Below are positions 1-64,000 of a stretch of DNA of 64,000 nt, piece by piece. The first letter of the stretch is position 1. The number at the start of each line of letters is the position of its first letter. A program made the translations under genes and the position numbers. The DNA is taken from positions 7,502,001 to 7,566,000 of the forward strand of contig NZ_CP109496.1 of the NCBI RefSeq assembly GCF_036231355.1, read 5' to 3'. The notes below the pieces were generated by a model. The model was not told where the DNA came from, searched no databases, and saw only the letters and a list, made by a program, of their open reading frames with translations. This DNA comes from Streptomyces sp. NBC_01431 (GTDB lineage: Bacteria > Actinomycetota > Actinomycetes > Streptomycetales > Streptomycetaceae).

Positions 1-555
1 GGCGGTCGCGTTCGCGAGGTTGTCGGGGCCGCCCGCGGCACCGCCTCCCGGTGCCTGGGTGAGGTGGTTACCCCGGCCCGACTGGTCGTAGACGATCGTG
101 ATCAGGCAGCTGGTCCCGGCGCAGAAGGAGTCCTGCGCGGCGGCGTTGGCATACCCGCCCGCGCTCAGGACGCCGATGTCCCGGGTGGTGTTGTCCGAGG
201 AGCGCCGGACCTGGTAGAGCGGCCCGTTGTACGCGGCGTACAACGCGCGCGTCGTGCTGTGCGCCGCGACACAGGGTGTGGCGCCTGCCGCGTAGATGTC
301 ACACGGCCCTGATGTGGCCGCGCGGGCCGGGCCGGCCGTGGCCGTGGCACCGGCCAGCCCGCCGACGACCAGCGCGGCCGCGGCCCCCGCCAGGGCGAAC
401 GTCTTCAGCCGAGAGCGTGGCGAGCGCACCGGTGGAGGGACATGTGCCCGATCCGGCAGCTTGTCCGGGCCGCCACGGCGCCGTAACGCTGCGAGCAGCC
501 GTTGGACGCCACCGCGCCCGGACAGCATGTGGTGACTTGTACGTGGGGTTCCCAT
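1..555 (-). CDS. Secreted GH54-like alpha-L-arabinofuranosidase (AbfB type), 5' part only
   Basis: The gene runs off the left edge, so only the first 185 codons are present. The start at 555 has an AGGGAG ribosome site just upstream. Residues 1-80 hold a long basic N-region and an Ala-rich hydrophobic stretch ending near ARA, a signal peptide. The mature part begins with PCDIYAAG and continues with ALYAAYNGPLYQVRR, GGYANAAAQDSFC and IVYDQSGRGNHLTQAP, which match the start of the AbfB (GH54) catalytic domain. That family removes L-arabinofuranose side chains from arabinoxylan or arabinan outside the cell. The catalytic residues lie beyond the window, so activity cannot be judged. Confidence 0.8.
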   Translation of the reverse strand, partial: MGTPRTSHHMLSGRGGVQRLLAALRRRGGPDKLPDRAHVPPPVRSPRSRLKTFALAGAAAALVVGGLAGATATAGPARAATSGPCDIYAAGATPCVAAHSTTRALYAAYNGPLYQVRRSSDNTTRDIGVLSAGGYANAAAQDSFCAGTSCLITIVYDQSGRGNHLTQAPGGGAAGGPDNLANATA

Positions 556-1357
556 CCCATCTCCCTACCGTGCAGGCGTGACCCAGTCAGGTTGTGCTGA
601 TGGCGCCATTGATGCGGCAGCGCATGAACGCGCCGTGATTGCAGTGGGATTGCAGAGAGGTTTCGGGAGGAGACGGTGCTCCCGATTCCGCGGAGCTGTC
701 AAGGGTTTGGGAGCCCACTGTTGCGGACGTTCGCGGAATCGGTTCGATGGCTGATTCCCCCGGAACGGGGGCAATCGACGCACCATGCCGGTCCGGTACA
801 GCGGCGGTCGAGCGGCGGCGTGGTGGGTCGCGCGGAGTGCGTTCGAGGGTCCCGCCCATGTCACCCCGGCGAACCTGTCGGCAGTACGCTGACCAGGTAC
901 GCAGCCTCCAAACACCGCTGATCTGAGACCAGTTCGGAGCACGTTCACCGAAGTGGCGTGCCTGGCCCGCTCGTTGGCGTCGTCTTCGCTCAGCGGTACG
1001 TCATTGACCCCGTACCCCGCCGGTCGTACCATCCAGTCGAAGCGCTTGCATGGAATCGGTTCGCTTCACACTTTGCGGTGGTGCGTGAGACGCGGAACTC
1101 ATGACGCTGACCGTTGGTGTGACGTCGTTTCCCGCGCACTCATGACACCCGGTCACCTCTTGTCGGGTCGGGCGCACCACGGCCGGCGAGCAGGCCACCC
1201 CTCTGGCGCCGGTGAGTGCTGGAGCGCCGGCCCAGCGCCATTCGCGAAACAGGTGGCCGGCGTTCTGTGATGCCGTAGGCGCGGCCCGCCCCCGCGGACC
1301 TATCGACCGCACTGCCACAGCGAAGTGGAGCCGCGGCCGTCAGGAATCTCGCGGACA
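556..1357. other. Gene-free stretch between GH54 and GntR genes
   Basis: About 800 bases without a convincing gene. Open frames here lack family resemblance and ribosome sites. The stretch holds operator-like sequences at 734-747 and 1037-1064, described separately, and presumably the GH54 promoter. Confidence 0.5.
1037..1064. promoter_or_regulatory. Candidate LacI-family operators upstream of the GH54 gene
   Basis: TCGAAGCGCTTGCA (1037-1050) matches 12 of 14 bases of the perfect palindrome TCGAAGCGCTTCGA at 40341. Directly after it, TGGAATCGGTTCGC (1051-1064) matches 11 of 14 bases of the TCGAACCGGTTCGA operator near 8000. The core GGAATCGGTTCG recurs exactly at 735-746. Together these suggest control of the arabinofuranosidase by LacI-type repressors. 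The sites are 180-510 bases upstream of the start codon, so the link is inference. Confidence 0.35.
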
Positions 1358-2188
1358 TCAGCCAAAGACGCGCTGCTGAATTCTCTTGCGATAGTCCTCA
1401 AGGGTGTTGTCGATGTGGGTGGCGGCCGCGAGGACTGCGTCCTCGGGGCGGCCGTCCTTGATGGCGTGGAAGATCGCGTCGTGTTCCTCGATGGCGGCCG
1501 CCCCGTGCCCGCCCAGCGTGCCGCGCAGTGCGATGACGCCCGACTGGCTCTGCAATCGCCGCGCCTCCTGCACCGCCACGGACAGGAAGGCGTTGTGAGC
1601 CGCGGCGGCGATACCGGTGTGGAAGGCGTCGTCACCCTGCTCGAACAGCTCGACGTCGCCGGACTCGAAGGCGCGGCGGCAGGTGTCGGCCGCCTTCTCG
1701 ATGGCGCGCAGCTCGACGGGGGTGGCCCGGACCGAGGCCAGTCGGCTCGCCTCGGTCTCCTGGACTCTGCGGAACTCGAAGAGCATGAAGAGATGGTCGA
1801 GGTTGGTCGGCAGGAAGAATCCGCCGAATCGCCCCGAACCCAGCATGCCGGGGTCGTCGGCGACGTAGAGCCCCCGGCCCTTCTGCGCGCGGACCCGGCC
1901 GAGCGCAGAAAGGATCTTGACGCCTTCACGGACCACGGTGCGGCTCGTTCCGAGCCGCCCGGCAAGCTCCAGCTCCGTGGGCAGACGGTCGCCAGGCCGC
2001 AGATCCATGGACGCGATGAGTTCGAGCAGTTGCTCCGCTGCCACCTCGTACCCGGGTCGGTACGGAGCCTCCTCCGCGCTGCCGCCCGCCGGTCCTCTCA
2101 CTGTGCCCGTCACGGAAGCCTCGCTTCTCCGTTGTTCTCGCTCGCTATGGATCTGATACATCCTCCCGCCGAGTTCGACAACGAACAA
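1358..2188 (-). CDS. GntR-family transcriptional regulator, FadR/FCD subfamily
   Basis: A 276-aa protein with an N-terminal winged helix-turn-helix at about residues 45-108 (DRLPTELELAGRLGTSRTVV) and an all-helical FCD ligand domain at about 125-265, including FHTGIAAAAHN and EEHDAIFHAI, the His positions that often bind a metal ion. FCD regulators usually sense sugar acids or other small organic acids. It is divergent from the ABC operon starting at 2546 and probably controls it. An alternative start is Met10 at 2161. The ligand cannot be read from the sequence. Confidence 0.85.
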   Translation of the reverse strand: MFVVELGGRMYQIHSEREQRRSEASVTGTVRGPAGGSAEEAPYRPGYEVAAEQLLELIASMDLRPGDRLPTELELAGRLGTSRTVVREGVKILSALGRVRAQKGRGLYVADDPGMLGSGRFGGFFLPTNLDHLFMLFEFRRVQETEASRLASVRATPVELRAIEKAADTCRRAFESGDVELFEQGDDAFHTGIAAAAHNAFLSVAVQEARRLQSQSGVIALRGTLGGHGAAAIEEHDAIFHAIKDGRPEDAVLAAATHIDNTLEDYRKRIQQRVFG

Positions 2189-2545
2189 GGGGCCGGGAAA
2201 ATAAGCCTGTACATCTCCGAGAGGGCGAGGAGCGCGTGCGACGACGCGGGTGCCTTCGGCGGCTGCGACGCTGGGCCTTGAGGGTCGGCGTCACCCTGTC
2301 GCCTGTCGGCATAGAGCGAATAAATGGGGCGAAGTTTCGGCCGGGATCGCTGGATCCCGACGGAAATAGGTGTGCTCATCCTCTTGACCCGGCCAGTGGG
2401 TCGGGAGCCTAATTACCGCCGAGAGGCCCGTACTCCCGTCGTCGGCAAGGACGTTGACGGATCAGGCCATGTGTATGACTCATCCCAGGCTGCCCCTCAC
2501 CTGCTGCCCCCTGCCGGTGGACACACAACGGAGCGGAGAAGGCTC
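2189..2545. promoter_or_regulatory. Divergent promoter region between GntR gene and ABC operon
   Basis: 357 bases that must hold both promoters. An 18-bp inverted repeat, CGGGATC-GCTG-GATCCCG (2342-2359), is a candidate operator for the adjacent GntR protein. A possible -35 TTGACC (2384-2389) is followed 18 bases later by CCTAAT (2408-2413). Both calls are tentative; no classic FadR half-site was found. Confidence 0.35.
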
Positions 2546-3928
2546 ATGGTGAAAACGGCCGGCACCGCCGGCGGCGCGAACGGACAGGGCAGCCGCCGTG
2601 TCCGGGGCGCCGTGGTGGCCTCCTGCACCGTGCTGACCCTGGTGACCGCCGCAGCCTGTACGAGCGGCAGCGCGATCAATGGAAAGACCACCACGAAGGA
2701 CGGCTTCAGACAGGTCGCTCAGGACAGCGGCGGCGCGCTGACCGTGTGGGTGGACTCGACCCGGCTGGCCGCGGCGAAGCTGTACCAGAAGCAGAACCCC
2801 GGGGTGAAGATGGACATCGTCACCTACGACGGAGACGCCAACGGGTCCCATTACCTACAGACCAAGGTCCAGCTCTTCAACCGCACCGGCAAGGGCTGGC
2901 CCGACGTGGTCTTCAGCTCGCAGAACAACGAAGTCACCTGGGCGGTCCAGGCCGGCTTCACCGCCCCGCTCAACAAGGGCCTGGTCCCCGCCTCGACCCT
3001 TGGCAAGTTCGCCTCCGGTGCCAACGACGTGTGCACCGTCGGCGGCACGCTCTACTGCCTGCGCAACGACCTCTCGCAAGGCGTCCTCTGGTACAACAAA
3101 AAGCTGCTGGACAAGTTCGGCTACCAACTGCCCACCACCTGGGAGCAGTACGCCGCCCTCGGCAAGAAGGTCGCCTCCGAACACCCCGGCTACCTGGTGG
3201 GCGACGCGGGCGACTCCTTCGCACCGGAGATCTACCTGTGGGCGAGCAAGTGCGGTGCCAATCGGATCACCGGCCCCAAAGCCGTCTCCGTGAACACCAC
3301 CAGCACCGACTGCACCAAGATGGCCGAGCTCATGGACGGCCTGATCACGAACAAGTCGATGTCGACCAGCGGCGTCTTCAGTACCGACTTCGGCAAGAAC
3401 AAGGCCGACAAGGTGCTGCTCATGCCCGGCCCGGCCTGGTTCGGCGGCGCCCTGTTCAGGGACACCTTCAAGATTCCCGCCGGTCAGATCGCCGCAGCCC
3501 CGGCGCCGCAGTGGAAGGACGACTCCAGCCCGGCCACCGGCAACGTGGGCGGCGGTACCTGGCTGCTGTCCGCCCACTCGGCGCACATCAAGGCCGCCAC
3601 CCACTTCCTGACCTGGGTCACCACCTCCGACGACTACCAGGGCAAGGTCGCTCCCGGGTATCCCGCCTACGCCCCGGCCGCCGCCACCTGGCTGGCCGCC
3701 CAGAAGTCCCAGGGCTACTACGCCGACGACATCACCAAGCCACTCCAGGACGCTGCCACGCAGGTCTGGCCGGGCTGGGGCTCCGGCCAGTTCAGCCAGG
3801 AGGCCATCTGGGCGTCCACCGTCAAGCCCGGTCTGACCGCCGGAAAGACGATCGTCTCCCTGCTCCCCGCCTGGCAGGACGCCATCGGGAAGTACGCCCA
3901 GGCCGACGGATACAAGGTCTCCAAGTGA
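2546..3928 (+). CDS. Sugar ABC transporter substrate-binding lipoprotein (CUT1)
   Basis: A 460-aa lipoprotein. The ATG at 2546, preceded by GGAGCGGAGAAGG, is preferred over the upstream in-frame ATG at 2324 because it puts the basic N-region and lipobox correctly: hydrophobic residues 21-37, then AAAC with the lipidated Cys38. The rest is an extracellular solute-binding protein of the MalE-like family 1 type (LTVWVDSTRLAAAKLYQKQNPGV and a C-terminal WASTVKPGL segment). It would capture an oligosaccharide at the cell surface and hand it to the two permeases that follow without a gap. No ATPase gene is present, which is normal for Streptomyces, where MsiK serves many CUT1 systems. Confidence 0.88.
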   Translation: MVKTAGTAGGANGQGSRRVRGAVVASCTVLTLVTAAACTSGSAINGKTTTKDGFRQVAQDSGGALTVWVDSTRLAAAKLYQKQNPGVKMDIVTYDGDANGSHYLQTKVQLFNRTGKGWPDVVFSSQNNEVTWAVQAGFTAPLNKGLVPASTLGKFASGANDVCTVGGTLYCLRNDLSQGVLWYNKKLLDKFGYQLPTTWEQYAALGKKVASEHPGYLVGDAGDSFAPEIYLWASKCGANRITGPKAVSVNTTSTDCTKMAELMDGLITNKSMSTSGVFSTDFGKNKADKVLLMPGPAWFGGALFRDTFKIPAGQIAAAPAPQWKDDSSPATGNVGGGTWLLSAHSAHIKAATHFLTWVTTSDDYQGKVAPGYPAYAPAAATWLAAQKSQGYYADDITKPLQDAATQVWPGWGSGQFSQEAIWASTVKPGLTAGKTIVSLLPAWQDAIGKYAQADGYKVSK

Positions 3929-4839
3929 CGACGCCCACGCGCACAATCGGCTTCGCCGGAGACCGTGTGGGCAGCGCTCCCCGACGAAGCCGGACCACCT
4001 GCCTCTTCGTCGCCGGATACGTCGTCCTGCTGGCCGCGTTCGGGGTGGTTCCCACCGGCTACGCCATCTACTTCGCCTTCACCACCGCGGACGGCGCCTT
4101 CACCGGGTTCGACAACTTCGCCACCACCGCACAGGACTTCCGCTTCCTGCCTGCCGTCGAACACATCGCCCTCTACCTGGTGTTCTGGCTCGCCCTGCTC
4201 GTGATCCTGGTCGTCGCCCTGGCACTGCTGCTGCACCGGCTGGCCTCACACGGCACGCGCAGGGCTCTGCGGTTCCTCTTCTACGTCCCCGGCGCACTGG
4301 CGGGCGCGGCAAGCGTGATGATCTGGCTGTTCATGCTCGACCCCACCGTGAGCCCGGTCGCCTTCCTGCTGCGCCGGCTCGGCTACGCCACCTTCGGCGA
4401 GGTCATCGCACCCGGCCACCTGCCACTGCTCTTCGCCCTCATCGCCTTTTGGACCGGAGCGGGCGGCTGGATCGTGGTGATGTACGGGGCGCTCAACAAC
4501 ATCCCCACCGAGGTACTGGAAGCCGCCCGGATCGACGGCGCCGGTGCGTGGCACACCGCCTGGCACATCCAAGTGCCGATGCTGCGCAAGTGGATCGTCT
4601 ACATGGTGATCCTGGCCTTCGCGGGCGGCACCCAGCTGTTCGTCGAGCCGCAGCTGTTGTCCCAGGCCAGCGTGGGCGTGGCCGGCCGGGACTACTCGCC
4701 CAACCAGCTCTCGTACGACTTCGCCTTCCAGATGAACAACGTCAACGGCGCCGCCGCCATCTCCGTCGAGCTCCTGGTCGTCGGGCTTGTGGTCGCCACG
4801 GTCTTCGTCGCACGGTCGGGGTTCTTCGATGCCGAATGA
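3925..4839 (+). CDS. Sugar ABC transporter permease, MalF-like
   Basis: A 304-aa inner-membrane protein. I chose the GTG at 3925, which overlaps the stop of the lipoprotein gene (GTGA), giving translational coupling. Six predicted membrane spans begin at FVAGYVVLLAAFGVV. The cytoplasmic EAA loop reads EAARIDGAGAW, the site that docks the ATPase. It pairs with the permease at 4829 to form the channel of the importer. Confidence 0.85.
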   Translation: MTTPTRTIGFAGDRVGSAPRRSRTTCLFVAGYVVLLAAFGVVPTGYAIYFAFTTADGAFTGFDNFATTAQDFRFLPAVEHIALYLVFWLALLVILVVALALLLHRLASHGTRRALRFLFYVPGALAGAASVMIWLFMLDPTVSPVAFLLRRLGYATFGEVIAPGHLPLLFALIAFWTGAGGWIVVMYGALNNIPTEVLEAARIDGAGAWHTAWHIQVPMLRKWIVYMVILAFAGGTQLFVEPQLLSQASVGVAGRDYSPNQLSYDFAFQMNNVNGAAAISVELLVVGLVVATVFVARSGFFDAE

Positions 4840-5797
4840 CATCAGGCCGTACGCCACCGTCAGGCCCTCCGTCACCCCCGTACCAACACCTGAGTCGCGG
4901 GGCCCGATGACCCGCCGCCGAGCACGCCCGGTCCGCAGGCCGGCGGGTCCGCGGCTGCTCATCGCGGTGGTGCTCGCCCTGTTCCTGCTGTTCTTCGTGC
5001 TGCCGTTGCTGTGGCTCGTGCTGGCCGCCACCAAATCGGACGAGCAGCTGGTGCACGGCAATCCGCTGTCCTTCGGCTCCTGGCACGCGCTGCGCGCCAA
5101 CTGGGCAGCGCTGACCGGCTTCCAGGACGATGTGCTCCTGCTGTGGTTGCGCAACTCCGCGCTCTACTCCGGCCTCGCCCTGGCCATCACCCTGTGCGTC
5201 GCCGTGCCCGCCGGCTACGCCATGGCGATGACCGAGTTCCGGGGCCGGCGCGTGCTGCTGATCGCCACGCTCATCGTGATGCTGATGCCGACCGCCACCC
5301 TGGTGGTGCCACTGTTCCTCGAAGTCAACGCGGTCCATCTGATCGGGTCCATGTGGTCGGTCATCCTGCCGTACTCGTTCTACCCGTTCGGCGTCTACCT
5401 GACCTTCATCTACTTCAGCACCGCCGTCCCCAAGGACCTGCTCGCCGCGGCACGCATCGACGGGTGCTCGGAGTTCGGGGTCTTCCGGCACGTCGCGCTG
5501 CCGCTCGCCACCCCGGTCGTGGCACTGGTCGGCTTCTTCAGCTTCGTCGCCAACTGGACCAACTACTTCCTGCCCTACGTGATGCTCCCCGAGAGCGACC
5601 AGATGCCCGTGCAGGTCGGCCTCGGCACCCTCCTCGACAGCGTGCCCTCCTTCAACCCGACCGTCGGCGCGCTCGCGGTCGAGCGTCCCCAACTGGCCCT
5701 GGCCACACTGGTGGCGATCATCCCGGTCCTGGTGGTGTTCCTCTTCTCCCAGCGCTTCCTGATCGCCGGAATGCTCGCCGGGTCCACGAAGTCCTGA
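4829..5797 (+). CDS. Sugar ABC transporter permease, MalG-like
   Basis: A 322-aa permease whose ATG at 4829 overlaps the end of the preceding gene by 11 bases. An upstream ATG (4787) and a downstream one (4907) are also possible, because the first 25 residues are unconserved. Hydrophobic spans start at LLIAVVLALFLLFFVLPLLW. The EAA loop is AAARIDGCSEF. It completes the CUT1 importer with the genes at 2546 and 3925. Confidence 0.85.
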   Translation: MPNDIRPYATVRPSVTPVPTPESRGPMTRRRARPVRRPAGPRLLIAVVLALFLLFFVLPLLWLVLAATKSDEQLVHGNPLSFGSWHALRANWAALTGFQDDVLLLWLRNSALYSGLALAITLCVAVPAGYAMAMTEFRGRRVLLIATLIVMLMPTATLVVPLFLEVNAVHLIGSMWSVILPYSFYPFGVYLTFIYFSTAVPKDLLAAARIDGCSEFGVFRHVALPLATPVVALVGFFSFVANWTNYFLPYVMLPESDQMPVQVGLGTLLDSVPSFNPTVGALAVERPQLALATLVAIIPVLVVFLFSQRFLIAGMLAGSTKS

Positions 5798-5875
5798 GCC
5801 ACCAGGTCGTGGTCCGCCCGGCCTCGTGCCCGCCGCCGTCTTCCCTGCCGCAGCGCCGCCGAAGGAGACCTCCGC

Positions 5876-7840
5876 ATGTCCCACACCCCTGCCGAAACGG
5901 GGCCGCCACCGTCGATTCCCGCTGTCACGGCCTCGGTTCCGCTGCTGGAGCCACCGGGCTGGGCCATCGCGCAGCGAGACCTGTTCGACCTCCTCGACCA
6001 CGCTTGGCGGCGGTTCGCGAAGGACTTCACCGGCGAGGACGGCCGGCTGAACTACAGCGGCGCGCTGACCTCGCGTGACGGCGTGGACGACTTCTACGAA
6101 GTCTTCTTCAACTGGCCGCAGCTCTACCTGCTCGGCGGCGCGGACGATCTGCTGGCGGCCGCCGAGCGCCACTGGGAAGGCGTCACCCGGCAGTTGACCG
6201 AGCTGGGCATGCTCCACGCCGAGTACGAACGGGGTTACGACTGGTTCCACCAGGGCGAGAGCCTGCTGCTGCTCTACTTCCTGTCGATGGCCGCCCCCGA
6301 GCGCTGGTCGGAGCGCGCCCTGCGGTTCGCCGACCTCTACGTCGATCCGGCCCACGGCAACTACGACCCCCAGCACCGCGTCATCCGACGCCCGCACAAC
6401 GGAAGCGACCCCCAGCGGGAAGGCCTGTCCGACGGCGAGGCCTACCCGTGGCTGCCCGAGGAAGCCCGGATGTACGGATTCCCGCTCGACTGGACGCTCC
6501 CGGAAGGCACACCCGAACCCGAGCTGTCCCAGGACCCGCGTCTAGGCGAGGAGATGCGCCGCAGGATCGGCAGCGGCGACACCGCGGTCAACCTCGCCGC
6601 GGCCGGACTGGTCCTCAACGCCTGGATCCTGTCCGGCGAGGAGCGCTACCGCACTTGGATCATCGACTACGTCGGCGCCTGGCGGGAGCGTGCGGCAGCC
6701 AACGACGGGATCATTCCGGACAACGTCGGCACCGACGGCGAAGTCGGCAGCCAACTGGACGGCCGCTGGTACGGCGGGCACTACGGCTGGAGCTGGCCCC
6801 ACGGCTGGTACAGCGTCGGCCAAGCCGCCCTGGTGGCGGCCCTGGCGGCCGTCGCCGCGACCGGCGACGAAGGCTTCCTCGACATGGTCCGTCCGGCCCT
6901 GGACACCGTCCTCGCCCACGGCAGGACCATGACCTTCAACGAGTCCGACTCCAGCCTGCGTTCGAGGTGGAGCGCCCAGCTCGCCGAAGACGTGGACACT
7001 CCCACCCTGCACGTGCCCTTCCGGCACAGCGACCGCGGCTGGTTCGACTTCAACCCGCCGCTGACCGCCGTCCCCACAGCGCTGTGGCACCACAGCGCGT
7101 CCGAGACGGACCGGCAGCGCCTGGAACGGATGCGCGAGGCCGGCGGCATCGACTGGCGTACGGTGCGCCCGTTCCGTACGAAGGAGGAGGCGGGGCACGA
7201 GGAGCCCTGGTTCGCCTTCCTGGCCGGCGACAACCCCGGCTACCCGGGACGGATCCTGGCCGCCGCGCAGGCCCAGGTGCGCCACCGCCTCGCGCGGATG
7301 GAGCGCTACCGCGACCTGGACGTCCCCGAGGAGGACATCCACCTGTGGCAGCAGTCCAACCCGGTGGTCACCGAGGCCCTGGTCCAGCTCACTTGGGGCG
7401 GACCACAGGTTATCTACAACGGCGGCCTCCAGCAGGCCCGCCTCCGTCACTACGACGCCCACACCGGTCGCCCCGGCCTCCCGCCGTCAGTAGCCGCACT
7501 GGTCACGGCCATCGACCCCGCCGCGACCACCGTCGAACTGGTCAACCTCGACCCCCGCACCGCACGCGCCGTCATCGTGCAAGCCGGTGCCTGTGCCGAA
7601 CACACCATCAGGGACGTGCGGTACACCGTCTGTCAGGATCCCTCCTGGATCGGCGACCTGTACGACTACGGCCACCGCGAACCGACCGTCACCGAGGCCA
7701 CGGTGACCGTCGACGGCACCTGGATCAGCGTCGAGCTCCCGCCGTCCACCAGGATCCGGCTGACCCTGGAACTGACGCTCCGCACCCGCACCCCCTCCTA
7801 CCGCACCCCCTTCGACACCACCGAGGGCGACGCTTCGTGA
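5876..7840 (+). CDS. Unrecognised 654-aa protein of the ABC operon, possible (alpha/alpha)6 carbohydrate enzyme
   Basis: I do not recognise the family with certainty. The start at 5876 has AAGGAGACC six bases upstream. There is no signal peptide or membrane span, so it is cytoplasmic. The first 450 residues contain repeated helix pairs rich in aromatic and acidic residues (YNWFHQGE-like GYDWFHQGESLLLLY, DGRWYGGHYGWSWPHGW, FRHSDRGWFDFNPP), as in six-hairpin glycosidases and lyases. The last 180 residues look like a beta domain. Its place as last gene of a sugar ABC operon, 78 bases after the permease, suggests it processes the imported saccharide. Function is inference only. Confidence 0.6.
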   Translation: MSHTPAETGPPPSIPAVTASVPLLEPPGWAIAQRDLFDLLDHAWRRFAKDFTGEDGRLNYSGALTSRDGVDDFYEVFFNWPQLYLLGGADDLLAAAERHWEGVTRQLTELGMLHAEYERGYDWFHQGESLLLLYFLSMAAPERWSERALRFADLYVDPAHGNYDPQHRVIRRPHNGSDPQREGLSDGEAYPWLPEEARMYGFPLDWTLPEGTPEPELSQDPRLGEEMRRRIGSGDTAVNLAAAGLVLNAWILSGEERYRTWIIDYVGAWRERAAANDGIIPDNVGTDGEVGSQLDGRWYGGHYGWSWPHGWYSVGQAALVAALAAVAATGDEGFLDMVRPALDTVLAHGRTMTFNESDSSLRSRWSAQLAEDVDTPTLHVPFRHSDRGWFDFNPPLTAVPTALWHHSASETDRQRLERMREAGGIDWRTVRPFRTKEEAGHEEPWFAFLAGDNPGYPGRILAAAQAQVRHRLARMERYRDLDVPEEDIHLWQQSNPVVTEALVQLTWGGPQVIYNGGLQQARLRHYDAHTGRPGLPPSVAALVTAIDPAATTVELVNLDPRTARAVIVQAGACAEHTIRDVRYTVCQDPSWIGDLYDYGHREPTVTEATVTVDGTWISVELPPSTRIRLTLELTLRTRTPSYRTPFDTTEGDAS

Positions 7841-7858
7841 GGAGCTGGGAAACCTCCG

Positions 7859-7872
7859 TCGAACCGGTTCGA
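7859..7872. promoter_or_regulatory. LacI operator O1, TCGAACCGGTTCGA
   Basis: A perfect 14-bp palindrome just after the stop of the preceding gene and 236 bases before the lacI start. The central CCGG with flanking GAA/TTC is the usual LacI/GalR layout. It is the upstream member of a set of three. Confidence 0.8.
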
Positions 7873-7964
7873 GGAAGTTAGCACCGGGACAACCGGCCAG
7901 CAATACCCGCGGCGTGGGGTTCTCGCGCGTCGATTTCCGTGCTCGGGAAAGTGTGCGCGGGGTA

Positions 7965-7993
7965 TTGACAGTCGTAGAGGTCGTTTCTACGTT
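7965..7993 (+). promoter_or_regulatory. Probable promoter of the LacI/ABC/glycosidase unit
   Basis: TTGACA (7965-7970), a 17-base spacer, then TACGTT (7988-7993). The operator at 8001-8014 starts seven bases later, over the expected transcription start, so bound repressor would block initiation. Confidence 0.6.
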
Positions 7994-8000
7994 CCTTCAT

Positions 8001-8014
8001 GCGAACCGGTTCGA
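8001..8014. promoter_or_regulatory. LacI operator O2, GCGAACCGGTTCGA
   Basis: Thirteen of 14 bases equal the palindromes at 7859 and 8082. It lies immediately downstream of the -10 element, the strongest repression position of the three. Confidence 0.8.
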
Positions 8015-8081
8015 CAGCCGGGCCTCGCTCGTCCCGCAAACCGCACCCTCACGACCGGTGGACGTTCCCTCCTTCGAGGTG

Positions 8082-8095
8082 TCGAACCGGTTCGA
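8082..8095. promoter_or_regulatory. LacI operator O3, TCGAACCGGTTCGA
   Basis: A perfect palindrome ending 13 bases before the lacI GTG and next to its ribosome site AAGGAG. Spacing from O2 is 81 bp and from O1 223 bp, suited to looping by a tetramer or two dimers. Confidence 0.8.
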
Positions 8096-8108
8096 GCAAG
8101 GAGTCGTC

Positions 8109-9155
8109 GTGAACATCGGTGAGATCGCCCGGCGAGCCGGTGTCTCGCGCTCCACCGTCTCCTACGCGCTGAGCGGCAAGCGTCCGGTGTCGGACGACAC
8201 GCGCCGGAAGATCCAGGAGGTCATCGACGAGTTGGGCTACCGCCCGAACGCCAGCGCGCGAGCCCTGGCCAACGGCCGGACCAGCACGATCGGCCTGGTG
8301 TTCCCGCCGGCCGGCAACCACTACACGGGCATGCAGTTGGACTTCATCGGCAGTGTGGTGGAGGCCGCCGCGGCATACGACTACGACGTACTGCTGTCAC
8401 CGAGCGGTGTGGACACCGACCGCTCGTTTCAGCGGCTGCTGGGGGAGCGGCGCGTCGACGGGGCGATCTTGATGGAGATCAGGCTGGTGGACGACCGGGT
8501 GGATCACCTGGCCGCGCTCGACTTCCCCTCCGTCGCCATCGGCCGCACCGCCGATCCCGAAAGCGGCTGGTGGGTCGGCCTGGACCACACCGCGCTGGCG
8601 GCCGCGTGCGTCCACCACCTGGCGGATCTCGGCCACCGCAGGGTCGCCTTCGTCAACCGGCCCGAGCAGTTGCTGCAAGCCGGGTACGAATCCGCGCACC
8701 GGGGTCTTGACGGCTTCACCAAGGCCGCGGCCGAGCGCGGGCTGACGGTGCGCACGTACTGCTGCGGGGACGACGCCGCCTCCGGCCAGGCATGCCTGGA
8801 ACGGATCCTGCACGACGACCCGGCCACCACGGCACTGGTCACCCTGAACGAGGCCGCGCTGGGCGGTCTCTACCGGGGGCTCGCCCAGGCCGGCCGCCAT
8901 GTGCCGCGCGACTTCTCCGTCACCGGAGTCGTGGCCGCCCGATGGGCGGAGACGGTGACCCCCCAGCTCACCGCGGCGGACGTACCGGCGGCGGAGATGG
9001 GCAGGCACGCCGTCGACCTGCTCGTTGAGCGGCTCGGCCGCCCCGGCACGCCGCCCCGCCACCACCTCCTGGCGCCGCCGATCTCTCTGCGGGCGAGTAC
9101 GGGACCCGCGGGAAACCCGCACATCGCGGGCGACGGGACCGACACCACGTCCTGA
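8109..9155 (+). CDS. LacI-family transcriptional repressor, autoregulated
   Basis: 348 aa from the GTG at 8109, which has AAGGAG seven bases upstream. The longer frame from 7914 would translate through the operators. Residues 2-22 (NIGEIARRAGVSRSTVSYAL) form the helix-turn-helix, followed by the hinge helix (RPNASARALANG) and a periplasmic-binding-protein-like sugar-sensing domain. Three operators just upstream indicate autoregulation and control of the downstream transporter genes, with an imported sugar as the likely inducer. Confidence 0.88.
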   Translation: MNIGEIARRAGVSRSTVSYALSGKRPVSDDTRRKIQEVIDELGYRPNASARALANGRTSTIGLVFPPAGNHYTGMQLDFIGSVVEAAAAYDYDVLLSPSGVDTDRSFQRLLGERRVDGAILMEIRLVDDRVDHLAALDFPSVAIGRTADPESGWWVGLDHTALAAACVHHLADLGHRRVAFVNRPEQLLQAGYESAHRGLDGFTKAAAERGLTVRTYCCGDDAASGQACLERILHDDPATTALVTLNEAALGGLYRGLAQAGRHVPRDFSVTGVVAARWAETVTPQLTAADVPAAEMGRHAVDLLVERLGRPGTPPRHHLLAPPISLRASTGPAGNPHIAGDGTDTTS

Positions 9156-9247
9156 CCGTATCCACGCGCACCTCCTCACATCACCGGTCGCACCGAACCG
9201 TGCGGCAGGGCCGTTCGCCACGCCGCCCTCTCCTCATCACCCATGCT

Positions 9248-9294
9248 CTCGGCACCCGTATGTCCAGAACACTCGGCACCCGTATGTCCAGAAC
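9248..9294. repeat. 24-bp tandem duplication in the leader of the binding-protein gene
   Basis: The 20-mer GGCACCCGTATGTCCAGAAC occurs at 9251-9270 and again at 9275-9294. With shared flanks the repeat is 23 bp with period 24. It ends two bases before the AAAGGA ribosome site of the lipoprotein gene. Confidence 0.9.
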
Positions 9295-9306
9295 AAAGGA
9301 ACCTCG

Positions 9307-10554
9307 ATGAACAGCTTCTCCAGGCAGCGCCGGCTGACCGCGGCCGCCCTGACCGCCCTGGCCGTGGCCGTCACCGCCACCGCTTGTTCCACCGGCTCGG
9401 GCAGCAGCGCCACCGTGGGCGCCGGCAGCGGCACGTACACGATCTGGGACCCCTATCCGCAGTTCGACAGGAACTCGGCCTGGGGCAAGTTGCTGGACCA
9501 GTGCGGCAGCAAGGCCGGGGTGACGGTCAAGCGGACCGGCTTCGACACCAGCGACCTGGGGAACAAGGCCCTGCTGGCGGCCCAGCAGGGCAACTCGCCG
9601 GATGTCCTCGTCGTCGACAACCCGGTGGTCTCGACGCTCGCCGAGGCGGGTGTGCTCACCACGACCGACGAGAACAAGCTGGACCCCTCGAAGGTCGACG
9701 CCAACCTGCTCGCGGCCGGCCAGTCCGGCGGCAAAACTTACGGCACTCCGATCGGTGCCAACACCCTCGCTCTCTACTACAACAAGAAGGTGCTGAAGCA
9801 GGCCGGGGTGGACATCTCCTCGGTCAAGGACTGGCCGTCGCTGACCGCGGCACTGGCGAAGGTCAAGGCGGCGGGCAAGAAGGGCATCACGTTCTCGGCG
9901 ATCGGCACGGAGGAGGGCAACTTCCAGTTCCTGCCGTGGTTCTGGGGCGCCGGCGCCAAGCTGACCGCACTCGATTCCGCCCAGGCCGTGTCCGCCCTGT
10001 CCCTGTGGACGGACTGGCTGAAGAACGGCTACGCCCCGAACTCGGTGCTCAACAACACCCAGACGACCAGCTGGCAGGAGTTCGCCAGCGGCGACTACGC
10101 GTTCAGCGAGAACGGCACCTGGCAACTCGCAGCCGCCAAGAAGGCCGGCCTCGACTACGGCGTGCTGCCCGTTCCCGGCGCGAACGGAGGCAAAGCCGCC
10201 GCCGCGGTCGGCGGTGAGTTCGTGACCATACCGGTCCAGAAGGACACCGGCCGCTACGCCACTTCCCAGAAGCTGGCGACCTGCCTGACCAGCACCGACA
10301 ACCTCTACAACACCGACACCACGCTGTCCTACGTTGCCCCCACCGGCGAGGTCCAGGCCAAGCAGGTGGCCGCGAACGCCGAACTCAAGCCGTGGGTGGA
10401 CGCGGTCAAGGCGGCCAAGGGCCGCACCAGTGACGACCTGGGCACCAAGTACCCCAAGATCTCCGAGCAGATGTGGAAGGCCGTCCAGTCCGCCCTCAGC
10501 GGGTCCAAGTCGCCCAAGGTCGCGTTGTCCGCGGCCCAGTCCGCCGTCAAGTAG
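9307..10554 (+). CDS. Sugar ABC transporter substrate-binding lipoprotein (CUT1)
   Basis: 415 aa. The start at 9307 has AAAGGA seven bases upstream. Earlier in-frame ATGs would put the lipobox too far inside. Basic residues RQRR, a hydrophobic core, then TATAC with the lipidated Cys27. The mature part has the extracellular solute-binding fold (GTYTIWDPYPQF, TSWQEFASGDYAFSENGTWQ). It follows the LacI gene by 151 bases and precedes two permeases, so it is the recruiting subunit of the LacI-controlled importer. Confidence 0.88.
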   Translation: MNSFSRQRRLTAAALTALAVAVTATACSTGSGSSATVGAGSGTYTIWDPYPQFDRNSAWGKLLDQCGSKAGVTVKRTGFDTSDLGNKALLAAQQGNSPDVLVVDNPVVSTLAEAGVLTTTDENKLDPSKVDANLLAAGQSGGKTYGTPIGANTLALYYNKKVLKQAGVDISSVKDWPSLTAALAKVKAAGKKGITFSAIGTEEGNFQFLPWFWGAGAKLTALDSAQAVSALSLWTDWLKNGYAPNSVLNNTQTTSWQEFASGDYAFSENGTWQLAAAKKAGLDYGVLPVPGANGGKAAAAVGGEFVTIPVQKDTGRYATSQKLATCLTSTDNLYNTDTTLSYVAPTGEVQAKQVAANAELKPWVDAVKAAKGRTSDDLGTKYPKISEQMWKAVQSALSGSKSPKVALSAAQSAVK

Positions 10555-10574
10555 CCCGACCGCAAGGGCCGTTC

Positions 10575-11558
10575 ATGAAACACACGACACAGCTGCCGGA
10601 CCCCCGGTCCGTGCGCGTCCACGCCGGCGCGGTCACCGCCGACCCGCCCCCGGTTCGCGGAACGAAGCGCCGCCGCCCCACCTCCACACAGTGGGCCGCC
10701 TGGGGGTTCCTCGCCCCCGTGACCCTCTATCTCGCCCTCTTCTACGCCTATCCGCTGTACCGCAACATCGACCTGAGCCTGCGCAACTACACCGTCCGCT
10801 CCTTCGTTGAGGGCAACGCGCCGTTCACCGGCCTGAAGAACTACCACACCGTCTTCGCCGACCCGACCTTCGCCCCGGCCCTGTTCCACACCGCCGTGTT
10901 CACCGCCGTGTGCCTGATCTTCCAGTACGCCCTGGGGCTGGCCCTCGCCGTCTTCTTCAACCAGCACTTCCGACTGTCGGCCACCCTGCGGGCCCTGTTC
11001 CTGGTGCCCTGGCTGCTGCCGCTGATCGTGTCGGCCTCCACCTGGTCGTGGATGCTCAACAGCGACTCCGGTGTCGTCAACGCCGCCCTGCACGTCATCG
11101 GCGTCGGACCGGTGAACTGGCTGACGTCACCCACCTGGTCGCTGGCCTCGGTGATCATCGCCAACGTCTGGATCGGCATCCCGTTCAACCTGGTCGTGCT
11201 CTACAGCGGCCTGCAGTCCATCCCAGTCGGCCTGTACGAGGCCGCGGCGCTCGACGGGGCGGGTGCCTGGCGCCGGTTCTGGAACATCACCTTCCCGCTG
11301 CTGCGTCCGGTGTCCGCGATCACCCTGCTCCTGGGGCTGGTCTACACCCTCAAGGTCTTCGACATCATCTGGATCATGACCAAGGGCGGCCCGGCGGACT
11401 CGTCCACCACCTTCGCCACCTGGTCCTACCAGCTCGGATTCGGCAACCTGCTGCCCGCCTTCGGCCCCGGAGCGGCCGTCGGCAACCTGCTCGTCGTCGC
11501 GGCCCTGGTCTTCGGCCTGGTGTACCTGAGAGTCCAGCGAAAGCAGGCACTGTCATGA
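10575..11558 (+). CDS. Sugar ABC transporter permease, MalF-like
   Basis: 327 aa. The ATG at 10575 is 20 bases after the lipoprotein stop; the frame opening at 10473 lies inside the upstream gene. After a 40-residue cytoplasmic tail the spans begin at WGFLAPVTLYLALFYAYPLY. The EAA loop is EAAALDGAGAWRRFW. It overlaps the next permease by ATGA. Confidence 0.87.
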   Translation: MKHTTQLPDPRSVRVHAGAVTADPPPVRGTKRRRPTSTQWAAWGFLAPVTLYLALFYAYPLYRNIDLSLRNYTVRSFVEGNAPFTGLKNYHTVFADPTFAPALFHTAVFTAVCLIFQYALGLALAVFFNQHFRLSATLRALFLVPWLLPLIVSASTWSWMLNSDSGVVNAALHVIGVGPVNWLTSPTWSLASVIIANVWIGIPFNLVVLYSGLQSIPVGLYEAAALDGAGAWRRFWNITFPLLRPVSAITLLLGLVYTLKVFDIIWIMTKGGPADSSTTFATWSYQLGFGNLLPAFGPGAAVGNLLVVAALVFGLVYLRVQRKQALS

Positions 11559-12373
11559 ACCGAAGCCGTACGTGGTGGAAGACGGCCGTGGGCCTGGTGC
11601 TGACTGCGGTCATGCTCTTCCCGGTCTACTGGATGCTCAACGTCTCCCTCACCCGCGACCAGGACATGCGCAAGAGCCCCCCGGGCCTGCTGCCACTCCA
11701 CGGCACCCTGGCCGGCTACCGAACCGTCCTGGACGAGCAGTTGCCCTACCTCGGCACCAGCTTCGTCATCGGCCTGGGCACCGTCGTGCTGACCGTGGTC
11801 CTGTCCGCGCCCGCCGGCTACGCGCTGGCCAAGCTGCGCCCGCGCGGCGGGGGCATCCTGAACTTCGTCCTGCTGGCCGCCCAGATGATCCCCGGCATCA
11901 TCATGGCGATGGGCTTCTACGCCATCTACCTCCAACTCGGCCTCCTCCAGTCCGTCCCCGGCCTCATCGTCGCCGACTCCACCCTGGCCGTCCCCTTCGG
12001 CGTCCTGATCTTCACGGCGTTCATGTCGGGCATCCCCGGCGAACTGCTCCAGGCGGCACAGGTGGACGGCGCCAGTGTCCTGCGCACCTTCCGCTCCGTC
12101 GTTTTGCCGATGAGCCGCAACGCCGTCGTCACGGTGTCCCTGTTCGCGTTCCTGTGGTCCTGGTCCGACTTCGTCTTCGCCAGCACCCTCGTCAACGGCG
12201 GCGCCCAGGAGCCGATCACGCTCGGCATCTACCACTACATCGGCAACAACAACCAGCAGTGGAACGCCATCATGGCCACCGCCGTCGTGGCCTCGTTGCC
12301 CGCCGCGGTCATCCTCGTCCTCGCCCAGCGCTATGTCGCCGCCGGCGTGACCGCCGGCGCTGTCAAGGACTGA
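11555..12373 (+). CDS. Sugar ABC transporter permease, MalG-like
   Basis: 272 aa, starting in the ATGA overlap with the preceding permease, so the two are translated together. Spans start at VGLVLTAVMLFPVYWMLNVS. The EAA loop is QAAQVDGASVLRTF. It is the second half of the importer channel in the LacI-controlled unit. Confidence 0.87.
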   Translation: MNRSRTWWKTAVGLVLTAVMLFPVYWMLNVSLTRDQDMRKSPPGLLPLHGTLAGYRTVLDEQLPYLGTSFVIGLGTVVLTVVLSAPAGYALAKLRPRGGGILNFVLLAAQMIPGIIMAMGFYAIYLQLGLLQSVPGLIVADSTLAVPFGVLIFTAFMSGIPGELLQAAQVDGASVLRTFRSVVLPMSRNAVVTVSLFAFLWSWSDFVFASTLVNGGAQEPITLGIYHYIGNNNQQWNAIMATAVVASLPAAVILVLAQRYVAAGVTAGAVKD

Positions 12374-12458
12374 GACCGGCCCGACCCCGCGCCAGGAGGC
12401 TGAACCGCTCACGCGTCAGCCTGTTGCCGCCCCCTGCCCCAGAATCGAGTCACGACAC

Positions 12459-14195
12459 ATGACCGCCGCCCGATCCGGCCCGGCCTTCTCGGTCCACGAC
12501 ATCCCGTTCAGCACGTACGGATCCTGGTTCGACATATCGCCCGTGGTGGCCGAGAACTCGTACGCCGAGGACCTCCACCTCGTCTCGCACCAGAACGGCA
12601 TGCACGCCGTGCTGCGCATGGTCCCCCTGAATGCGACGCGGGGCGACCGCGCCGAGACCCGTATCGAGGCGACACCGGGCCTGCTCAGCTGGGTCGGCGA
12701 AAGCGGGCGCGTCGACCTCGCCTACGAGTCGTCGGACACCGTACGCCTGCGGGGGAGCGGCCTGGGCATCGGCGTCTTCGCCGCCGCGCACGCCCTGACG
12801 CCGTTCAGCGGAACGTACTTCTTCCACGACCCGGCCGCGGACGCGTACGTGTTCACGTCGTACGAGACCGGCCGCCGCTACCGGGTCACCATGGTGTCCG
12901 GCTCCATCGCCGACACGGCCGGAGCCCAGGCGCTCGGCGGCGGCGACCGCGGTCTCACCGTCGTCGCGGAGCCGAACGGTGTCTGGGAGATCGCGATCGA
13001 GGAACTCGACACCGCCCGTACGCCCTACGCGGCCTCGGCGCCCTTCGACGACATCATGGCGTCCGCGCGGCGCGCCTTCGCCGACTTCGTGGACGCGGTG
13101 GCTCCCTGGCGCTCGTCCGCCACCCCGGCCGCCGAACTCGCGGCCTATGTCGTCTGGTCGGCGACCGTACGGCCGGCGGGCCTGGTCGGCCGACACGCCG
13201 TGCTGATGTCCAAGCACTGGATGGACAAGGTCTGGAGCTGGGACCATTGCTTCAACTCCCTTGCCCTGGCGCCCGCTTGTCCCGAACTGGCCCTGGACCA
13301 GTACCACCTCCCCTTCGACCACCAGGACGCCAGCGGCGCCCTGCCCGACTCGGTGACCCACTCCGAAATCCTGTACAACTTCGTCAAACCGCCCATCCAC
13401 GGCTGGGCCTTCGGTCAGCTGCGCCGCCGGTTGCCGACACCGCCGAGCCAGGACGAACTTGCCCAGGTGTACGACCGGCTGGAGCGCTGGACCGACTTCT
13501 GGCTGACCGCGCGAAGAGCCCCGGGCGCCCAACTGCCCCACTACCAGCACGGCAACGACAGCGGCTGGGACAACGCCACCACCTTCGACCCCGAGCGGGT
13601 GATCGTCACCGCCGACCTCGCCGCCTTCCTCGTCCTCCAGCTACACCAACTGGCCTATTTGGCCCGTGAGTTGGACAAGCCGGAGGAGGCGATCCGGTGG
13701 ACTGCGACAGCCGAGGAGACCCAGACGGCCCTGCTCGACCAGCTCTGGACCGGCGACAAGTTCCTCGCCCGGTCGGTCGCCACCGGGGACACCTGGAGCA
13801 GCGCCAGCCTCCTCGATCTGATGCCCATCGTGTTGGGCGAGCACCTGCCCGCCGAGCTCGGCAGCACGCTGGCCGATCGCATCAAAGCCCATCTGACGCC
13901 ATATGGCCTCGCCACCGAACTGACCACGTCATCGCACTACCTCTCCGACGGCTACTGGCGCGGCCCGATCTGGGCCCCCGCCACCGTCCTCGTCGAAGAC
14001 GGTCTGCGCCGCGCAGGACACCACCGGCTGGCGGACGACATCAGCGCCCGCTTCCGCGCCCTGTGCGAAACCCACGGTTTCGCCGAGAACTTCGACGCCC
14101 TCACCGGAACGGGCCTGCGCGACCGCGCCTACACCTGGACGGCGAGCAGCTACCTCCTCCTCGCCGAAGCGCACGCCCAACGCGACACCCGCTGA
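12459..14195 (+). CDS. GH63/GH37-like (alpha/alpha)6 glycosidase, cytoplasmic
   Basis: 578 aa without a signal peptide. The C-terminal 380 residues carry hallmarks of the GH63/GH37 clan: MDKVWSWDHCFNSLALA, FDHQDASGALPDSV, and GNDSGWDNAT with Asp367, the usual acid position, then YWRGPIWAP and a tryptophan-rich end. The N-terminal 220 residues are a beta-sandwich. Enzymes of this type release glucose or mannose from oligosaccharides. Placement at the end of the LacI/ABC unit, 85 bases after the permease, suggests it hydrolyses the imported sugar. The substrate is open; bacterial relatives include alpha-glucosidases and mannosylglycerate hydrolases. Confidence 0.75.
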   Translation: MTAARSGPAFSVHDIPFSTYGSWFDISPVVAENSYAEDLHLVSHQNGMHAVLRMVPLNATRGDRAETRIEATPGLLSWVGESGRVDLAYESSDTVRLRGSGLGIGVFAAAHALTPFSGTYFFHDPAADAYVFTSYETGRRYRVTMVSGSIADTAGAQALGGGDRGLTVVAEPNGVWEIAIEELDTARTPYAASAPFDDIMASARRAFADFVDAVAPWRSSATPAAELAAYVVWSATVRPAGLVGRHAVLMSKHWMDKVWSWDHCFNSLALAPACPELALDQYHLPFDHQDASGALPDSVTHSEILYNFVKPPIHGWAFGQLRRRLPTPPSQDELAQVYDRLERWTDFWLTARRAPGAQLPHYQHGNDSGWDNATTFDPERVIVTADLAAFLVLQLHQLAYLARELDKPEEAIRWTATAEETQTALLDQLWTGDKFLARSVATGDTWSSASLLDLMPIVLGEHLPAELGSTLADRIKAHLTPYGLATELTTSSHYLSDGYWRGPIWAPATVLVEDGLRRAGHHRLADDISARFRALCETHGFAENFDALTGTGLRDRAYTWTASSYLLLAEAHAQRDTR

Positions 14196-14214
14196 CCGTG
14201 TGAGGGGAGGGGCG

Positions 14215-14391
14215 TCAGGCGGTTGTGCAGGGGGGCGCCGTTGAGGCTGAACAGGCGGGGGAGCGAGGTGTTGCCGGTGTGGGTGGCCTGGAATCCGAAG
14301 GAGCTGGCGGCGCCGGGAGCCGACGTTCCGTTGTAGCTGAGGTTTTTCGCGGCGACCTGGCCGGTGGCCGGGGCCAGTGAGGCGTTCCAGC
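14215..14391 (-). pseudogene. C-terminal half of a CBM2 cellulose-binding module, remnant of the GH9 gene
   Basis: Leftward translation gives GWNASLAPATG, QVAAKNLSYNGTS, SFGFQATHTGNTS and FSLNGAP, the second half of a CBM2. The expected ending NGAPCTTA-stop is read only if one C is dropped from the six-base run at 14230-14235; as written the frame continues past the normal stop at 14215. The first half of the module is missing, replaced by the GH3 fragment to the right. It was almost certainly once the cellulose-binding tail of the GH9 enzyme. Confidence 0.8.
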
Positions 14392-14797
14392 CTCGGCTGC
14401 TACGCCTTCCCGGTGCACGTCGGCGGCCAGCACCCGCACGCGCCGCTCGGCATCGAACTCCCCACGCTGGGCGAGGCGTTGAATGCCGAGTTCGCCGGGA
14501 GCAAGGAGTGGTCGGTGCGCGGGGTGGCCGTCGACGGCGACGATGTCGGCGACATCCCGGAAGTGGTCCGTGCCGCTCGGCAGGCCGATGTGGTGGTGCT
14601 GGCCCTCGGTGACCGGGCGGGCCTGTTCGGGCGAGGCGCCAGCGGCGCGGGCTGCGACGTGGAATCGATCGAACTGCCCGGCGTGCAACGGCAGTTGCTC
14701 GGCGCCCGGCTGGACTGCGGCACTCCGGTCGTGGTCACCCTGCTGGCCGGGCGGCCGTACGCGCTGGGGCGCGCGGTGAGCGAGGCTGCGGCGATCC
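14392..14797 (+). pseudogene. GH3 beta-glucosidase fragment inserted in reverse inside the GH9 gene
   Basis: Rightward translation reads [58 protein letters not shown] and [20 protein letters not shown], the C-terminal sandwich domain of GH3 enzymes. There is no start codon, no catalytic Asp domain and no GH3 ending: similarity stops near 14797, where the frame begins to read the GH9 gene backwards. About 406 bp of a foreign GH3 gene therefore sit antisense between the GH9 linker module and its half CBM2. It does not come from the GH3 gene at 40396, which is of a different subfamily. Confidence 0.85.
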
Positions 14798-16931
14798 GCG
14801 GCAACGGCCCCCTCGCCGACCGCACCCCCGGCCCGGCGACCGTGAACGTCGCGCTGCCCGAGACGGCGTCGGCGTCCTGCGCGGCGGACATCGATACCTG
14901 CTGCGCGGTTGCCCAGTTGGCCGGTGTGAACACCAACGTCGCGCCCGTCGTCGCGGCCAGGTCCTCGTCGTCGGAGCTCCGGACCACGGTCACGCCGACG
15001 CTCTGCGCCGGCGCGGCCGAGAGCCGCACCTCGACCGCCGCCGAGCCGCCCTCCGGGATGGCCACCGCCGCCGGTGTCACCCGCACCTCGGGCACCGCCG
15101 GGGGTTTGGGCCGCTCCGCGGCGAAGGCCGCCAGCCATGCCAGCGAGGCGTTCCAGTTGATCGCCACCTCATTGGTGGAGTACGAGCCGATGTCGTCCAC
15201 ATAGCACGCCGCCGGCGCGCAGCCCGGGAGCTTGGCTTTGGCCACCGGATCCTCCAGACCCGCGTTCGGACCGCCCGCGAAGGAACCGGCCGGCGGGTGC
15301 GGCAGCGAGGCGTCGTTCTCGTGCGCCCAGAACCGGTGGTGCTGGTTCTCGGAGTAGCGCTCGCCGTAGCCGGTGACGTAGGAGAGGTCGAGGGCGTTGC
15401 GGCCGAGCAGGTAGTCCATCGATTCCAGAGCGCCGGCGCGGTACTTCTGCCGACCGGTCAGCTCGTAGGCGACGGCCAGAATCATCGCGTTGTTGGCGAC
15501 GGCGCTGTTGGAGCCCCAGACGTAGCCGGTGGCGGGGATCGGCACCGCGTAGCCCTGGCCGGCCATGGTGGCGAGGTAGCCGTCGGCGGCCGAGGTCAGC
15601 AGGCCGCGCACCCGGGCGAGGTCGTCGGCCGGCAGGTCGACGCCGGGGACCGTGGCGAGGGTGATCCGGCCGAGCGTCGCGGTGCCGCCCCACCAGAACC
15701 CGTCGGCCGGTTCGGTGTGATGCGGGGAGGCGGTCACGGCGTTCCGGTACTGCGACTCGCCGGTGGTGGCGAGGAGTTCGGCCGCCGCCCAGTAGAACTC
15801 GTCCGAGACGTCGGCGTCCTCGTACGCGCCGCCGCCGGTGCTGTCGCTCGCCGGGGCGAGTACGTTCGGGTTGGCCTTCGCGGCCGCCCATGCGCGGCGG
15901 GCGGCGTCGAGGCAGCGCGCGGAGAAGGCCGCGTCGTACGGTGCGTACACCCGGGCGCACTGCGCGGCCGTGGCTGCCAGATTGAGCGTGGCCGCGGTGG
16001 ACGGGCTGTGCAACTCGCGTTGTTTGTCGTCGAGTTCCGGGCGGGTCGGAAGTGCGGTCCACTCGGCGTCGTGCACCTTGTGGAAGGCCATTCCGGCCAT
16101 CGGCCTGCCCGCCGGGACCTGCATCCGCAGCAGGGACTCCAGCTCCCAGCGCGCCTCGTCCAGTACGTCCGGTACCCCGTTGCCGCGCTCGGGCACCCGC
16201 AGCGTCGAGTCTCCGAGCGCCGCGTCACCGCCCGAACGCCGGGCACGTTCAAAGGAATTGACGAGCTCCCAGACGGATATGCCACCGTTGACCACGTACT
16301 TGCCCTGGTCGCCCGCGTCGTACCAGCCGCCGTGCACGTCAAGGCGGTAGTCGCACACCCCGGCCTGACAGGGGACGCTGGTGTCCCCCTTGTTCGGTGC
16401 GATGCCCAGGTGCCCGGCGGGCCGGGCGTAGGCGCTGCCCGCCAGGGCGGCGTCGATCGCGATGCCGCTGCGCTGCTGGTAGAAGAACGACATGCTGTCG
16501 GCGCGCAGCCCGTCGTACAGCGACGCGGAGATGTCGAACGGGTGGCTGGTCCGGCCGTCGACGGCCAAGGTGAAGCTGGTGCCGGTGGCGGTGTACGCGC
16601 CGAAGTCGACGAGGTGCGTGGACTGGCCGGACGCCTGGTCGGCGCCGTGCACGGTGGTGGTGCCCGAGGAGACCACCACGCCGGAGGAGTCGCGCAACTG
16701 CCAAGGGAGCGGCTCGGTCGCGGAGCTGACCACGGTGGCTCGCTTGGGGCCGTCGGGGAGGTAGCCGAGCTGGTTGACCCGGACCGGGACGTCGGCGGCC
16801 GCGACGATGGCCGCGTCGGCCGAGTGCGCCGGAAGCGCGGTGGCGGTCAGACCGCCGGTGGCCAGGACGAGGCCGGCGAGCGCGGCGACCGCATGGCGTA
16901 GCACGCCGCGGGCGGGGGTGGCAGGGGGCAC
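14400..16931 (-). CDS. Secreted GH9 endoglucanase with scrambled C-terminus
   Basis: The GTG at 16931 has AGGAAGG upstream. Order: signal peptide (1-40), CelD-type Ig-like domain (about 45-135), GH9 catalytic barrel (about 150-600), then a sandwich module (about 605-700, [20 protein letters not shown]). GH9 signatures are [21 protein letters not shown] and [11 protein letters not shown] with the acid Glu. From about residue 705 the protein is nonsense: it reads a GH3 fragment antisense and ends by chance at 14400, where a CBM2 tail would be expected. The catalytic part is intact, so an active enzyme lacking its binding module is possible. A perfect CebR-type operator lies 45 bases upstream of the start. 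Confidence 0.85.
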
Positions 16932-16975
16932 GGATGGGGCCTTCCTGGGGTGGGGGGCTTGAGGGGGGTGAGGTA

Positions 16976-16989
16976 TGGGAGCGCTCCCA
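16976..16989. promoter_or_regulatory. CebR-type operator TGGGAGCGCTCCCA at the GH9 promoter
   Basis: Perfect 14-bp palindrome identical to the known CebR recognition sequence of Streptomyces cellulase genes. CebR is the cellobiose/cellotriose-responsive LacI-family repressor. It lies just downstream of the putative -10 element, so binding would block GH9 transcription. No cebR gene lies in this window. Confidence 0.9.
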
Positions 16990-16993
16990 ATTC

Positions 16994-17023
16994 ATCAAGC
17001 CAGCCCCGTGTGTTGCGCGTCAA
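16994..17023 (-). promoter_or_regulatory. Putative GH9 promoter
   Basis: On the minus strand TTGACG (17023-17018), an 18-base spacer and CTTGAT (16999-16994), directly upstream of the CebR-type operator. The hexamers are moderate matches; the operator position supports the call. Confidence 0.45.
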
Positions 17024-17037
17024 GACCGCGTCCAGGA

Positions 17038-17084
17038 CCGGCAGTTGACGCCCGTCGGTGGAGGGGGCCGGGGTCAACTGCCGG
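17038..17084 (-). terminator. Hairpin downstream of the GH12 gene
   Basis: Perfect 12-bp stem, CCGGCAGTTGAC (17038-17049) with GTCAACTGCCGG (17073-17084), loop 23 bases, 46 bases after the GH12 stop. No U-tract, as is common in Streptomyces. Confidence 0.6.
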
Positions 17085-17129
17085 GCTCTGCCACGGCTGG
17101 GCGGGCCTTGGCGCTCGCGCGGGGTTGTT

Positions 17130-18245
17130 TCAGGCGGTGCCGCAGGGGGTGCCGTTGAGGCCGAAGCCCGTCGGCTTGGCGAAACCGCCGCCGTAGCTGC
17201 CCTGGAAGCCGAAGGAGACGTGGCCGCCGGGGGAGATCTGCGCGTCGTAGGGCGGGCCGCTTGCCGTGACCGTTCCCGACGACGGGGAGACGTCCGCGTT
17301 CCAGGAGCTGGTGATCCGCTGCCCGGCGGGCAGGCTGAACCCGAGCTTCCAGGAGTCGACAGGGGAGGAAGTGGAGTTGGTGACCGTGACGTCGGCGGTG
17401 AAGCCCCCCTGCCAGGTGTTCGTCGCGTAGGCCACCATGCAGGCCCCGGAGTTGCCGGGGCTGCCGACGGTGTTGACCGTGGAGGAGAACGAGGTCACGG
17501 CGAGGCCGGCGCCGTTTTGCCAGGGCTCGAAGCCCGCCTGAATGCTGGTGAGGTACCAGCTGTTCTGGGCCAGCCCGCGGGAGACGGCCTGGCGGGCGAA
17601 GTCCATGACGTCGAAGCCCCAGTCGGCGATCGCCGATGGTGCGACGAACGTCAGCACGTCGTTGGAGCCGTTGTTGCCGGACCACACCTGCCACTGGCGT
17701 CCGGCCACGGTCGCCGTGCCGACCTGCGAACCCACGGGCTGCACGGGGCCGACCTTGTTGAACCAGATCATGATCTCGGTCCGGTTGACGCCGTCGGTAC
17801 GCGGTGTCGGATCGAGCCAGATGTCGTACGCCGCGTCATACACCGCGTTGCTCACATAGCTGTAGGAGACGCTGGTGGGGGACCCGGCGATGGTGCTGAG
17901 CCGGGCGGGCAGGCTGGTGCCGGGTGAACAGTTGGTGTAGTGGCAGCCGTTGAAGAGGGACGGGTAGGACTTCGGGGCGCCGGTCGTGGGGACCGACCCG
18001 TCGGCCCGGGTGATCCTGAATCCCGAGTCGGTAGTGGTGACGCACTGGGCCTGGCTGGTGCCCCAGCGGTTGTTCTGAACGACGTAACGGCCCTGGACGG
18101 TCGTCGACCCGAACTGTTCGCAGAGGGTGGTGTCGGCCTGTGCCACCGAGGCGGCGGTCAGCAGCGCGGCCAGCGAGATGAGCGCGGTGAGCAACGCGCC
18201 GAACAGGCCTCGCGCGCTACGGGCACGGTGTGGTGACGGTCGCAT
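17130..18245 (-). CDS. Secreted GH12 endo-beta-1,4-glucanase with C-terminal CBM2
   Basis: 371 aa; the ATG at 18245 has AAGAGGA upstream. Signal peptide 1-37 (cleavage near AQA-D). GH12 domain about 39-255 with nucleophile Glu157 in NRTEIMIWF and acid/base Glu240 in GFEPWQNG. The CBM2 at about 268-371 starts with ACMVAYATNTW, keeps exposed Trp residues and ends NGTPCGTA. GH12 enzymes cut cellulose, beta-glucan or xyloglucan internally outside the cell. There is no Ser/Thr-rich linker; a short GSPGNSG joins the domains. It lies 93 bases after the GH6 stop, but a strong hairpin separates them. Confidence 0.93.
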   Translation of the reverse strand: MRPSPHRARSARGLFGALLTALISLAALLTAASVAQADTTLCEQFGSTTVQGRYVVQNNRWGTSQAQCVTTTDSGFRITRADGSVPTTGAPKSYPSLFNGCHYTNCSPGTSLPARLSTIAGSPTSVSYSYVSNAVYDAAYDIWLDPTPRTDGVNRTEIMIWFNKVGPVQPVGSQVGTATVAGRQWQVWSGNNGSNDVLTFVAPSAIADWGFDVMDFARQAVSRGLAQNSWYLTSIQAGFEPWQNGAGLAVTSFSSTVNTVGSPGNSGACMVAYATNTWQGGFTADVTVTNSTSSPVDSWKLGFSLPAGQRITSSWNADVSPSSGTVTASGPPYDAQISPGGHVSFGFQGSYGGGFAKPTGFGLNGTPCGTA

Positions 18246-18289
18246 GTGGATCCTCTTCGAAGGTGGGGGGAGAGCGGGAGCGTCGGAGC

Positions 18290-18325
18290 GCCGGGGCCGG
18301 TTCGCGGGTAGGGACCGGCCCCGGC
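18290..18325 (-). terminator. Hairpin downstream of the GH6 gene
   Basis: Perfect 12-bp stem GCCGGGGCCGGT (18290-18301) with ACCGGCCCCGGC (18314-18325), loop 12 bases, 13 bases beyond the GH6 stop. It separates the GH6 transcript from the GH12 gene. Confidence 0.7.
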
Positions 18326-18338
18326 GGAGCCGGCCGGT

Positions 18339-20051
18339 TTACGGCAGCGGCGGGTAGGCGTTCTGCATCAACTGCTGGAACTGGGCGGAGAACCAGTGCC
18401 CGCCCAGCGGCGCGTTCGGCAGGGCGCCAGAGGGGTTGTTGTTGTTACGGGCGTTGCCGCCGTAGGTGGGGTCACACATCCGGTCGAAGCCCTTGCCCTC
18501 GTCGTTGGGGATGTCCGAGCTGGCTCCGTCCGACTCTCCCGGGGGCTTCACCCACACATAGGCGTCGATCCCGGCGGCCGGTGCGGCGGTGGGCCGTTCA
18601 CCGAGTCCGGCGCCGCTCTGGTTGCACCAGTTGCCGACATGGATGCGCCGGTCGACGCGGCCGCCGTTGACGTAGTTGTCGACGGAGGTCTGCGGGCCGG
18701 GCCCGCTGGGCCGGGCCGAGCCGCCCCAGCCGTCGCGGGACGTGTCGATCAGCATGCCGGTGCCGGAGCTGAAGCCGGCCGCGATCACCTTGTCGCGTAG
18801 CCCCTGGGCATAGGCCTGCTCGTCCGCGTACTGGTTCCAGTCCAGCCACTTGGCCTGGCGCACCGTCTGCCCGTTCACGCTGTCGGTGATCTTGAAGTTC
18901 GGCTCCTTGGCGGGGCCGTAGTTCGCGGTGTTGACGATGAAGCCGGCCACGTCGTTCATGCTCGCGCCGTTGGTGGTGGCGACCTTGGCGAACTCCTGGG
19001 CGGCCGGGCCCAGGTTGGTGTCCCAGCCGAGCCAGCCGTGGTGGCCGGCGTCGAGGTAGTTGTAGACGTTCGGGATGGCGCCGAGCTTGGCCAGCGCGTA
19101 GCTGACGCCCTTCTCGTAGTTGCCGTTGCTCTTCATGGTCACGCAGGCGTCGGTGGTGGTGTTGGTGCCGCCGGCGTTGGTGACCAGGTTGGGCAGTGAG
19201 TCGGGTTCGATCACGGTGGCGATCCTGAGGCCCGCGTAGGCCGGGTCGGCGAGGATCGAGGCGATCGGGTCGATGTACTGGGACTTGTACTTGTCGATGT
19301 CGTTCGGGCCGAGCTCGCCGTTGGAGGCGAGGGCGGCGCAGTCGCGTCCGGGCAGGTCGTAGATGACCAGCTGGACGACCAGGTCGCCGGAACCCTTCTG
19401 CTTCAGAGCCTCGTTCAGGTGGGCGCGCAGACCCATGCCGCCGCTCACGCCGTTGATGGTGGCGATGCGGTCGAGCCAGACGGCTGTGGGCTGGTCGGCT
19501 ACGCGGCTGCCACCCGGTTCGGCGGCGGCCTTCGCCGACCACTCCGGGTTGACATACATCTTGGCACCGGCGTACGGATTGTCGACCCGGCTGCCGCTGC
19601 TGCCGCCGCCGTTGTCGCCACCGCTGCCGCCGTCGTCGACGTTGCAGGTGACGCCGTCGAGTGTGAACGTGCTGGGAATGGCGTTGGTGCCACTGTAGGA
19701 GGCATTGAAGCCGAAGCTCACCGAACCGCCGGTCGCCAGCGCGCCGTTGTAGCTCTCGTTGGCGGCGGTGACCGCGGTGCCGCTCTGGCTGACGTTCGCG
19801 CTCCATCCGCTCGTGACCTGCTGGTTGCCGGCGTAGGACCACTTCACCGCCCAACTTGACTTCGCGGCAGCGTTGTTGGTGACGGTCACGGCGGCGGTGA
19901 AGCCGGTGCCCCACTGGTTCTGCACCTTGTAGTCGACCGTGCAGGGGGTGGTCGTGGCCGCGGCGTCGGCCGATGTGGCGCAGAGCGCGGTCGCGGAGGA
20001 CCCGGCAACCAGCGTCAGGGCAGCGAGCAGCGACATTCTGGTGCGATTCAT
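18339..20051 (-). CDS. Secreted GH6 cellulase with N-terminal CBM2
   Basis: 570 aa from the ATG at 20051, with AGAAGGAAG upstream; the longer frame from 20291 adds an 80-residue unconserved piece. Signal peptide 1-31, CBM2 about 36-136 (PCTVDYKVQNQWGTGF to LDGVTC), Gly/Ser/Asp linker 139-154, GH6 domain 157-570. Signatures are YDLPGRDCAA with the catalytic Asp, TVIEPDSLPN, and WVKPPGESDG near the end. The long surface loops and overall size suit a cellobiohydrolase that works from the non-reducing end, complementing the GH48 enzyme across the intergenic region. Confidence 0.93.
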   Translation of the reverse strand: MNRTRMSLLAALTLVAGSSATALCATSADAAATTTPCTVDYKVQNQWGTGFTAAVTVTNNAAAKSSWAVKWSYAGNQQVTSGWSANVSQSGTAVTAANESYNGALATGGSVSFGFNASYSGTNAIPSTFTLDGVTCNVDDGGSGGDNGGGSSGSRVDNPYAGAKMYVNPEWSAKAAAEPGGSRVADQPTAVWLDRIATINGVSGGMGLRAHLNEALKQKGSGDLVVQLVIYDLPGRDCAALASNGELGPNDIDKYKSQYIDPIASILADPAYAGLRIATVIEPDSLPNLVTNAGGTNTTTDACVTMKSNGNYEKGVSYALAKLGAIPNVYNYLDAGHHGWLGWDTNLGPAAQEFAKVATTNGASMNDVAGFIVNTANYGPAKEPNFKITDSVNGQTVRQAKWLDWNQYADEQAYAQGLRDKVIAAGFSSGTGMLIDTSRDGWGGSARPSGPGPQTSVDNYVNGGRVDRRIHVGNWCNQSGAGLGERPTAAPAAGIDAYVWVKPPGESDGASSDIPNDEGKGFDRMCDPTYGGNARNNNNPSGALPNAPLGGHWFSAQFQQLMQNAYPPLP

Positions 20052-20515
20052 GAGTGTGGACTTCCTTCTGTTTCCGTGGGATCTACGGGGTGACAGCGCG
20101 CAGCGGCCGCGGGGCCCGCTGCCGTGCGCGGTGGGCGTGCGGGCGTGGGCGGCAATCAGGGTCGGCGGGTCGAGCCGGAGGAGGGGAGCCCGTCGGCAGT
20201 CACGGTGGTGCCGCACTGGTGCCACGGCGCGATCCAGCCTTGGGTATCCCGCCGGCCACTCGCGTGAGGCCCCAACTGCCGTGTGTCGCACGGCGGTTGA
20301 TGGACTTCCCAGAAGTCCGGAAGCCGGTGTCCCGCCGGCCGGTGACCGAGCACGCCACCACGGCGGGCGGGGTGACCTTCGCGGCCGTCACCACGGGCAG
20401 GCCAAACCGCCCACGAGCACGAGCGCACCGGGCGGCTAAGAGTAATGAACACGGGGGGTGTCGCATGAGCGACTCCTTGCAGCTTGCCGCGCCGGTAACC
20501 GGCGCGTCGACTGAA

Positions 20516-20529
20516 TGGAACCGCTCCCA
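20516..20529. promoter_or_regulatory. Degenerate CebR-type operator TGGAACCGCTCCCA
   Basis: Matches 12 of 14 bases of the perfect operator at 20659. On the minus strand a TACGTT hexamer lies 15 bases upstream (20549-20544), which suggests it regulates the GH6 gene. It could instead be an auxiliary site for GH48, 143 bp from the main operator. Confidence 0.55.
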
Positions 20530-20630
20530 CTGGTGCGAAGGAACGTAGCGCCCGATGGCGCAAATGCCCAGAGGCGCGTCCTGACTTTGTCTCAATTGAC
20601 CGAGCGAACTCTTTCGACTCTTCAAACGTC

Positions 20631-20659
20631 TTGACCGCACGCGGGGCCGTCCTCACTAT
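20631..20659 (+). promoter_or_regulatory. Probable GH48 promoter
   Basis: TTGACC (20631-20636), a 17-base spacer, CACTAT (20654-20659). The CebR operator begins at the last base of the -10 element, a classic repressor position. Confidence 0.65.
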
Positions 20660-20672
20660 GGGAGCGCTCCCA
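20659..20672. promoter_or_regulatory. CebR-type operator TGGGAGCGCTCCCA at the GH48 promoter
   Basis: Perfect palindrome identical to the one upstream of GH9 (16976-16989). It overlaps the putative transcription start, so cellobiose-type inducers would switch on both genes. Confidence 0.92.
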
Positions 20673-20727
20673 CTGGGTTCAAGGCCTGAATTCTCCCTAG
20701 CCGCAAGCCGCAAGGAGGAACCAGTAC

Positions 20728-23646
20728 ATGGATCCCGGACACAGGCGCAGAGCCGCGCGGCGGTGGTGGACAGCTGCCCTTGCCGCGCTCGCCTTACCCC
20801 TGACGATGCTCGCCTCCGGCACCACCGCCGCGCACGCGGCGGCCGTCCGGTGCAGCGTCGACTACAAGACGAACGACTGGGGTTCCGGCTTCACCGCCGA
20901 CCTCACCATCACCAACCGCGGTACCGACGCCATCGACGGCTGGACCCTGACGTACGCCTACGGTGGTGACCAGAAGCTCACGAACGGCTGGAACGGCACC
21001 TGGTCGCAGTCCGGCCGGACGGTCACCGTCAAGGATGCCGGGTACAACGCGAAGATCGCCGCGGGTGCCGCCGTCTCCACCGGTGCACAGTTCACCTACA
21101 GCGGCACCAACACCGCGCCCAGCAGCTTCACGGTCAACGGCACCACCTGTGCGGGCGCGCACCAGCCGCCCGTCACCGTGCTCACCAGTCCGAGCGTGGG
21201 GGCGACCTACACGCAGGGGGAAGCGATCCCGCTCGCGGCCACCGCGGCGGCCGCCGACGACGCGACGGTCAGCAAGGTGGAGTTCTACGACGACACCACC
21301 CTGCTGGGCACGGACACCAGTCCTCCCTTCACGTTCTCGGCCTCCAACTTGGCCGCCGGCAGTCATTCCCTGCTGGCGAAGGCGTACGACAGTCTTGGTG
21401 CCTCCGCGGAATCGACCCCGGTCGGCATCATGGTCGCCTCGGGTCCCGCGGTCGTGGCATCGCCCACTCAACTCAGCGTCCAGCAAGCCAAGTCGGGGAC
21501 GTTCTCGGTGAAGCTGTCGAAGCAGCCGAGCGCGGACGTGACGGTGAGCGTCGCTCGCACGGACGGCAACGCGGGCCTGTCCGTTTCGAGCGGCTCGTCG
21601 CTCACCTTCACCCCGTCGAACTGGAGCACCGCGCAGCCGGTGACCATCGCGGCGGACTCCTCCGGCACGGGCAGCGCGACCTTCACGGCCTCGGCCGCCG
21701 GCCACAGCAAGGCGGCGGTCACCGTGACGGAGCTGCCGGCGGCCAAGACGTACGACGCCCGCTTCCTGGACCTCTACGGGAAGATCACCAACCCGGCGAA
21801 CGGCTACTTCTCACCCCAGGGCATCCCCTACCACTCGGTCGAGACGCTGATCGTCGAGGCCCCGGACCAGGGCCACGAGACCACGTCGGAGGCCTACAGC
21901 TACCTCATCTGGCTGCAGGCGATGTACGGCAAGGTCACCGGTGACTGGTCGAAATTCAACGGCGCGTGGGCCCTCATGGAGAAGTACATGATCCCCACGC
22001 ACGCGGACCAGCCCTCCAACTCCTCCTACAACGCCTCGAAGCCGGCGACGTACGCACCCGAGGAGGACACCCCGAACGAGTACCCGGCGAAACTGGACAC
22101 GTCGGTGCCGGTGGGATCGGACCCGATCGCGGGCGAGCTGAAGTCCGCGTACGGCACGGACGACGTCTACGGCATGCACTGGCTCCAGGACGTCGACAAC
22201 GTCTACGGCTACGGTGACACGTCCGGCGGCACCTGCGAGGGCGGACCGACGCAGACCGGGCCGTCGTACATCAACACCTTCCAGCGCGGCCCGCAGGAAT
22301 CCGTGTGGGAGACGGTGCCCCAGCCGACCTGCGACGTTTTCAAGTACGGCGGCACCAACGGGTACCTGGACCTGTTCACCGGCGACAACTCCTACGCCAA
22401 GCAGTGGAAGTACACCGACGCCCCGGACGCCGACGCGCGTGCGGTGCAGGCCGCGTACTGGGCGGACGTGTGGGCCAAGGCGCAGGGCAAGGGCGGCGAC
22501 GTCACCGCGACCGTCGGAAAGGCCGCGAAGATGGGCGACTACCTGCGCTACTCGATGTACGACAAGTACTTCAAGAAGGTGGGCAACTGCGTCGGGCCGT
22601 CCACCTGTCCTGCCGGGACCGGGAAGGATTCCTCGCAGTACCTGCTGTCCTGGTACTACGCATGGGGCGGCTCCACCGACACCAGCGGCGGCTGGGCCTG
22701 GCGCATCGGCTCCAGCCACGTGCACGGCGGATACCAGAACCCGCTGGCCGCCTACGCGCTCAGCTCCAACGCCGACCTGAAGCCCAAGTCGGCCACCGGG
22801 GCCGCGGATTGGGGCACTTCACTGACCCGGCAGCTGGAGTTCTACCGCTGGCTGCAGTCGGACGAGGGCGCCATCGCGGGCGGTGCGACCAACAGCTGGG
22901 CGGGCCGCTACGCGGCACCGCCGGCCGGGAAGTCGACGTTCTACGGCATGTACTACGACGAGCAGCCCGTCTACCACGACCCGCCGTCCAACCAGTGGTT
23001 CGGCTTCCAGGCGTGGTCGATGGAGCGCGTCGCCGAGTACTACCAGCAGACCGGGAACGCCAACGCCAAGGCGGTCCTCGACAAGTGGGTCGCGTGGGCG
23101 CTGTCCAAGACCACGATCAACCCGGACGGCACCTACCGGATCCCCGCCACACTCCAGTGGTCGGGTCAGCCCGACACCTGGAACGCCTCAAGTCCCGCTG
23201 CGAACAGCGGACTTCACGTCACCGTCGCCGACTACACCAACGACGTCGGCGTGGCGGCCGCATTCGCCAAGACCCTGACGTACTACGCCGCCAAGTCCGG
23301 TGACACGGCGGCGAAGACGACGGCCAAGGCGCTGCTTGACGGCATGTGGAACAACTACCAGGACGGCCTGGGCATCGCGGTCCCCGAAACCCGCGCCGAC
23401 TACAGCCGCTTCGGCGACACGGTGTACGTGCCGAGCGGCTGGAGCGGCAAGATGCCGAACGGCGACGCGATCAACTCCTCGTCCACCTTCGCCTCGCTGC
23501 GGTCCTTCTACAAGAATGACCCGGCCTGGTCGAAGATCGAGGCGTATCTGGCGGGCGGAGCGGCGCCCTCCTTCACCTATCACCGGTTCTGGGCCCAGGC
23601 GGACATCGCCATGGCCATGGGCTCGTACGCGGAGCTGCTTGAGTAG
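20728..23646 (+). CDS. Secreted GH48 cellobiohydrolase with CBM2 and two sandwich modules
   Basis: 972 aa; the start at 20728 has AAGGAGG upstream. Signal peptide 1-37 (AHA-A). CBM2 about 39-142 ([14 protein letters not shown] to VNGTTC), Ig-like module about 149-235 ([13 protein letters not shown]), a second sandwich about 240-337 ([16 protein letters not shown]) homologous to the linker module of the GH9 protein, then GH48 from about 342 to the end. GH48 motifs include [20 protein letters not shown] with the catalytic Glu, and [12 protein letters not shown]. Actinobacteria usually have one GH48 enzyme, a processive cellulase acting from reducing ends. The domain order resembles other actinomycete GH48 exocellulases. 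Confidence 0.94.
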
Positions 23647-23698
23647 CCCCGCCGAGTACGACGCGCACACGCCCTGTTCGTAGGGCGACGAAGTGACC

Positions 23699-23738
23699 GG
23701 GCCGGGCGGCACCCACCCGCACAGGGGCCGCCCGGCCC
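23699..23738 (+). terminator. Hairpin downstream of GH48
   Basis: Perfect 12-bp stem GGGCCGGGCGGC (23699-23710) with GCCGCCCGGCCC (23727-23738), loop 16 bases, between the converging GH48 and GH42 genes. It could serve both strands. Confidence 0.7.
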
Positions 23739-23787
23739 TCCCGCATGGATGCCGCGCCAGCCGTGCCCGGCCGTCCCTCCCTTCGTC

Positions 23788-25906
23788 TCAACGTGTCACG
23801 AAGACCCGTACGTCCCAGGCCCCCAGGGGGACCGGCCCGCCGGCGGGCACCGCGGTACCGTCCAGTACGTCGGTCAGGTCCACCGGGGCCTGGGCCTCGG
23901 CGGGCTGCCAGCTCCAGTTGTGGACCACGTGGACCCGGCGCCCGTCCGGGGACGTTCCGGTGCTCGCGGTGACGGAGACGGGCAGGTCGCGCCAGCCGCT
24001 CACAGGAACCGAGGAGAGCCAGCCGGTGAGCGCCCGCGCCAGGCCACGTCCGGGGACGGTGCCGACGCACGTCACCCGGCCGGTGCCGTGGGCCCGGGTC
24101 GTGACCGCCGCCCAGCGCCCGAAGTGCGGGTGGTCGTACCCGGCGAGCACCGTGGCGTCGGTGGCGGTGAGGCCCTCCGCCCAACGGGTCGCGGTGGCGT
24201 CGGCCGGCAGCTTCAGCGGGCTGTCGGGGATGGTGCGAACAGGGAGGTCCGAGGGCAGGTTGCTGAACTCGTCGTACCTCGCGCCCGCGGCGGCCGTGAG
24301 GCGCGGCGGGGCGGTCTCGTGGCGAGCTCGGGCCTCGTGGTCGGCGTAACCGGTGCGGGGGCCGAGCACCAGGTGGCCGCCGGCCTCGGCGTAGGCCGCG
24401 AACCAGTCGAGCAGTGAGTCGTCGGCGAGGTACAGCGCGGGGACGACCAGCACGGGGTGGCGCCTGGCGGCGAGTTCGGGCGCGATCCCCTCGCGCTCGC
24501 CCCGGGCGTCGTGCAGCTGGCGGGCGTGGAGGATCCGCGTCTGGCGGCCGGCCTCGAAGGCGCCGCGGTAGAAGGCGTCGAAGACGCGGTGGTAGGACGT
24601 CGGGCCGGGGCTGCCGTCCGCCTTCGCCAGCGGCGGGTACTTCTGCATGAGCCACTTGCTGGGCATCGAGTAGACCATCGCGATGTCGGCGTCGGGCTCG
24701 ATGCCGGCGACGAGTGACCCGGCCGTCTCGAACTCCGCCCCCAGGCATACGAGTTCGGTGTGGATCCGGCCGGGCTTGCCGCTGTGCGGCAGGATGCCGC
24801 CCCCAGTACGTCTCGGTGCCGAAGTGCAGGGTGTGCCAGTGCCAGTACTCGATCATCCGCGCGCCGCGCGAGACGAGGGCCCACGCGGCCTGCCGTCACT
24901 GGCCGTCGAACGCGGGCTGGTTCTCCGAAGTGCCGCTGATGGCCTGGGCGTTGGTCTCGGTGACGAGGAACGGCTCCTGGCGGGAGGAGAAGATCCGGTC
25001 GGCGCTCTGGTACAGCGCCCACACCCCCGTGGTCTTCCACTGCTGCTCGTGGTCCTCGGGCGCGGGGTCGGGCAGCGTCAGGGCGTCCTGCATGTCGTAG
25101 TACGGGTTGCCCGCGGTGACGTCCAGGGCGTCGGTCAGCTCGTCGTCCTCCAACGCGGGATGGTTGTAGGCGAGGCAGGTGGTGACGAACTGGTCGGGGC
25201 GGGCGTACTCGCGCGCGATGGCGGCCTGCCAGGCGACGAACTCGGTGGTCTGGCGCGCCTGGAACGCCCGCCAGGCGACGTCGTACTGCGGCTGCTGGTT
25301 GTTGTCGGGCTGCCACAGGTCGGCCCAGGTGGTGAGCCGGTGCGACCAGTACACGAGGCCCCACTGGCGGTTGAGGGTCTCCACGTCGCCGTACGTCTGC
25401 CGCAGGTGGTCGACGAACCGCTGGAACACACCGCGGTTGTGCAGTAGGCGCAGGCCGGGCTCGTTGTCGACCTGGAAGCCGATGACGGCCGGGTGTCCCG
25501 CGTAGCGGGCGAGGATCGCCCGGGTGACGCGCTCGGCGTGGAAGCGGAAGGCGGGGTGGGAGAAGTCGGCCTCCTGGCGGGCGCCCCAGCCCATGGGCCG
25601 GCCGGTCCCCTGGTCGGTGACGATCTCCGGGTACTGCCGGGCCAGCCACGGCGGCACGGCGTAGGTGGGTGTGCCGAGGACGACCGCGATGCCGCGTTCG
25701 TGGGCGGCGTCGAGCACCGGGGCCAGCCAGTCCAGTTCGAGGTGGCCGTTCTCCGGCTCCCAGGTCGACCACACCGACTCGCCGACCCGGATGACGGTGA
25801 ACTTCGCCTCCGCCATCAGGGCGAGGTCTTCCTTGAGCCGCTCGTACGGCTGGTACTCGTGGTAGTAGGCGGCGCCGAACAGCACGCGCGGGGGCAGCGG
25901 GACCAT
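23788..25906 (-). pseudogene. GH42 beta-galactosidase, broken by one TGA and one frameshift
   Basis: Start ATG at 25906 with AGAGGTG upstream. The first 336 codons give the GH42 barrel from FGAAYYHEYQPYERL, with acid/base Glu in QVDNEPG and nucleophile Glu in FLVTETNAQ. Translation stops at TGA (24898-24896), where the conserved FDGQ-W-RQAAWALVSRG needs TGG. The same frame resumes with RQAAWALVSRGARMIEYWHW, then a five-base run (24800-24804) with one extra base shifts the frame; correcting it restores GILPHSGKPGR and the trimerisation and C-terminal domains to 23788. No signal peptide. Either a real pseudogene or two consensus errors; if intact it would be a cytoplasmic beta-galactosidase. 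Confidence 0.85.
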
Positions 25907-25930
25907 GGTTGCACCTCTGAACGTGAAGGA

Positions 25931-25960
25931 GCCCCGACCGCCACGGGTGGCGGCCGGGGC
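25931..25960 (-). terminator. Hairpin between GH5 and GH42 genes
   Basis: GCCCCGACCGCCA (25931-25943), loop CGGG, TGGCGGCCGGGGC (25948-25960), one mismatch in 13. It lies 11 bases past the GH5 stop and just before the GH42 leader. Confidence 0.7.
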
Positions 25961-25971
25961 GGGGGCTGCGG

Positions 25972-27723
25972 TCAGGAGGCGGTGCCGGTGACCGTGTTGC
26001 CGGACTTGGTCACGTGGTACGTGACGGTGGCGCCGGTCCAGAAGCGGAAGGTGAGCGTCACCGGGGCGCCGTCCTTCAGCGACTTGAGGAAGTCGGCCTT
26101 GACGGTGGTGGTGTTGGCGCCGTAGCCGACGCGGTAGTTGTCGAACGACTGGTACGTGGTCCAGGAGGCCGGGCCGGCGGCAGTGCCGTCGGCGTAGGTG
26201 GACTCCACGTTGGCCATCAGGGACCCGTTGAACCGGGTCGGGATGGTGAGGCCGTCGGCCGTTCCGGTGGCGCCGGACAGCACCGCTTTGTCGTACGAGC
26301 GCACGAAGAGCTTCCAGGGGACTCCGCCGGAGTACCGGACCTGGAGGGTCGCGGTGACCCCGTGGGCACGGTCCCCGGCCAGCCGGGTGAGGGCGACTGC
26401 CGTCAGCGTGAGCTGGTCGCCGTTGAGGGTGTAGTCGCGGAACGGGATCAGCGGGACATTGCCCTGCCACAGCCCCGCGAACCGGAGCCCGTTGCGGTTC
26501 AGCGTGATGGTCTGCGCCGTGATGGGGCCGGAGGCCGGAAGGAAGACGTTGTCAGTGGAGGCGGTGCCCGAGCGAGTGGTCCAGGACGACTTGATCAGGG
26601 CCTCCATCTCGGGGACCTGCCACCGCATGGTGCTGCGGTTCAGGAAGTCGTTGGAGGCGTCCCAGACCGCGGTGGTCATCCCGTTGGTTCGGGCCACGTA
26701 GTTGACGTGCTCGAAGTACTTCAGCATCTCCCCACGCTCGACGACGCCGGAGTAGGGCGAAGTGAGCAGGCCGTATTCGCCGAGGTAGACGGGGATGCCC
26801 TTGGCGACGAAGGTGTCGTGCACCCGGGCGAAGCCTTCGGTCAGGTCCTTCTGGCTCGTGGCGTCGTAGGTCGTCCCGTTGGCGATGTTCACGCTGAATG
26901 GGTACCAGCTGTAGTAGTGCACGGTCGCCACGAGGTTGCGGTCGTGCAGCGATTTCATCGTCGTCGACAGGTCGTCGAGCCAGTGCTGGGCGGAGTTGGT
27001 CTCCTCGGAGGGCAGGACGAGCAGGCGGTCCTTGTTCCGCCCGCCGGAGTTGCGCACGATGCTGTGGAACGAGGTGTTGAGTTCCCGCAGGTACTGAGTC
27101 TTCTGGGCGTCGGTCGCGTTGGAGAACTGCGGCTCGTTGACGCTCTCCATGAGTAGCGTGCGCGGCTCGTTCTTGAAGGTGGTGGCGATCTGCTGCCAGG
27201 TCGAGTTGAACCTCGCCATGACGTTGGCGTGGTCGGTGGACATGTTCAAGATCCACTTCCACGAGTCGTGGTGGACGTTGATCTCGACGTAGAGGCCGTC
27301 CTCCAGGGCCCAGTCGACCACCTGCTTGACCCGCTTCATCCACGCCGGGTCGATGGTGTAGGGAGCGGTCTCGGACTGGTGGGGGTACCAGCTGACGGGG
27401 ATGCGGACGCTGCGGAAGCCCTGCGACCGGAGGCCGTCGAACGTCGCCTTGGTGGTGAGGGGGTTGCCCCAGGAGGTCTCGTCGGGTAGCGCGTCCAAGG
27501 TGTTGCCGAGGTTCCAGCTCGGCTGCATCTGGGTCACGGCGGCCATCGGGTCGTGCGGGACCTTGGCCGCTGCCGCCTCGGCTGCCGGCTGGGGCTGGTC
27601 GAAGGGCGCGGCTATGGCGTTGCCGCAGGCGAGGCTGATCGCGGTGACCAGCGTCACCAGGATGCCGACCGTCCCGCCGGACCGCCGGCCGCGCGGGCGC
27701 GGGGCCTGTTGTGGGTCGTTCAC
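25972..27723 (-). CDS. Secreted GH5 (subfamily 4-like) endoglucanase/xyloglucanase with X2 and CBM46 modules
   Basis: 583 aa from the GTG at 27723, with AAAGGGACG upstream; the frame extends to 27792 but that start would run into the GH43 stop. Signal peptide 1-39. GH5 barrel about 55-380 (WNLGNTLDALPDETSWGNPL, HHDSWKW) with acid/base Glu197 in ESVNEPQF and nucleophile Glu316 in YLGEYGLL. An X2 Ig-like module (about 389-475, DNVFLPASGPITAQTI) and a CBM46-type module (about 478-583) follow. This GH5_4-X2-CBM46 layout is known from tri-modular Bacillus enzymes that cut xyloglucan and beta-glucan, which fits the xyloglucan oligosaccharide genes at 36-48 kb. Confidence 0.9.
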   Translation of the reverse strand: MNDPQQAPRPRGRRSGGTVGILVTLVTAISLACGNAIAAPFDQPQPAAEAAAAKVPHDPMAAVTQMQPSWNLGNTLDALPDETSWGNPLTTKATFDGLRSQGFRSVRIPVSWYPHQSETAPYTIDPAWMKRVKQVVDWALEDGLYVEINVHHDSWKWILNMSTDHANVMARFNSTWQQIATTFKNEPRTLLMESVNEPQFSNATDAQKTQYLRELNTSFHSIVRNSGGRNKDRLLVLPSEETNSAQHWLDDLSTTMKSLHDRNLVATVHYYSWYPFSVNIANGTTYDATSQKDLTEGFARVHDTFVAKGIPVYLGEYGLLTSPYSGVVERGEMLKYFEHVNYVARTNGMTTAVWDASNDFLNRSTMRWQVPEMEALIKSSWTTRSGTASTDNVFLPASGPITAQTITLNRNGLRFAGLWQGNVPLIPFRDYTLNGDQLTLTAVALTRLAGDRAHGVTATLQVRYSGGVPWKLFVRSYDKAVLSGATGTADGLTIPTRFNGSLMANVESTYADGTAAGPASWTTYQSFDNYRVGYGANTTTVKADFLKSLKDGAPVTLTFRFWTGATVTYHVTKSGNTVTGTAS

Positions 27724-27769
27724 GTGTCGTCCCTTTCGTGTGAACGGGTGGGCAGTTCCTGACGGGTGG

Positions 27770-29275
27770 TCAGGAATGCGGGAGAGGCTCATAGTCGAAC
27801 CAATCGAAGTGGGCGGTACCGGTCGCGGCGTACATGCCGATGACCCGGCCGGTGAAGCCGCCGGCCACCTCGGTGGAGAGGTGGCGCCCGTCGAGCACGG
27901 CGAGGGTGGTGAACGTGCCGTCCGGCTCCTCGAAGCCGAAGGAGAGGGCGTCCGGCCCGGTCCGCGCGTCTCGCGGGGGCGCGATCTCGACGCCGAGCAC
28001 CACCGCTCCCTCGGGCAACGGCCGGGAGGCGACCTCGGCGCGCAGCGAGCCGATGCGGGCGTACACCGTCACCTCGCCGGCGCCCGCCTCGATCTCGTAG
28101 TGGTGCTCCTCGTCCAGTCGGACGGCCAGGCCGCCGCGCCCGTCGGCGGGGTCGATCAGCGTGCGGGCGCGGCAGGCCAGGTGCTGCTGGCGTCGGCCGA
28201 CGAACACGACGTCGTTGTCGTCGAGAGAGGCGCCGGCGGCGCGGAGGGTCAGCCAGCCGGATGGTTCCTTCGTGGTGCAGAGCCGCTCCGGCCGCTCGCG
28301 CAGCGAGATCCAGCGGGGGTGCAGCTCGGCGTGGTCGAAGTCGTCCCGGACCGGGGCGGTGGGACCGGGGTGCAACGGCCAGGCGGGGGTGGGCAGTTCG
28401 GGGGAAAGGTCGCCGACGACCGGCCAGCCGTCCACCCACTCGACCGGCGCGAGGAAGGTCTCCCGGCCCAGTACGTGCCAGCCGGGGGTGCCGCCGCGCG
28501 GCCGTACGCCGAGCAACACCATCCACCAGGAGCCGTCGGGCGCCTGGACGAGGTCGGCGTGCCCGGTGTTCTGGATCGGGCGGGGGGTGCCGCGATGGGT
28601 CAGGATCGGGTTGGCCGGGCACGGCTCGAACGGGCCGGAGGGCGTGCGGCCGCGGGCGATGGACACGCCGTGACCGCGTTCGGTGCCGCCCTCGGCGATG
28701 AGCAGGTACCAGTACCCGCCGATCCGGTACAGGTGCGGGGCCTCGGGTGCCAGGGCGCCGGGGGTGCCGGACCAGAGCGAGTGCGGCTCGCTGAAGGTCT
28801 CGCCGGTGTGTGGGTCGATGCGGACCTGTGAGACTCCGGCGACGGTGCACCAGCAGGTGCCATCCTCGTCCCAGGCGAGGTCCGGGTCGATGCCGGGGAC
28901 TCCGGGCAGCCGGACCGGGTCGGACCACGGGCCGGCCGGGTCGGTGGCGGTGAAGAGCATGTTGCCGCTGTCGCTGACGTTGGTGACGATCAGCCAGAAG
29001 CGGTCGTCGTGGTGGCGCAGGGTGGGGGCGTAGATTCCGGCGGAGGAGGACATGCCGCGAGGGAGGTGCAGCTGGCTCGTCCGGTCAAGGGCGTTGCCGA
29101 TCTGCGTCCAGTTCACCAGGTCGCGGCTGTGGAAGACGGGGATGCCGGGGAAGTACTCGAAGCTGGAGCAGACGAGGTAGTAGTCGTCGCCCGCGCGGCA
29201 GACGCTGGGGTCGGGATGGAAGCCGGGGATCACCGGGTTGGGGACGGTGGCGCCCTGCTGGGACTGATCTGACAC
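27770..29275 (-). CDS. GH43 beta-xylosidase/arabinofuranosidase, cytoplasmic
   Basis: 501 aa from the GTG at 29275, with AAAGGAA nine bases upstream; upstream in-frame codons translate the CBM2 remnant region. No signal peptide. The five-blade propeller has base Asp22 in GFHPDPS, Asp130 in GIDPDLAW and acid Glu178 in LAPEAPHLY. Residues about 310-501 form the concanavalin-like C-terminal domain (DUF1349 type) of the GH43_11/12 group. Such enzymes release xylose or arabinose from short oligosaccharides. The stop lies 46 bases before the GH5 start, so the two may share a transcript. Confidence 0.9.
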   Translation of the reverse strand: MSDQSQQGATVPNPVIPGFHPDPSVCRAGDDYYLVCSSFEYFPGIPVFHSRDLVNWTQIGNALDRTSQLHLPRGMSSSAGIYAPTLRHHDDRFWLIVTNVSDSGNMLFTATDPAGPWSDPVRLPGVPGIDPDLAWDEDGTCWCTVAGVSQVRIDPHTGETFSEPHSLWSGTPGALAPEAPHLYRIGGYWYLLIAEGGTERGHGVSIARGRTPSGPFEPCPANPILTHRGTPRPIQNTGHADLVQAPDGSWWMVLLGVRPRGGTPGWHVLGRETFLAPVEWVDGWPVVGDLSPELPTPAWPLHPGPTAPVRDDFDHAELHPRWISLRERPERLCTTKEPSGWLTLRAAGASLDDNDVVFVGRRQQHLACRARTLIDPADGRGGLAVRLDEEHHYEIEAGAGEVTVYARIGSLRAEVASRPLPEGAVVLGVEIAPPRDARTGPDALSFGFEEPDGTFTTLAVLDGRHLSTEVAGGFTGRVIGMYAATGTAHFDWFDYEPLPHS

Positions 29276-29306
29276 GTGGTCAGTTCCTTTCCGTACGTGT
29301 TCGGGG

Positions 29307-29343
29307 GCGGTGCCCCGGACCGTTGGAGCGTCCGGGGCACCGC
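29307..29343 (-). terminator. Strong hairpin after the arabinofuranosidase-like gene
   Basis: Perfect 14-bp stem GCGGTGCCCCGGAC (29307-29320) with GTCCGGGGCACCGC (29330-29343), loop 9 bases, 11 bases past the expected end of the CBM2. It isolates the GH43 gene from the upstream gene. Confidence 0.78.
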
Positions 29344-29354
29344 TTCGTGGTGGC

Positions 29355-29664
29355 TCAGCCGATCGCGCAGGACGCGCCGTTGACCCAGAAGGCGGATGGA
29401 TTGGCGTCACTCCTGGGCCAGGTGGCCTTGAAGCCCCACTGGACGCTTCCGCCGGGCGGCACGGTGGCGTTGAAGGACGCAGTCCCCGGCGTTGATGCTC
29501 GGGCCGCTCTGCGACACCGAGGTGTTCCAGCTGTTGGTGATGGTGGTGTCGCCGGGGAAGTCGAAGCCGAGGTCCCAGCCGTTGACCTGACCGAGGTTGT
29601 TGGTGACGACGGTGACGGTGCCGATCAGGCCGCCGAGCCACTCGTTCTTGTTGTAGACGACCCG
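29355..29664 (-). pseudogene. CBM2 module cut off from the arabinofuranosidase-like gene
   Basis: Directly after the upstream stop the frame reads RVVYNKNEWLGGLIGTV and SWNTSVSQSGPSINAG, a CBM2 whose first Cys codon is the TGA at 29665-29667. One extra base in the run at 29484-29487 then breaks the frame; dropping it restores TASFNATVPPGGSVQWGFKA and the normal ending VNGASCAIG-stop at 29355. With TGA read as Cys and one base removed the module is complete, so damage is recent or due to sequencing. Confidence 0.82.
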
Positions 29665-31095
29665 TCAGCTCGCGCTGGTCGGGTGCATCTGGACGACCGT
29701 GATGCCGTAGGCGGGCACGGTCTGGGTGGTCGGGCTGCCGCTCTGGGCCGTGCTGATCGAGTGGCCGTTCTTCAGGTAGGAGTGGACGGTCGGGGTGGTG
29801 GAGGACAGGGTGAACCCGGTGTAGGCGAGGTTCACCGTGGCGGCGTTGTTCGGGTCCTTGTTGATCAACATGACGTCCACGTCGCCGTTGGCGCGGCGGA
29901 CGGCGTGCGAGGAGAGCAGTGAGGACGAGCTCCCCGCCTTGACCAGCGTGTCACCGGGCGCGCCGAGCTTGGTGATCATCTGGGTGCCGTAATAGGCGGG
30001 GAAGGGGGTGTTCAGGGCCGGCTCGCAGGAGGCGCCGCCGGAGAGCATTCCGTAGTCGTTGTACTCGGTGGCGCCCTCGACGGTGCTCAGGTTGGAGCAG
30101 TCGGTGCCGTTGCGCAGGGCCCACCAGTCCACGTTGAACGCGCCGTTCTCCATCCAGGTGAGGTACTCGTCCGGGGCGAACAGGCCATTCGGGGAGGTGG
30201 TCCGGTAGTTGGTGGCGTTGGCCTCGGTCACCGCGATGCCGACGTTGGGGGCGTTGGTCCCGGCGTACTGGTTGATCAGTGAGCGCACGGTGCCCGCGGT
30301 GCCCGGGACCTCGGCCGGCTTGGTGAGCAGGTCGGCCGGGCTGGTGCTGCCGGGGTAGGTGTGCACGATCGCGTAGTCGATCTTTGAGCCGGCGATCGAC
30401 AGGACGGTGTGGTTCCAGTCCATCGTGTCGCCCGGCCCCACGATGCCGTCCGGCCAGCCGCCGGGGGTGGTCAGCACGGCGCCGATCTTGATGTTGGGGT
30501 CGACCGCCTTCATCGCCGAGATGTACTTCACCAGGTTGGTCGCGTAGGTCGTGGCGCTGTGGCTGCTGTGGTTGTCGGTCTCCCAGGCGCCGCCGTACTC
30601 GCCGTTGCCGTAGACCTCGTTGCCGACCTCCCAGTACTTGACGCCGTAGCCCTTGGTGACGTTCGCGTACCGCACCCAGTCGGCGGCCTCCTGGGGCGTG
30701 CCGGAGCCGTAGTTGGCGGTGATGACCGGCTGCGCGCCTGCGGTACGCATGGTGCCCATGAAGGCGTCGAAGCCGGTGTTCGGGGCGACGTAGCGGCCAC
30801 CCTCGGCGGTGCCGGTCTGCCAGTGGTAGATGTCGGCGTAGCTGCCGCCGGGGTAGCGGACGGCGCCCATGCCGGCGGCGCCGAGCAGACCGGGGGTGGC
30901 GGAGGAGTTCATCGTGCCGTCATAGACCGCGACGTTGGCTCCGACGCCGGTGGCGGGGATGGTGGCGAGCTGCAGGGCGGCGTCCACCGACACCGACACG
31001 GAGCTTGCGGCGGCGGGCGCGCCGGTGAGCGCGAGCGACAGAGCCGCCACGGCGGCAATGACGCGTTCACGACAGGGAGAGGTTGACCATCTCAT
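29665..31095 (-). CDS. Secreted clan-A glycosidase, alpha-L-arabinofuranosidase-like
   Basis: 476 aa; the ATG at 31095 has GGAGGG upstream, while the frame opening at 31551 is unconserved. Signal peptide 1-30. The TIM-barrel part has MRYPGGSYADIYHW-like VRYPGGSYADIYHWQTGT, YWEVGNEVYGNGEYGG with the probable acid/base Glu160, and IAVTEANATNY with a probable nucleophile Glu. A beta domain ends at TTQTVPAYGITVVQMHP. Streptomyces homologues are usually named cellulose-binding protein or alpha-L-arabinofuranosidase; the exact GH family is uncertain (GH51-like). It probably acts outside the cell on hemicellulose. Its C-terminal CBM2 is separated by a TGA. Confidence 0.75.
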   Translation of the reverse strand: MRWSTSPCRERVIAAVAALSLALTGAPAAASSVSVSVDAALQLATIPATGVGANVAVYDGTMNSSATPGLLGAAGMGAVRYPGGSYADIYHWQTGTAEGGRYVAPNTGFDAFMGTMRTAGAQPVITANYGSGTPQEAADWVRYANVTKGYGVKYWEVGNEVYGNGEYGGAWETDNHSSHSATTYATNLVKYISAMKAVDPNIKIGAVLTTPGGWPDGIVGPGDTMDWNHTVLSIAGSKIDYAIVHTYPGSTSPADLLTKPAEVPGTAGTVRSLINQYAGTNAPNVGIAVTEANATNYRTTSPNGLFAPDEYLTWMENGAFNVDWWALRNGTDCSNLSTVEGATEYNDYGMLSGGASCEPALNTPFPAYYGTQMITKLGAPGDTLVKAGSSSSLLSSHAVRRANGDVDVMLINKDPNNAATVNLAYTGFTLSSTTPTVHSYLKNGHSISTAQSGSPTTQTVPAYGITVVQMHPTSAS

Positions 31096-31262
31096 GCGTC
31101 CCTCCAGGGTGGGGGCGGGGGTGCTCGGGCGGGGATTCGAACTCCAACGATCTGGATGGCGGACCCGGCGCGGCTGCGTGGGGATCGGGCCCGGACATGA
31201 AGCGTGTCTGCGTACGGCTGACGGCCCGCGCGGCGGAGCACGCGCGGTCGCAGGGCGCATCG

Positions 31263-33407
31263 TCAACTCCCCTTTTGAGACCGGCTGTTGAGGTGTAGCA
31301 GGACGGCGGTCGGTGCCGCGGGGAGGGTCAGGGTGAGGTCGGCGGTGTCCGGGTGCCAGAGGGTGACGGCCTCGCTGGAGGCCGGGTAGAGCACGTCGGC
31401 GCGGACGTCGGAGCCGAGCAGATGGGGCAGCCGCAGGCTCGCCGTGGGCTCCGCGCCAGGGCGGCGCCAAGCGGTGACGTACGTCCCGCCCGGGGCTCGC
31501 AGGCCCAGCGCGATCCACGGGTCCTCCCAGCCGGGAAGGCCGAGCGGCCACACGGGCAGCGCCTCGGGAAGGTCGGCGCGGATGGACTTGTACACGGCCA
31601 CGGCCTCGTGAACCAACTCCCTTGCCTCAGGGGCGAGTTCGGCGACCCGTCCGGAGAGGTGGATGCGGCCGAGGAGCGCGTTGGCCATGGTGAGGGCGAC
31701 CTCGTCGAGGGTGTCCTCGGGCTGTGGATACGCCCACACGGCGCCCTGTTCGGGCGTGACGGCGGTGGGCGCCGCCGCGGCGATGGGCGGGTAGAGCAGC
31801 AGATCCTGCTGGTCGCTGGTGGACTGCAACTGGAGCCGGGAGAGCAGGGCGTGGTCCATCCGCATGCCGCCGGAGGCGCAGTTCTCGATCACGAGGTCCG
31901 GGTGCCGGTCCAGGATGCCGTCGAGCCAGTCGAGTTGGGCCCGGTTGTGGCCTAACAGGCCCGCGGCCGGGGCCTCTGTGGGGTGGCTGCTGGTGCCGGA
32001 GCCCGGGTCGGTGTTGTGGTCGAGCTTGAGGTAGCCGACGCCCCATTCATCGACCAGGCGGTCCACCACAGCGTCCAGGTGGGCGCGGGCGGCGGGATGG
32101 CGCAGGTCCAGGTGGTAGCGGCCGCCGCCCTCCTCGACGCGCGACCCGGCGCGGCAAAAGAACGCCTCCTTCGGCAGGGACTTGGCCACCGGACTGGACA
32201 CCCCCACCGCCTCCGGCTCCAGCCACAGACCAGGCACCATCCCCAACTCCCGGATGTGGTGCAGGACTTCATGAATCCCGTCCGGCCCGGGGAAGCGCCA
32301 GGTGGAGGGTTCCCATGCTCCTACGGTGCTCCACCAGCCGCCGTCCGCGTCGTCGTACCAGCCGGCGTCGATGACGAAGTACTCCGCGCCGGCCTCGGCG
32401 GCGGCGTCGATCAGGGGCAGCAGCTTGGCCGTGGTGGGGTCGCCCATCAGGCAGTTCATGTAGTCGTTGAAGACGACCGGCAGCCGACGGTGGTCGGGAT
32501 GCGGGCGTCGGGTGGCCCGGCGGTAGCGGGTGAGGGCGGCGAAAGCACCGTCCGGGCCGCCGTCCGCGGCGAGCGCGAGGGCCACGGGCACGGTGCGGAA
32601 CTCGGCCCCGGGCTCCAAGGGTTGGCGCCAGCCGTGGTCGGCGTTGTTGGGTCCGTACAACGCCGTGTACGCCGTCTCGTCGCGGACACCACACTCCCAG
32701 CGCCAGCCTCCGCCGTTGTGTTCGATCTGCCAGAGCCAGGTACGGCCGGACACGCGGTCCGTCAGGCCGCCCATCGGCAGGTGACCGCAGCTGGACCACA
32801 CGCCCTGTCCGGCCACGACGTGGGTATTCCGGCCGGCGAGGTAGTGGAAGCGGCCGTTGCGGGCGGGCGAGGACACCCGAAGTGGCCTGTGCTGCCAACG
32901 GCATTCGGCGAGCCAGTCGTTCTCCGCCCACAGCAGGTCGGCGCTGTCCAGAGCAGCCAGGTCACCCCCGGTGAGGCAGCCCGCCACGAGCGAGCCGACC
33001 GACTCCAGGTGGAGCGTCGCCGCCCCCTCGTTGCGCAGCACCACCTCGCTGCGCAGCACCGGCAGGCCGTCCGGGGACCGGTAGACCGCCTCGGCCGTCA
33101 GACCGGTCTCCGGCTCGTGGAGCTCGACGGTGAGCACGTGCCAGTCGCCGTCCCGGGTCGCGCGGTGGGAGCGGTGGCGCAGCCGCGAGCCGAGGGCGGT
33201 GTCGATGAGGTGCCGGCCCGACCAGTGGCGGCCGAGGCCTGCGGTCGTCACCTCCACCAGCGGCAGCGGTGCGCCGGGGCGCGGGTCGGTGCCCCTCTCG
33301 CCGGGCGTGCCGATGCGGACCAGGCGGGGGGTGCCGTGCTCGCCCAGGCCGATTTCCAGCTCCAGGGCGTGGTGGCCCCAGCGGATCGTCTCGTGTGGGT
33401 CGGGCAT
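31263..33407 (-). CDS. GH36 alpha-galactosidase
   Basis: 714 aa from the ATG at 33407, with GAGGAAAG upstream. No signal peptide. An N-terminal beta-supersandwich (about 1-320) precedes the barrel: FVIDAGWYDDADGGWWSTVG, GLWLEPEAVG, nucleophile Asp463 in GYLKLDHNTD, ENCASGGMRMD, and acid/base Asp in STSDQQD. It would remove alpha-galactosyl units from imported oligosaccharides such as raffinose-type sugars or galactomannan fragments. It follows the GH42 gene by 43 bases in the LacI-headed leftward unit. Confidence 0.92.
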   Translation of the reverse strand: MPDPHETIRWGHHALELEIGLGEHGTPRLVRIGTPGERGTDPRPGAPLPLVEVTTAGLGRHWSGRHLIDTALGSRLRHRSHRATRDGDWHVLTVELHEPETGLTAEAVYRSPDGLPVLRSEVVLRNEGAATLHLESVGSLVAGCLTGGDLAALDSADLLWAENDWLAECRWQHRPLRVSSPARNGRFHYLAGRNTHVVAGQGVWSSCGHLPMGGLTDRVSGRTWLWQIEHNGGGWRWECGVRDETAYTALYGPNNADHGWRQPLEPGAEFRTVPVALALAADGGPDGAFAALTRYRRATRRPHPDHRRLPVVFNDYMNCLMGDPTTAKLLPLIDAAAEAGAEYFVIDAGWYDDADGGWWSTVGAWEPSTWRFPGPDGIHEVLHHIRELGMVPGLWLEPEAVGVSSPVAKSLPKEAFFCRAGSRVEEGGGRYHLDLRHPAARAHLDAVVDRLVDEWGVGYLKLDHNTDPGSGTSSHPTEAPAAGLLGHNRAQLDWLDGILDRHPDLVIENCASGGMRMDHALLSRLQLQSTSDQQDLLLYPPIAAAAPTAVTPEQGAVWAYPQPEDTLDEVALTMANALLGRIHLSGRVAELAPEARELVHEAVAVYKSIRADLPEALPVWPLGLPGWEDPWIALGLRAPGGTYVTAWRRPGAEPTASLRLPHLLGSDVRADVLYPASSEAVTLWHPDTADLTLTLPAAPTAVLLHLNSRSQKGS

Positions 33408-33450
33408 GGTGGCTTTCCTCGATGGGGGCGGGGAAGACGTGGGGGAGCGT

Positions 33451-35436
33451 TCAGTTCGAACGCAGTACCGCGCAGCCGCCGGGCGGCAGTTGGTGTACGG
33501 GCCGGTCCGTGAGCAGGTCGTGGCCGGACCGCGGCAGTGGTACGGCCTCGGAGCGGTGGTTGAGCAGCACCTGCCAGCCCCGGCCGTCCGGGGCGTGGCG
33601 GGTGACGGCTTCGACCCCCTGCGGCAGGCCCGGCAACTCCGGGGCCGCGCCGGACTCCGTGAGCAGTCGGCCGACCAGGGCGGCGTAACCGGCGTCGTCA
33701 AGACGGGTGGAGAGGTACCAGCCGTGGCCGGAGCCGAAGTCGTGGCGGGTGAGCGCCGGGCTGCCGGCGAGCATGCCGTGGGTGTACGCGGCGAGCGCCT
33801 CGGCGCCCTCGGTGCGCAGGGACTCGCTCCAGGAGGTCGCGGTCGAGCCGTCGGAGAGGACGACCTCCTCGTCCTTCCGCAAGGGGCGGTACTCCTCGAC
33901 CCGGATGCCCAGCGCCTCCCGCAGCGCTGCGGCCGGGTAGCCGCCGAGCCGGGAGTGGAGGCGCTCGTCGGTCACGCCGCTGAAGGGCTGGACGAGCAGG
34001 GTGCCGACGGTGGCGACGTAGCGGCGCAGGTTCTCGGCACCCGCGTCGCTGAGCAGGAACAGGGCCGGAGCGAGGATCAGCCGGTAGCGGCTCAGGTCGT
34101 GTTCGGGGTGGGCGAAGTCGACCGTGGCACCGGCGTCCCACAGCGCCCGGTGGGCGCGGCGCAGCGTGGCGTGGTAGTCGAGTTCGGCCGAGGGGAGTCC
34201 GTCGAACTGCATCGCCCACCAGGCGTCGGAGTCGTGCAGGACGGCGACCTCCGCCCGGACGGTGGATCCGGCGAGTTCACCGAGTCGGGCGACGGCCTCT
34301 CCGGCCTCCGTGACCTCGCGGAAGGTGCGGCTGTCCGGCCCGGCGTGCGGGACCATCGCCGAGTGCCACTGCTCGGCGCCGGCCCGGGACTGGCGCCACT
34401 GGAAGAAGAGCGCGCCCTCCGAGCCGCGGGCGATGTGGCCGAGGGTGTGCCGCAGGATGTCGCCCGGCTCCTTGCCGAGGACGCGGTCACCGGCGTAGAC
34501 GGTGTTGGTGCCCTGCTCCATCAGCAGCCAGGGCGCGCCGCCGCCGAAGGAGCGGGCCCGGTCGGCGCCGAAGGCGGTGTCGGCGGCGGCGTCGACGCCC
34601 GGCGCGGCGGGGTAGTGGTCGACGGCGACCAGGTCGACCTCGCGGCCGAATGCCCACAGGTCCAGGTTCTGGTAGGAGGGCAGCATGAGGTTGGTGGTCA
34701 CCGGGCGGTCGCTGTGGGCGCGGATCGCGTCGCGCTGCTCGCGGTAGGCGGCGAGCGTCTCGTCGGACCAGTAGCGGCTGAAGTCCAGGGCCTGGCCGGG
34801 GTTGCGGTGCCACTGGCTGGCGCGGGGCGGCAGGATCTGCTCCCAGGAGGTGTAGCGCTGGCTCCAGAATGCCGTCCCCCAGGCCTCGTTGAGGGTGTCG
34901 AGCGAGCCGTGGCGGGCGCGCAGCCAGACCCGGAAGGCGGCCGCGGTGTGATCGCACCAGCAGAGGGTCGCGTACTCATTGTGTACGTGCCACAGGGCGA
35001 GCGCCGGATGGTCGCCGTAGCGTTCGGCGAGTGCGCCGGCGATGCGCCGGGCGGCCCGGCGGTAGGCGGGGGCGGCGAGGCAGTAGGTGTCCCGGCTGCC
35101 GTGGGTCAGTCGGACGCCGTCGCGGCCGACCGGCAGGGCGTCCGGGTGGGCCAGGGTGAACCAGGGGGGCGGGGAGGCGGTCGGGGTGGCCAGGTCGACG
35201 GCGACCCCGTTCGCGTGCAGGCGGTCGAGGTGGGAGTCGAGCCAGCCGAAGTCGTAGCGGCCTTCCTCGGGCTCCAGCAGGGCCCAGGAGAAGACACCGA
35301 CGGTGGCGAGGTTGACCCGCGCCCGACGCATCAGTTCGTCGTCCTGCTTCCACACTTCCGCGTCCCACTGCTCGGGGTTGTAGTCCCCGCCGAAGGCGAG
35401 GCCGCCGAGGCGGTCGGTGAGCCGGCGCAAGTCCAT
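33451..35436 (-). CDS. GH42 beta-galactosidase
   Basis: 661 aa from the ATG at 35436 (GAAGGGCGG upstream). Cytoplasmic. The barrel starts LAFGGDYNPEQWDAEVW; acid/base Glu154 is in HVHNEYA and nucleophile Glu307 in LLMEQGTN, followed by the trimerisation domain (LHDSDAWWAMQ) and a small C-terminal sandwich. It sits 26 bases after the LacI gene. In xyloglucan breakdown such an enzyme would remove the beta-1,2-galactose on xylosyl side chains. It is intact, unlike the GH42 copy at 23788. Confidence 0.93.
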   Translation of the reverse strand: MDLRRLTDRLGGLAFGGDYNPEQWDAEVWKQDDELMRRARVNLATVGVFSWALLEPEEGRYDFGWLDSHLDRLHANGVAVDLATPTASPPPWFTLAHPDALPVGRDGVRLTHGSRDTYCLAAPAYRRAARRIAGALAERYGDHPALALWHVHNEYATLCWCDHTAAAFRVWLRARHGSLDTLNEAWGTAFWSQRYTSWEQILPPRASQWHRNPGQALDFSRYWSDETLAAYREQRDAIRAHSDRPVTTNLMLPSYQNLDLWAFGREVDLVAVDHYPAAPGVDAAADTAFGADRARSFGGGAPWLLMEQGTNTVYAGDRVLGKEPGDILRHTLGHIARGSEGALFFQWRQSRAGAEQWHSAMVPHAGPDSRTFREVTEAGEAVARLGELAGSTVRAEVAVLHDSDAWWAMQFDGLPSAELDYHATLRRAHRALWDAGATVDFAHPEHDLSRYRLILAPALFLLSDAGAENLRRYVATVGTLLVQPFSGVTDERLHSRLGGYPAAALREALGIRVEEYRPLRKDEEVVLSDGSTATSWSESLRTEGAEALAAYTHGMLAGSPALTRHDFGSGHGWYLSTRLDDAGYAALVGRLLTESGAAPELPGLPQGVEAVTRHAPDGRGWQVLLNHRSEAVPLPRSGHDLLTDRPVHQLPPGGCAVLRSN

Positions 35437-35462
35437 CTGGGAACCGCCCTTCGGTCGTGGTG

Positions 35463-36491
35463 TCAACTGCGGCGCGGAGCCGGTGCGGTGCTTTCGCGGA
35501 CCACCAGTTCCGGTGCCATCAGGACGAGTTGGTCCTGCGGCTCCTCGCCTGCGGCGGCCGCGCCGATCCTTGCCATGACCTGATCGACGGCGACCTGCCC
35601 GAGGTCCTTCTTCGGACCGGTCACGGAGGTGAGCCGGGGCGAGTGCTGCTCCGCGAGCGGATCGGGGCAGATGGCAATGACGGAGGCGTCCTCCGGCACG
35701 GTCCGTCCGCTGGCGCGCAGCAGGCTGAGCAGCGGGCCGATCGCGGTCTCGTTCTGCACGACGAACCCGGTGGTGTCCGGCCGGTCCGCGAGGATGCGGG
35801 CCAGGGTGCCGGCCGTGCTCTCGTAGGTACCCTCGCAGGGGCGGTGGAGGAAGCGCAGGTCCCGCTGCTCGGCGCGGCCGCGGAAGCCCTTCAGGGTGCG
35901 CTCGGCGTAGCCGGCGTGCCTGCGGTAGACGCCGCTGCTGTAGCCGATGAAGGCGATGTCGCGGTGACCGAGGTCGGCCAGGTGGTCGGCGCAGAGCGCG
36001 CCCGCAGTGGCGAAGTCGTGGTCGACGCACGAGAGTCCGGCTGGGGCGTCGGGCAGGCCGATGAGTGCGGCCGGGATCTCCTGGGCCCGCAGGACCGGGA
36101 TGCGGTCGTCGTCCAGCCGGACGTCCATCAGGATGACTCCGTCCGCCAGTCCGGTGGCGGCGACCCGGCGGACCCCTTCGGGTCCTTCGTCGTTGGTGAG
36201 CAGCAGGACGTCGTAGCCGTGTTCGCGGGCGGCCACGGTGACGGCGATGGCGATCTCCATCATCGTGGGCACGTGGACCTCGGGGTGGAGCGGCACCACC
36301 AACGCGATGATGTGCGAACGCTTGCCGGCCAGAGCTCGGGCACCCGCGTTGGGGTGGTAGCCGAGGTCCGTGATGGCCCGTTCGATACGGACCCTGGTCT
36401 CGTCGGAGATCGATCGCTTGCCACTGAGGGCGTAGCTGACCGTGCTCGACGAGACGCCGGCGTGCCTGGCCACATCGGCGAGTGTCACCAT
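35463..36491 (-). CDS. LacI-family transcriptional regulator of the oligosaccharide locus
   Basis: 342 aa; the ATG at 36491 has GAAGGAAG upstream. Helix-turn-helix at residues 3-23 (TLADVARHAGVSSSTVSYAL), hinge helix YHPNAGARALAG, then a sugar-binding domain typical of LacI/GalR proteins. It lies between the LplABC-type transporter and the GH42-GH36 genes, behind a strong hairpin. The likely targets are the two TCGAAGCGCTT palindromes in the 40.2-40.4 kb divergent promoter, and perhaps 1037-1050. Confidence 0.88.
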   Translation of the reverse strand: MVTLADVARHAGVSSSTVSYALSGKRSISDETRVRIERAITDLGYHPNAGARALAGKRSHIIALVVPLHPEVHVPTMMEIAIAVTVAAREHGYDVLLLTNDEGPEGVRRVAATGLADGVILMDVRLDDDRIPVLRAQEIPAALIGLPDAPAGLSCVDHDFATAGALCADHLADLGHRDIAFIGYSSGVYRRHAGYAERTLKGFRGRAEQRDLRFLHRPCEGTYESTAGTLARILADRPDTTGFVVQNETAIGPLLSLLRASGRTVPEDASVIAICPDPLAEQHSPRLTSVTGPKKDLGQVAVDQVMARIGAAAAGEEPQDQLVLMAPELVVRESTAPAPRRS

Positions 36492-36521
36492 CGCTCTTCT
36501 TCCTTCGTGTCGGTTTCGGTG

Positions 36522-36570
36522 GGGAGCGGTCCCGGTCGTGCAGCGGGGAGGTTTGCCCGGGACCGCTCCC
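36522..36570 (-). terminator. Hairpin between the permease and lacI genes
   Basis: Perfect 14-bp stem GGGAGCGGTCCCGG (36522-36535) with CCGGGACCGCTCCC (36557-36570), loop 21 bases, 34 bases after the permease stop. It should end or attenuate the transporter transcript. Confidence 0.75.
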
Positions 36571-36603
36571 GGTCCGTGGGGCCTCGGGTCCGGCGCGGAG
36601 GGC

Positions 36604-37575
36604 TCAGCCCTTGATCGCGCCGGTGAGAACGCCGGTGCGCAAGTGCTTCTGCACGAACGGGTACACGATCACCAGTGGTACCAGGGTGAGGACCACGACC
36701 GCCATCTGTAGCGACAGCGGTGCGGTCTGCGCGTGGGTGCTCCCGAAGCCCGAGTTGACGGAACCGGGCAGACCGTTGCCCCGGTTGACATATGTGAGCA
36801 ACACGTACTGAAGCGGCCATTTCTGACTGTCCGTCGGCATGTAGAGCATGACGTTGAAGAACGAGTTCCAGTAGCCCACGGCGTAGAAGAGCGCGGTCAC
36901 CGCGGTGACGGCGCGTGAGGTGGGCAGGACGACGGACCACAGGATGCGCCAGTCCCCGGCGCCGTCTATCCGGGCGGCGTCGATAAGTTCGGCCGAGGTC
37001 TGCTGGTAGAAGGCGCGCAGCACCAGGATGTTGAAGACGGAGACCGCGCTCGGCAGGATCAGCGCCCACCACTGGCCGTAGCCGCCGAGCCCATTGACCA
37101 CCAGGAAGCTCGGGATCAGGCCGCCGCTGACGAACATCGTGACGATCAGCAGCATCAGGACGAAGCGGTGCCCGAGCGACCGGGGCCGCGAGAGCCCGTA
37201 GGCGCACAGGATCGAGACGGCCATGGAGATCGCGGTACCGACCACGGTGATGCCGAGGCTCACAAGGAGTGCGGTGCGGACGGTCGGGTCGCTGAGCATC
37301 TGACGGTAGGTCTCGGTGGTCAGGCCGTCCGGCCAGATCACCAGACCGCCGGCCCGGTTGACGGCGCCGGGCGTGGAGAAGCTGGTCAGCACGATGATCC
37401 AGAGCGGGCCCAGAATGACGGCGAGCGTCCCGCCGAGCGTGAGTCCCTTGGCGGCCTGGCCGACGGCGGTCGGCGGCTCCTCCCAGGGCGGGCGGGCGCT
37501 CCGTGCCCTGCGGCGGGAGGCGGCCGTGGCCTCGCGCTTGGCTCTGCGGGACGCGATGGTGAGTGTGGTGGTCAT
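36604..37575 (-). CDS. ABC transporter permease, LplC-type (CUT1)
   Basis: 323 aa from the ATG at 37575, which overlaps the stop of the upstream permease (ATGA). A 45-residue basic N-terminus precedes spans starting GGTLAVILGPLWIIVLTSF. The EAA loop reads DAARIDGAGDWRILW, and the end YPFVQKHLRTGVLTGAIKG is the standard ending of LplC-like permeases. It is the third gene of a leftward transporter operon. Confidence 0.9.
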   Translation of the reverse strand: MTTTLTIASRRAKREATAASRRRARSARPPWEEPPTAVGQAAKGLTLGGTLAVILGPLWIIVLTSFSTPGAVNRAGGLVIWPDGLTTETYRQMLSDPTVRTALLVSLGITVVGTAISMAVSILCAYGLSRPRSLGHRFVLMLLIVTMFVSGGLIPSFLVVNGLGGYGQWWALILPSAVSVFNILVLRAFYQQTSAELIDAARIDGAGDWRILWSVVLPTSRAVTAVTALFYAVGYWNSFFNVMLYMPTDSQKWPLQYVLLTYVNRGNGLPGSVNSGFGSTHAQTAPLSLQMAVVVLTLVPLVIVYPFVQKHLRTGVLTGAIKG

Positions 37576-38519
37576 TTCCGGTACAACCCGTCCTCGCCGA
37601 AAGCGTGCGCCAGCCGGTTGGCACCCCAGATGAGCAGCAGCGAGACCCCGCTCTTGAAGAGCCCGGCCGCCGCACCGTAGCTGTAGCCGCCGCTGGCGAT
37701 GCCGTAGTAGAAGGAGAAGGTGTCCAGGACGTCCGCGGCCTCGTGGCCGACCGCGTCCCGCTGGATCAGGAACTGCTCGAAGCCGACGGACAGCGCGTTG
37801 CCCAGGCGCAGCACCAGCATCAGCACGATCACCCCGCGCAGCCCCGGTAGCGTGATGTGCCACATCCGCCTGAACCGCCCGGCTCCGTCCGCCGCCGCGG
37901 CCTCGTACAGCTCGCTGTTGATCGCGCTGAGGGCGGCGAGGAAGACGATGATCCCCCAGCCCGCCTCCTTCCACACCACCTGCGAGGTGACCAGCAGTGC
38001 GAAGGTGTGCGGGTTGGTCATGATGTCCCAGGTGCCGAGGTCGTGCTGGCGCAGGAACTGGTTGAGCGCGCCGGCGCCGCCCAGCATCTGCTGGAAGATC
38101 GTGACCGCAAGGACCCACGAGAAGAAGTGTGGCAGGTAGACCACGGACTGGAAGAAGTTGCGGATCCGCTCGCTGAGCACCGAGTTGAGCAGCAGGGCCA
38201 GCACGATCGGGATCGGGAAGAACAGGACGAGCTGGACGAAGCTGAGGTACAGCGTGTTCTTCAGCGCGGCCCAGAACGCCGGGTCGTTGAAGAGCTGTTG
38301 GAACTGGTCGAATCCGACCCACTGGCTGTGCCAGACCCCGTCCAGCGGGTCGTACTCCTGGAAGGCGGTGACCACGCCGAACAGCGGGACGTAGTTGAAC
38401 ACCAGGAGCAAAACGACCGCGGGCACGGCCATCAGCAGGAGAGACTTGTCGCGGCGCAGCCTGATCCGCCAGTTGAGTCGCACCGGCCCTGCCGGGCGCT
38501 CCGACCGCGTGGTGCTCAC
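37572..38519 (-). CDS. ABC transporter permease, LplB-type (CUT1)
   Basis: 315 aa; the ATG at 38519 overlaps the stop of the binding-protein gene. Signature segments are LLLMAVPAVVLLLVFNYVPLFG, VVYLPHFFSWVLAVTIF and the EAA loop EAAAADGAGRFRRMW. LplB-type permeases pair with large LplA-type lipoproteins and import complex plant oligosaccharides. Confidence 0.9.
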   Translation of the reverse strand: MSTTRSERPAGPVRLNWRIRLRRDKSLLLMAVPAVVLLLVFNYVPLFGVVTAFQEYDPLDGVWHSQWVGFDQFQQLFNDPAFWAALKNTLYLSFVQLVLFFPIPIVLALLLNSVLSERIRNFFQSVVYLPHFFSWVLAVTIFQQMLGGAGALNQFLRQHDLGTWDIMTNPHTFALLVTSQVVWKEAGWGIIVFLAALSAINSELYEAAAADGAGRFRRMWHITLPGLRGVIVLMLVLRLGNALSVGFEQFLIQRDAVGHEAADVLDTFSFYYGIASGGYSYGAAAGLFKSGVSLLLIWGANRLAHAFGEDGLYRK

Positions 38520-40192
38520 TGACCGGTGCCGTTCTTGTTGAGGACGTTGTCGGTCATCCAGTGCTTGAGCCGCTCCCCGGGGCCGGACCTCCAGCTCGAG
38601 ACGGCGGCCTGCACATCGGAGACCTTCTTCTTGCCGTGGTAGCAGTCCTTGATGGTGTCATTGACGCTCTGCGCGGCTTCGGCCGCCGCGATCGCCGGCG
38701 GCATGCTGTAGTTCGTGTTCCAGAAGCACGGTTTGGTGAGCGTCTTGACGTTGGCGGCCTGCCAGCCCGAGTAGTCCTTGGTGACGACGTCGCCGCCCGG
38801 GTTGCTGAGCACGGCCGAGGGAGCGGCCAGGAACGGGAAGGCCTGCGGCTGGACGTCCTTCTTGCCCTCGGTCGTGAAGGTCGGCACGCCGTTCACCCGG
38901 GTGTGGTGGACGCCCTCGACACCGAAGTTGATCAAGGTGTACTCGGCGGTGCCGTAGGGAGCGGCGAGGTAGTTCGCGACGGCGAGCAGCTCCTCGATCT
39001 GAGCCGGCTTCAGGCCGGCGTTGAGGTAGCTGATCATGCTGGTGGAGGCACCCATGTAGATCACGGGTGTGCTCTTGCCGTCGGCGGCCAGCGCGTTGAA
39101 GGCGCCCCGGCGGTACTTCGGGTCCGCCGCGACGCCGGACTGGTAGTCGGCCAGGTTCCAGGCGCCCCCTCCTCCGCCCTGGATGAGGGACTTCCCGCTG
39201 TAGAAGCGGGTGAGGCCGTCCTGGTCGCCCGCGAGAGCGGCGGGGTGCATATAGCCCGAGGTGGCCAGGCGGTAGTGCCAGTCCAGGGCCTCCAGGAACT
39301 CCTGGGTCTCGAAGAGGTGGACCAGCTTGCCGTTGTCGACCTTCCACTTCTGGGGACCGCCCCAGGCCGTGTACAGATAGGTCCACACGTCGTCGAAGGC
39401 CCACACGCCCCGCTTGGCGTCGGTCAGTTCCTTGCCGAGGTTCATCAGGTCGTCGGCGGACTTCACCTGGTCGGCGGTGATGCCCCGGGAATCGAGGATG
39501 TCCCGGCGGTAGTAGACGGGGCCGGTGATGGCGAAGTTGGTGGACATGCAGGGGATCCCGTAGAGCTTGTCGCCCCAGGCGCCGATCTGCCAGGCGGCGG
39601 TGGGGAGGGCGGCCAGGTTGGGATACTTCTTGATCTTGTCGCCGGACAGGTACGGGGTCAGGTCCGCGAGCTGTGTGCCGGCCAGCTTGCCGGTGTTGAA
39701 GTTGGCGTTCCACCAGGACGGCAGGTTGATCCAGTCCGGCAGCTTCTTCGCGGCGGTCATCGTCGGGACGATGGTGTTGTAGTTGTTCCCGTCCGCCGGC
39801 TTGACGGTGAGCTCGACTCCGAGGGCCTTGTTCATCGCCTGGTAGAAGGAGTTGCCGACCGGCGGGTTGGTGCCCCACAGCGGCGTGACCGCCGTGTAGC
39901 TGCCGCCCTTGCCCGGAATGCCGGAGACGCTCGTGGGCGGGGAGGCGGGGTAGCTGAGGTAGGCCGGGTCGGTCGCGGCGTCGGCACCACCCTGTACCGG
40001 GGCTATGTCCGCCTTGACCGCCTTGCTGTTCGGCACGAAGGTCGGCAGGGCCGCTTTGAGGCCCTCCTTGCTGTTCGCGCCGGACTTGCCGGTCGAGCCG
40101 CCGCAGGCGGACAGCAGGGGCGTCATCGCGGCAGCTCCCGCGATCGTGGCGGTGGTGCTCAGAAAGCTCCTGCGGTTCAACCCGGAACTCAT
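38516..40192 (-). CDS. LplA-type oligosaccharide-binding lipoprotein with Tat-like signal
   Basis: 558 aa, long for a binding protein, as usual in the LplA group. The N-terminus has the twin-arginine motif NRRSFLS and a lipobox LSAC with Cys30, so it is probably exported folded and lipidated. The start at 40192 has AGAGGGG upstream. The body contains the solute-binding fold (KLPDWINLPSWWNANF, WAFDDVWTYLYTAWGG, NFGVEGVHHTRV). It heads the transporter operon, divergent from the GH3-CE7-GH1-GH31 genes. Substrate prediction: xyloglucan oligosaccharides, by context. Confidence 0.9.
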   Translation of the reverse strand: MSSGLNRRSFLSTTATIAGAAAMTPLLSACGGSTGKSGANSKEGLKAALPTFVPNSKAVKADIAPVQGGADAATDPAYLSYPASPPTSVSGIPGKGGSYTAVTPLWGTNPPVGNSFYQAMNKALGVELTVKPADGNNYNTIVPTMTAAKKLPDWINLPSWWNANFNTGKLAGTQLADLTPYLSGDKIKKYPNLAALPTAAWQIGAWGDKLYGIPCMSTNFAITGPVYYRRDILDSRGITADQVKSADDLMNLGKELTDAKRGVWAFDDVWTYLYTAWGGPQKWKVDNGKLVHLFETQEFLEALDWHYRLATSGYMHPAALAGDQDGLTRFYSGKSLIQGGGGGAWNLADYQSGVAADPKYRRGAFNALAADGKSTPVIYMGASTSMISYLNAGLKPAQIEELLAVANYLAAPYGTAEYTLINFGVEGVHHTRVNGVPTFTTEGKKDVQPQAFPFLAAPSAVLSNPGGDVVTKDYSGWQAANVKTLTKPCFWNTNYSMPPAIAAAEAAQSVNDTIKDCYHGKKKVSDVQAAVSSWRSGPGERLKHWMTDNVLNKNGTGQ

Positions 40193-40220
40193 GGTGGCGT
40201 GGCCCCTCTCCGTCGGTACG

Positions 40221-40234
40221 TCGAAGCGCTTGGA
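40221..40234. promoter_or_regulatory. LacI operator TCGAAGCGCTTGGA at the transporter promoter
   Basis: 13 of 14 bases equal to the perfect palindrome at 40341, located 29 bases upstream of the binding-protein start. Probably bound by the LacI protein encoded at 35463. Confidence 0.8.
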
Positions 40235-40312
40235 TGTTTCGGCGAGACTAATGACGCGTTACCAGTTGGGCAAGAGGCTGGACTAATCCAAAGTCCTTTC
40301 TGTACTGGGTAG

Positions 40313-40354
40313 TTGACAGCTCTTTTCGAGCGTGGCAGCGTCGAAGCGCTTCGA
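40313..40354 (+). promoter_or_regulatory. GH3 operon promoter with perfect LacI operator TCGAAGCGCTTCGA
   Basis: The palindrome occupies 40341-40354. A -35-like TTGACA lies at 40313-40318; the -10 (CAGCGT at 40336) is poor, so the unit may need an activator or another sigma factor. The operator is 120 bp from the one at 40221, allowing a shared repression loop over both divergent promoters. Confidence 0.75.
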
Positions 40355-40395
40355 TGAACGGCCCATCGCCTCCAGCCCGCCGAGGGGTATTCCAC

Positions 40396-43251
40396 GTGAG
40401 TTCCGTTCCCGTGTCCGCAGCTGACCTGCCTGCTTTCCGTGATCCCGCACTGCCGCTGCGAAAGCGCGTCGACGACCTGGTCGAACGGCTCACGCTCGAC
40501 GAACGGCTCGCGATGCTCCACCAGTACGCGCCGGCCGTGCCGCGTCTTGGCCTTGCTCCCTTCCGCACCGGCAGCGAAGCCCTGCACGGCGTCTCCTGGC
40601 TCGGGGTGGCGACCGTCTTTCCCCAGGCCGTCGGCCTCGGCGCCAGCTGGGACGACGAACTGGTGCGCCGGGTCGCCGACGCGGTCTCGACCGAGCTGCG
40701 GGCCTTCCACTACCACCATCCGCCGACGATCAGCACGGCCGAGCGGGGCGCCAACTCACTACAGGCCTGGGCCCCCGTGCTAAACCTGCTGCGCGACCCG
40801 CGCTGGGGCCGCAACGAGGAGGCCTACTCCGAGGACCCGGTGCACACCGCCCGGATCGGAGAGGCGTTCTGCCGAGGCCTCACCGGCGACCACCCGACCT
40901 ACCTGCGGGCCGCCCCGGTGCTCAAGCACTTCCTCGCCTACAACAACGAGGACGACCGCTGCACCACCTCCTCCGGGCTGCGTCCGCGCGTACTCCAGGA
41001 GTACGACCTGGCCGCCTTCCGTCCCGTCGTCGCCTCCGGCGCCGCGACCGGCGCGATGGCCGCCTACAACCTCGTCAACGGCCGCCCCTGCCATGTCAGT
41101 CCGCTGATCGAGGCGGAACTGCGCCGCTGGGCCGAACCGACCGGTCACGAACTGTTCGTGGTCAGCGACGCCGAAGCCCCCTCCAACCTGGTCGACCCGG
41201 AGCACTACTTCGACGACCACGTCGAGTCCCACGCGGCGGCGCTCAAGGCCGGCATCGACAGCTTCACCGACCACGGCGAGGACAGCGGTACGCCGGTCGG
41301 CCGGCTGCGCGAGGCGCTGGAGCGAGGTCTGATCGACGAGGCCGACGTGAACCGCGCGGTCCGGCGACAGCTTGAAGTGCGCTTCCGCGTCGGCGAGTTC
41401 GACCCCGAGCTGGACCCCTACGCCGGCACCGGCCCCGAGGTGATCGACAGTCCCGAGCACCGCGCCCTGGCCCGGCAGGCCGCGACCGAGTCGACGGTGC
41501 TGCTCAAGAACGACGGCCTGCTGCCGCTCGACCCGCTCCGTACCCCGAGGATCGCCGTCATCGGCCCGCTCGCCGGCACGCTGTGCGAGGACTGGTACAG
41601 CGGCACCATGCCGTACCAGGTGAGCATCGCCACCGGACTGACCGAGGCCGTCGGCGCCCACGGCGGCGAGGTGGTCCGCGTGGAGGGCTCCGACCGGATC
41701 ACCCTGCGCTCGCGCACCACAGGTGACGTGCTCGGCAAGTGCGCCTTCGACGTGACCGACTGGGGCGGCGGCGCCTTCACCCTGCGCGCCGCGGACACCG
41801 GCCGCTTCCTGAGCCTCCAGGACGACGACGCGGTGGACGACGACCAGGAAGTGATCAAAAGCTGGTTCGTCAAGGAGACCTTCCGGCTGGAGCCGGCCGG
41901 TGCGGACACCGTGCTGCTCCGCTCCCTGTTCACCGGGCGCTACGCCGCCGTGGACCCGACCGACGGCAGGGTGAGGGTCACCGCCGAGACCGCGGCCGAG
42001 GCCGAGCGCTGGGAGAGGGAAGTGCTGCGCGACGGCGCGGCCGAGGCGCGGAAGGCCGCCGCCGCGGCCGATGTCGCGGTCGTGGTCCTCGGCAACCACC
42101 CGATGGTCAACGGCCGCGAGACGGAGGATCGCGCGGACATCGCCCTGCCCGAGGGGCAGCAGGCGCTGCTGCGCGCCGTCGCGGCCGTCCGACCGGAAAC
42201 GGCGCTGGTCGTGATGAGCAGCTACCCGTACGCCCTCGACTGGGCCGACGAACACCTGCCCGCCGTGGTGTGGACCTCCCACGGCGGGCAGGAAACAGGA
42301 CACGCGCTGGCCGCCGTCCTGCTCGGCGAGGCCGAGCCCGCGGGCCGGCTGCCGCAGACCTGGTACCGGGGTGACGACCCGCTGCCGGCCCCGCTCGACT
42401 ACGACATCATCAAGGCGGGCTGGACCTACCAGTACCACCGGGCCGCCCCCCTCTACCCCTTCGGCCACGGCCTGTCCTACACCGAGTTCGCCCACCGCGA
42501 CCTGCGCCTGTCGCAGCCGTCGATCAGCCAGGATGGTTCGGTCGACGTCACGGTGACCCTGGCCAACAGCGGACAGCGGCCCGGCAGCGAGGTCGTCCAG
42601 GTGTACGTCCGGCCCCTGGAGGCCCGCTACGAGGCACCCCGGCTGCGCCTTGCCGACTTCCGCAAGGTCCGGTTGGAGCCGGGGGAGAGCCGCGAGCTGA
42701 CCTTCCGGCTGTCGGCCCAGCAGCTTGCCCACTGGGACGTCACCACCGCCACCTTCGCCGTCGACCCCGGCGGTTACGAGGTGATCGTCGCCCGCTGCGC
42801 CGACCACCCGGTCCTCAGTGCGCCGCTCACCGTGACCGGGGCCGCCGCCGCGCCCCGGGTCGGCGTTGGACGCCGCATCCCGGCGGTCGACTTCGACGAC
42901 TACGAGGACGTCACCATCGTCGACGCCACCCGCTTGGACGGTGACGCCGTAACGCCCACCGATCCCACCCAGCCCGCCACGCTCCTCTTCCGCGACATCG
43001 ACCTCTCCGGGGCGGCCAGGGTCGAGGCCGAGACCACCCGCGAGGGCGTCGGCACGGGCGGGGCGCGGCTCGAAGTCCGGCTGGGCGCCCAGGTCCTGAC
43101 CCAGATCGACGTGCCCGTCACCGGCGACCGCCACGCGGGAACGGTCACCACCGCCGAGCTCGCCGCCCCGCTCGACGGCGTGCACGACCTCACCCTGACC
43201 CTGCACGGCGACTTCCGGCTCTCCGCCTTCCGCTTCGCCGCGGCTGACTGA
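40396..43251 (+). CDS. GH3 glycosidase with inserted beta-trefoil-like domain and CBM6-like tail
   Basis: 951 aa from the GTG at 40396 (GAGGGG upstream). The ATG at 40354 sits on the operator with no ribosome site. No signal peptide. GH3 barrel 1-320 with nucleophile Asp258 in FVVSDAEAP, then the sandwich domain, which is split by an extra domain at about 430-545 (DRITLRSRTTGDVLG, GRFLSLQDDDAVDDD) resembling a fascin/ricin-type trefoil. The FnIII-like domain follows (PGSEVVQVYVRP). Residues about 823-951 look like a CBM6-type jelly roll. Such GH3 enzymes act as beta-glucosidases or beta-xylosidases; here it would trim imported oligosaccharides. Confidence 0.88.
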   Translation: MSSVPVSAADLPAFRDPALPLRKRVDDLVERLTLDERLAMLHQYAPAVPRLGLAPFRTGSEALHGVSWLGVATVFPQAVGLGASWDDELVRRVADAVSTELRAFHYHHPPTISTAERGANSLQAWAPVLNLLRDPRWGRNEEAYSEDPVHTARIGEAFCRGLTGDHPTYLRAAPVLKHFLAYNNEDDRCTTSSGLRPRVLQEYDLAAFRPVVASGAATGAMAAYNLVNGRPCHVSPLIEAELRRWAEPTGHELFVVSDAEAPSNLVDPEHYFDDHVESHAAALKAGIDSFTDHGEDSGTPVGRLREALERGLIDEADVNRAVRRQLEVRFRVGEFDPELDPYAGTGPEVIDSPEHRALARQAATESTVLLKNDGLLPLDPLRTPRIAVIGPLAGTLCEDWYSGTMPYQVSIATGLTEAVGAHGGEVVRVEGSDRITLRSRTTGDVLGKCAFDVTDWGGGAFTLRAADTGRFLSLQDDDAVDDDQEVIKSWFVKETFRLEPAGADTVLLRSLFTGRYAAVDPTDGRVRVTAETAAEAERWEREVLRDGAAEARKAAAAADVAVVVLGNHPMVNGRETEDRADIALPEGQQALLRAVAAVRPETALVVMSSYPYALDWADEHLPAVVWTSHGGQETGHALAAVLLGEAEPAGRLPQTWYRGDDPLPAPLDYDIIKAGWTYQYHRAAPLYPFGHGLSYTEFAHRDLRLSQPSISQDGSVDVTVTLANSGQRPGSEVVQVYVRPLEARYEAPRLRLADFRKVRLEPGESRELTFRLSAQQLAHWDVTTATFAVDPGGYEVIVARCADHPVLSAPLTVTGAAAAPRVGVGRRIPAVDFDDYEDVTIVDATRLDGDAVTPTDPTQPATLLFRDIDLSGAARVEAETTREGVGTGGARLEVRLGAQVLTQIDVPVTGDRHAGTVTTAELAAPLDGVHDLTLTLHGDFRLSAFRFAAAD

Positions 43252-43271
43252 GGCTCCTCGCCCCACACACC

Positions 43272-43300
43272 GGCGGCCCGCCCATCAAGGGCGGGCCGCC
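43272..43300 (+). terminator. Hairpin between GH3 and CE7 genes
   Basis: Perfect 12-bp stem GGCGGCCCGCCC (43272-43283), loop ATCAA, GGGCGGGCCGCC (43289-43300). It may terminate part of the GH3 transcript and lower expression of the esterase and downstream genes. Confidence 0.72.
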
Positions 43301-43433
43301 AACCGTTCCCGCCCGGCGCCCTGGTCCCGGCTCCGTTCCACCCCCGCCACCCGCCCGCCCGGAGGCGGGTCCCATGTCGCTGCTCACGTCCCATCACATC
43401 AGCTCGTCATCGCGCCACCCGGAGGAAGTCTCC

Positions 43434-44417
43434 ATGCCGCTCACCGACTTCGCACTTGACGAACTCGTCCGCTACCAGCCCGAGTTGACCATCCCGCAGG
43501 ACTTCGACGCGTTCTGGCGACGGACCCTCGCCGACGCCCGCTCGCACGGCACGGCGGTCAAGGCCGAACGCGTCACCTCGCAGTACGCGCTGCGCACCGT
43601 CGAGGTCGACGACGTACGGTTCCCCGGCTGGAACGGCGAGCCGGTGGCCGCCTGGCTGCTGCGCCCGCGCGGCGTGGAGGGGCCGCTGCCCGTCGTCGTC
43701 ACCTACATCGGCTACTGCGGCGGCCGCGGGCTGCCCACCGAGCACCTGTTCTGGTCCGCTGCCGGATACGCCCAACTCGTGGTCGACAGCCGCGGACAGG
43801 GCCATGACACCCCGGACCGTGGCATGGGCGACGGCACCCAGTGGGTCGAGGGCTTCATGACCCGGGGCATCGACTCTCCCGAGAACTACTACTACCGGCG
43901 GCTGATCACCGACTGCGTGCGCGCCGTGGACGCAGTCGCGCAACTGCCCGGCCTCGACAGCAACCGGATCGTGGTGAGCGGCGGCAGCCAGGGCGGCGGT
44001 CTGGCCCTCGCCGTCGCCGGCCTCACCGGGGACCGGGTGGCGGCCGTGATGCCGGACGTCCCGTTCCTGTGCCACTTCCGCCACGCCGTGCAGATAGCCG
44101 GGGAGGGGCCGTACCCGGAGATCGCCAAGTACCTGCGCTGGCACAGCCGGCACCGGGTGGAGCCGACCTTCGACACCCTCGACTACTTCGACGGCGTCAA
44201 CTTCGCCCAGCGCGCCACCGCGCCGGCCCTGTTCGGCGTCGGCCTGATGGACCCGGTGTGCCCGCCCTCCACCGTCTACGCCGCCTTCAACCACTACGCG
44301 GGCGAGAACCGGACCATGACGGTGTGGCCCTTCGCCGACCACGGCGGCGGCTGTGGCTCCACCCCGCCCGCCCAGCTCTCCTGGCTGCTCGACCTCGGAC
44401 TGGCACCGGAGCTGTGA
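43434..44417 (+). CDS. Acetyl xylan esterase, CE7 (AXE1) family
   Basis: 327 aa from the ATG at 43434 with GGAGGAAG upstream. Alpha/beta hydrolase with nucleophile Ser185 in GGSQGGGLALA, Asp in GLMDPVCPPST, and His in FADHGGG; RGQGHDTPD and the tyrosine-rich NYYYRRLI are CE7 marks. These cytoplasmic hexameric enzymes deacetylate short xylo-oligosaccharides. In this operon it probably removes O-acetyl groups from imported hemicellulose fragments before the glycosidases act. Confidence 0.92.
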   Translation: MPLTDFALDELVRYQPELTIPQDFDAFWRRTLADARSHGTAVKAERVTSQYALRTVEVDDVRFPGWNGEPVAAWLLRPRGVEGPLPVVVTYIGYCGGRGLPTEHLFWSAAGYAQLVVDSRGQGHDTPDRGMGDGTQWVEGFMTRGIDSPENYYYRRLITDCVRAVDAVAQLPGLDSNRIVVSGGSQGGGLALAVAGLTGDRVAAVMPDVPFLCHFRHAVQIAGEGPYPEIAKYLRWHSRHRVEPTFDTLDYFDGVNFAQRATAPALFGVGLMDPVCPPSTVYAAFNHYAGENRTMTVWPFADHGGGCGSTPPAQLSWLLDLGLAPEL

Positions 44418-44493
44418 CCGCCGTGCGCCGAATCCGGCCGCCCACCGGCCGGGCTCCGCGACGATCCCCGAAAGACCCGTGAGGTACCGCCGC

Positions 44494-45891
44494 ATGAGCA
44501 TCCCAGCCTTCCCGGAGCTGCCCGCCCATTTCCGCTTCGCCGCCACCGCCGCCTACCAGATCGAGGGCGCCCACGACGAGGACGGCCGCGGCCCGTCCGT
44601 CTGGGACACCTACAACCACACCCCGGGCCGTGCCGTCGGCGGCGCCACGGGAGACACCGCCTGCGACCACTATCACCGCTACCCCGAGGACATCGCCCTG
44701 CTCCGCGACCTCGGTGTCGACGACTACCGTTTCTCCATCTCCTGGCCGCGCCTGCTGCCGCGGGGAAGTGGCCCGGTCAACCCGAAGGGCCTGGACTTCT
44801 ACGACCGGTTGATCGACGAACTGCTCGCCGCCGACATCGCGCCCGCCGTCACGCTGTACCACTGGGACCTGCCGCAGGCCCTGGAGGACCGGGGCGGCTG
44901 GCGCGTGCGGGAGAGCGCCGAAGCGTTCGCCGAGTACGCCGCCGTGGCCGCCGAGCGCTACGGAGACCGGGTCGAGCGCTGGATCACCCTCAACGAGCCG
45001 TTCTGCCCCGCCTTCGTGGGGTACGCCGAGGGCCGGCACGCGCCCGGCGCCCGCGAGGGCCGCGGGGCGCTGGCGACCGCCCACCACCTGCTGGTCGGCC
45101 ACGGGCTCGCGGTCCGGGAGCTGCGCGCGGCCGGCGCCCGCGAGGTCGGCATCACCCTCAATCTCGACCGCCTGCACGCCGTCTCGGACAGCCCCGAGGA
45201 CCTCGCCGCCCTGCGCCGGGCCGAGGTACTGCACAACGAGGTCTGGACCGAGCCGCTGTTCACCGGCCGCTACCCCGAGCACGAGGCCGAGACCTGGGAG
45301 GGGCTGGCCGACGGCCCCTGGCGGCGGCCGGGGGACCTGGAACTGATCGGCGCGCCGCTGGACTTCGTCGGCATCAACTTCTACCGGCCGATCACCGTCG
45401 CGGCTGCCCCACGCCGCGAGGACGTGCCCGCACTGCGCACCGCCGTGGACATCGGCGTCACCGAGCCGAACCCGTACGGCACCCGGCTCACCACCATGGG
45501 CTGGCCCGTCGTCCCGTCCGCGTTCACCGAGCTGCTCTGCGACCTCCACTCCCGCTACCCGCAGCTCCCGCCGCTGTGGATCACCGAGAACGGCTCCGCC
45601 GAGGCCGACAGCGTCACCCCCGACGGCCGCGTCCACGACGCGGAACGGATCGACTACCTGGCCGACCACCTCGCCGCCGTCGCCGACGCCGTGGCGGCCG
45701 GGGTCGACGTGCGCGGCTACTACGGGTGGTCCCTGCTGGACAACTTCGAATGGGCCCGCGGCTATGAACAGCGCTTCGGCCTGGTCCACGTCGACTACGA
45801 CACCCTGACCCGAACCCCCAAGGACAGTTACCACTGGTACCGGGGTCTGATCACCGCGCACCGCGCGCGGACGGAGGAACCTGCCCGATGA
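44494..45891 (+). CDS. GH1 beta-glucosidase
   Basis: 465 aa from the ATG at 44494. Single barrel with substrate-site FRFAATAAYQIEGA, acid/base Glu168 in TLNEPF, nucleophile Glu365 in ITENG, and the aglycone motif NFEWARGYEQRFGL. Cytoplasmic. It would release glucose from cello-oligosaccharide backbones after xylose removal. Its stop overlaps the GH31 start (ATGA), so the two are translated together. Confidence 0.94.
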   Translation: MSIPAFPELPAHFRFAATAAYQIEGAHDEDGRGPSVWDTYNHTPGRAVGGATGDTACDHYHRYPEDIALLRDLGVDDYRFSISWPRLLPRGSGPVNPKGLDFYDRLIDELLAADIAPAVTLYHWDLPQALEDRGGWRVRESAEAFAEYAAVAAERYGDRVERWITLNEPFCPAFVGYAEGRHAPGAREGRGALATAHHLLVGHGLAVRELRAAGAREVGITLNLDRLHAVSDSPEDLAALRRAEVLHNEVWTEPLFTGRYPEHEAETWEGLADGPWRRPGDLELIGAPLDFVGINFYRPITVAAAPRREDVPALRTAVDIGVTEPNPYGTRLTTMGWPVVPSAFTELLCDLHSRYPQLPPLWITENGSAEADSVTPDGRVHDAERIDYLADHLAAVADAVAAGVDVRGYYGWSLLDNFEWARGYEQRFGLVHVDYDTLTRTPKDSYHWYRGLITAHRARTEEPAR

Positions 45892-48170
45892 AGTTCACCG
45901 ACGGCTACTGGCTGATGCGCCCGGGTGTCACCGCGCGCTGCGCCGCCGAGGTCGCTGACGTCCGGACCGACGAGGACCGGATGACCCTCTACGCGCCCGT
46001 GAAGCACGTCCGCGGCCGCGGTGACACGCTCAACAGCCCACTGCTGACCATCGAGTGCTGGTCCCCGGCCGAGGGTGTGATCGGGGTGCGCACCACCCAC
46101 CACGCCGGTTCGGTGCGGCACGGACCGGAGTTCGCGCTGCCCGGCTCCGAACCGGACGCCGGAAAGGTGCGCCGGGACGGCGACCTGGTGGAGCTCTGCG
46201 CCGGCGAACTGACGCTGCGCGTGGACACCGCCAAGCCGTGGCAGCTGGAGTTCACCGCCGGTGGCCGGGTGCTGACCTCGGTGGGCGAGCGTGGCACCGG
46301 CTACGCCACAGACGGAGACGGCCGTCACCACATGTTCGGACAACTCTCCCTGGGTGTAGGGGAGTTGGTCTACGGTCTGGGAGAGCGGTTCACCCCGTTC
46401 GTCCGCAACGGTCAAGTGGTGGACATCTGGCAGGCGGATGGCGGCACCAGTAGCGAACAGGCCTACAAGAACGTCCCGTTCCACCTGACCAACCGTGGCT
46501 ATGGCGTCTTCGTCAACCACCCCGGCAAGGTCAGTTACGAGATCGGCTCCGAGTCCGTCGGCCAGGTGCAGTTCAGCGTCGAGGACCAGTCGCTGGAGTA
46601 CTTCATCGTCCACGGCCCGACACCCAAGCTGATCCTGGAGCGCTACACCGCGCTCACCGGCCGCCCGGCACTGCCCCCGGCCTGGGCTCTGGGCCTGTGG
46701 CTGACCACCTCCTTCACCACGGAGTACGACGAGGCCACCGTCAACCGGTTCGTCGGCGGCATGGCGGAGCGCGGCATCCCGCTGAGCGTCTTCCACCTCG
46801 ACTGCTTCTGGATGCGCGAGTACCAGTGGTGCGACTTCGTGTGGGATCCGGAGACCTTCCCGGACCCGGCCGGCATGCTGGCCCGCCTCAAGCAGCAGGG
46901 CCTGCGCATCTCCGCCTGGATCAACCCCTACATCGCGCAGAAGTCGGAGCTGTTCGCCGAGGGCATGCGCGAGGGCCACCTGGTGCGGCGGCCGGACGGC
47001 AGCGTCTGGCAGTGGGACCTGTGGCAGCCGGGCACGGCCCTGGTGGACTTCACCAACCCCGCCGCCCGAGACTGGTACACAGGCAAACTGCGCACCCTGC
47101 TTGACGTCGGCGTGGACTGCTTCAAAACCGACTTCGGCGAACGCATCCCCACCGATGTGGTCTGGTACGACGGCTCCGATCCGGAGCGGATGCACAACTA
47201 CTACACCCACCTGTACAACCAGACGGTGTTCGAGCTGCTCCGCGAAGAGCGCGGTGAGGGCGAGGCACTGCTCTTCGCCCGTTCCGCCACCGCCGGCGGC
47301 CAGCAGTACCCGGTGCACTGGGGCGGCGACTGTGAGTCCCACTTCAACGCCATGGCGGAGTCGCTGCGCGGCGGGCTCTCCCTGGGCCTGTCCGGCTTCG
47401 GTTTCTGGAGCCATGACATCGGCGGCTTCGAGGGCACTCCGACTCCCGCGGTCTTCAAGCGCTGGACGCAGTTCGGCCTGCTCTCCTCGCACAGCCGGCT
47501 GCACGGCAGCAAGTCCTACCGCGTGCCGTGGGACTTCGGGGCGGAGGCCGTCGAGGTCACCCGCGAGTTCACCCTGCTCAAGCACCGCCTGGCGCCCTAC
47601 CTCCAGCACGCGGCCCAGCAGGCACACGCCACCGGCGTCCCGGTGATGCGCGCGATGGTGCTGGAGTTCCCGGACGACCCGGCCGCCACCACGCTCGACC
47701 GGCAGTACATGCTCGGCGACGACCTGCTCGTCGCCCCCGTCTTCACCGACGACGGCACGGTCGAGTACTACGTGCCCGAGGGGACGTGGACCAACATCCT
47801 GACCGGCGGCCAGGTCACCGGCCCACGCTGGGTACGTGAACAACACGGGTTCCACACCCTGCCGCTGCTCGCCCGCCCCGACTCCGTCATCCCGCTCGGC
47901 GCGGACGACCAGCACCCGGTCTCCGCCTGGGCCGACGGCGTCGAACTGCGCGTCCACGCCTTCGCCGACGGCGCCGAGCGCACCGTGCTGATCCCGCGCA
48001 CCGACGGCCCCGGCGAGACGGCCCGCTTCCACCTGCGCCGCACGGGCGACCGCCTGAGGGTGACCACCGACAGCACCCACCCCTGGCAGCTGCGGATCGG
48101 CGGCCCGGACGGACCCCTGCACGTCAACCCCGCCGACACCGGTGAGGCCGACATCCCCTACCCGGCCTGA
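45888..48170 (+). CDS. GH31 alpha-xylosidase, YicI-like
   Basis: 760 aa, translationally coupled to the GH1 gene. The barrel contains HLDCFWMREYQWCDFVWD, nucleophile Asp415 in FKTDFGERIP, and acid/base Asp481 in WGGDCESHF. The KTDFGE signature and the aromatic WMREYQW loop separate alpha-xylosidases such as E. coli YicI from GH31 alpha-glucosidases. The substrate is the alpha-1,6-xylosyl group on xyloglucan oligosaccharides. This is the strongest single indication that the locus is for xyloglucan. Confidence 0.93.
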   Translation: MKFTDGYWLMRPGVTARCAAEVADVRTDEDRMTLYAPVKHVRGRGDTLNSPLLTIECWSPAEGVIGVRTTHHAGSVRHGPEFALPGSEPDAGKVRRDGDLVELCAGELTLRVDTAKPWQLEFTAGGRVLTSVGERGTGYATDGDGRHHMFGQLSLGVGELVYGLGERFTPFVRNGQVVDIWQADGGTSSEQAYKNVPFHLTNRGYGVFVNHPGKVSYEIGSESVGQVQFSVEDQSLEYFIVHGPTPKLILERYTALTGRPALPPAWALGLWLTTSFTTEYDEATVNRFVGGMAERGIPLSVFHLDCFWMREYQWCDFVWDPETFPDPAGMLARLKQQGLRISAWINPYIAQKSELFAEGMREGHLVRRPDGSVWQWDLWQPGTALVDFTNPAARDWYTGKLRTLLDVGVDCFKTDFGERIPTDVVWYDGSDPERMHNYYTHLYNQTVFELLREERGEGEALLFARSATAGGQQYPVHWGGDCESHFNAMAESLRGGLSLGLSGFGFWSHDIGGFEGTPTPAVFKRWTQFGLLSSHSRLHGSKSYRVPWDFGAEAVEVTREFTLLKHRLAPYLQHAAQQAHATGVPVMRAMVLEFPDDPAATTLDRQYMLGDDLLVAPVFTDDGTVEYYVPEGTWTNILTGGQVTGPRWVREQHGFHTLPLLARPDSVIPLGADDQHPVSAWADGVELRVHAFADGAERTVLIPRTDGPGETARFHLRRTGDRLRVTTDSTHPWQLRIGGPDGPLHVNPADTGEADIPYPA

Positions 48171-48187
48171 GGCCGGCACCCTGACGC

Positions 48188-48225
48188 GAGGTCCCGCGCG
48201 CCACCGCATGGGCGCCCGGGGCCTC
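48188..48225 (+). terminator. Terminator of the GH3-CE7-GH1-GH31 unit
   Basis: GAGGTCCCGCGCGCC (48188-48202) pairs with GGCGCCCGGGGCCTC (48211-48225), 13 of 15 bases, loop 8, followed within seven bases by CTTTT. Confidence 0.65.
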
Positions 48226-48298
48226 GCTCCCTTTTACCGCGGACCGAGCGGGGGAGCGGGTCGCCCCTGCGGAGCCGCAAGAGGCTTCTCGCACTGGT

Positions 48299-48790
48299 TC
48301 ACAGGCTGGTCAGCACCTGAGGGCACAAGGTTTTGATCATCGTGTTGGTCCAGCGCATCTGGTGCAGCGTCTGGGGATGACAGGACGAGGCGAGGGAGAG
48401 CAGCCGCTGGTCCTTGGCCGCTTGGGCGGCCTGGGCCAGCATCTCCCAGTGCAGGGAGTTCTCCGTCGCGGCCAGGTGCAGATCGCGCAGGTCGCGCAGC
48501 AGGAGCAGCCCCGGTTCCGGTCGGCGGCCCACAGCTCGCGCCGTCTTCTCCCGGAGCGTCGAGATGAAGCCGGAGTGCGAAGCGGACGGCGCTTCGCTCA
48601 GGTTCAGCTCGTAGTGGGCCGCCGTGTCGGCGATGCGCTCGACATGATCGCTGGACCAGCGGGCCAGGTAGGTGGCCACATGGTGCACCTCGTGTTCGGC
48701 GCCATGGCGTTCGGCCACGGTGCGCAGCTCCCTGGACAGATGCGTCTCACCGTGGTGCAGCGCGCGCAGCGTCAAGGCCATGCCGTTCAC
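48299..48790 (-). CDS. Small helical protein of unknown function, coupled to a molybdopterin oxidoreductase gene
   Basis: 163 aa from the GTG at 48790 (AGGAG nine bases upstream), which overlaps the stop of the upstream oxidoreductase remnant as GTGA. The sequence is helical and His-rich (LRALHHGETHLSREL, AEHEVHHVATYLARW, RDLHLAATENSLHWEML), suggesting a four-helix bundle of about 20 kDa, perhaps metal- or cofactor-binding. I do not recognise a named family. Coupling suggests it served as a partner or maturation factor of the oxidoreductase, which is now deleted. Confidence 0.7.
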   Translation of the reverse strand: MNGMALTLRALHHGETHLSRELRTVAERHGAEHEVHHVATYLARWSSDHVERIADTAAHYELNLSEAPSASHSGFISTLREKTARAVGRRPEPGLLLLRDLRDLHLAATENSLHWEMLAQAAQAAKDQRLLSLASSCHPQTLHQMRWTNTMIKTLCPQVLTSL

Positions 48791-49378
48791 CGGCCGTTCT
48801 CCTCTCGGGCGGTCCAGCTGTCGTCCGGCGACTGCGAGACGTCGGCGTGGCCACCGCCCGCCGTCCCGGGCACACTCCCGGCGTCGGCGGGCCCGGAGGC
48901 CGCGGTGGTGGGGGCCGGGGCCGGTCGCCCGTCAGCGCGCTCGACCAGGGTCAGCGCCGCGGCCGCCGTCTTGAACAGCGGTTGCTTGGACGCCGGGTCC
49001 CAGTCGGTGATCGTCGTCTCGTTGGCGGTCCCAGTCCGCCTCGACCAGGCGCCCGTTCTCACGCACCAAGGGCCGGGTCAGCCGGTCCGCCGAATCGTTG
49101 GCCTGCCAGCCGAACAAGTCCTTCGGGCCGAGCCGACCATGGTTCACCCGGTCCCGCGCGCGCCCTCGTACGCCGACCATGCGCCCGTCGCGGACCGCGA
49201 TGTCCATGGCGTCCCCGTCGGAGTGCAGGATGGATGCGGCCCGCACCCACCGCTGCACTTGGGCCTCCGTGGTCACGTCAGCGAGACACGTGTCTACGCG
49301 GGCCGGCCAGTTCTCCCGCTGCCCATAAGGCGTGCGAGCGCCCCGCGGCTGCGCGATCCGGTCCACCGAAGCCTCCAT
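48787..49378 (-). pseudogene. Molybdopterin oxidoreductase (nitrate reductase/formate dehydrogenase type) with a large internal deletion
   Basis: Leftward from the ATG at 49378 (GGGAGG upstream) about 114 codons give the family's N-terminus: MEASVDRIAQPRGARTPYG, SDGDAMDIAVRDGRMVGVRG, RVNHGRLGPKDLFGWQAND and RLTRPLVRENGRLVEADWD. The sequence then jumps, in another frame, to TDWDPASKQPLFKTAA and a Pro/Ala-rich tail ending at 48787, the C-terminus of the same kind of protein. More than 500 residues with the molybdenum site are gone. The 10-mer GGTCCCAGTC occurs at 48996 and 49027, at the joint. Confidence 0.8.
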
Positions 49379-49746
49379 GCCGAGCCTCCCTGCCTGCAAC
49401 CGGCGCGGTCCGCGCCGGCCCGTTGCTCACCAGTACCCAGCCCGAGTGGTGCGACGCAACGATCCCCCGGCGTGGCATCTCCCGGACCTCCACACGGAGG
49501 AGCAAGACACCTCAACGGCCGAACCAAGGCGACGCCCCGTAAGCCCCGCAACGCCGAGCCTGAACCCAGCCCGTTCCAGAAGAAGCAGGACGGCGCCGTC
49601 AAGGTCCTCTTCACCGTCTGACCGCGGAGCCCGCCGAGAGGCGCCGATCGAGTGAGAGGGCGGCGCTCGCCGTCCGTGATGCGGGCGTGGGGGATACGTG
49701 TGTGCTGGGCGGGACGGCCCCGCCCCACCGCACGAGAGGAAAACAC
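49379..49746. other. Gene-free stretch upstream of the hemerythrin gene
   Basis: 368 bases with no credible gene. It should hold the divergent promoters of the oxidoreductase remnant and the hemerythrin gene; no clear -10/-35 pair was found. Confidence 0.45.
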
Positions 49747-50307
49747 ATGGGGCACGGCGGCAACGTCATCGACGAGCTGATGAGCGACCACCGAGAGGTC
49801 GAGGAGATGTTCGGCCGCATCCAGGCGATGAGCGGCCAGGGCCGACAGCTGCGTGACCTGGTGGACCAGGTCACGATCGAACTGGTGCGGCACTCGGTCG
49901 CCGAGGAGCAGTACCTGTACCCGGCGGTCCGCGAGCACGTCGACGGCGGCGACAGCATCGCGGACAAGGAGATCGAGGACCACAACCGGGTCGAGAAGCT
50001 CCTCAAGCGGCTGGAGAAGACGGACATCGGGTCCTCCGAGATGAGTCCGCTGCTTCAGCAGCTCATGGACGAGGTCGCCGCACACGTGCAGGACGAGGAG
50101 AGCAACCTCTTTCCGATGCTGCGCCAGGCCTGCACCCCGCAGCAGCTGGACGACCTCGGCGACAAGATCCGCCGGGCCAAGTCCATGGCACCCACCCGCC
50201 CGCACCCCTCCGCACCGAGCACACCGCCGGCGAACAAGCTCCTCGCCCCGGGCGTCGGCCTTGTGGACCGCGCGCGCGACTTCGTCACCGGCCGCGGCAA
50301 GTCGTAA
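49747..50307 (+). CDS. Hemerythrin HHE-domain protein
   Basis: 186 aa; the ATG at 49747 has GAGAGGAAAA upstream. The four-helix core holds the di-iron ligand pattern: SDHREVEEMF, RHSVAEEQYLYP, EDHNRVEKLL and HVQDEESNLFP, so all expected His and Glu ligands are present. A Pro-rich tail and a C-terminal helix (VGLVDRARDFVTGRG) follow. HHE proteins bind O2, NO or iron in the cytoplasm and often mark stress or low-oxygen responses. It is next to respiratory genes and a lost molybdoenzyme. Confidence 0.9.
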   Translation: MGHGGNVIDELMSDHREVEEMFGRIQAMSGQGRQLRDLVDQVTIELVRHSVAEEQYLYPAVREHVDGGDSIADKEIEDHNRVEKLLKRLEKTDIGSSEMSPLLQQLMDEVAAHVQDEESNLFPMLRQACTPQQLDDLGDKIRRAKSMAPTRPHPSAPSTPPANKLLAPGVGLVDRARDFVTGRGKS

Positions 50308-50515
50308 TCCGGACCGCGGCGAGGGACGCCGGGGGCCGCACCGTGAGCCGGTCCCGGCGTCCTGGGCGTCGCGGCGTGACGCCGGTCATGCCGCCCGGAG
50401 CCGGAGCGTGCCTACACTGGGCGGCCACGACGCGGGACAGCGCAGCCCCGCCGCACCAGCTCGCCCACCCAGAGCAGCCGCTGGGCGCGGGCCCGCTCCA
50501 GAGGGACCGATCGCC

Positions 50516-51031
50516 GTGTCCACCGATCTGACACCCGTCATAGCAGCCTGCACCCGCTGGCTCCTGGACGCCTACCCGCCACCCGCGGGCGCGCTCCAGT
50601 ACGCCCTGGCCGAGGCCCAGGCCCGCCAGGCCACCACTCTCGCCGCCCACCTGCGCTACCCCGGCGCGCTCGACATGGAACTGCTCCACCTGCTGGGCCC
50701 CGGCGGAGCCGACCGCCTGGACTGGATCACCTCGGGCGGCGCGCAGGCCGAGGACACCGCTTGGCGTACCTGGGTCGACGAGACCGTCGTCAGCTGGGCG
50801 GCCTGCCTCCTGGCCGACCCGGCCCTCAGCGAGCGCGCCCAGCGGGCTCTCAGCGACTCCGAAGGCCGCGGCGCGGTCGGCGGACTGCGACGGCTGACCG
50901 TTCCCGGCCCCCGCGACAGCGAAGCCGCGGTCCTGCTGCGCCACCCCGACCTGCTGGAAGGCATCGCCGGCCTGCACCGGGACGATCTGCTCCAGCGGGT
51001 GGACGGCGCGGATACGGCCGCCCTGCCCTGA
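50516..51031 (+). CDS. Hypothetical helical protein
   Basis: 171 aa from the GTG at 50516, with GAGGG 12 bases upstream. The earlier ATG at 50261 would overlap the hemerythrin gene. The sequence is Ala/Leu-rich and helical, with no signal peptide, membrane span or motif I recognise (TRWLLDAYPPPAGALQYALA, WRTWVDETVVSWAACLLADP). It converges with ctaF. Third-position G/C bias supports coding. Confidence 0.6.
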   Translation: MSTDLTPVIAACTRWLLDAYPPPAGALQYALAEAQARQATTLAAHLRYPGALDMELLHLLGPGGADRLDWITSGGAQAEDTAWRTWVDETVVSWAACLLADPALSERAQRALSDSEGRGAVGGLRRLTVPGPRDSEAAVLLRHPDLLEGIAGLHRDDLLQRVDGADTAALP

Positions 51032-51078
51032 GCAGCGGCCGCTGCGGTTCGATCGGGGCGGACCATTCGGGGCCGGGG

Positions 51079-51471
51079 TCATTCGCCTCGGTGGACGTAC
51101 TGGAAGGTCAGCCCGCCGACGCCGGCCGCCAGGACGCCGAACCCCAGGATGAACAGCCACAGGCCGTAAACGATGCCGAGGGCAGCCACCGACGCGCCCG
51201 TCGCCGTGAGGACCGGGTAGGGGCTGCGCGCCGGGAAGAAGTCGACGGGGCCCGCGCGGTCGGCGATCTTCCCGCCGTCGTTGTCCTCCGGTCTGGTACC
51301 GCGGCGCTGGTAGTTGTGCGCGAAGAGGAAGCAGATCAGCGACGACATGATGAACGCGACGGTGAGTGCGGCGGTCCCGGCCGGCTCCCGCCCCGACCAC
51401 CATCCGTAGCCCACACCGGTGGTCAGGAAGAACACAGCCACTCCGCCGAAAAGGTACGACTCGGCTTTCAT
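51079..51471 (-). CDS. ctaF: Cytochrome c oxidase subunit IV
   Basis: 130 aa with four predicted spans in two pairs (YLFGGVAVFFLTTGVGYGWW and ALTVAFIMSSLICFLFAH, then a C-terminal pair), and the loop GGKIADRAGPVDFFPARSPYP, characteristic of actinobacterial CtaF. It is a small accessory subunit of the aa3 oxidase in the bc1-aa3 supercomplex. It lies nine bases after ctaD in a qcrB-ctaD-ctaF unit. Confidence 0.92.
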   Translation of the reverse strand: MKAESYLFGGVAVFFLTTGVGYGWWSGREPAGTAALTVAFIMSSLICFLFAHNYQRRGTRPEDNDGGKIADRAGPVDFFPARSPYPVLTATGASVAALGIVYGLWLFILGFGVLAAGVGGLTFQYVHRGE

Positions 51472-51480
51472 GCTCGGCTC

Positions 51481-53184
51481 CTAGAGGGGATCGGGGGTCG
51501 CCTGACCTGGAGGCGTCTGCGGGACGGGCACCTTCGCGACGGTCGGGTGGTGCAGATCGAAGGCGGGGGAGTCGGACCGGACGCGCGGCATCGTGCGGAA
51601 GTTGTGCCGGGGCGGCGGGCAGGACGTCGCCCACTCCAGCGACCGGCCGAAACCCCACGGGTCGTCGGCCTCGACCCTGGGTGCGTACCTGGCGGTCCTC
51701 CAGACGTTGTAGAGGAACGGCAGCGTGGACAGTCCCAGCAGGAACGCGCCGGCGGAGGAGACGGTGTTGAGCAGCGTGAACCCGTCGGAGGGCAAATAGT
51801 CGGCGTACCGGCGTGGCATACCTTCGGCGCCGAGCCAGTGCTGGACGAGGAACGTGGTCTGGAACCCGATGAACAGCGTCCAGAAGTGGAGTTTTCCCAG
51901 GCGCTCGTCGAGCATGCGGCCGCTCCACTTCGGCCACCAGAAGTAGAAGCCGCCGAACATCGCGAAGACGACGGTTCCGAACAGCACGTAGTGCAGGTGC
52001 GCGACCACGAAGTACGAGTCGGTGACGTGGAAGTCCAGTGGTGGCGACGCCAGCAGAACGCCGCTGAGGCCGCCGAACAGGAAGGTCACCAGGAACCCGA
52101 TCGACCAGAGCATCGGCGTCTCGAAGGACAGCGATCCGTGCCACATGGTGCCGATCCAGTTGAAGAACTTCACACCGGTCGGCACCGCGATCAGGAAGGA
52201 CATCAACGAGAAGAACGGCAGGAGCACCGCTCCCGTGACGAACATGTGGTGGGCCCACACCACTGCCGACAGCGCTGTGATGGAGATGGTGGCGCCGACC
52301 ATGCCGACGTACCCGAAGATGGGTTTGCGGCTGAAGACCGGGATGATCTCGGAGATGATCCCGAAGAACGGCAGAGCGACGATGTAGACCTCGGGATGGC
52401 CGAAGAACCAGAACAGGTGCTGCCACAGGATGGCGCCGCCGTATTCCGGCTCGAAGACGAGCGCACCGAACTTCCGGTCCGCCTCAAGTGCGAGCAGCAG
52501 GGCGGTCAGCACCGGGAACGCGAGCAGCGCCAGAATCGAGGTGAGCAGCACGTTCCAGGTGAAGATGGGCATGCGGAACATGGTCATGCCGGGGGCACGC
52601 AGACAGACGATGGTGGCGATGAAGTTGACCGATCCCAGCGTGGTGCTCACGCCCGCCAGAACCAGCCCCATGGCCCACAGGTCGCCGCCCGCACCGGGGG
52701 AGCGCACGGCGCTGTTCAGCGGCGCGTAGGCGAACCAGCCGAAGGAGGCGGCGCCGCCGGGCACGACGAACCCGGCCACGACCATGAGGGCGCCGAACAG
52801 GTAGAGCCAGTACGACAGGGCGTTCAGCCGCGGAAAGGCAACGTCGGGCGCACCGATCTGCAACGGCATCACCGCGTTGGTGAACCCGGCGAACGTCGGG
52901 GTGGCGAACAGCAGCATCATGATGGTGCCGTGGATGGTGACCAGCTGGTTGTACTGGGCGTTGTCCCACAACTGCAGCCCCGGACGGGCCAGTTCGGCAC
53001 GCATGCCCATGGCGAGCAGACCGGCGAACAGGAAGAACCCGAACGCTGTGACGAGATACATGTAGCCAATGGTCTTGTGGTCCGTGGTGGTGACATAGTT
53101 CAGCAGCCGCCCGCCGAACGGGCTGCCTTCTGCGACGCCGGCCGTCGACTGCGGCAGTGTCGTCTCACTGCGGGTCTGCGTCAT
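51481..53184 (-). CDS. ctaD: Cytochrome c oxidase subunit I (accessory copy)
   Basis: 567 aa; the ATG at 53184 has GGAAGG upstream and overlaps the qcrB stop. Twelve-span haem-copper oxidase core with the heme a ligand His in TIHGTIMM, the cross-linked His-Tyr pair in [15 protein letters not shown], copper ligands WAHHMF, and [10 protein letters not shown] for the two hemes. It reduces O2 at the membrane. The unit lacks ctaC, ctaE, qcrA and qcrC, so this subunit must join components encoded elsewhere or replace the main CtaD under special conditions. Confidence 0.94.
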
Positions 53185-54812
53185 GGCGCCTTCCGTTGGG
53201 GTTGGGCAAGCGCTTCCTCGACGCGGCGCTGCTGGACGGGAGAGGCGGGCAGCGTCACCCGGCGGCGGTAGTACCAGCGGTTCAGCGTGGCCCACAGCCG
53301 TTGCCGACGAGGTGCGGACTCGTCCGGGCACGCGGCGGGGGAGGGCAGGTCCCGGGCCAGGAAGCGGTAGAGCCGTGCGGGCGCCACCGGCGCATGGCCC
53401 GGTTCCATGGCGCCGTAGACGTTCTGCACCACCTCGCCGGTCTCCTCGCCCTCGCTCAGCAGGCGAAGCTCGTGCGATTGCAGCGCCAGGCACAGGCGTT
53501 TGGTCAGCAGGAAGGCGAGGACCGGGAAGACGAAGAATCCGATTCGGAAGACCCACGTCAGGACGTTCACCGACAGCTGGAAGGAGAAGGCCGTCACATC
53601 GTTGCCGCCGGCGACCAGCAGGACGGCGTAGCCGACGATGGCCGCAACCCCGAAGGCCGTGCGGTTGGGCATGTCGCGCGGCCGGTCGCACAGGTGGTAC
53701 TCGCCGCGGTCCCCCGTCACCCACCGCTCGAAGACGGGGTAGCCGATCAGCAGCATCGCCAGCAGCCCCGGCAGCACGACGGCGGGGAGAAGGACGTTCC
53801 ACATGACCGTGTGGCCTGCCGCCGACGTCTCCCACGGCGGCATGAGCCGCAGGGCTCCTTCCAAAAAGCCCACGTACCAGTCCGGCTGTACGCCCGTGGG
53901 CGCCTGGTCGGCGCGGTAAGGCCCGTAATTCCACACCGGATTGATCTGAGCCACCGCACCGAGCGTGGCCAGCACCGCGAAGACCATGAGGAACAGGCCG
54001 GTGGACTTGGCGATGAAGTGGGGGAACATCGGCTGACCCACGACGTTGTGATTCGTCCTGCCGGGGGAGCTCCACTGGGTGTGCTTGAGGTAGACGACCA
54101 GTATCAGGTGCACCAGGACCAGGCCGATGATCACGCCGGGTACGAACAGCACATGCAGGATGTACAGCCGGTTGTTCAGGAGCTGGCCGGGGAACTGCCC
54201 GTCCCACAGGAAGTACGCAAGATAGGTACCCAGCACCGGGATCGACATGACGATGGTGTTGGCGGTGCGCAGCCCCGTACCGGACAGCAGGTCGTCGGGG
54301 AGTGAATAGCCGCAGAACCCTTCAAGGAAGGCGAGGAAGAACAGCGCCACCCCGATCATCCAGTTGATTTCACGCGGCCTGCGGAACGAACCGGTGAAGA
54401 AGATCCGCAACATGTGTACGCAGATCGCGGCCACGAAGATCAGCGATGCCCAGTGGTGCATCTGTCGAATGAGAAGGCCGCCGCGGATGTCGAAGGTGAT
54501 GTGCAGAGTCGAGTTGTACGCGGCCGACATCGGCGCCCCTCGGAGGGGGATATAACTGCCTTGATACAGAGCCTCTTTGGTTCCCGGTTCGAAGAACAGC
54601 GTGAGCCAGGAGCCGGTGAGCACCAGCACCAACAGGCTGTACAGGGCCAGTTCGCCCAGAAGAAAGCTCCAGTGGTCGGGAAACGCCTTCCGTAGCAGTG
54701 AATTGGTGATTTCGACCAGTGGTGAGCGCCGGTCCACGACGGTGAACCCGGTCAGTGCGGCCTTCCGCGCGGCGGCTCTCGCCTGATTTCGACGCTTACG
54801 AAACAGCAGCAT
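53181..54812 (-). CDS. qcrB: Cytochrome b subunit of the bc1 complex (divergent accessory copy)
   Basis: 543 aa starting at 54812. Actinobacterial cytochrome b: bis-heme His ligands in [12 protein letters not shown] and [10 protein letters not shown], then in [11 protein letters not shown] and [11 protein letters not shown]; Qo-site PDWY in [12 protein letters not shown]; and the long C-terminal extension. It diverges clearly from the second copy at 59592 (for example [10 protein letters not shown] instead of the soluble N-terminus). It overlaps ctaD by four bases. It would feed quinol electrons to the oxidase, with Rieske and cytochrome cc proteins from elsewhere. Confidence 0.93.
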
Positions 54813-55516
54813 GCGTCACCGCTTTCGGAAGTCCGGGCCCCGGAGACCGGGGTGTGTTCCGAGCCAGCCAACCGGAGATATCGATGCCGAGCCGCCATTT
54901 GAGGGTGTCGAAAAGCTACTTCACCCGTTCGCACGCCGCGTGCTCAGCGTCGCCCCGGCCGGGGCTCACCCAGGCGGCGTCCGGCCCGGTCTCCAAGGGC
55001 GGTGACCCACCGGGGGAGCTTGGAATGTCGTGCCGCATCAGCCCCCGGAACGTCGCGGCGTGGCCGCCGCCCCGAGCCGGGCAGCGCACGAGCCGTCCCG
55101 GCCAGCAGGCGTGCCGTGGTGACGGGCGCCGAGCATGACGAGGCGACCCCGCTCGGCCGGCTCGCGGGCGATGCACAGGCCGAGACCGCGAGGAACCGGT
55201 GACGAGGGCCGTGCCGCGTTCGAAGCGATTCAGCCGTGGCGTCAACGTGCTGCTCCCGGGGCAGGCGAGATCCACCCCCTGCGTCGTGCTGCTCCTGGTT
55301 CCTCTTGATGACATTCGTGCACGGTCGGACCGTGTGGACCACTGGACGGTGTCCGCGGGCAAGCGCCGCGGCGAGCGCTCCCGCGCCGTCAGGGGCCCGA
55401 TCTGGGGCACCCCGCCTTGCTGAGAGATTCCCGGGGCTCGCGTCACCCATTCGTGTGAAGGCGGGCTCCGCGAGGAGGGTGCCGCACCGACGGCTCACTG
55501 GGTGGCGGTGAGGGCC
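54813..55516. other. Gene-poor stretch with a decayed SDR gene fragment
   Basis: About 700 bases. On the minus strand near 55215-55100 the pieces TALVTGSSR and, two bases out of frame, GLGLCIAREPAERGRLVMLGAR form the nucleotide-binding start of a short-chain dehydrogenase. Nothing recognisable follows, so it is a relic. The rest holds no gene I can support. Confidence 0.45.
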
Positions 55517-55536
55517 TCACCGGGTGGCGGTGAGGG
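55500..55536. repeat. Short tandem duplication at the end of the VOC gene
   Basis: GGGTGGCGGTGAGGG occurs at 55500-55514 and 55522-55536, period 22. The second copy encodes the last residues of the VOC protein, so the gene's tail was duplicated beyond its stop. Confidence 0.8.
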
Positions 55537-56341
55537 TGAAGGTGGCGCCGTCGGGGTCGCTGAGCCGGACCCACTCACCGGCGGCGGTGGCTCCGTGGTC
55601 CACGACCGCGCCGCCGTGCGCCTGGGCCCTGGCGGCATGGAAGTGGGGGTCGCTGACGGAGAAGTGGGTGTGCCAGCGGGGTCGCATTGCGGGGTCGGGC
55701 GCGGCTTCAAGGGCGCCGGAGGTGATGCGGGCCACCGTGTGGCCGTCGTGGCGCAGGATGACTTCCTCGTGCTCGTACTGGACGTCGCAGCATCCCGGTC
55801 GGTCGCCGGCCCAGTCGAGGACCTGCCCGTAGAAGATCGCGGCGTCGAAGGCGTCCCGGGTGTGCAGGCGGGTCCAGACGGGTGCGGTGTCGCGCCAGGT
55901 CTCCCAGTTGTCGATGAGGGGGCCCTGCCAGATCCCGAAGACGGCGCCATCACGATCCGAGGCCAAGGCGCCGCGGCCGGTGTGCAGGGTGAGGGGGCCC
56001 ACCGCCACGGTGGCGCCGCGCTCGCGGATGCGGGAGGCCGTCTCGTCGGCGTCCGTGACGGCGAAGTAGGGCGTCCACGCGGTGGCCACGCGGCAGGCCG
56101 GTGTCAGGGCTCCGAGGCCGGCGACGGGCGCGCCGTCGGCCTGGGCGATCAGGACCTCTTCGCCCAGCACCCCGGTCCGGAAGGTCCAGCCCATCACCGC
56201 ACCGTAGAAGTCGAGAGCCGCATCGAGGTCGCGGACCATCAGGCTCACCCAGCACGGAGCACCGAACACAGCGGCGGTCGTGGGGGTGGGAGAACTTGGC
56301 GGGGGCGTCACGACGGCTCTCACTTTCCGCGATTCCGGCAC
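55517..56341 (-). CDS. VOC (glyoxalase/bleomycin-resistance) family protein, two tandem domains
   Basis: 274 aa. Two paired beta-alpha-beta units: about 28-140 (GAPCWVSLMVRDLDAALDFY to VFGIWQGPLI) and about 145-274 (WTRLHTRDAFDAAIFYGQVL to SDPDGATFTLTATR). Actinomycete proteins of this double type include glyoxalase-like and antibiotic-resistance-like members with no fixed substrate. Cytoplasmic, no obvious operon partner. The first 20 residues are unconserved and a GTG about ten codons in could be the real start. Confidence 0.85.
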   Translation of the reverse strand: MPESRKVRAVVTPPPSSPTPTTAAVFGAPCWVSLMVRDLDAALDFYGAVMGWTFRTGVLGEEVLIAQADGAPVAGLGALTPACRVATAWTPYFAVTDADETASRIRERGATVAVGPLTLHTGRGALASDRDGAVFGIWQGPLIDNWETWRDTAPVWTRLHTRDAFDAAIFYGQVLDWAGDRPGCCDVQYEHEEVILRHDGHTVARITSGALEAAPDPAMRPRWHTHFSVSDPHFHAARAQAHGGAVVDHGATAAGEWVRLSDPDGATFTLTATR

Positions 56342-56730
56342 ACCAGCAGACGGCTACCACCAGTATCGACGACCTGGTGAAAGTTGGTCTTCATCTCTTC
56401 CCCGTGATCGGGCACCGGGGCCATCGGGCCGGTCCAGCCGGGATGCTCCTGCGACCGGTCGTCGGAGAAGGGCGGCTGGGGTGAAGGCCGGCGGCGCCGC
56501 GGGCGTCGGCGGGGCTGGTGGACACGAGACGGACCCTCTTCGGCTGGAGGGCACAGAGACCGTTTCCAGATCGTGCGGGTGCTGCCCGGCCCAGGCCTTC
56601 TCAACCCGGCCATCTCAATCGGACCGGATGCTTGCGACGACGTCACACGACGGCCGCCACGGGAACGGTGTGGCTCTCGCTCGCTTGGGTACCTGATCCG
56701 GCGCGACCGCCCGTCGAAGGGAGTTTTCAC
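56342..56730. other. Gene-free stretch
   Basis: 389 bases between divergent genes. Nothing recognisable besides presumed promoters. Confidence 0.4.
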
Positions 56731-56991
56731 GTGAACGACCGCAGGCCAGAAGGGCCAGGAAGCGCCGGGGCGCCCCATCCCAAGCCCGTTCCCCGGGACC
56801 CGCCGGACCAGCAGGCGGGCACCGACGGCGACCCATGGGAGGCTGGGGGCGAGGCGGCGCAGAGCACGCGCAGCGACCGGCCCGACCCCGACATCCCCGA
56901 CACGGATGTCGCGGGCACGGGCCGCCGAGGGGCGCCGCACTCCGGCAGCAGGCGCCCCGGGCACCCAGTGCCGGACGAGCCAACCGGCTGA
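56731..56991 (+). CDS. Small Pro/Asp/Gly-rich hypothetical protein
   Basis: 86 aa from the GTG at 56731, with GAAGGGAG eight bases upstream. The composition is disordered and acidic (KPVPRDPPDQQAGTDGDPW, DRPDPDIPDTDVAG), ending HPVPDEPTG, an ending I associate with small uncharacterised Streptomyces proteins. No domain or membrane span. Function unknown. Confidence 0.6.
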   Translation: MNDRRPEGPGSAGAPHPKPVPRDPPDQQAGTDGDPWEAGGEAAQSTRSDRPDPDIPDTDVAGTGRRGAPHSGSRRPGHPVPDEPTG

Positions 56992-57378
56992 CCTGGACCG
57001 GGGAGTACCGCGCCGCCGCGGCCCAGCGGCGTGTACGACACCGGTGTCGGGGCTCCGGCGAGTTGCCCGACGGGACGTGTCCGCAGTCGGACGGAGCAGC
57101 CCGTGAATCGGTCGTCGAGCCATCCGATCGCTCGGGGCGTCCAGGCTGCGGAGGCAGGGACGGGGCGGGCAAGTTGTCCTGGTCGAAGACGTTCGTGTCG
57201 TTGCCGGGTGACGCGGTACGGCGGGGCGAGGGCGCACAGGCTCCCCGGTGACCATCCCCCTCGCCGGTCCGATGCCCGGCGGGTTGGCCAAGTTTTCGGC
57301 TAGGGCCCTCAGGAAACCAGAAGCGGCTGTAGCAGGGTGATGGATCGCCCCGGGACCAGTTCGAAACAGGAGTGTCCG
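56992..57378. other. Gene-free stretch
   Basis: 387 bases; no credible gene on either strand. The DinB ribosome site AGGAG lies at its end. Confidence 0.4.
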
Positions 57379-58000
57379 ATGACGACACAGTCCCGCCTGT
57401 CTCCGCTGCTGGAACAGTTCGACTTCGCACGCGAGCGCCTCGCTGACCGAATGACAGGTCCCGTCATGAACAGCGGCGACGGGACGGACGCCAAGGTCGG
57501 CCCCATGGACGACGAGGAATACCTCTGGGAGCCAGTACCTGGCTGCTGGTCGGTACGGTGTCGCGTGGACGGGCCGGCGTCTCGCGCGACTTTCCTGGCC
57601 GGCACCGGCGATTGGGGGACGCGACGCCGCCCCCTACCCGCACCCTTGGCCGCCCCCTTCACCACGACCGCGTGGCGCCTGAGCCACCTCAGCGAAATGC
57701 TCACCCTGCGCGCTGACCACACGGCCGGCGGCCGCGCACTGACCCGGCACGACTACCCCGTCATCGGGGACGCAGCAGGGGCGGTCGCCGCCTTCGACGC
57801 CGGTGCCGCGGCCTGGCGGAGGGCGCTACTGAGCGTTGACGAGGCCGCATTCGGCACCGTGGGGCCATTGCACCTACCCGCACGGCAGCGACCCGGACGA
57901 GCCGTTCATCGACATCGTGTGGTGGGTCAACCAGGAACTGCTGCACCACGGCGCCGAGGTCGCCCTGCTGCGCGACCTCTACCGGGCCCGACGGTACTGA
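57379..58000 (+). pseudogene. DinB-like protein, frameshifted near its end
   Basis: Start ATG at 57379 with AGGAG ten bases upstream. About 160 codons match the DinB/YfiT-like four-helix family common in Streptomyces (RLSPLLEQFDFARERL, MDDEEYLWEPVPGCWSVR, TTTAWRLSHLSEML with a metal-ligand His). The run at 57861-57864 has one G too many; removing it gives HCTYPHGSDPDEPF, WWVNQELLHHGAEVALLRDL and a normal stop at 57998. As written the frame continues with an Arg/Pro-rich tail to 58206. Likely a thiol- or metal-dependent enzyme fold if intact. Confidence 0.75.
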
Positions 58001-58514
58001 CCCCTGCCCACCAGCGGCCCACACGCCGCTTCCCGCTCCAGGGGAAGGCCCGTGTGAGGCAGCGGCGTTCCCCGCGGTTTTCGGTTCCGGAGAGCCGTGC
58101 GTCGGCGTCCGAAGACGGTGAAGCCGAAATGATTATGTGGCTCAGAGACCAGCCGCATGATTCGTCTGACCAAAGCCCCTGCTCGGCAGGTATCGGGGCA
58201 GGTTGAACAGCAAGGTCTCCGTGTCTCGTTGAGCCCTTGGCGGCCAAACCGGGAGAGTGTGACTCTCGTCCCGAGCGCGACTTCCGATTCGTCCGCAACG
58301 ACCACCAAACCGCGGCCACTAGCCCAATCGGGGGTGCCTTCTTAGACGTAATCCTAGGTTGGTCCTGGTTCGTCAACACGGTAATCGCCTCTTTCACCGT
58401 GACACCCGACGCGAAGCCCTAGTGGGCTTTGTGGCTTGTGGTTGCATCTGTCGCGTTGGGGCGTATACGGCAATCGTGCCGTCGATTATCCGTCGAGCCG
58501 GAGGTACTGAGGTC
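58001..58514. other. Gene-free stretch
   Basis: 514 bases of lower GC content than the left part of the window. Short frames overlap on both strands with no family resemblance. Confidence 0.4.
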
Positions 58515-58814
58515 GTGGGCACACGTGGATGGGTCCAGGCAGTTCGTGTGCTCGTGGCCGGAAGGCGCGCTCGTCCCTACCCGTACGGATTGCTCGCGCC
58601 CGTGGCGCGTGTCGCTACACCTGAAGCCGCTGACGAGGTCCGCAGGTTCTTGGCAGGCCACGGGATCCGGTCCACTGTCGCCCCCAGCCAGCCCCATTGG
58701 CGAAGGAGAGGCGTGCGATCGCAGATGCGTTTCCAGGTGCTGGTCTTCATCGAGGACGTTTCGCTCGCCAGGCACCTGGTGATCCTGTGGACCGTCCCGG
58801 TTCGCCCGGCCTGA
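58515..58814 (+). CDS. Small hypothetical protein
   Basis: 99 aa from the GTG at 58515, with GGAGG ten bases upstream. Contains YGLLAPVARVATPEAADEV and RRFLAGHGIRSTVAPSQ, then MRFQVLVFIEDVSLARHLV, a beta-alpha-beta pattern like small Streptomyces proteins that repeat the phrase YGLL-P-VA with a C-terminal VLVF strand. No known function. The frame is open further upstream but without a good start. Confidence 0.5.
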   Translation: MGTRGWVQAVRVLVAGRRARPYPYGLLAPVARVATPEAADEVRRFLAGHGIRSTVAPSQPHWRRRGVRSQMRFQVLVFIEDVSLARHLVILWTVPVRPA

Positions 58815-59508
58815 CGGTGTCGCGTGTGGTCCCGAGTGTCGATCTCGATGGCGGTTTCGAAGACGGTTGCCTCGGTGGTCCTCAACTCCGTCGTCATCCG
58901 GTCGCCTTCGTGGCCGTCGGATCGGCCCGGAGCCCCAAAGGCCGATGCCGACAGTCCGGCAAACTCGGTCCGCCCCGCTGTGAGAGTACGGCAAATGCGG
59001 CGGACAAGTCGCGTTCGGCGCCTCCGCGTCAGCACCTGCCGATTCACCCACCTGCTCCAATCATGCGCATGCGCCCATGGGTGAATAGCCGCCGTTCTCC
59101 ACAACCCAAGACCGGCACTACATTCATATCGCCACTCTTTCACCTCGTCCGAGTGAAAAACTCCGGCCAAGCGCCCCGCTCTCGCGCGAATGGGTGCGAT
59201 ATGGGGCTACGTTGGCAGAACGGGAAGTTTATTGTCGTGGCGCAGCGGAGTGAGGGTGGGCACACATGCTCATCGGACGAGGAGATCGGTTCCTTGACCA
59301 GCCATACGTTGCTTTCGGTCACGGCAGACAGACCGACCCTTCTCGGAGTGGCGTTGTTTTCTGATGCCTCCACTGATCGATGCTCATTCAGTCTCAGTGC
59401 CCCGCAGGGCCGGGACGGCCGTATGCCGGTGCAGCAGTTCGGCACGCGTCCGCTCGCCAGAGAGGGTTAAGTCCGTGCCAGCACACAGCAAGTAGCCAGG
59501 AAGAAGCG
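58815..59508. other. Gene-free stretch upstream of the second qcrB
   Basis: About 690 bases with local AT-rich patches near 59100-59150 and 59220-59240. No credible gene. It should contain the qcrB promoter. Confidence 0.4.
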
Positions 59509-59595
59509 ATGGAACACGGGCCACAGCCCGCAGGACACAAGTGTGGCGCGGTCGCCGGAGAAGGCGGCCCCAACCTCCGGGAGCACGACGCATGA
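59509..59595 (+). CDS. 28-aa ORF translationally coupled to the second qcrB
   Basis: ATG at 59509 with AGGAAG eight bases upstream. The peptide begins MEHGPQPAGHKCGAVAG and ends REHDA; its stop overlaps the qcrB start as ATGA. It holds one Cys and three His residues and may be a leader peptide or small subunit, or just a coupling device. Confidence 0.45.
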   Translation: MEHGPQPAGHKCGAVAGEGGPNLREHDA

Positions 59596-61232
59596 CCTCT
59601 GCGCACCACACCCCTTCTTCCGGTCATCGTGCAGGGCCGACTTCCAGCGGGGAGAAGCTCGCGACCTGGGCGGACGGTCGCCTCGGCTTGTTCGCGATCG
59701 CCAAGCCGAATCTCAGGAAGATCTTCCCCGATCATTGGTCTTACATGCTCGGGGAGGTGGCGCTCTACTCCTTCCTCGTCATCATTCTGACTGGTGTCTA
59801 TCTGACGTTCTGGTTCAAGCCCAGCATGGCTGAGGTCGTTTACGACGGATCGTATGTTCCGTTGATCGGCGTCCGCATGAGTCAAGCTTTCGAGTCGACC
59901 ATGAACATCAGCTTCGCGCTACGCGGTGGCTTGCTGCTCCGGCAAATCCACCACTGGGCAGCCATCGTATTCATCGCATCCATGCTCGTGCATATGATGC
60001 GAGTCTTCTTCACCGGCGCGTTCCGTAAGCCCCGAGAGATCAACTGGCTCTTTGGTGCCGGGCTGCTGATTCTCGGAATGTTCGACGGCTTCATGGGCTA
60101 TTCGCTCCCGGACGACTTGCTGTCCGGCACCGGAGTCCGCTTCATGGAGGGGGCGATGCTCTCCGTGCCGATCGTCGGCACGTACATTTCCTTCTTCTTC
60201 TTCGGTGGAGAGTTCCCCGGCGTGGAATTGATCGCGCGGCTGTTCACCATCCACGTGCTGCTGATCCCAGGCATCATGCTGGGTCTGCTCGTGGCCCACC
60301 TGATGCTGGTCTTCTACCACAAGCACACTCAGAGCTTGGGCCCAGGCAGGTCCAACAAGAACGTCGTTGGAATGCCTCTGCTGCCGGTCTACATGGCCAA
60401 GGCAGGCGGTTTCTTCTTCCTCGTCTTCGGCGTCCTGGCTGCAATGGGGGCCATCGCCCAGATCAACCCGATCTGGAGTTACGGCCCCTACCGGCCCGAT
60501 CAGGTGACGACCAACGCCCAACCCGACTGGTACATGGGCTACTCCGAAGGTCTGATCCGCCTCATGCCCGGCTGGGAGATCAATTTCCTGGGTCACACTC
60601 TCCAGCTCGGAGTGTTCATCCCCCTGGTCGTCTTCCCGACCGTCCTCCTGATCCTGTGGCTGTATCCGTTCTTGGAGGCCTGGATCACCGGCGACGATCG
60701 TGAACACCACATCACCGAACGCCCCCGCAACAACCCGGTGCGTACCGCGTTCGGCGCTGCCTGGACCGCCGTGTATGTGCTCCTGCTGCTCGGCGGCGGC
60801 AACGACCTGTTGGCCACGCACTTCCAACTGTCGATCGACGTGATCACCTGGGCCGCTCGGGTCGGTTTCTTCGTGGTGCCGGTCGTCGTATTCGTCATCA
60901 CCAAGAGGATCTGTCTCGGACTCCAGCGCCGCGACAGGGAAAAAGTGGAACACGGCCGCGAGAGCGGCGTTATCAAGCGCCTGTCGCACGGCGAATACGT
61001 CGAGCTTCACGAGCCCCTTTCGCGGGAACAGCTGTTCACGCTCACCGCGCACGAGCAATACCTTCCCCGCGAGATGCCGCCGACGACCGATGAAAGCGGT
61101 GTTCAGCGAAAGGTCAAGTGGATCGAGAAGCTGCGTGTCAGGCTCTCAAGGGCCTACTTCGGTGAGGAGGGCCAGATCCCGAAGGTGACTGCTGAGGAAC
61201 ACAAGGAGCGGGTCAGCAGCGGTCATCACTGA
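59592..61232 (+). CDS. qcrB: Cytochrome b subunit of the bc1 complex (second, stand-alone copy)
   Basis: 546 aa from the ATG at 59592. It follows canonical Streptomyces QcrB closely: KLATWADGRLGLFAIAKPN, FPDHWSYMLGEVALYSF, heme ligands in RQIHHWAAIVF, SMLVHMMRVFFTGAFRKP, LFTIHVLLIPG and VAHLMLVFYHKH, Qo-site PDWYMGYSEGLIR, and the C-terminal extension with LSREQLFTLTAHEQYLP. No qcrC, qcrA or cta genes flank it. Codon use is less GC-rich than in the polysaccharide genes, which may mean separate acquisition. It probably exchanges with the main QcrB in the respiratory supercomplex. Confidence 0.93.
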   Translation: MTSAHHTPSSGHRAGPTSSGEKLATWADGRLGLFAIAKPNLRKIFPDHWSYMLGEVALYSFLVIILTGVYLTFWFKPSMAEVVYDGSYVPLIGVRMSQAFESTMNISFALRGGLLLRQIHHWAAIVFIASMLVHMMRVFFTGAFRKPREINWLFGAGLLILGMFDGFMGYSLPDDLLSGTGVRFMEGAMLSVPIVGTYISFFFFGGEFPGVELIARLFTIHVLLIPGIMLGLLVAHLMLVFYHKHTQSLGPGRSNKNVVGMPLLPVYMAKAGGFFFLVFGVLAAMGAIAQINPIWSYGPYRPDQVTTNAQPDWYMGYSEGLIRLMPGWEINFLGHTLQLGVFIPLVVFPTVLLILWLYPFLEAWITGDDREHHITERPRNNPVRTAFGAAWTAVYVLLLLGGGNDLLATHFQLSIDVITWAARVGFFVVPVVVFVITKRICLGLQRRDREKVEHGRESGVIKRLSHGEYVELHEPLSREQLFTLTAHEQYLPREMPPTTDESGVQRKVKWIEKLRVRLSRAYFGEEGQIPKVTAEEHKERVSSGHH

Positions 61233-61332
61233 GCTTCTTCAGAATGGCCATCGATCGGGTGATGCGATCTGACGAACAAGCAGGTCAGAGGCGTAGATCG
61301 CCACGCTCGGGTGACCAAGTTGAAGAAGCTCA
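61230..61332. repeat. Inverted repeat after qcrB
   Basis: TGAGCTTCTTCA (61230-61241) and its exact complement TGAAGAAGCTCA (61321-61332), 79 bases apart, starting at the qcrB stop codon. It could form a long-looped terminator or be an old duplication scar. Confidence 0.5.
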
Positions 61333-62246
61333 CTGATCGAGCGCTACGTGTGATGAAGCCTCGGGTGCTGAATCCTGCACCGCTGGCGACGACGAGGATG
61401 GGGGCCGGGTTCGAGGGCGGCCGCCCTGGCCCGGCACCCCATCCGCGGGCCAAATGTGCACGAGCATGACGTGCCTGGCAACGACCACGTTCTCGGCCCT
61501 TTTCGCGCCTGAGAGCCATGAAGGAGTCGTCGCCGTGCTCAGCGCGGGCCGGTTCCGCGTAGTCACCCCGGTACGGCGCAACGCCGGATCGGGAGGGCTT
61601 CATGAAGAAGTCCGGCCCATTGGCGCCCTCCTTCTCCAACAGGCGTTGAGGCCGGTGCGGTGGCGCGAGCCACTGCCCCATAGCCGATCGAGCGCGGTTC
61701 GTGCCGGGGCGCGGCCGACGTCCTGGTCTCCGCATCGAGCGAGAGGTCAACCGAGCCAGAACTCATGGAATTGAGGGCAGGGGCGGGAACGCGTCAGGGC
61801 CCCGCTGTGCGGAGCCCTGACGAGGTGCGCCTACTGAGGGGGAGGCGGGTTGTTCAACGAGCCCGTCGCCGATCAGATACCGGGCGGTGTCCCTTTGCCG
61901 CGGTACGCCCGGCGGGTGCTGCGTGGGGGCGCGGGGTTTCGCGCCTGCTCTGCGAGCAGTCGGCGAATCTGTCGACACCAGCTCGCGGTCGGCCGCGGCG
62001 TTCTGAGCGGCCGTCGCACTTGTGCGGCAGCATCCCGTAGCGGGCCGTACCACCCGCTGAGGTGCCTGCGGTCTCCAGGACTTTGGGCTCACGGAGTTCG
62101 GCACTTTCAGGTTCCTGGACCGCGCAGGATGTCAGTGTTTCCCGAATACTTGGCGTGCCCATGCCCGCATGCCCACCCGCTCGGGCTGCTGCCCACAGCC
62201 CCAGTCGTGCACGCGGCTTGCACGACTCGGGGCTACCGGGCCGGCG
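61233..62246. other. Gene-free stretch of about 1 kb
   Basis: Apart from the inverted repeat at its left end I find no gene, RNA or mobile element. Open frames on both strands are short and Arg/Pro-rich, as expected from shadow frames in GC-rich DNA. Confidence 0.45.
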
Positions 62247-62639
62247 TCAGAGGAGCCGCTGCGGGCCCTGGTACTGGTTGACGGGTGCGACGTTGCACGC
62301 GGCCTTGGGGCCGCCGAGCAGGTGTCCGCCGATGCCCTCGCCCTCGGGCATCGGAATCAGGCAGCGTCCGTCGATGTTGATGAGCGGGGCGCCGTAGGTG
62401 TTGAGGATGCCGCCGGAGTCGCCCGCGATGGCGGTGTCACCGTTACGGGTTCCGAAGTCGGTGGCACCGGTGCCGCTCGCGGTGGGGCCCTGGGCGATAC
62501 GGGCGAGGCGGATGCTGTCGTGCGCGTTGACGAAAGTGGTCTTGACCTCGGGCCCCGTGGTTTGTGCCGAGGCGGGCACGGCGATGGCCATCGTTGCGGC
62601 AGTGGCGAAAGCCGCCCCGGCGATAAGCTGCTTGATCAC
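62247..62639 (-). CDS. Small secreted protein of unknown function
   Basis: 130 aa from the GTG at 62639, with GGGAG eight bases upstream. Signal peptide about 1-24 (KQLIAGAAFATAATMAIAVP, then ASAQ). The mature 105 residues contain TFVNAHDSIRLARIAQGP, GTRNGDTAIAGDSGG and two Cys (GRCLIPMPEGEG and KAACNVAP), which could form one disulfide. The size and two-Cys layout recall small Streptomyces surface proteins such as rodlins, but the resemblance is too weak to name. Confidence 0.65.
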   Translation of the reverse strand: MIKQLIAGAAFATAATMAIAVPASAQTTGPEVKTTFVNAHDSIRLARIAQGPTASGTGATDFGTRNGDTAIAGDSGGILNTYGAPLINIDGRCLIPMPEGEGIGGHLLGGPKAACNVAPVNQYQGPQRLL

Positions 62640-63061
62640 GGTTGTGCTCCCATTCGGTGGATCAGCGAGGATGACAGGCGCGCTGAGTGGGATACCTGCC
62701 GCCCCTACTAGGGGTGTTCGGCGGGTCATGGCCTGGGTCGCAACGGCTGGCAAGGTGCCTCGCAACGTTGCCGGAGCGCCCTGAGAGTTCCGCTGTCACG
62801 ACGCTCCGGCGCCTTGCGGTGCACCGCACCCGCGGCCGCGCCCCGTCCGACCCTGGGCCACCGGGCGCTCTCCGGAACGAAGAACATGCGCAACACGTCA
62901 CAAATTGCGCTCATTCGGGCCAATACCCCCGCTCGCTGACCTGATGATCAGTTAGCCACACCGCACTCCCTGGTGGTCCGGCGCCGCGGCGGCCCGGCAT
63001 GGTGCATGGATGCGTGACTGCCCGGGGGAAGGCAGGGACGAGCGCCTCCCGAAGCCGCCGC
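62640..63061. other. Gene-free stretch
   Basis: 422 bases between the secreted-protein gene and the SDR. No gene supported; upstream part should hold the promoter of the secreted-protein gene. Confidence 0.4.
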
Positions 63062-63814
63062 TTACGCCCGTCGTCCGCCGTCCACCGAGAGCGCGATCCC
63101 TGTGATGTACGAGGCGGCGTCCGAACAGAGCCAGACCGTGGCCGCGGCCGCCTCCTCCGGCGTGGCCATCCGGCCCAGCGGGGTGATCGCCTCCTGCATC
63201 GCGATCAGGTCGGTTCCGGCCGCCACCCGCTCGAACCCGGGCGTGCGGGTCGGGCCGGGGCAGACCGCGTTGACGCGAACACCACGCGGTGCGTAATCCA
63301 CCGCGGCGGTCTTGGTGAGGCCGACCACGCCGTGCTTGGCGGCGACATAGGCGGGGGCGGTGGGGATGGCGTACAGACCGCCGTTGGACGCGACGTTGAC
63401 GATCGCGCCGCCTCCGCGGCTTTCCAGGGCGGGCAGTTCGTACTTCATGCACAGGAAGGTCCCGCCCATATTGACGTGGGCCACCCGCTCGAACTCTTCC
63501 AGACTCATCCGGTCCAGCTGCTGGTGGTGGGAGTCCAGGCCGGCGTTGTTCACGGCGAAGTCGAGACCGCCGTACGTCTCCACCGTGCGCTCCACGGCCG
63601 TGCGCACCGCGTCCTCGTCGACGATGTCGACGCGCAGCACCAATGCCTCCCCGCCGCCCTTCCTGATCATCTCGGCGGTCACGGCCGCACTGGCCTCGTC
63701 GATGTCGGTGACGGTGACGTCGGCGCCCTGGCGGGCCAGCTCGATCGCCGCCGCTCGGCCGATTCCGCTGCCGGCCCCCGTCACGAGTCCGGCCTTTCCG
63801 GCGAAGTTGCTCAC
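63062..63814 (-). CDS. Short-chain dehydrogenase/reductase (classical SDR)
   Basis: 250 aa from the GTG at 63814, with GGAGGAAC upstream; the ATG at 63832 lacks such a site. Cofactor motif TGAGSGIG (about 12-19), acidic DIDEA at the end of beta-2, which favours NAD(H), NNAG (about 88-91), catalytic Ser in IVNVASNGG, Tyr and Lys in YVAAKHG, and CPGPTRTP. The end ITGIALSVDGGRRA is typical. It oxidises or reduces a hydroxyl/keto substrate that cannot be named from sequence. Confidence 0.9.
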   Translation of the reverse strand: MSNFAGKAGLVTGAGSGIGRAAAIELARQGADVTVTDIDEASAAVTAEMIRKGGGEALVLRVDIVDEDAVRTAVERTVETYGGLDFAVNNAGLDSHHQQLDRMSLEEFERVAHVNMGGTFLCMKYELPALESRGGGAIVNVASNGGLYAIPTAPAYVAAKHGVVGLTKTAAVDYAPRGVRVNAVCPGPTRTPGFERVAAGTDLIAMQEAITPLGRMATPEEAAAATVWLCSDAASYITGIALSVDGGRRA

Positions 63815-64000
63815 GATGTTCCTCCAGTGCATATTGCGTCCGGCGGTGTCCGACCGCTCAGGCGACTGACAGGGGTGTTCACGACGGCCGACGGCGAAGC
63901 CTCGGCCGGGCGTGGTGCGGGTGCACGCCGGAGGCCGTTGGCTTCTCCGTCACGCGTGCGTTTTGACCGCCGTGCGCTCCGACCGCCACGGACATCCGCG
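63815..64000. other. Right-edge intergenic sequence
   Basis: 186 bases upstream of the SDR gene to the window edge; presumed SDR promoter, no feature recognised. Confidence 0.4.

Follow-up and report, generated by a model that had tools for sequence, protein, structure and literature searches.

Organization of the locus

The locus lies in a window of 64,000 nucleotides, which is the whole stretch of DNA that was analysed (Streptomyces sp. NBC_01431, contig NZ_CP109496.1, positions 7,502,001 to 7,566,000). It consists of pieces of three glycoside hydrolase genes, placed side by side between an MGH1-like gene on the left and an operator on the right. Its features are the following (window positions):

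12459..14195 (+): MGH1-like glycoside hydrolase gene, left neighbour (Pfam PF22422, E 5.5e-50)
14199..14391 (-): 3′ end of a GH10-CBM2 xylanase gene (C-terminal half of the CBM2), the rest lost (DNA identity to relatives)
14391..14392: junction 1, about 6.9 kb lost, 0-1 bp shared (comparison with S. violascens and G300)
14392..14796 (+): GH3 remnant of about 405 bp (Pfam PF01915; 87-88% identity to the intact GH3 gene of relatives)
14797..14812: junction 2, about 1.13 kb lost, 16-bp filler (comparison with S. violascens and G300)
14813..16931 (-): GH9 cellulase with CelD_N (PF02927) and GH9 (PF00759), CBM2 lost (Pfam; purifying selection)
16976..16989: CebR-type operator TGGGAGCGCTCCCA, upstream of the GH9 gene (motif as the CebR site in the excerpted text of PMC4898821)

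The GH9 reading frame occupies 14400-16931 on the minus strand (843 aa). It is matched by the Pfam GH9 and CelD_N families, and no CBM2 is found in it at E 0.01. The catalytic domain is essentially complete (PF00759, E 2.4e-99, profile positions 1-443 of 444), and is followed in the gene by some 100 residues that match no Pfam family. The stretch 14392-14796 on the plus strand matches Glyco_hydro_3_C (E 2.5e-11). For 14199-14391 no Pfam match of its own was found, the 58-residue frame compared with Pfam being another than that of the CBM2; its DNA is 86-87% identical to the 3′ end of a CBM2-bearing gene of relatives. Thus, by Pfam and by DNA identity to relatives, the three pieces described in the sequence-only reading (a GH9 gene without CBM2, some 405 bp of GH3 on the opposite strand, and half a CBM2) are real.

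The stretch 14330-14900 was compared with 392 Streptomyces genomes, two first-look candidates being scored in each, and 101 genomes gave matches at E <= 1e-25. Among the matches listed, either junction is spanned only by the genome itself, and those of the other genomes all lie within 14391-14797, except for one match of genome G300 that starts at 14813. The boundaries of the pieces are therefore sharp and real, since the listed matches of other genomes stop at 14391 and 14797. Likewise, among 134 compared loci the only ones to span a junction are the genome's own copies. The junctions had first been placed near 14391 and 14797; this is correct to within one base on the GH3 side, but not on the GH9 side, where homology begins only at 14813.

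The intact cluster in related strains

In S. violascens and G300 the cluster is intact and consists, in order, of GH10-CBM2 (-), a LacI regulator (-), a binding protein, two permeases and GH3 (all +), and GH9-CBM2 (-). In S. violascens JCM 4424 (locus L051), Pfam identifies GH10-CBM2, LacI, a solute-binding protein, two permeases, GH3 with its N, C and Fn3-like domains, and GH9-CBM2. This locus is orthologous to that of the window and has the same order and orientation but, unlike it, is intact. Its collinear blocks correspond to window positions 14198-14391 (86%, precisely 86.1%), 14391-14796 (87%), 14813-17162 (91%) and 17440-24145 (92%). For G300, the three pieces are 87% (87.1%), 88% and 92% identical, and in both relatives the collinearity extends further to the right. 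A comparison with the orthologous GH9 gene of related strains had been suggested; in S. violascens and G300 this gene carries an intact CBM2. The half CBM2 of the window had been regarded as that of GH9 itself; its match to the GH10-CBM2 gene of relatives identifies it instead as the 3′ end of that gene.

A third relative, G168 (taken to be Streptomyces sp. ERV7), has the three pieces together on a single contig, with order and direction unchanged and with identities of 81, 81 and 87%: the GH3 piece follows the end of GH10-CBM2 at 6.9 kb, and GH9 follows 1.06 kb further on. The ERV7 match to GH9 ends inside the gene at 16435-16451, so that its GH9 is seen in part. The ERV7 locus is found on two contigs (L032 1-6069 and L033 5854-11923), which are 99.98% identical over 6,070 bp and then diverge inside GH9; a recent duplication or an assembly fault is possible.

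Viewed alone, the window gives the appearance of a GH9 gene whose tail has been replaced by an inverted GH3 fragment from elsewhere, either by insertion or by gene conversion. This was the original interpretation. In S. violascens, G300 and ERV7, however, GH3 is natively convergent with GH9, so its orientation in the window is ancestral, and the loss of two stretches explains the whole layout. Moreover, the CBM2 half belongs to GH10. A search of the genome for the parent of the fragment found other GH3 genes and no close donor, the best match being 70% over 167 bp, followed by two 41-bp stretches at 85% (40 of 418 candidates scored). Taken together, these observations leave the replacement of the GH9 tail by an inverted fragment with next to no probability. 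The idea of a repair scar in a cellulase cluster holds, whereas gene conversion, as one form of it, does not: GH3 natively stands beside GH9 and a close donor is not found among the candidates scored.

Deletions and repair of the breaks

The arrangement is best interpreted as a deletion scar formed by the collapsed remains of neighbouring genes, a reading to which a probability of about 0.93 is assigned. The ancestor had the gene set that S. violascens and G300 still possess, namely GH10-CBM2 (-), LacI (-), a binding protein (+), two permeases (+), GH3 (+) and GH9-CBM2 (-). Comparison with these relatives shows two losses in the window lineage, one of about 6.9 kb, from the CBM2 of GH10 into the middle of GH3, and one of about 1.13 kb, from GH3 to the sequence preceding the CBM2 of GH9. 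The breaks were probably sealed by nonhomologous end joining. The GH10 and GH3 stubs no longer function and are drifting. GH9, deprived of its cellulose-binding module, appears to have stayed under purifying selection.

At junction 1, the loss amounts to 6,902 bp by comparison with S. violascens and 6,909 bp by comparison with G300, and includes the GH10 catalytic domain and the N-terminal half of its CBM2, LacI, the binding protein, the two permeases and the N-terminal part of GH3. Here CCAGC is joined to CTCGG with 0-1 bp in common. At junction 2, the loss is 1,130 bp (S. violascens) or 1,142 bp (G300) and comprises the GH3 C-terminus, the intergenic stretch and the whole CBM2 of GH9; 16 bp (14797-14812) match neither side. 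The longest word common to both sides of a breakpoint, within 20 bp in the relatives, has 5-6 bases, and with a divergence of 8-14% at the locus short common words could have been erased. Two Ku genes lie over the cut-off in the genome. The near absence of shared sequence, the 16-bp filler and the two Ku genes all point to end joining as the likely mechanism of the scar. As regards the source of the filler, a search for exact words gave two minus-strand matches, neither of them convincing: one of 11 bases near 16177 of the window, and one of 10 bases within the DNA that S. violascens has and the window has lost. By eye, nine filler bases recur inverted beside the GH9-side break in S. violascens and are absent there in G300; this recurrence may be due to chance.

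End joining in S. ambofaciens removes DNA past the break, adds nucleotides and inserts DNA of local origin, and the excerpted text of PMC5869714 reports that these outcomes depend on the NHEJ pathway. The window scar resembles those described there in its deletion, its added nucleotides and the presence of local DNA at the healing site. It differs from them in being natural, apparently old and known by comparison, its repair pathway being deduced from the junctions.

A variant of the deletion reading involves a single event, namely one deletion of 8.4 kb from the CBM2 of GH10 to the stretch before the CBM2 of GH9, with capture of a 405-bp internal piece and 16 bp of filler. The GH3 piece does originate inside the deleted interval, the filler sits at one junction, and according to the same excerpt (PMC5869714) breaks in S. 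ambofaciens are repaired with the capture of 42 or 83 bp of local DNA, and with inserts ranging from 30 bp to 18.8 kb. On the other hand, a captured piece would be expected in native order and orientation only about half of the time, and two ordinary deletions require no capture. The single event is thus a tentative alternative, the less probable of the two. As to the number and order of events, two deletions would fit the scar, and so would a single deletion in which an internal piece was captured.

The scar was not seen in any other strain among 392 genomes of the genus, 296 relatives matching at E <= 1e-80 and 134 compared loci; the 296 relatives overlap the 392-genome draw, the two together represent part of the genus, and the set of loci may omit records that are very close to the genome of the window.

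A translocation was also considered and rejected: when the lost 6.8-kb segment was looked for in the genome itself, the longer matches to it proved to be paralogues of 68-72% identity, and the others measure 35-110 bp (40 of 700 candidates scored).

Decay of the GH3 and GH10 remnants

The GH3 remnant corresponds to residues 589-723 (135 residues) of a 944-residue stop-to-stop frame of S. violascens. Lineage-specific changes were counted at positions where S. violascens and G300 agree, that is, with two relatives and no outgroup. On this basis 28 changes in the remnant are specific to the window (20 non-synonymous, 8 synonymous), against a neutral mean of 19.9 non-synonymous changes (15-24), and they are distributed over the codon positions as 10/10/8. 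The remnant thus appears to be evolving as if neutral. The same stretch in the other lineages has 4/20 (S. violascens) and 6/17 (G300) non-synonymous changes, below the neutral expectation; with the other reference codon these become 6/20 and 7/17, and the window counts are unchanged. Using the latter counts, the difference between the window and both relatives is significant (Fisher p 0.006). Within the window lineage, the contrast between the remnant and GH9 is no more than suggestive (Fisher p 0.073). That the remnant looks neutral throughout the lineage makes an old scar probable.

By sequence, the solved structures closest to the S. violascens GH3 are the beta-xylosidase 7zb3 (E 4.2e-162) and 8c7f (E 5.1e-161). 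For this reason the lost operon was probably devoted to xylo-oligosaccharides. Of such a GH3 beta-xylosidase the window retains only 135 residues, in which the Glu of the TSGEGCD motif has become Ala. This Glu, which we take to be the GH3 acid/base, aligns with Glu in 7zb3 and with Gln in 8c7f, presumably an inactivated variant. None of the 7 PF00933 matches of the genome lies at the locus, so no functional GH3 is found there. In the GH10 stub, one extra G relative to the two relatives shifts its last codons.

These changes also bear on the possibility that the locus is a misassembly of paralogous glycosidase genes. Similar domains do recur in the genome, and the scar is known from assembled sequence alone. 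Yet the assembly has 3 contigs with 100% completeness and 0.03% contamination, and parents of the GH3 piece and of the CBM2 half were not found in the genome, the best match for the latter being 73% over 95 bp (40 of 418 candidates scored). The remnant moreover has a neutral decay of its own, including the loss of the Glu aligned with the acid/base. Lineage-specific neutral decay would not be expected of an assembly chimera. Together with the absence of a close parent among the candidates scored, it makes misassembly, which had been offered as an explanation, scarcely credible.

The GH9 cellulase without its CBM2

In the window lineage, GH9 has 34 non-synonymous changes, compared with a neutral mean of 48.0 (41-55), and its catalytic part has 20, with 33.7 expected. 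The constraint does not differ between the window lineage and the other two (Fisher p 0.38). GH9 seems to be still constrained, or to have been so until lately, and the constraint may partly predate the deletion. A CBM2 lies downstream of GH9 at all 11 of the first listed loci (L051-L061) and at 68 of the 80 loci in total, and in S. violascens and G300, too, the 12-base core of the CebR-type box is found upstream of GH9. The proposal that the CBM2 of GH9 has been lost, with the catalytic domain and the CebR-type box at 16976-16989 retained, is borne out. GH9 is probably a CebR-controlled endoglucanase which is still working, with weaker binding to crystalline cellulose.

The frame of GH9 is open antisense through the GH3 remnant as far as a stop at 14400-14402, which raises the question of whether the enzyme has gained a functional C-terminal tail. 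The tail would have 137 open codons, and its composition is linker-like (67% Ser/Thr/Pro/Ala/Gly). Against this, third-position changes are not in excess (8/28); the third positions of both strands coincide in this register, and constraint is visible on neither. The antisense frame is likewise open in ERV7, where there is no fusion. Since the frame is open without fusion and the remnant bears no sign of constraint, a functional antisense tail would be quite unlikely. A composite hypothesis holds that CBM2s have here been lost repeatedly and preferentially (from GH9 in the window and GH12 in S. violascens), as an adaptation away from crystalline substrates and towards soluble or hemicellulosic ones, and that GH9 is translated with a Ser/Thr/Pro-rich antisense tail. 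As a whole it would be quite unlikely too.

According to Book and co-workers, CBM2 has frequently been lost in Streptomyces: they report, in the portion of PMC4898821 consulted, a mean retention of 27% in clade II versus 79% in clades I and III, which are cellulolytic. Compared with the losses given there, the window offers a single loss defined at base resolution, in which selection on the catalytic partner has been maintained. In titles and the opening lines of abstracts on the CebR motif, Streptomyces NHEJ, CBM2 and GH9, and CBM loss with pseudogenes, nothing was found about this locus.

Erosion of the cluster and its significance

The scar belongs to a known type of gene-loss scar and is clearly readable, CBM2 loss and end-joining scars being both known in Streptomyces. 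It offers a base-level view of the dismantling of a polysaccharide-degradation cluster, in which an operon for a transporter and a probable xylosidase has been cut out, and only the binding module has gone from the cellulase next to it. It also calls for caution, as genes that were convergent neighbours may leave a residue which looks like an inverted insertion.

As judged from the alignments, three sister lineages bear different deletions in one cluster, and this recurrent, lineage-by-lineage erosion is the main point of the present analysis. Such deletions could constitute a small natural series in which adaptive CBM loss may be set against mere erosion.

The loss is probably tolerable. The genome contains a paralogous cluster (C1 7808-7820 kb, approximately 300 kb from the scar) with LacI, a binding protein, two permeases, GH3 and GH9-CBM2, as well as three GH10 matches, one of which has an internal TAA; the function is therefore probably buffered by this second cluster.

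The TAA-bearing GH10 match lies in the paralogous cluster (C1:7815558-7816484; L040 7559-8485). Elsewhere in the genome (C1:5637106-5637755) two GH3 N-domain matches adjoin each other, the first with an internal TGA; a second broken GH3 gene is possible there.

A third boundary is located at 14198/14199, where the homology of the MGH1-like gene ends and the GH10 3′ end starts. Homologues of the MGH1-like gene are present in 76 other genomes of the 392 at E <= 1e-60, and among the matches listed 19 end at query position 1799, which is window position 14198, and one at 1801. To the left of this boundary, S. violascens and G300 carry other DNA, which differs between the two as well.

On the right of the locus, the GH12 gene of S. 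violascens (L051 8773-9774, compared with window 17130-17440) has lost most of its CBM2, and a short end stub is left. The GH12 of the window has its CBM2, and G300 aligns through it too. In G300, a GH6-CBM2 gene (window 18435-20337) is nearly all absent from the orthologous place, where a 3′ stub of about 100 bp is seen.
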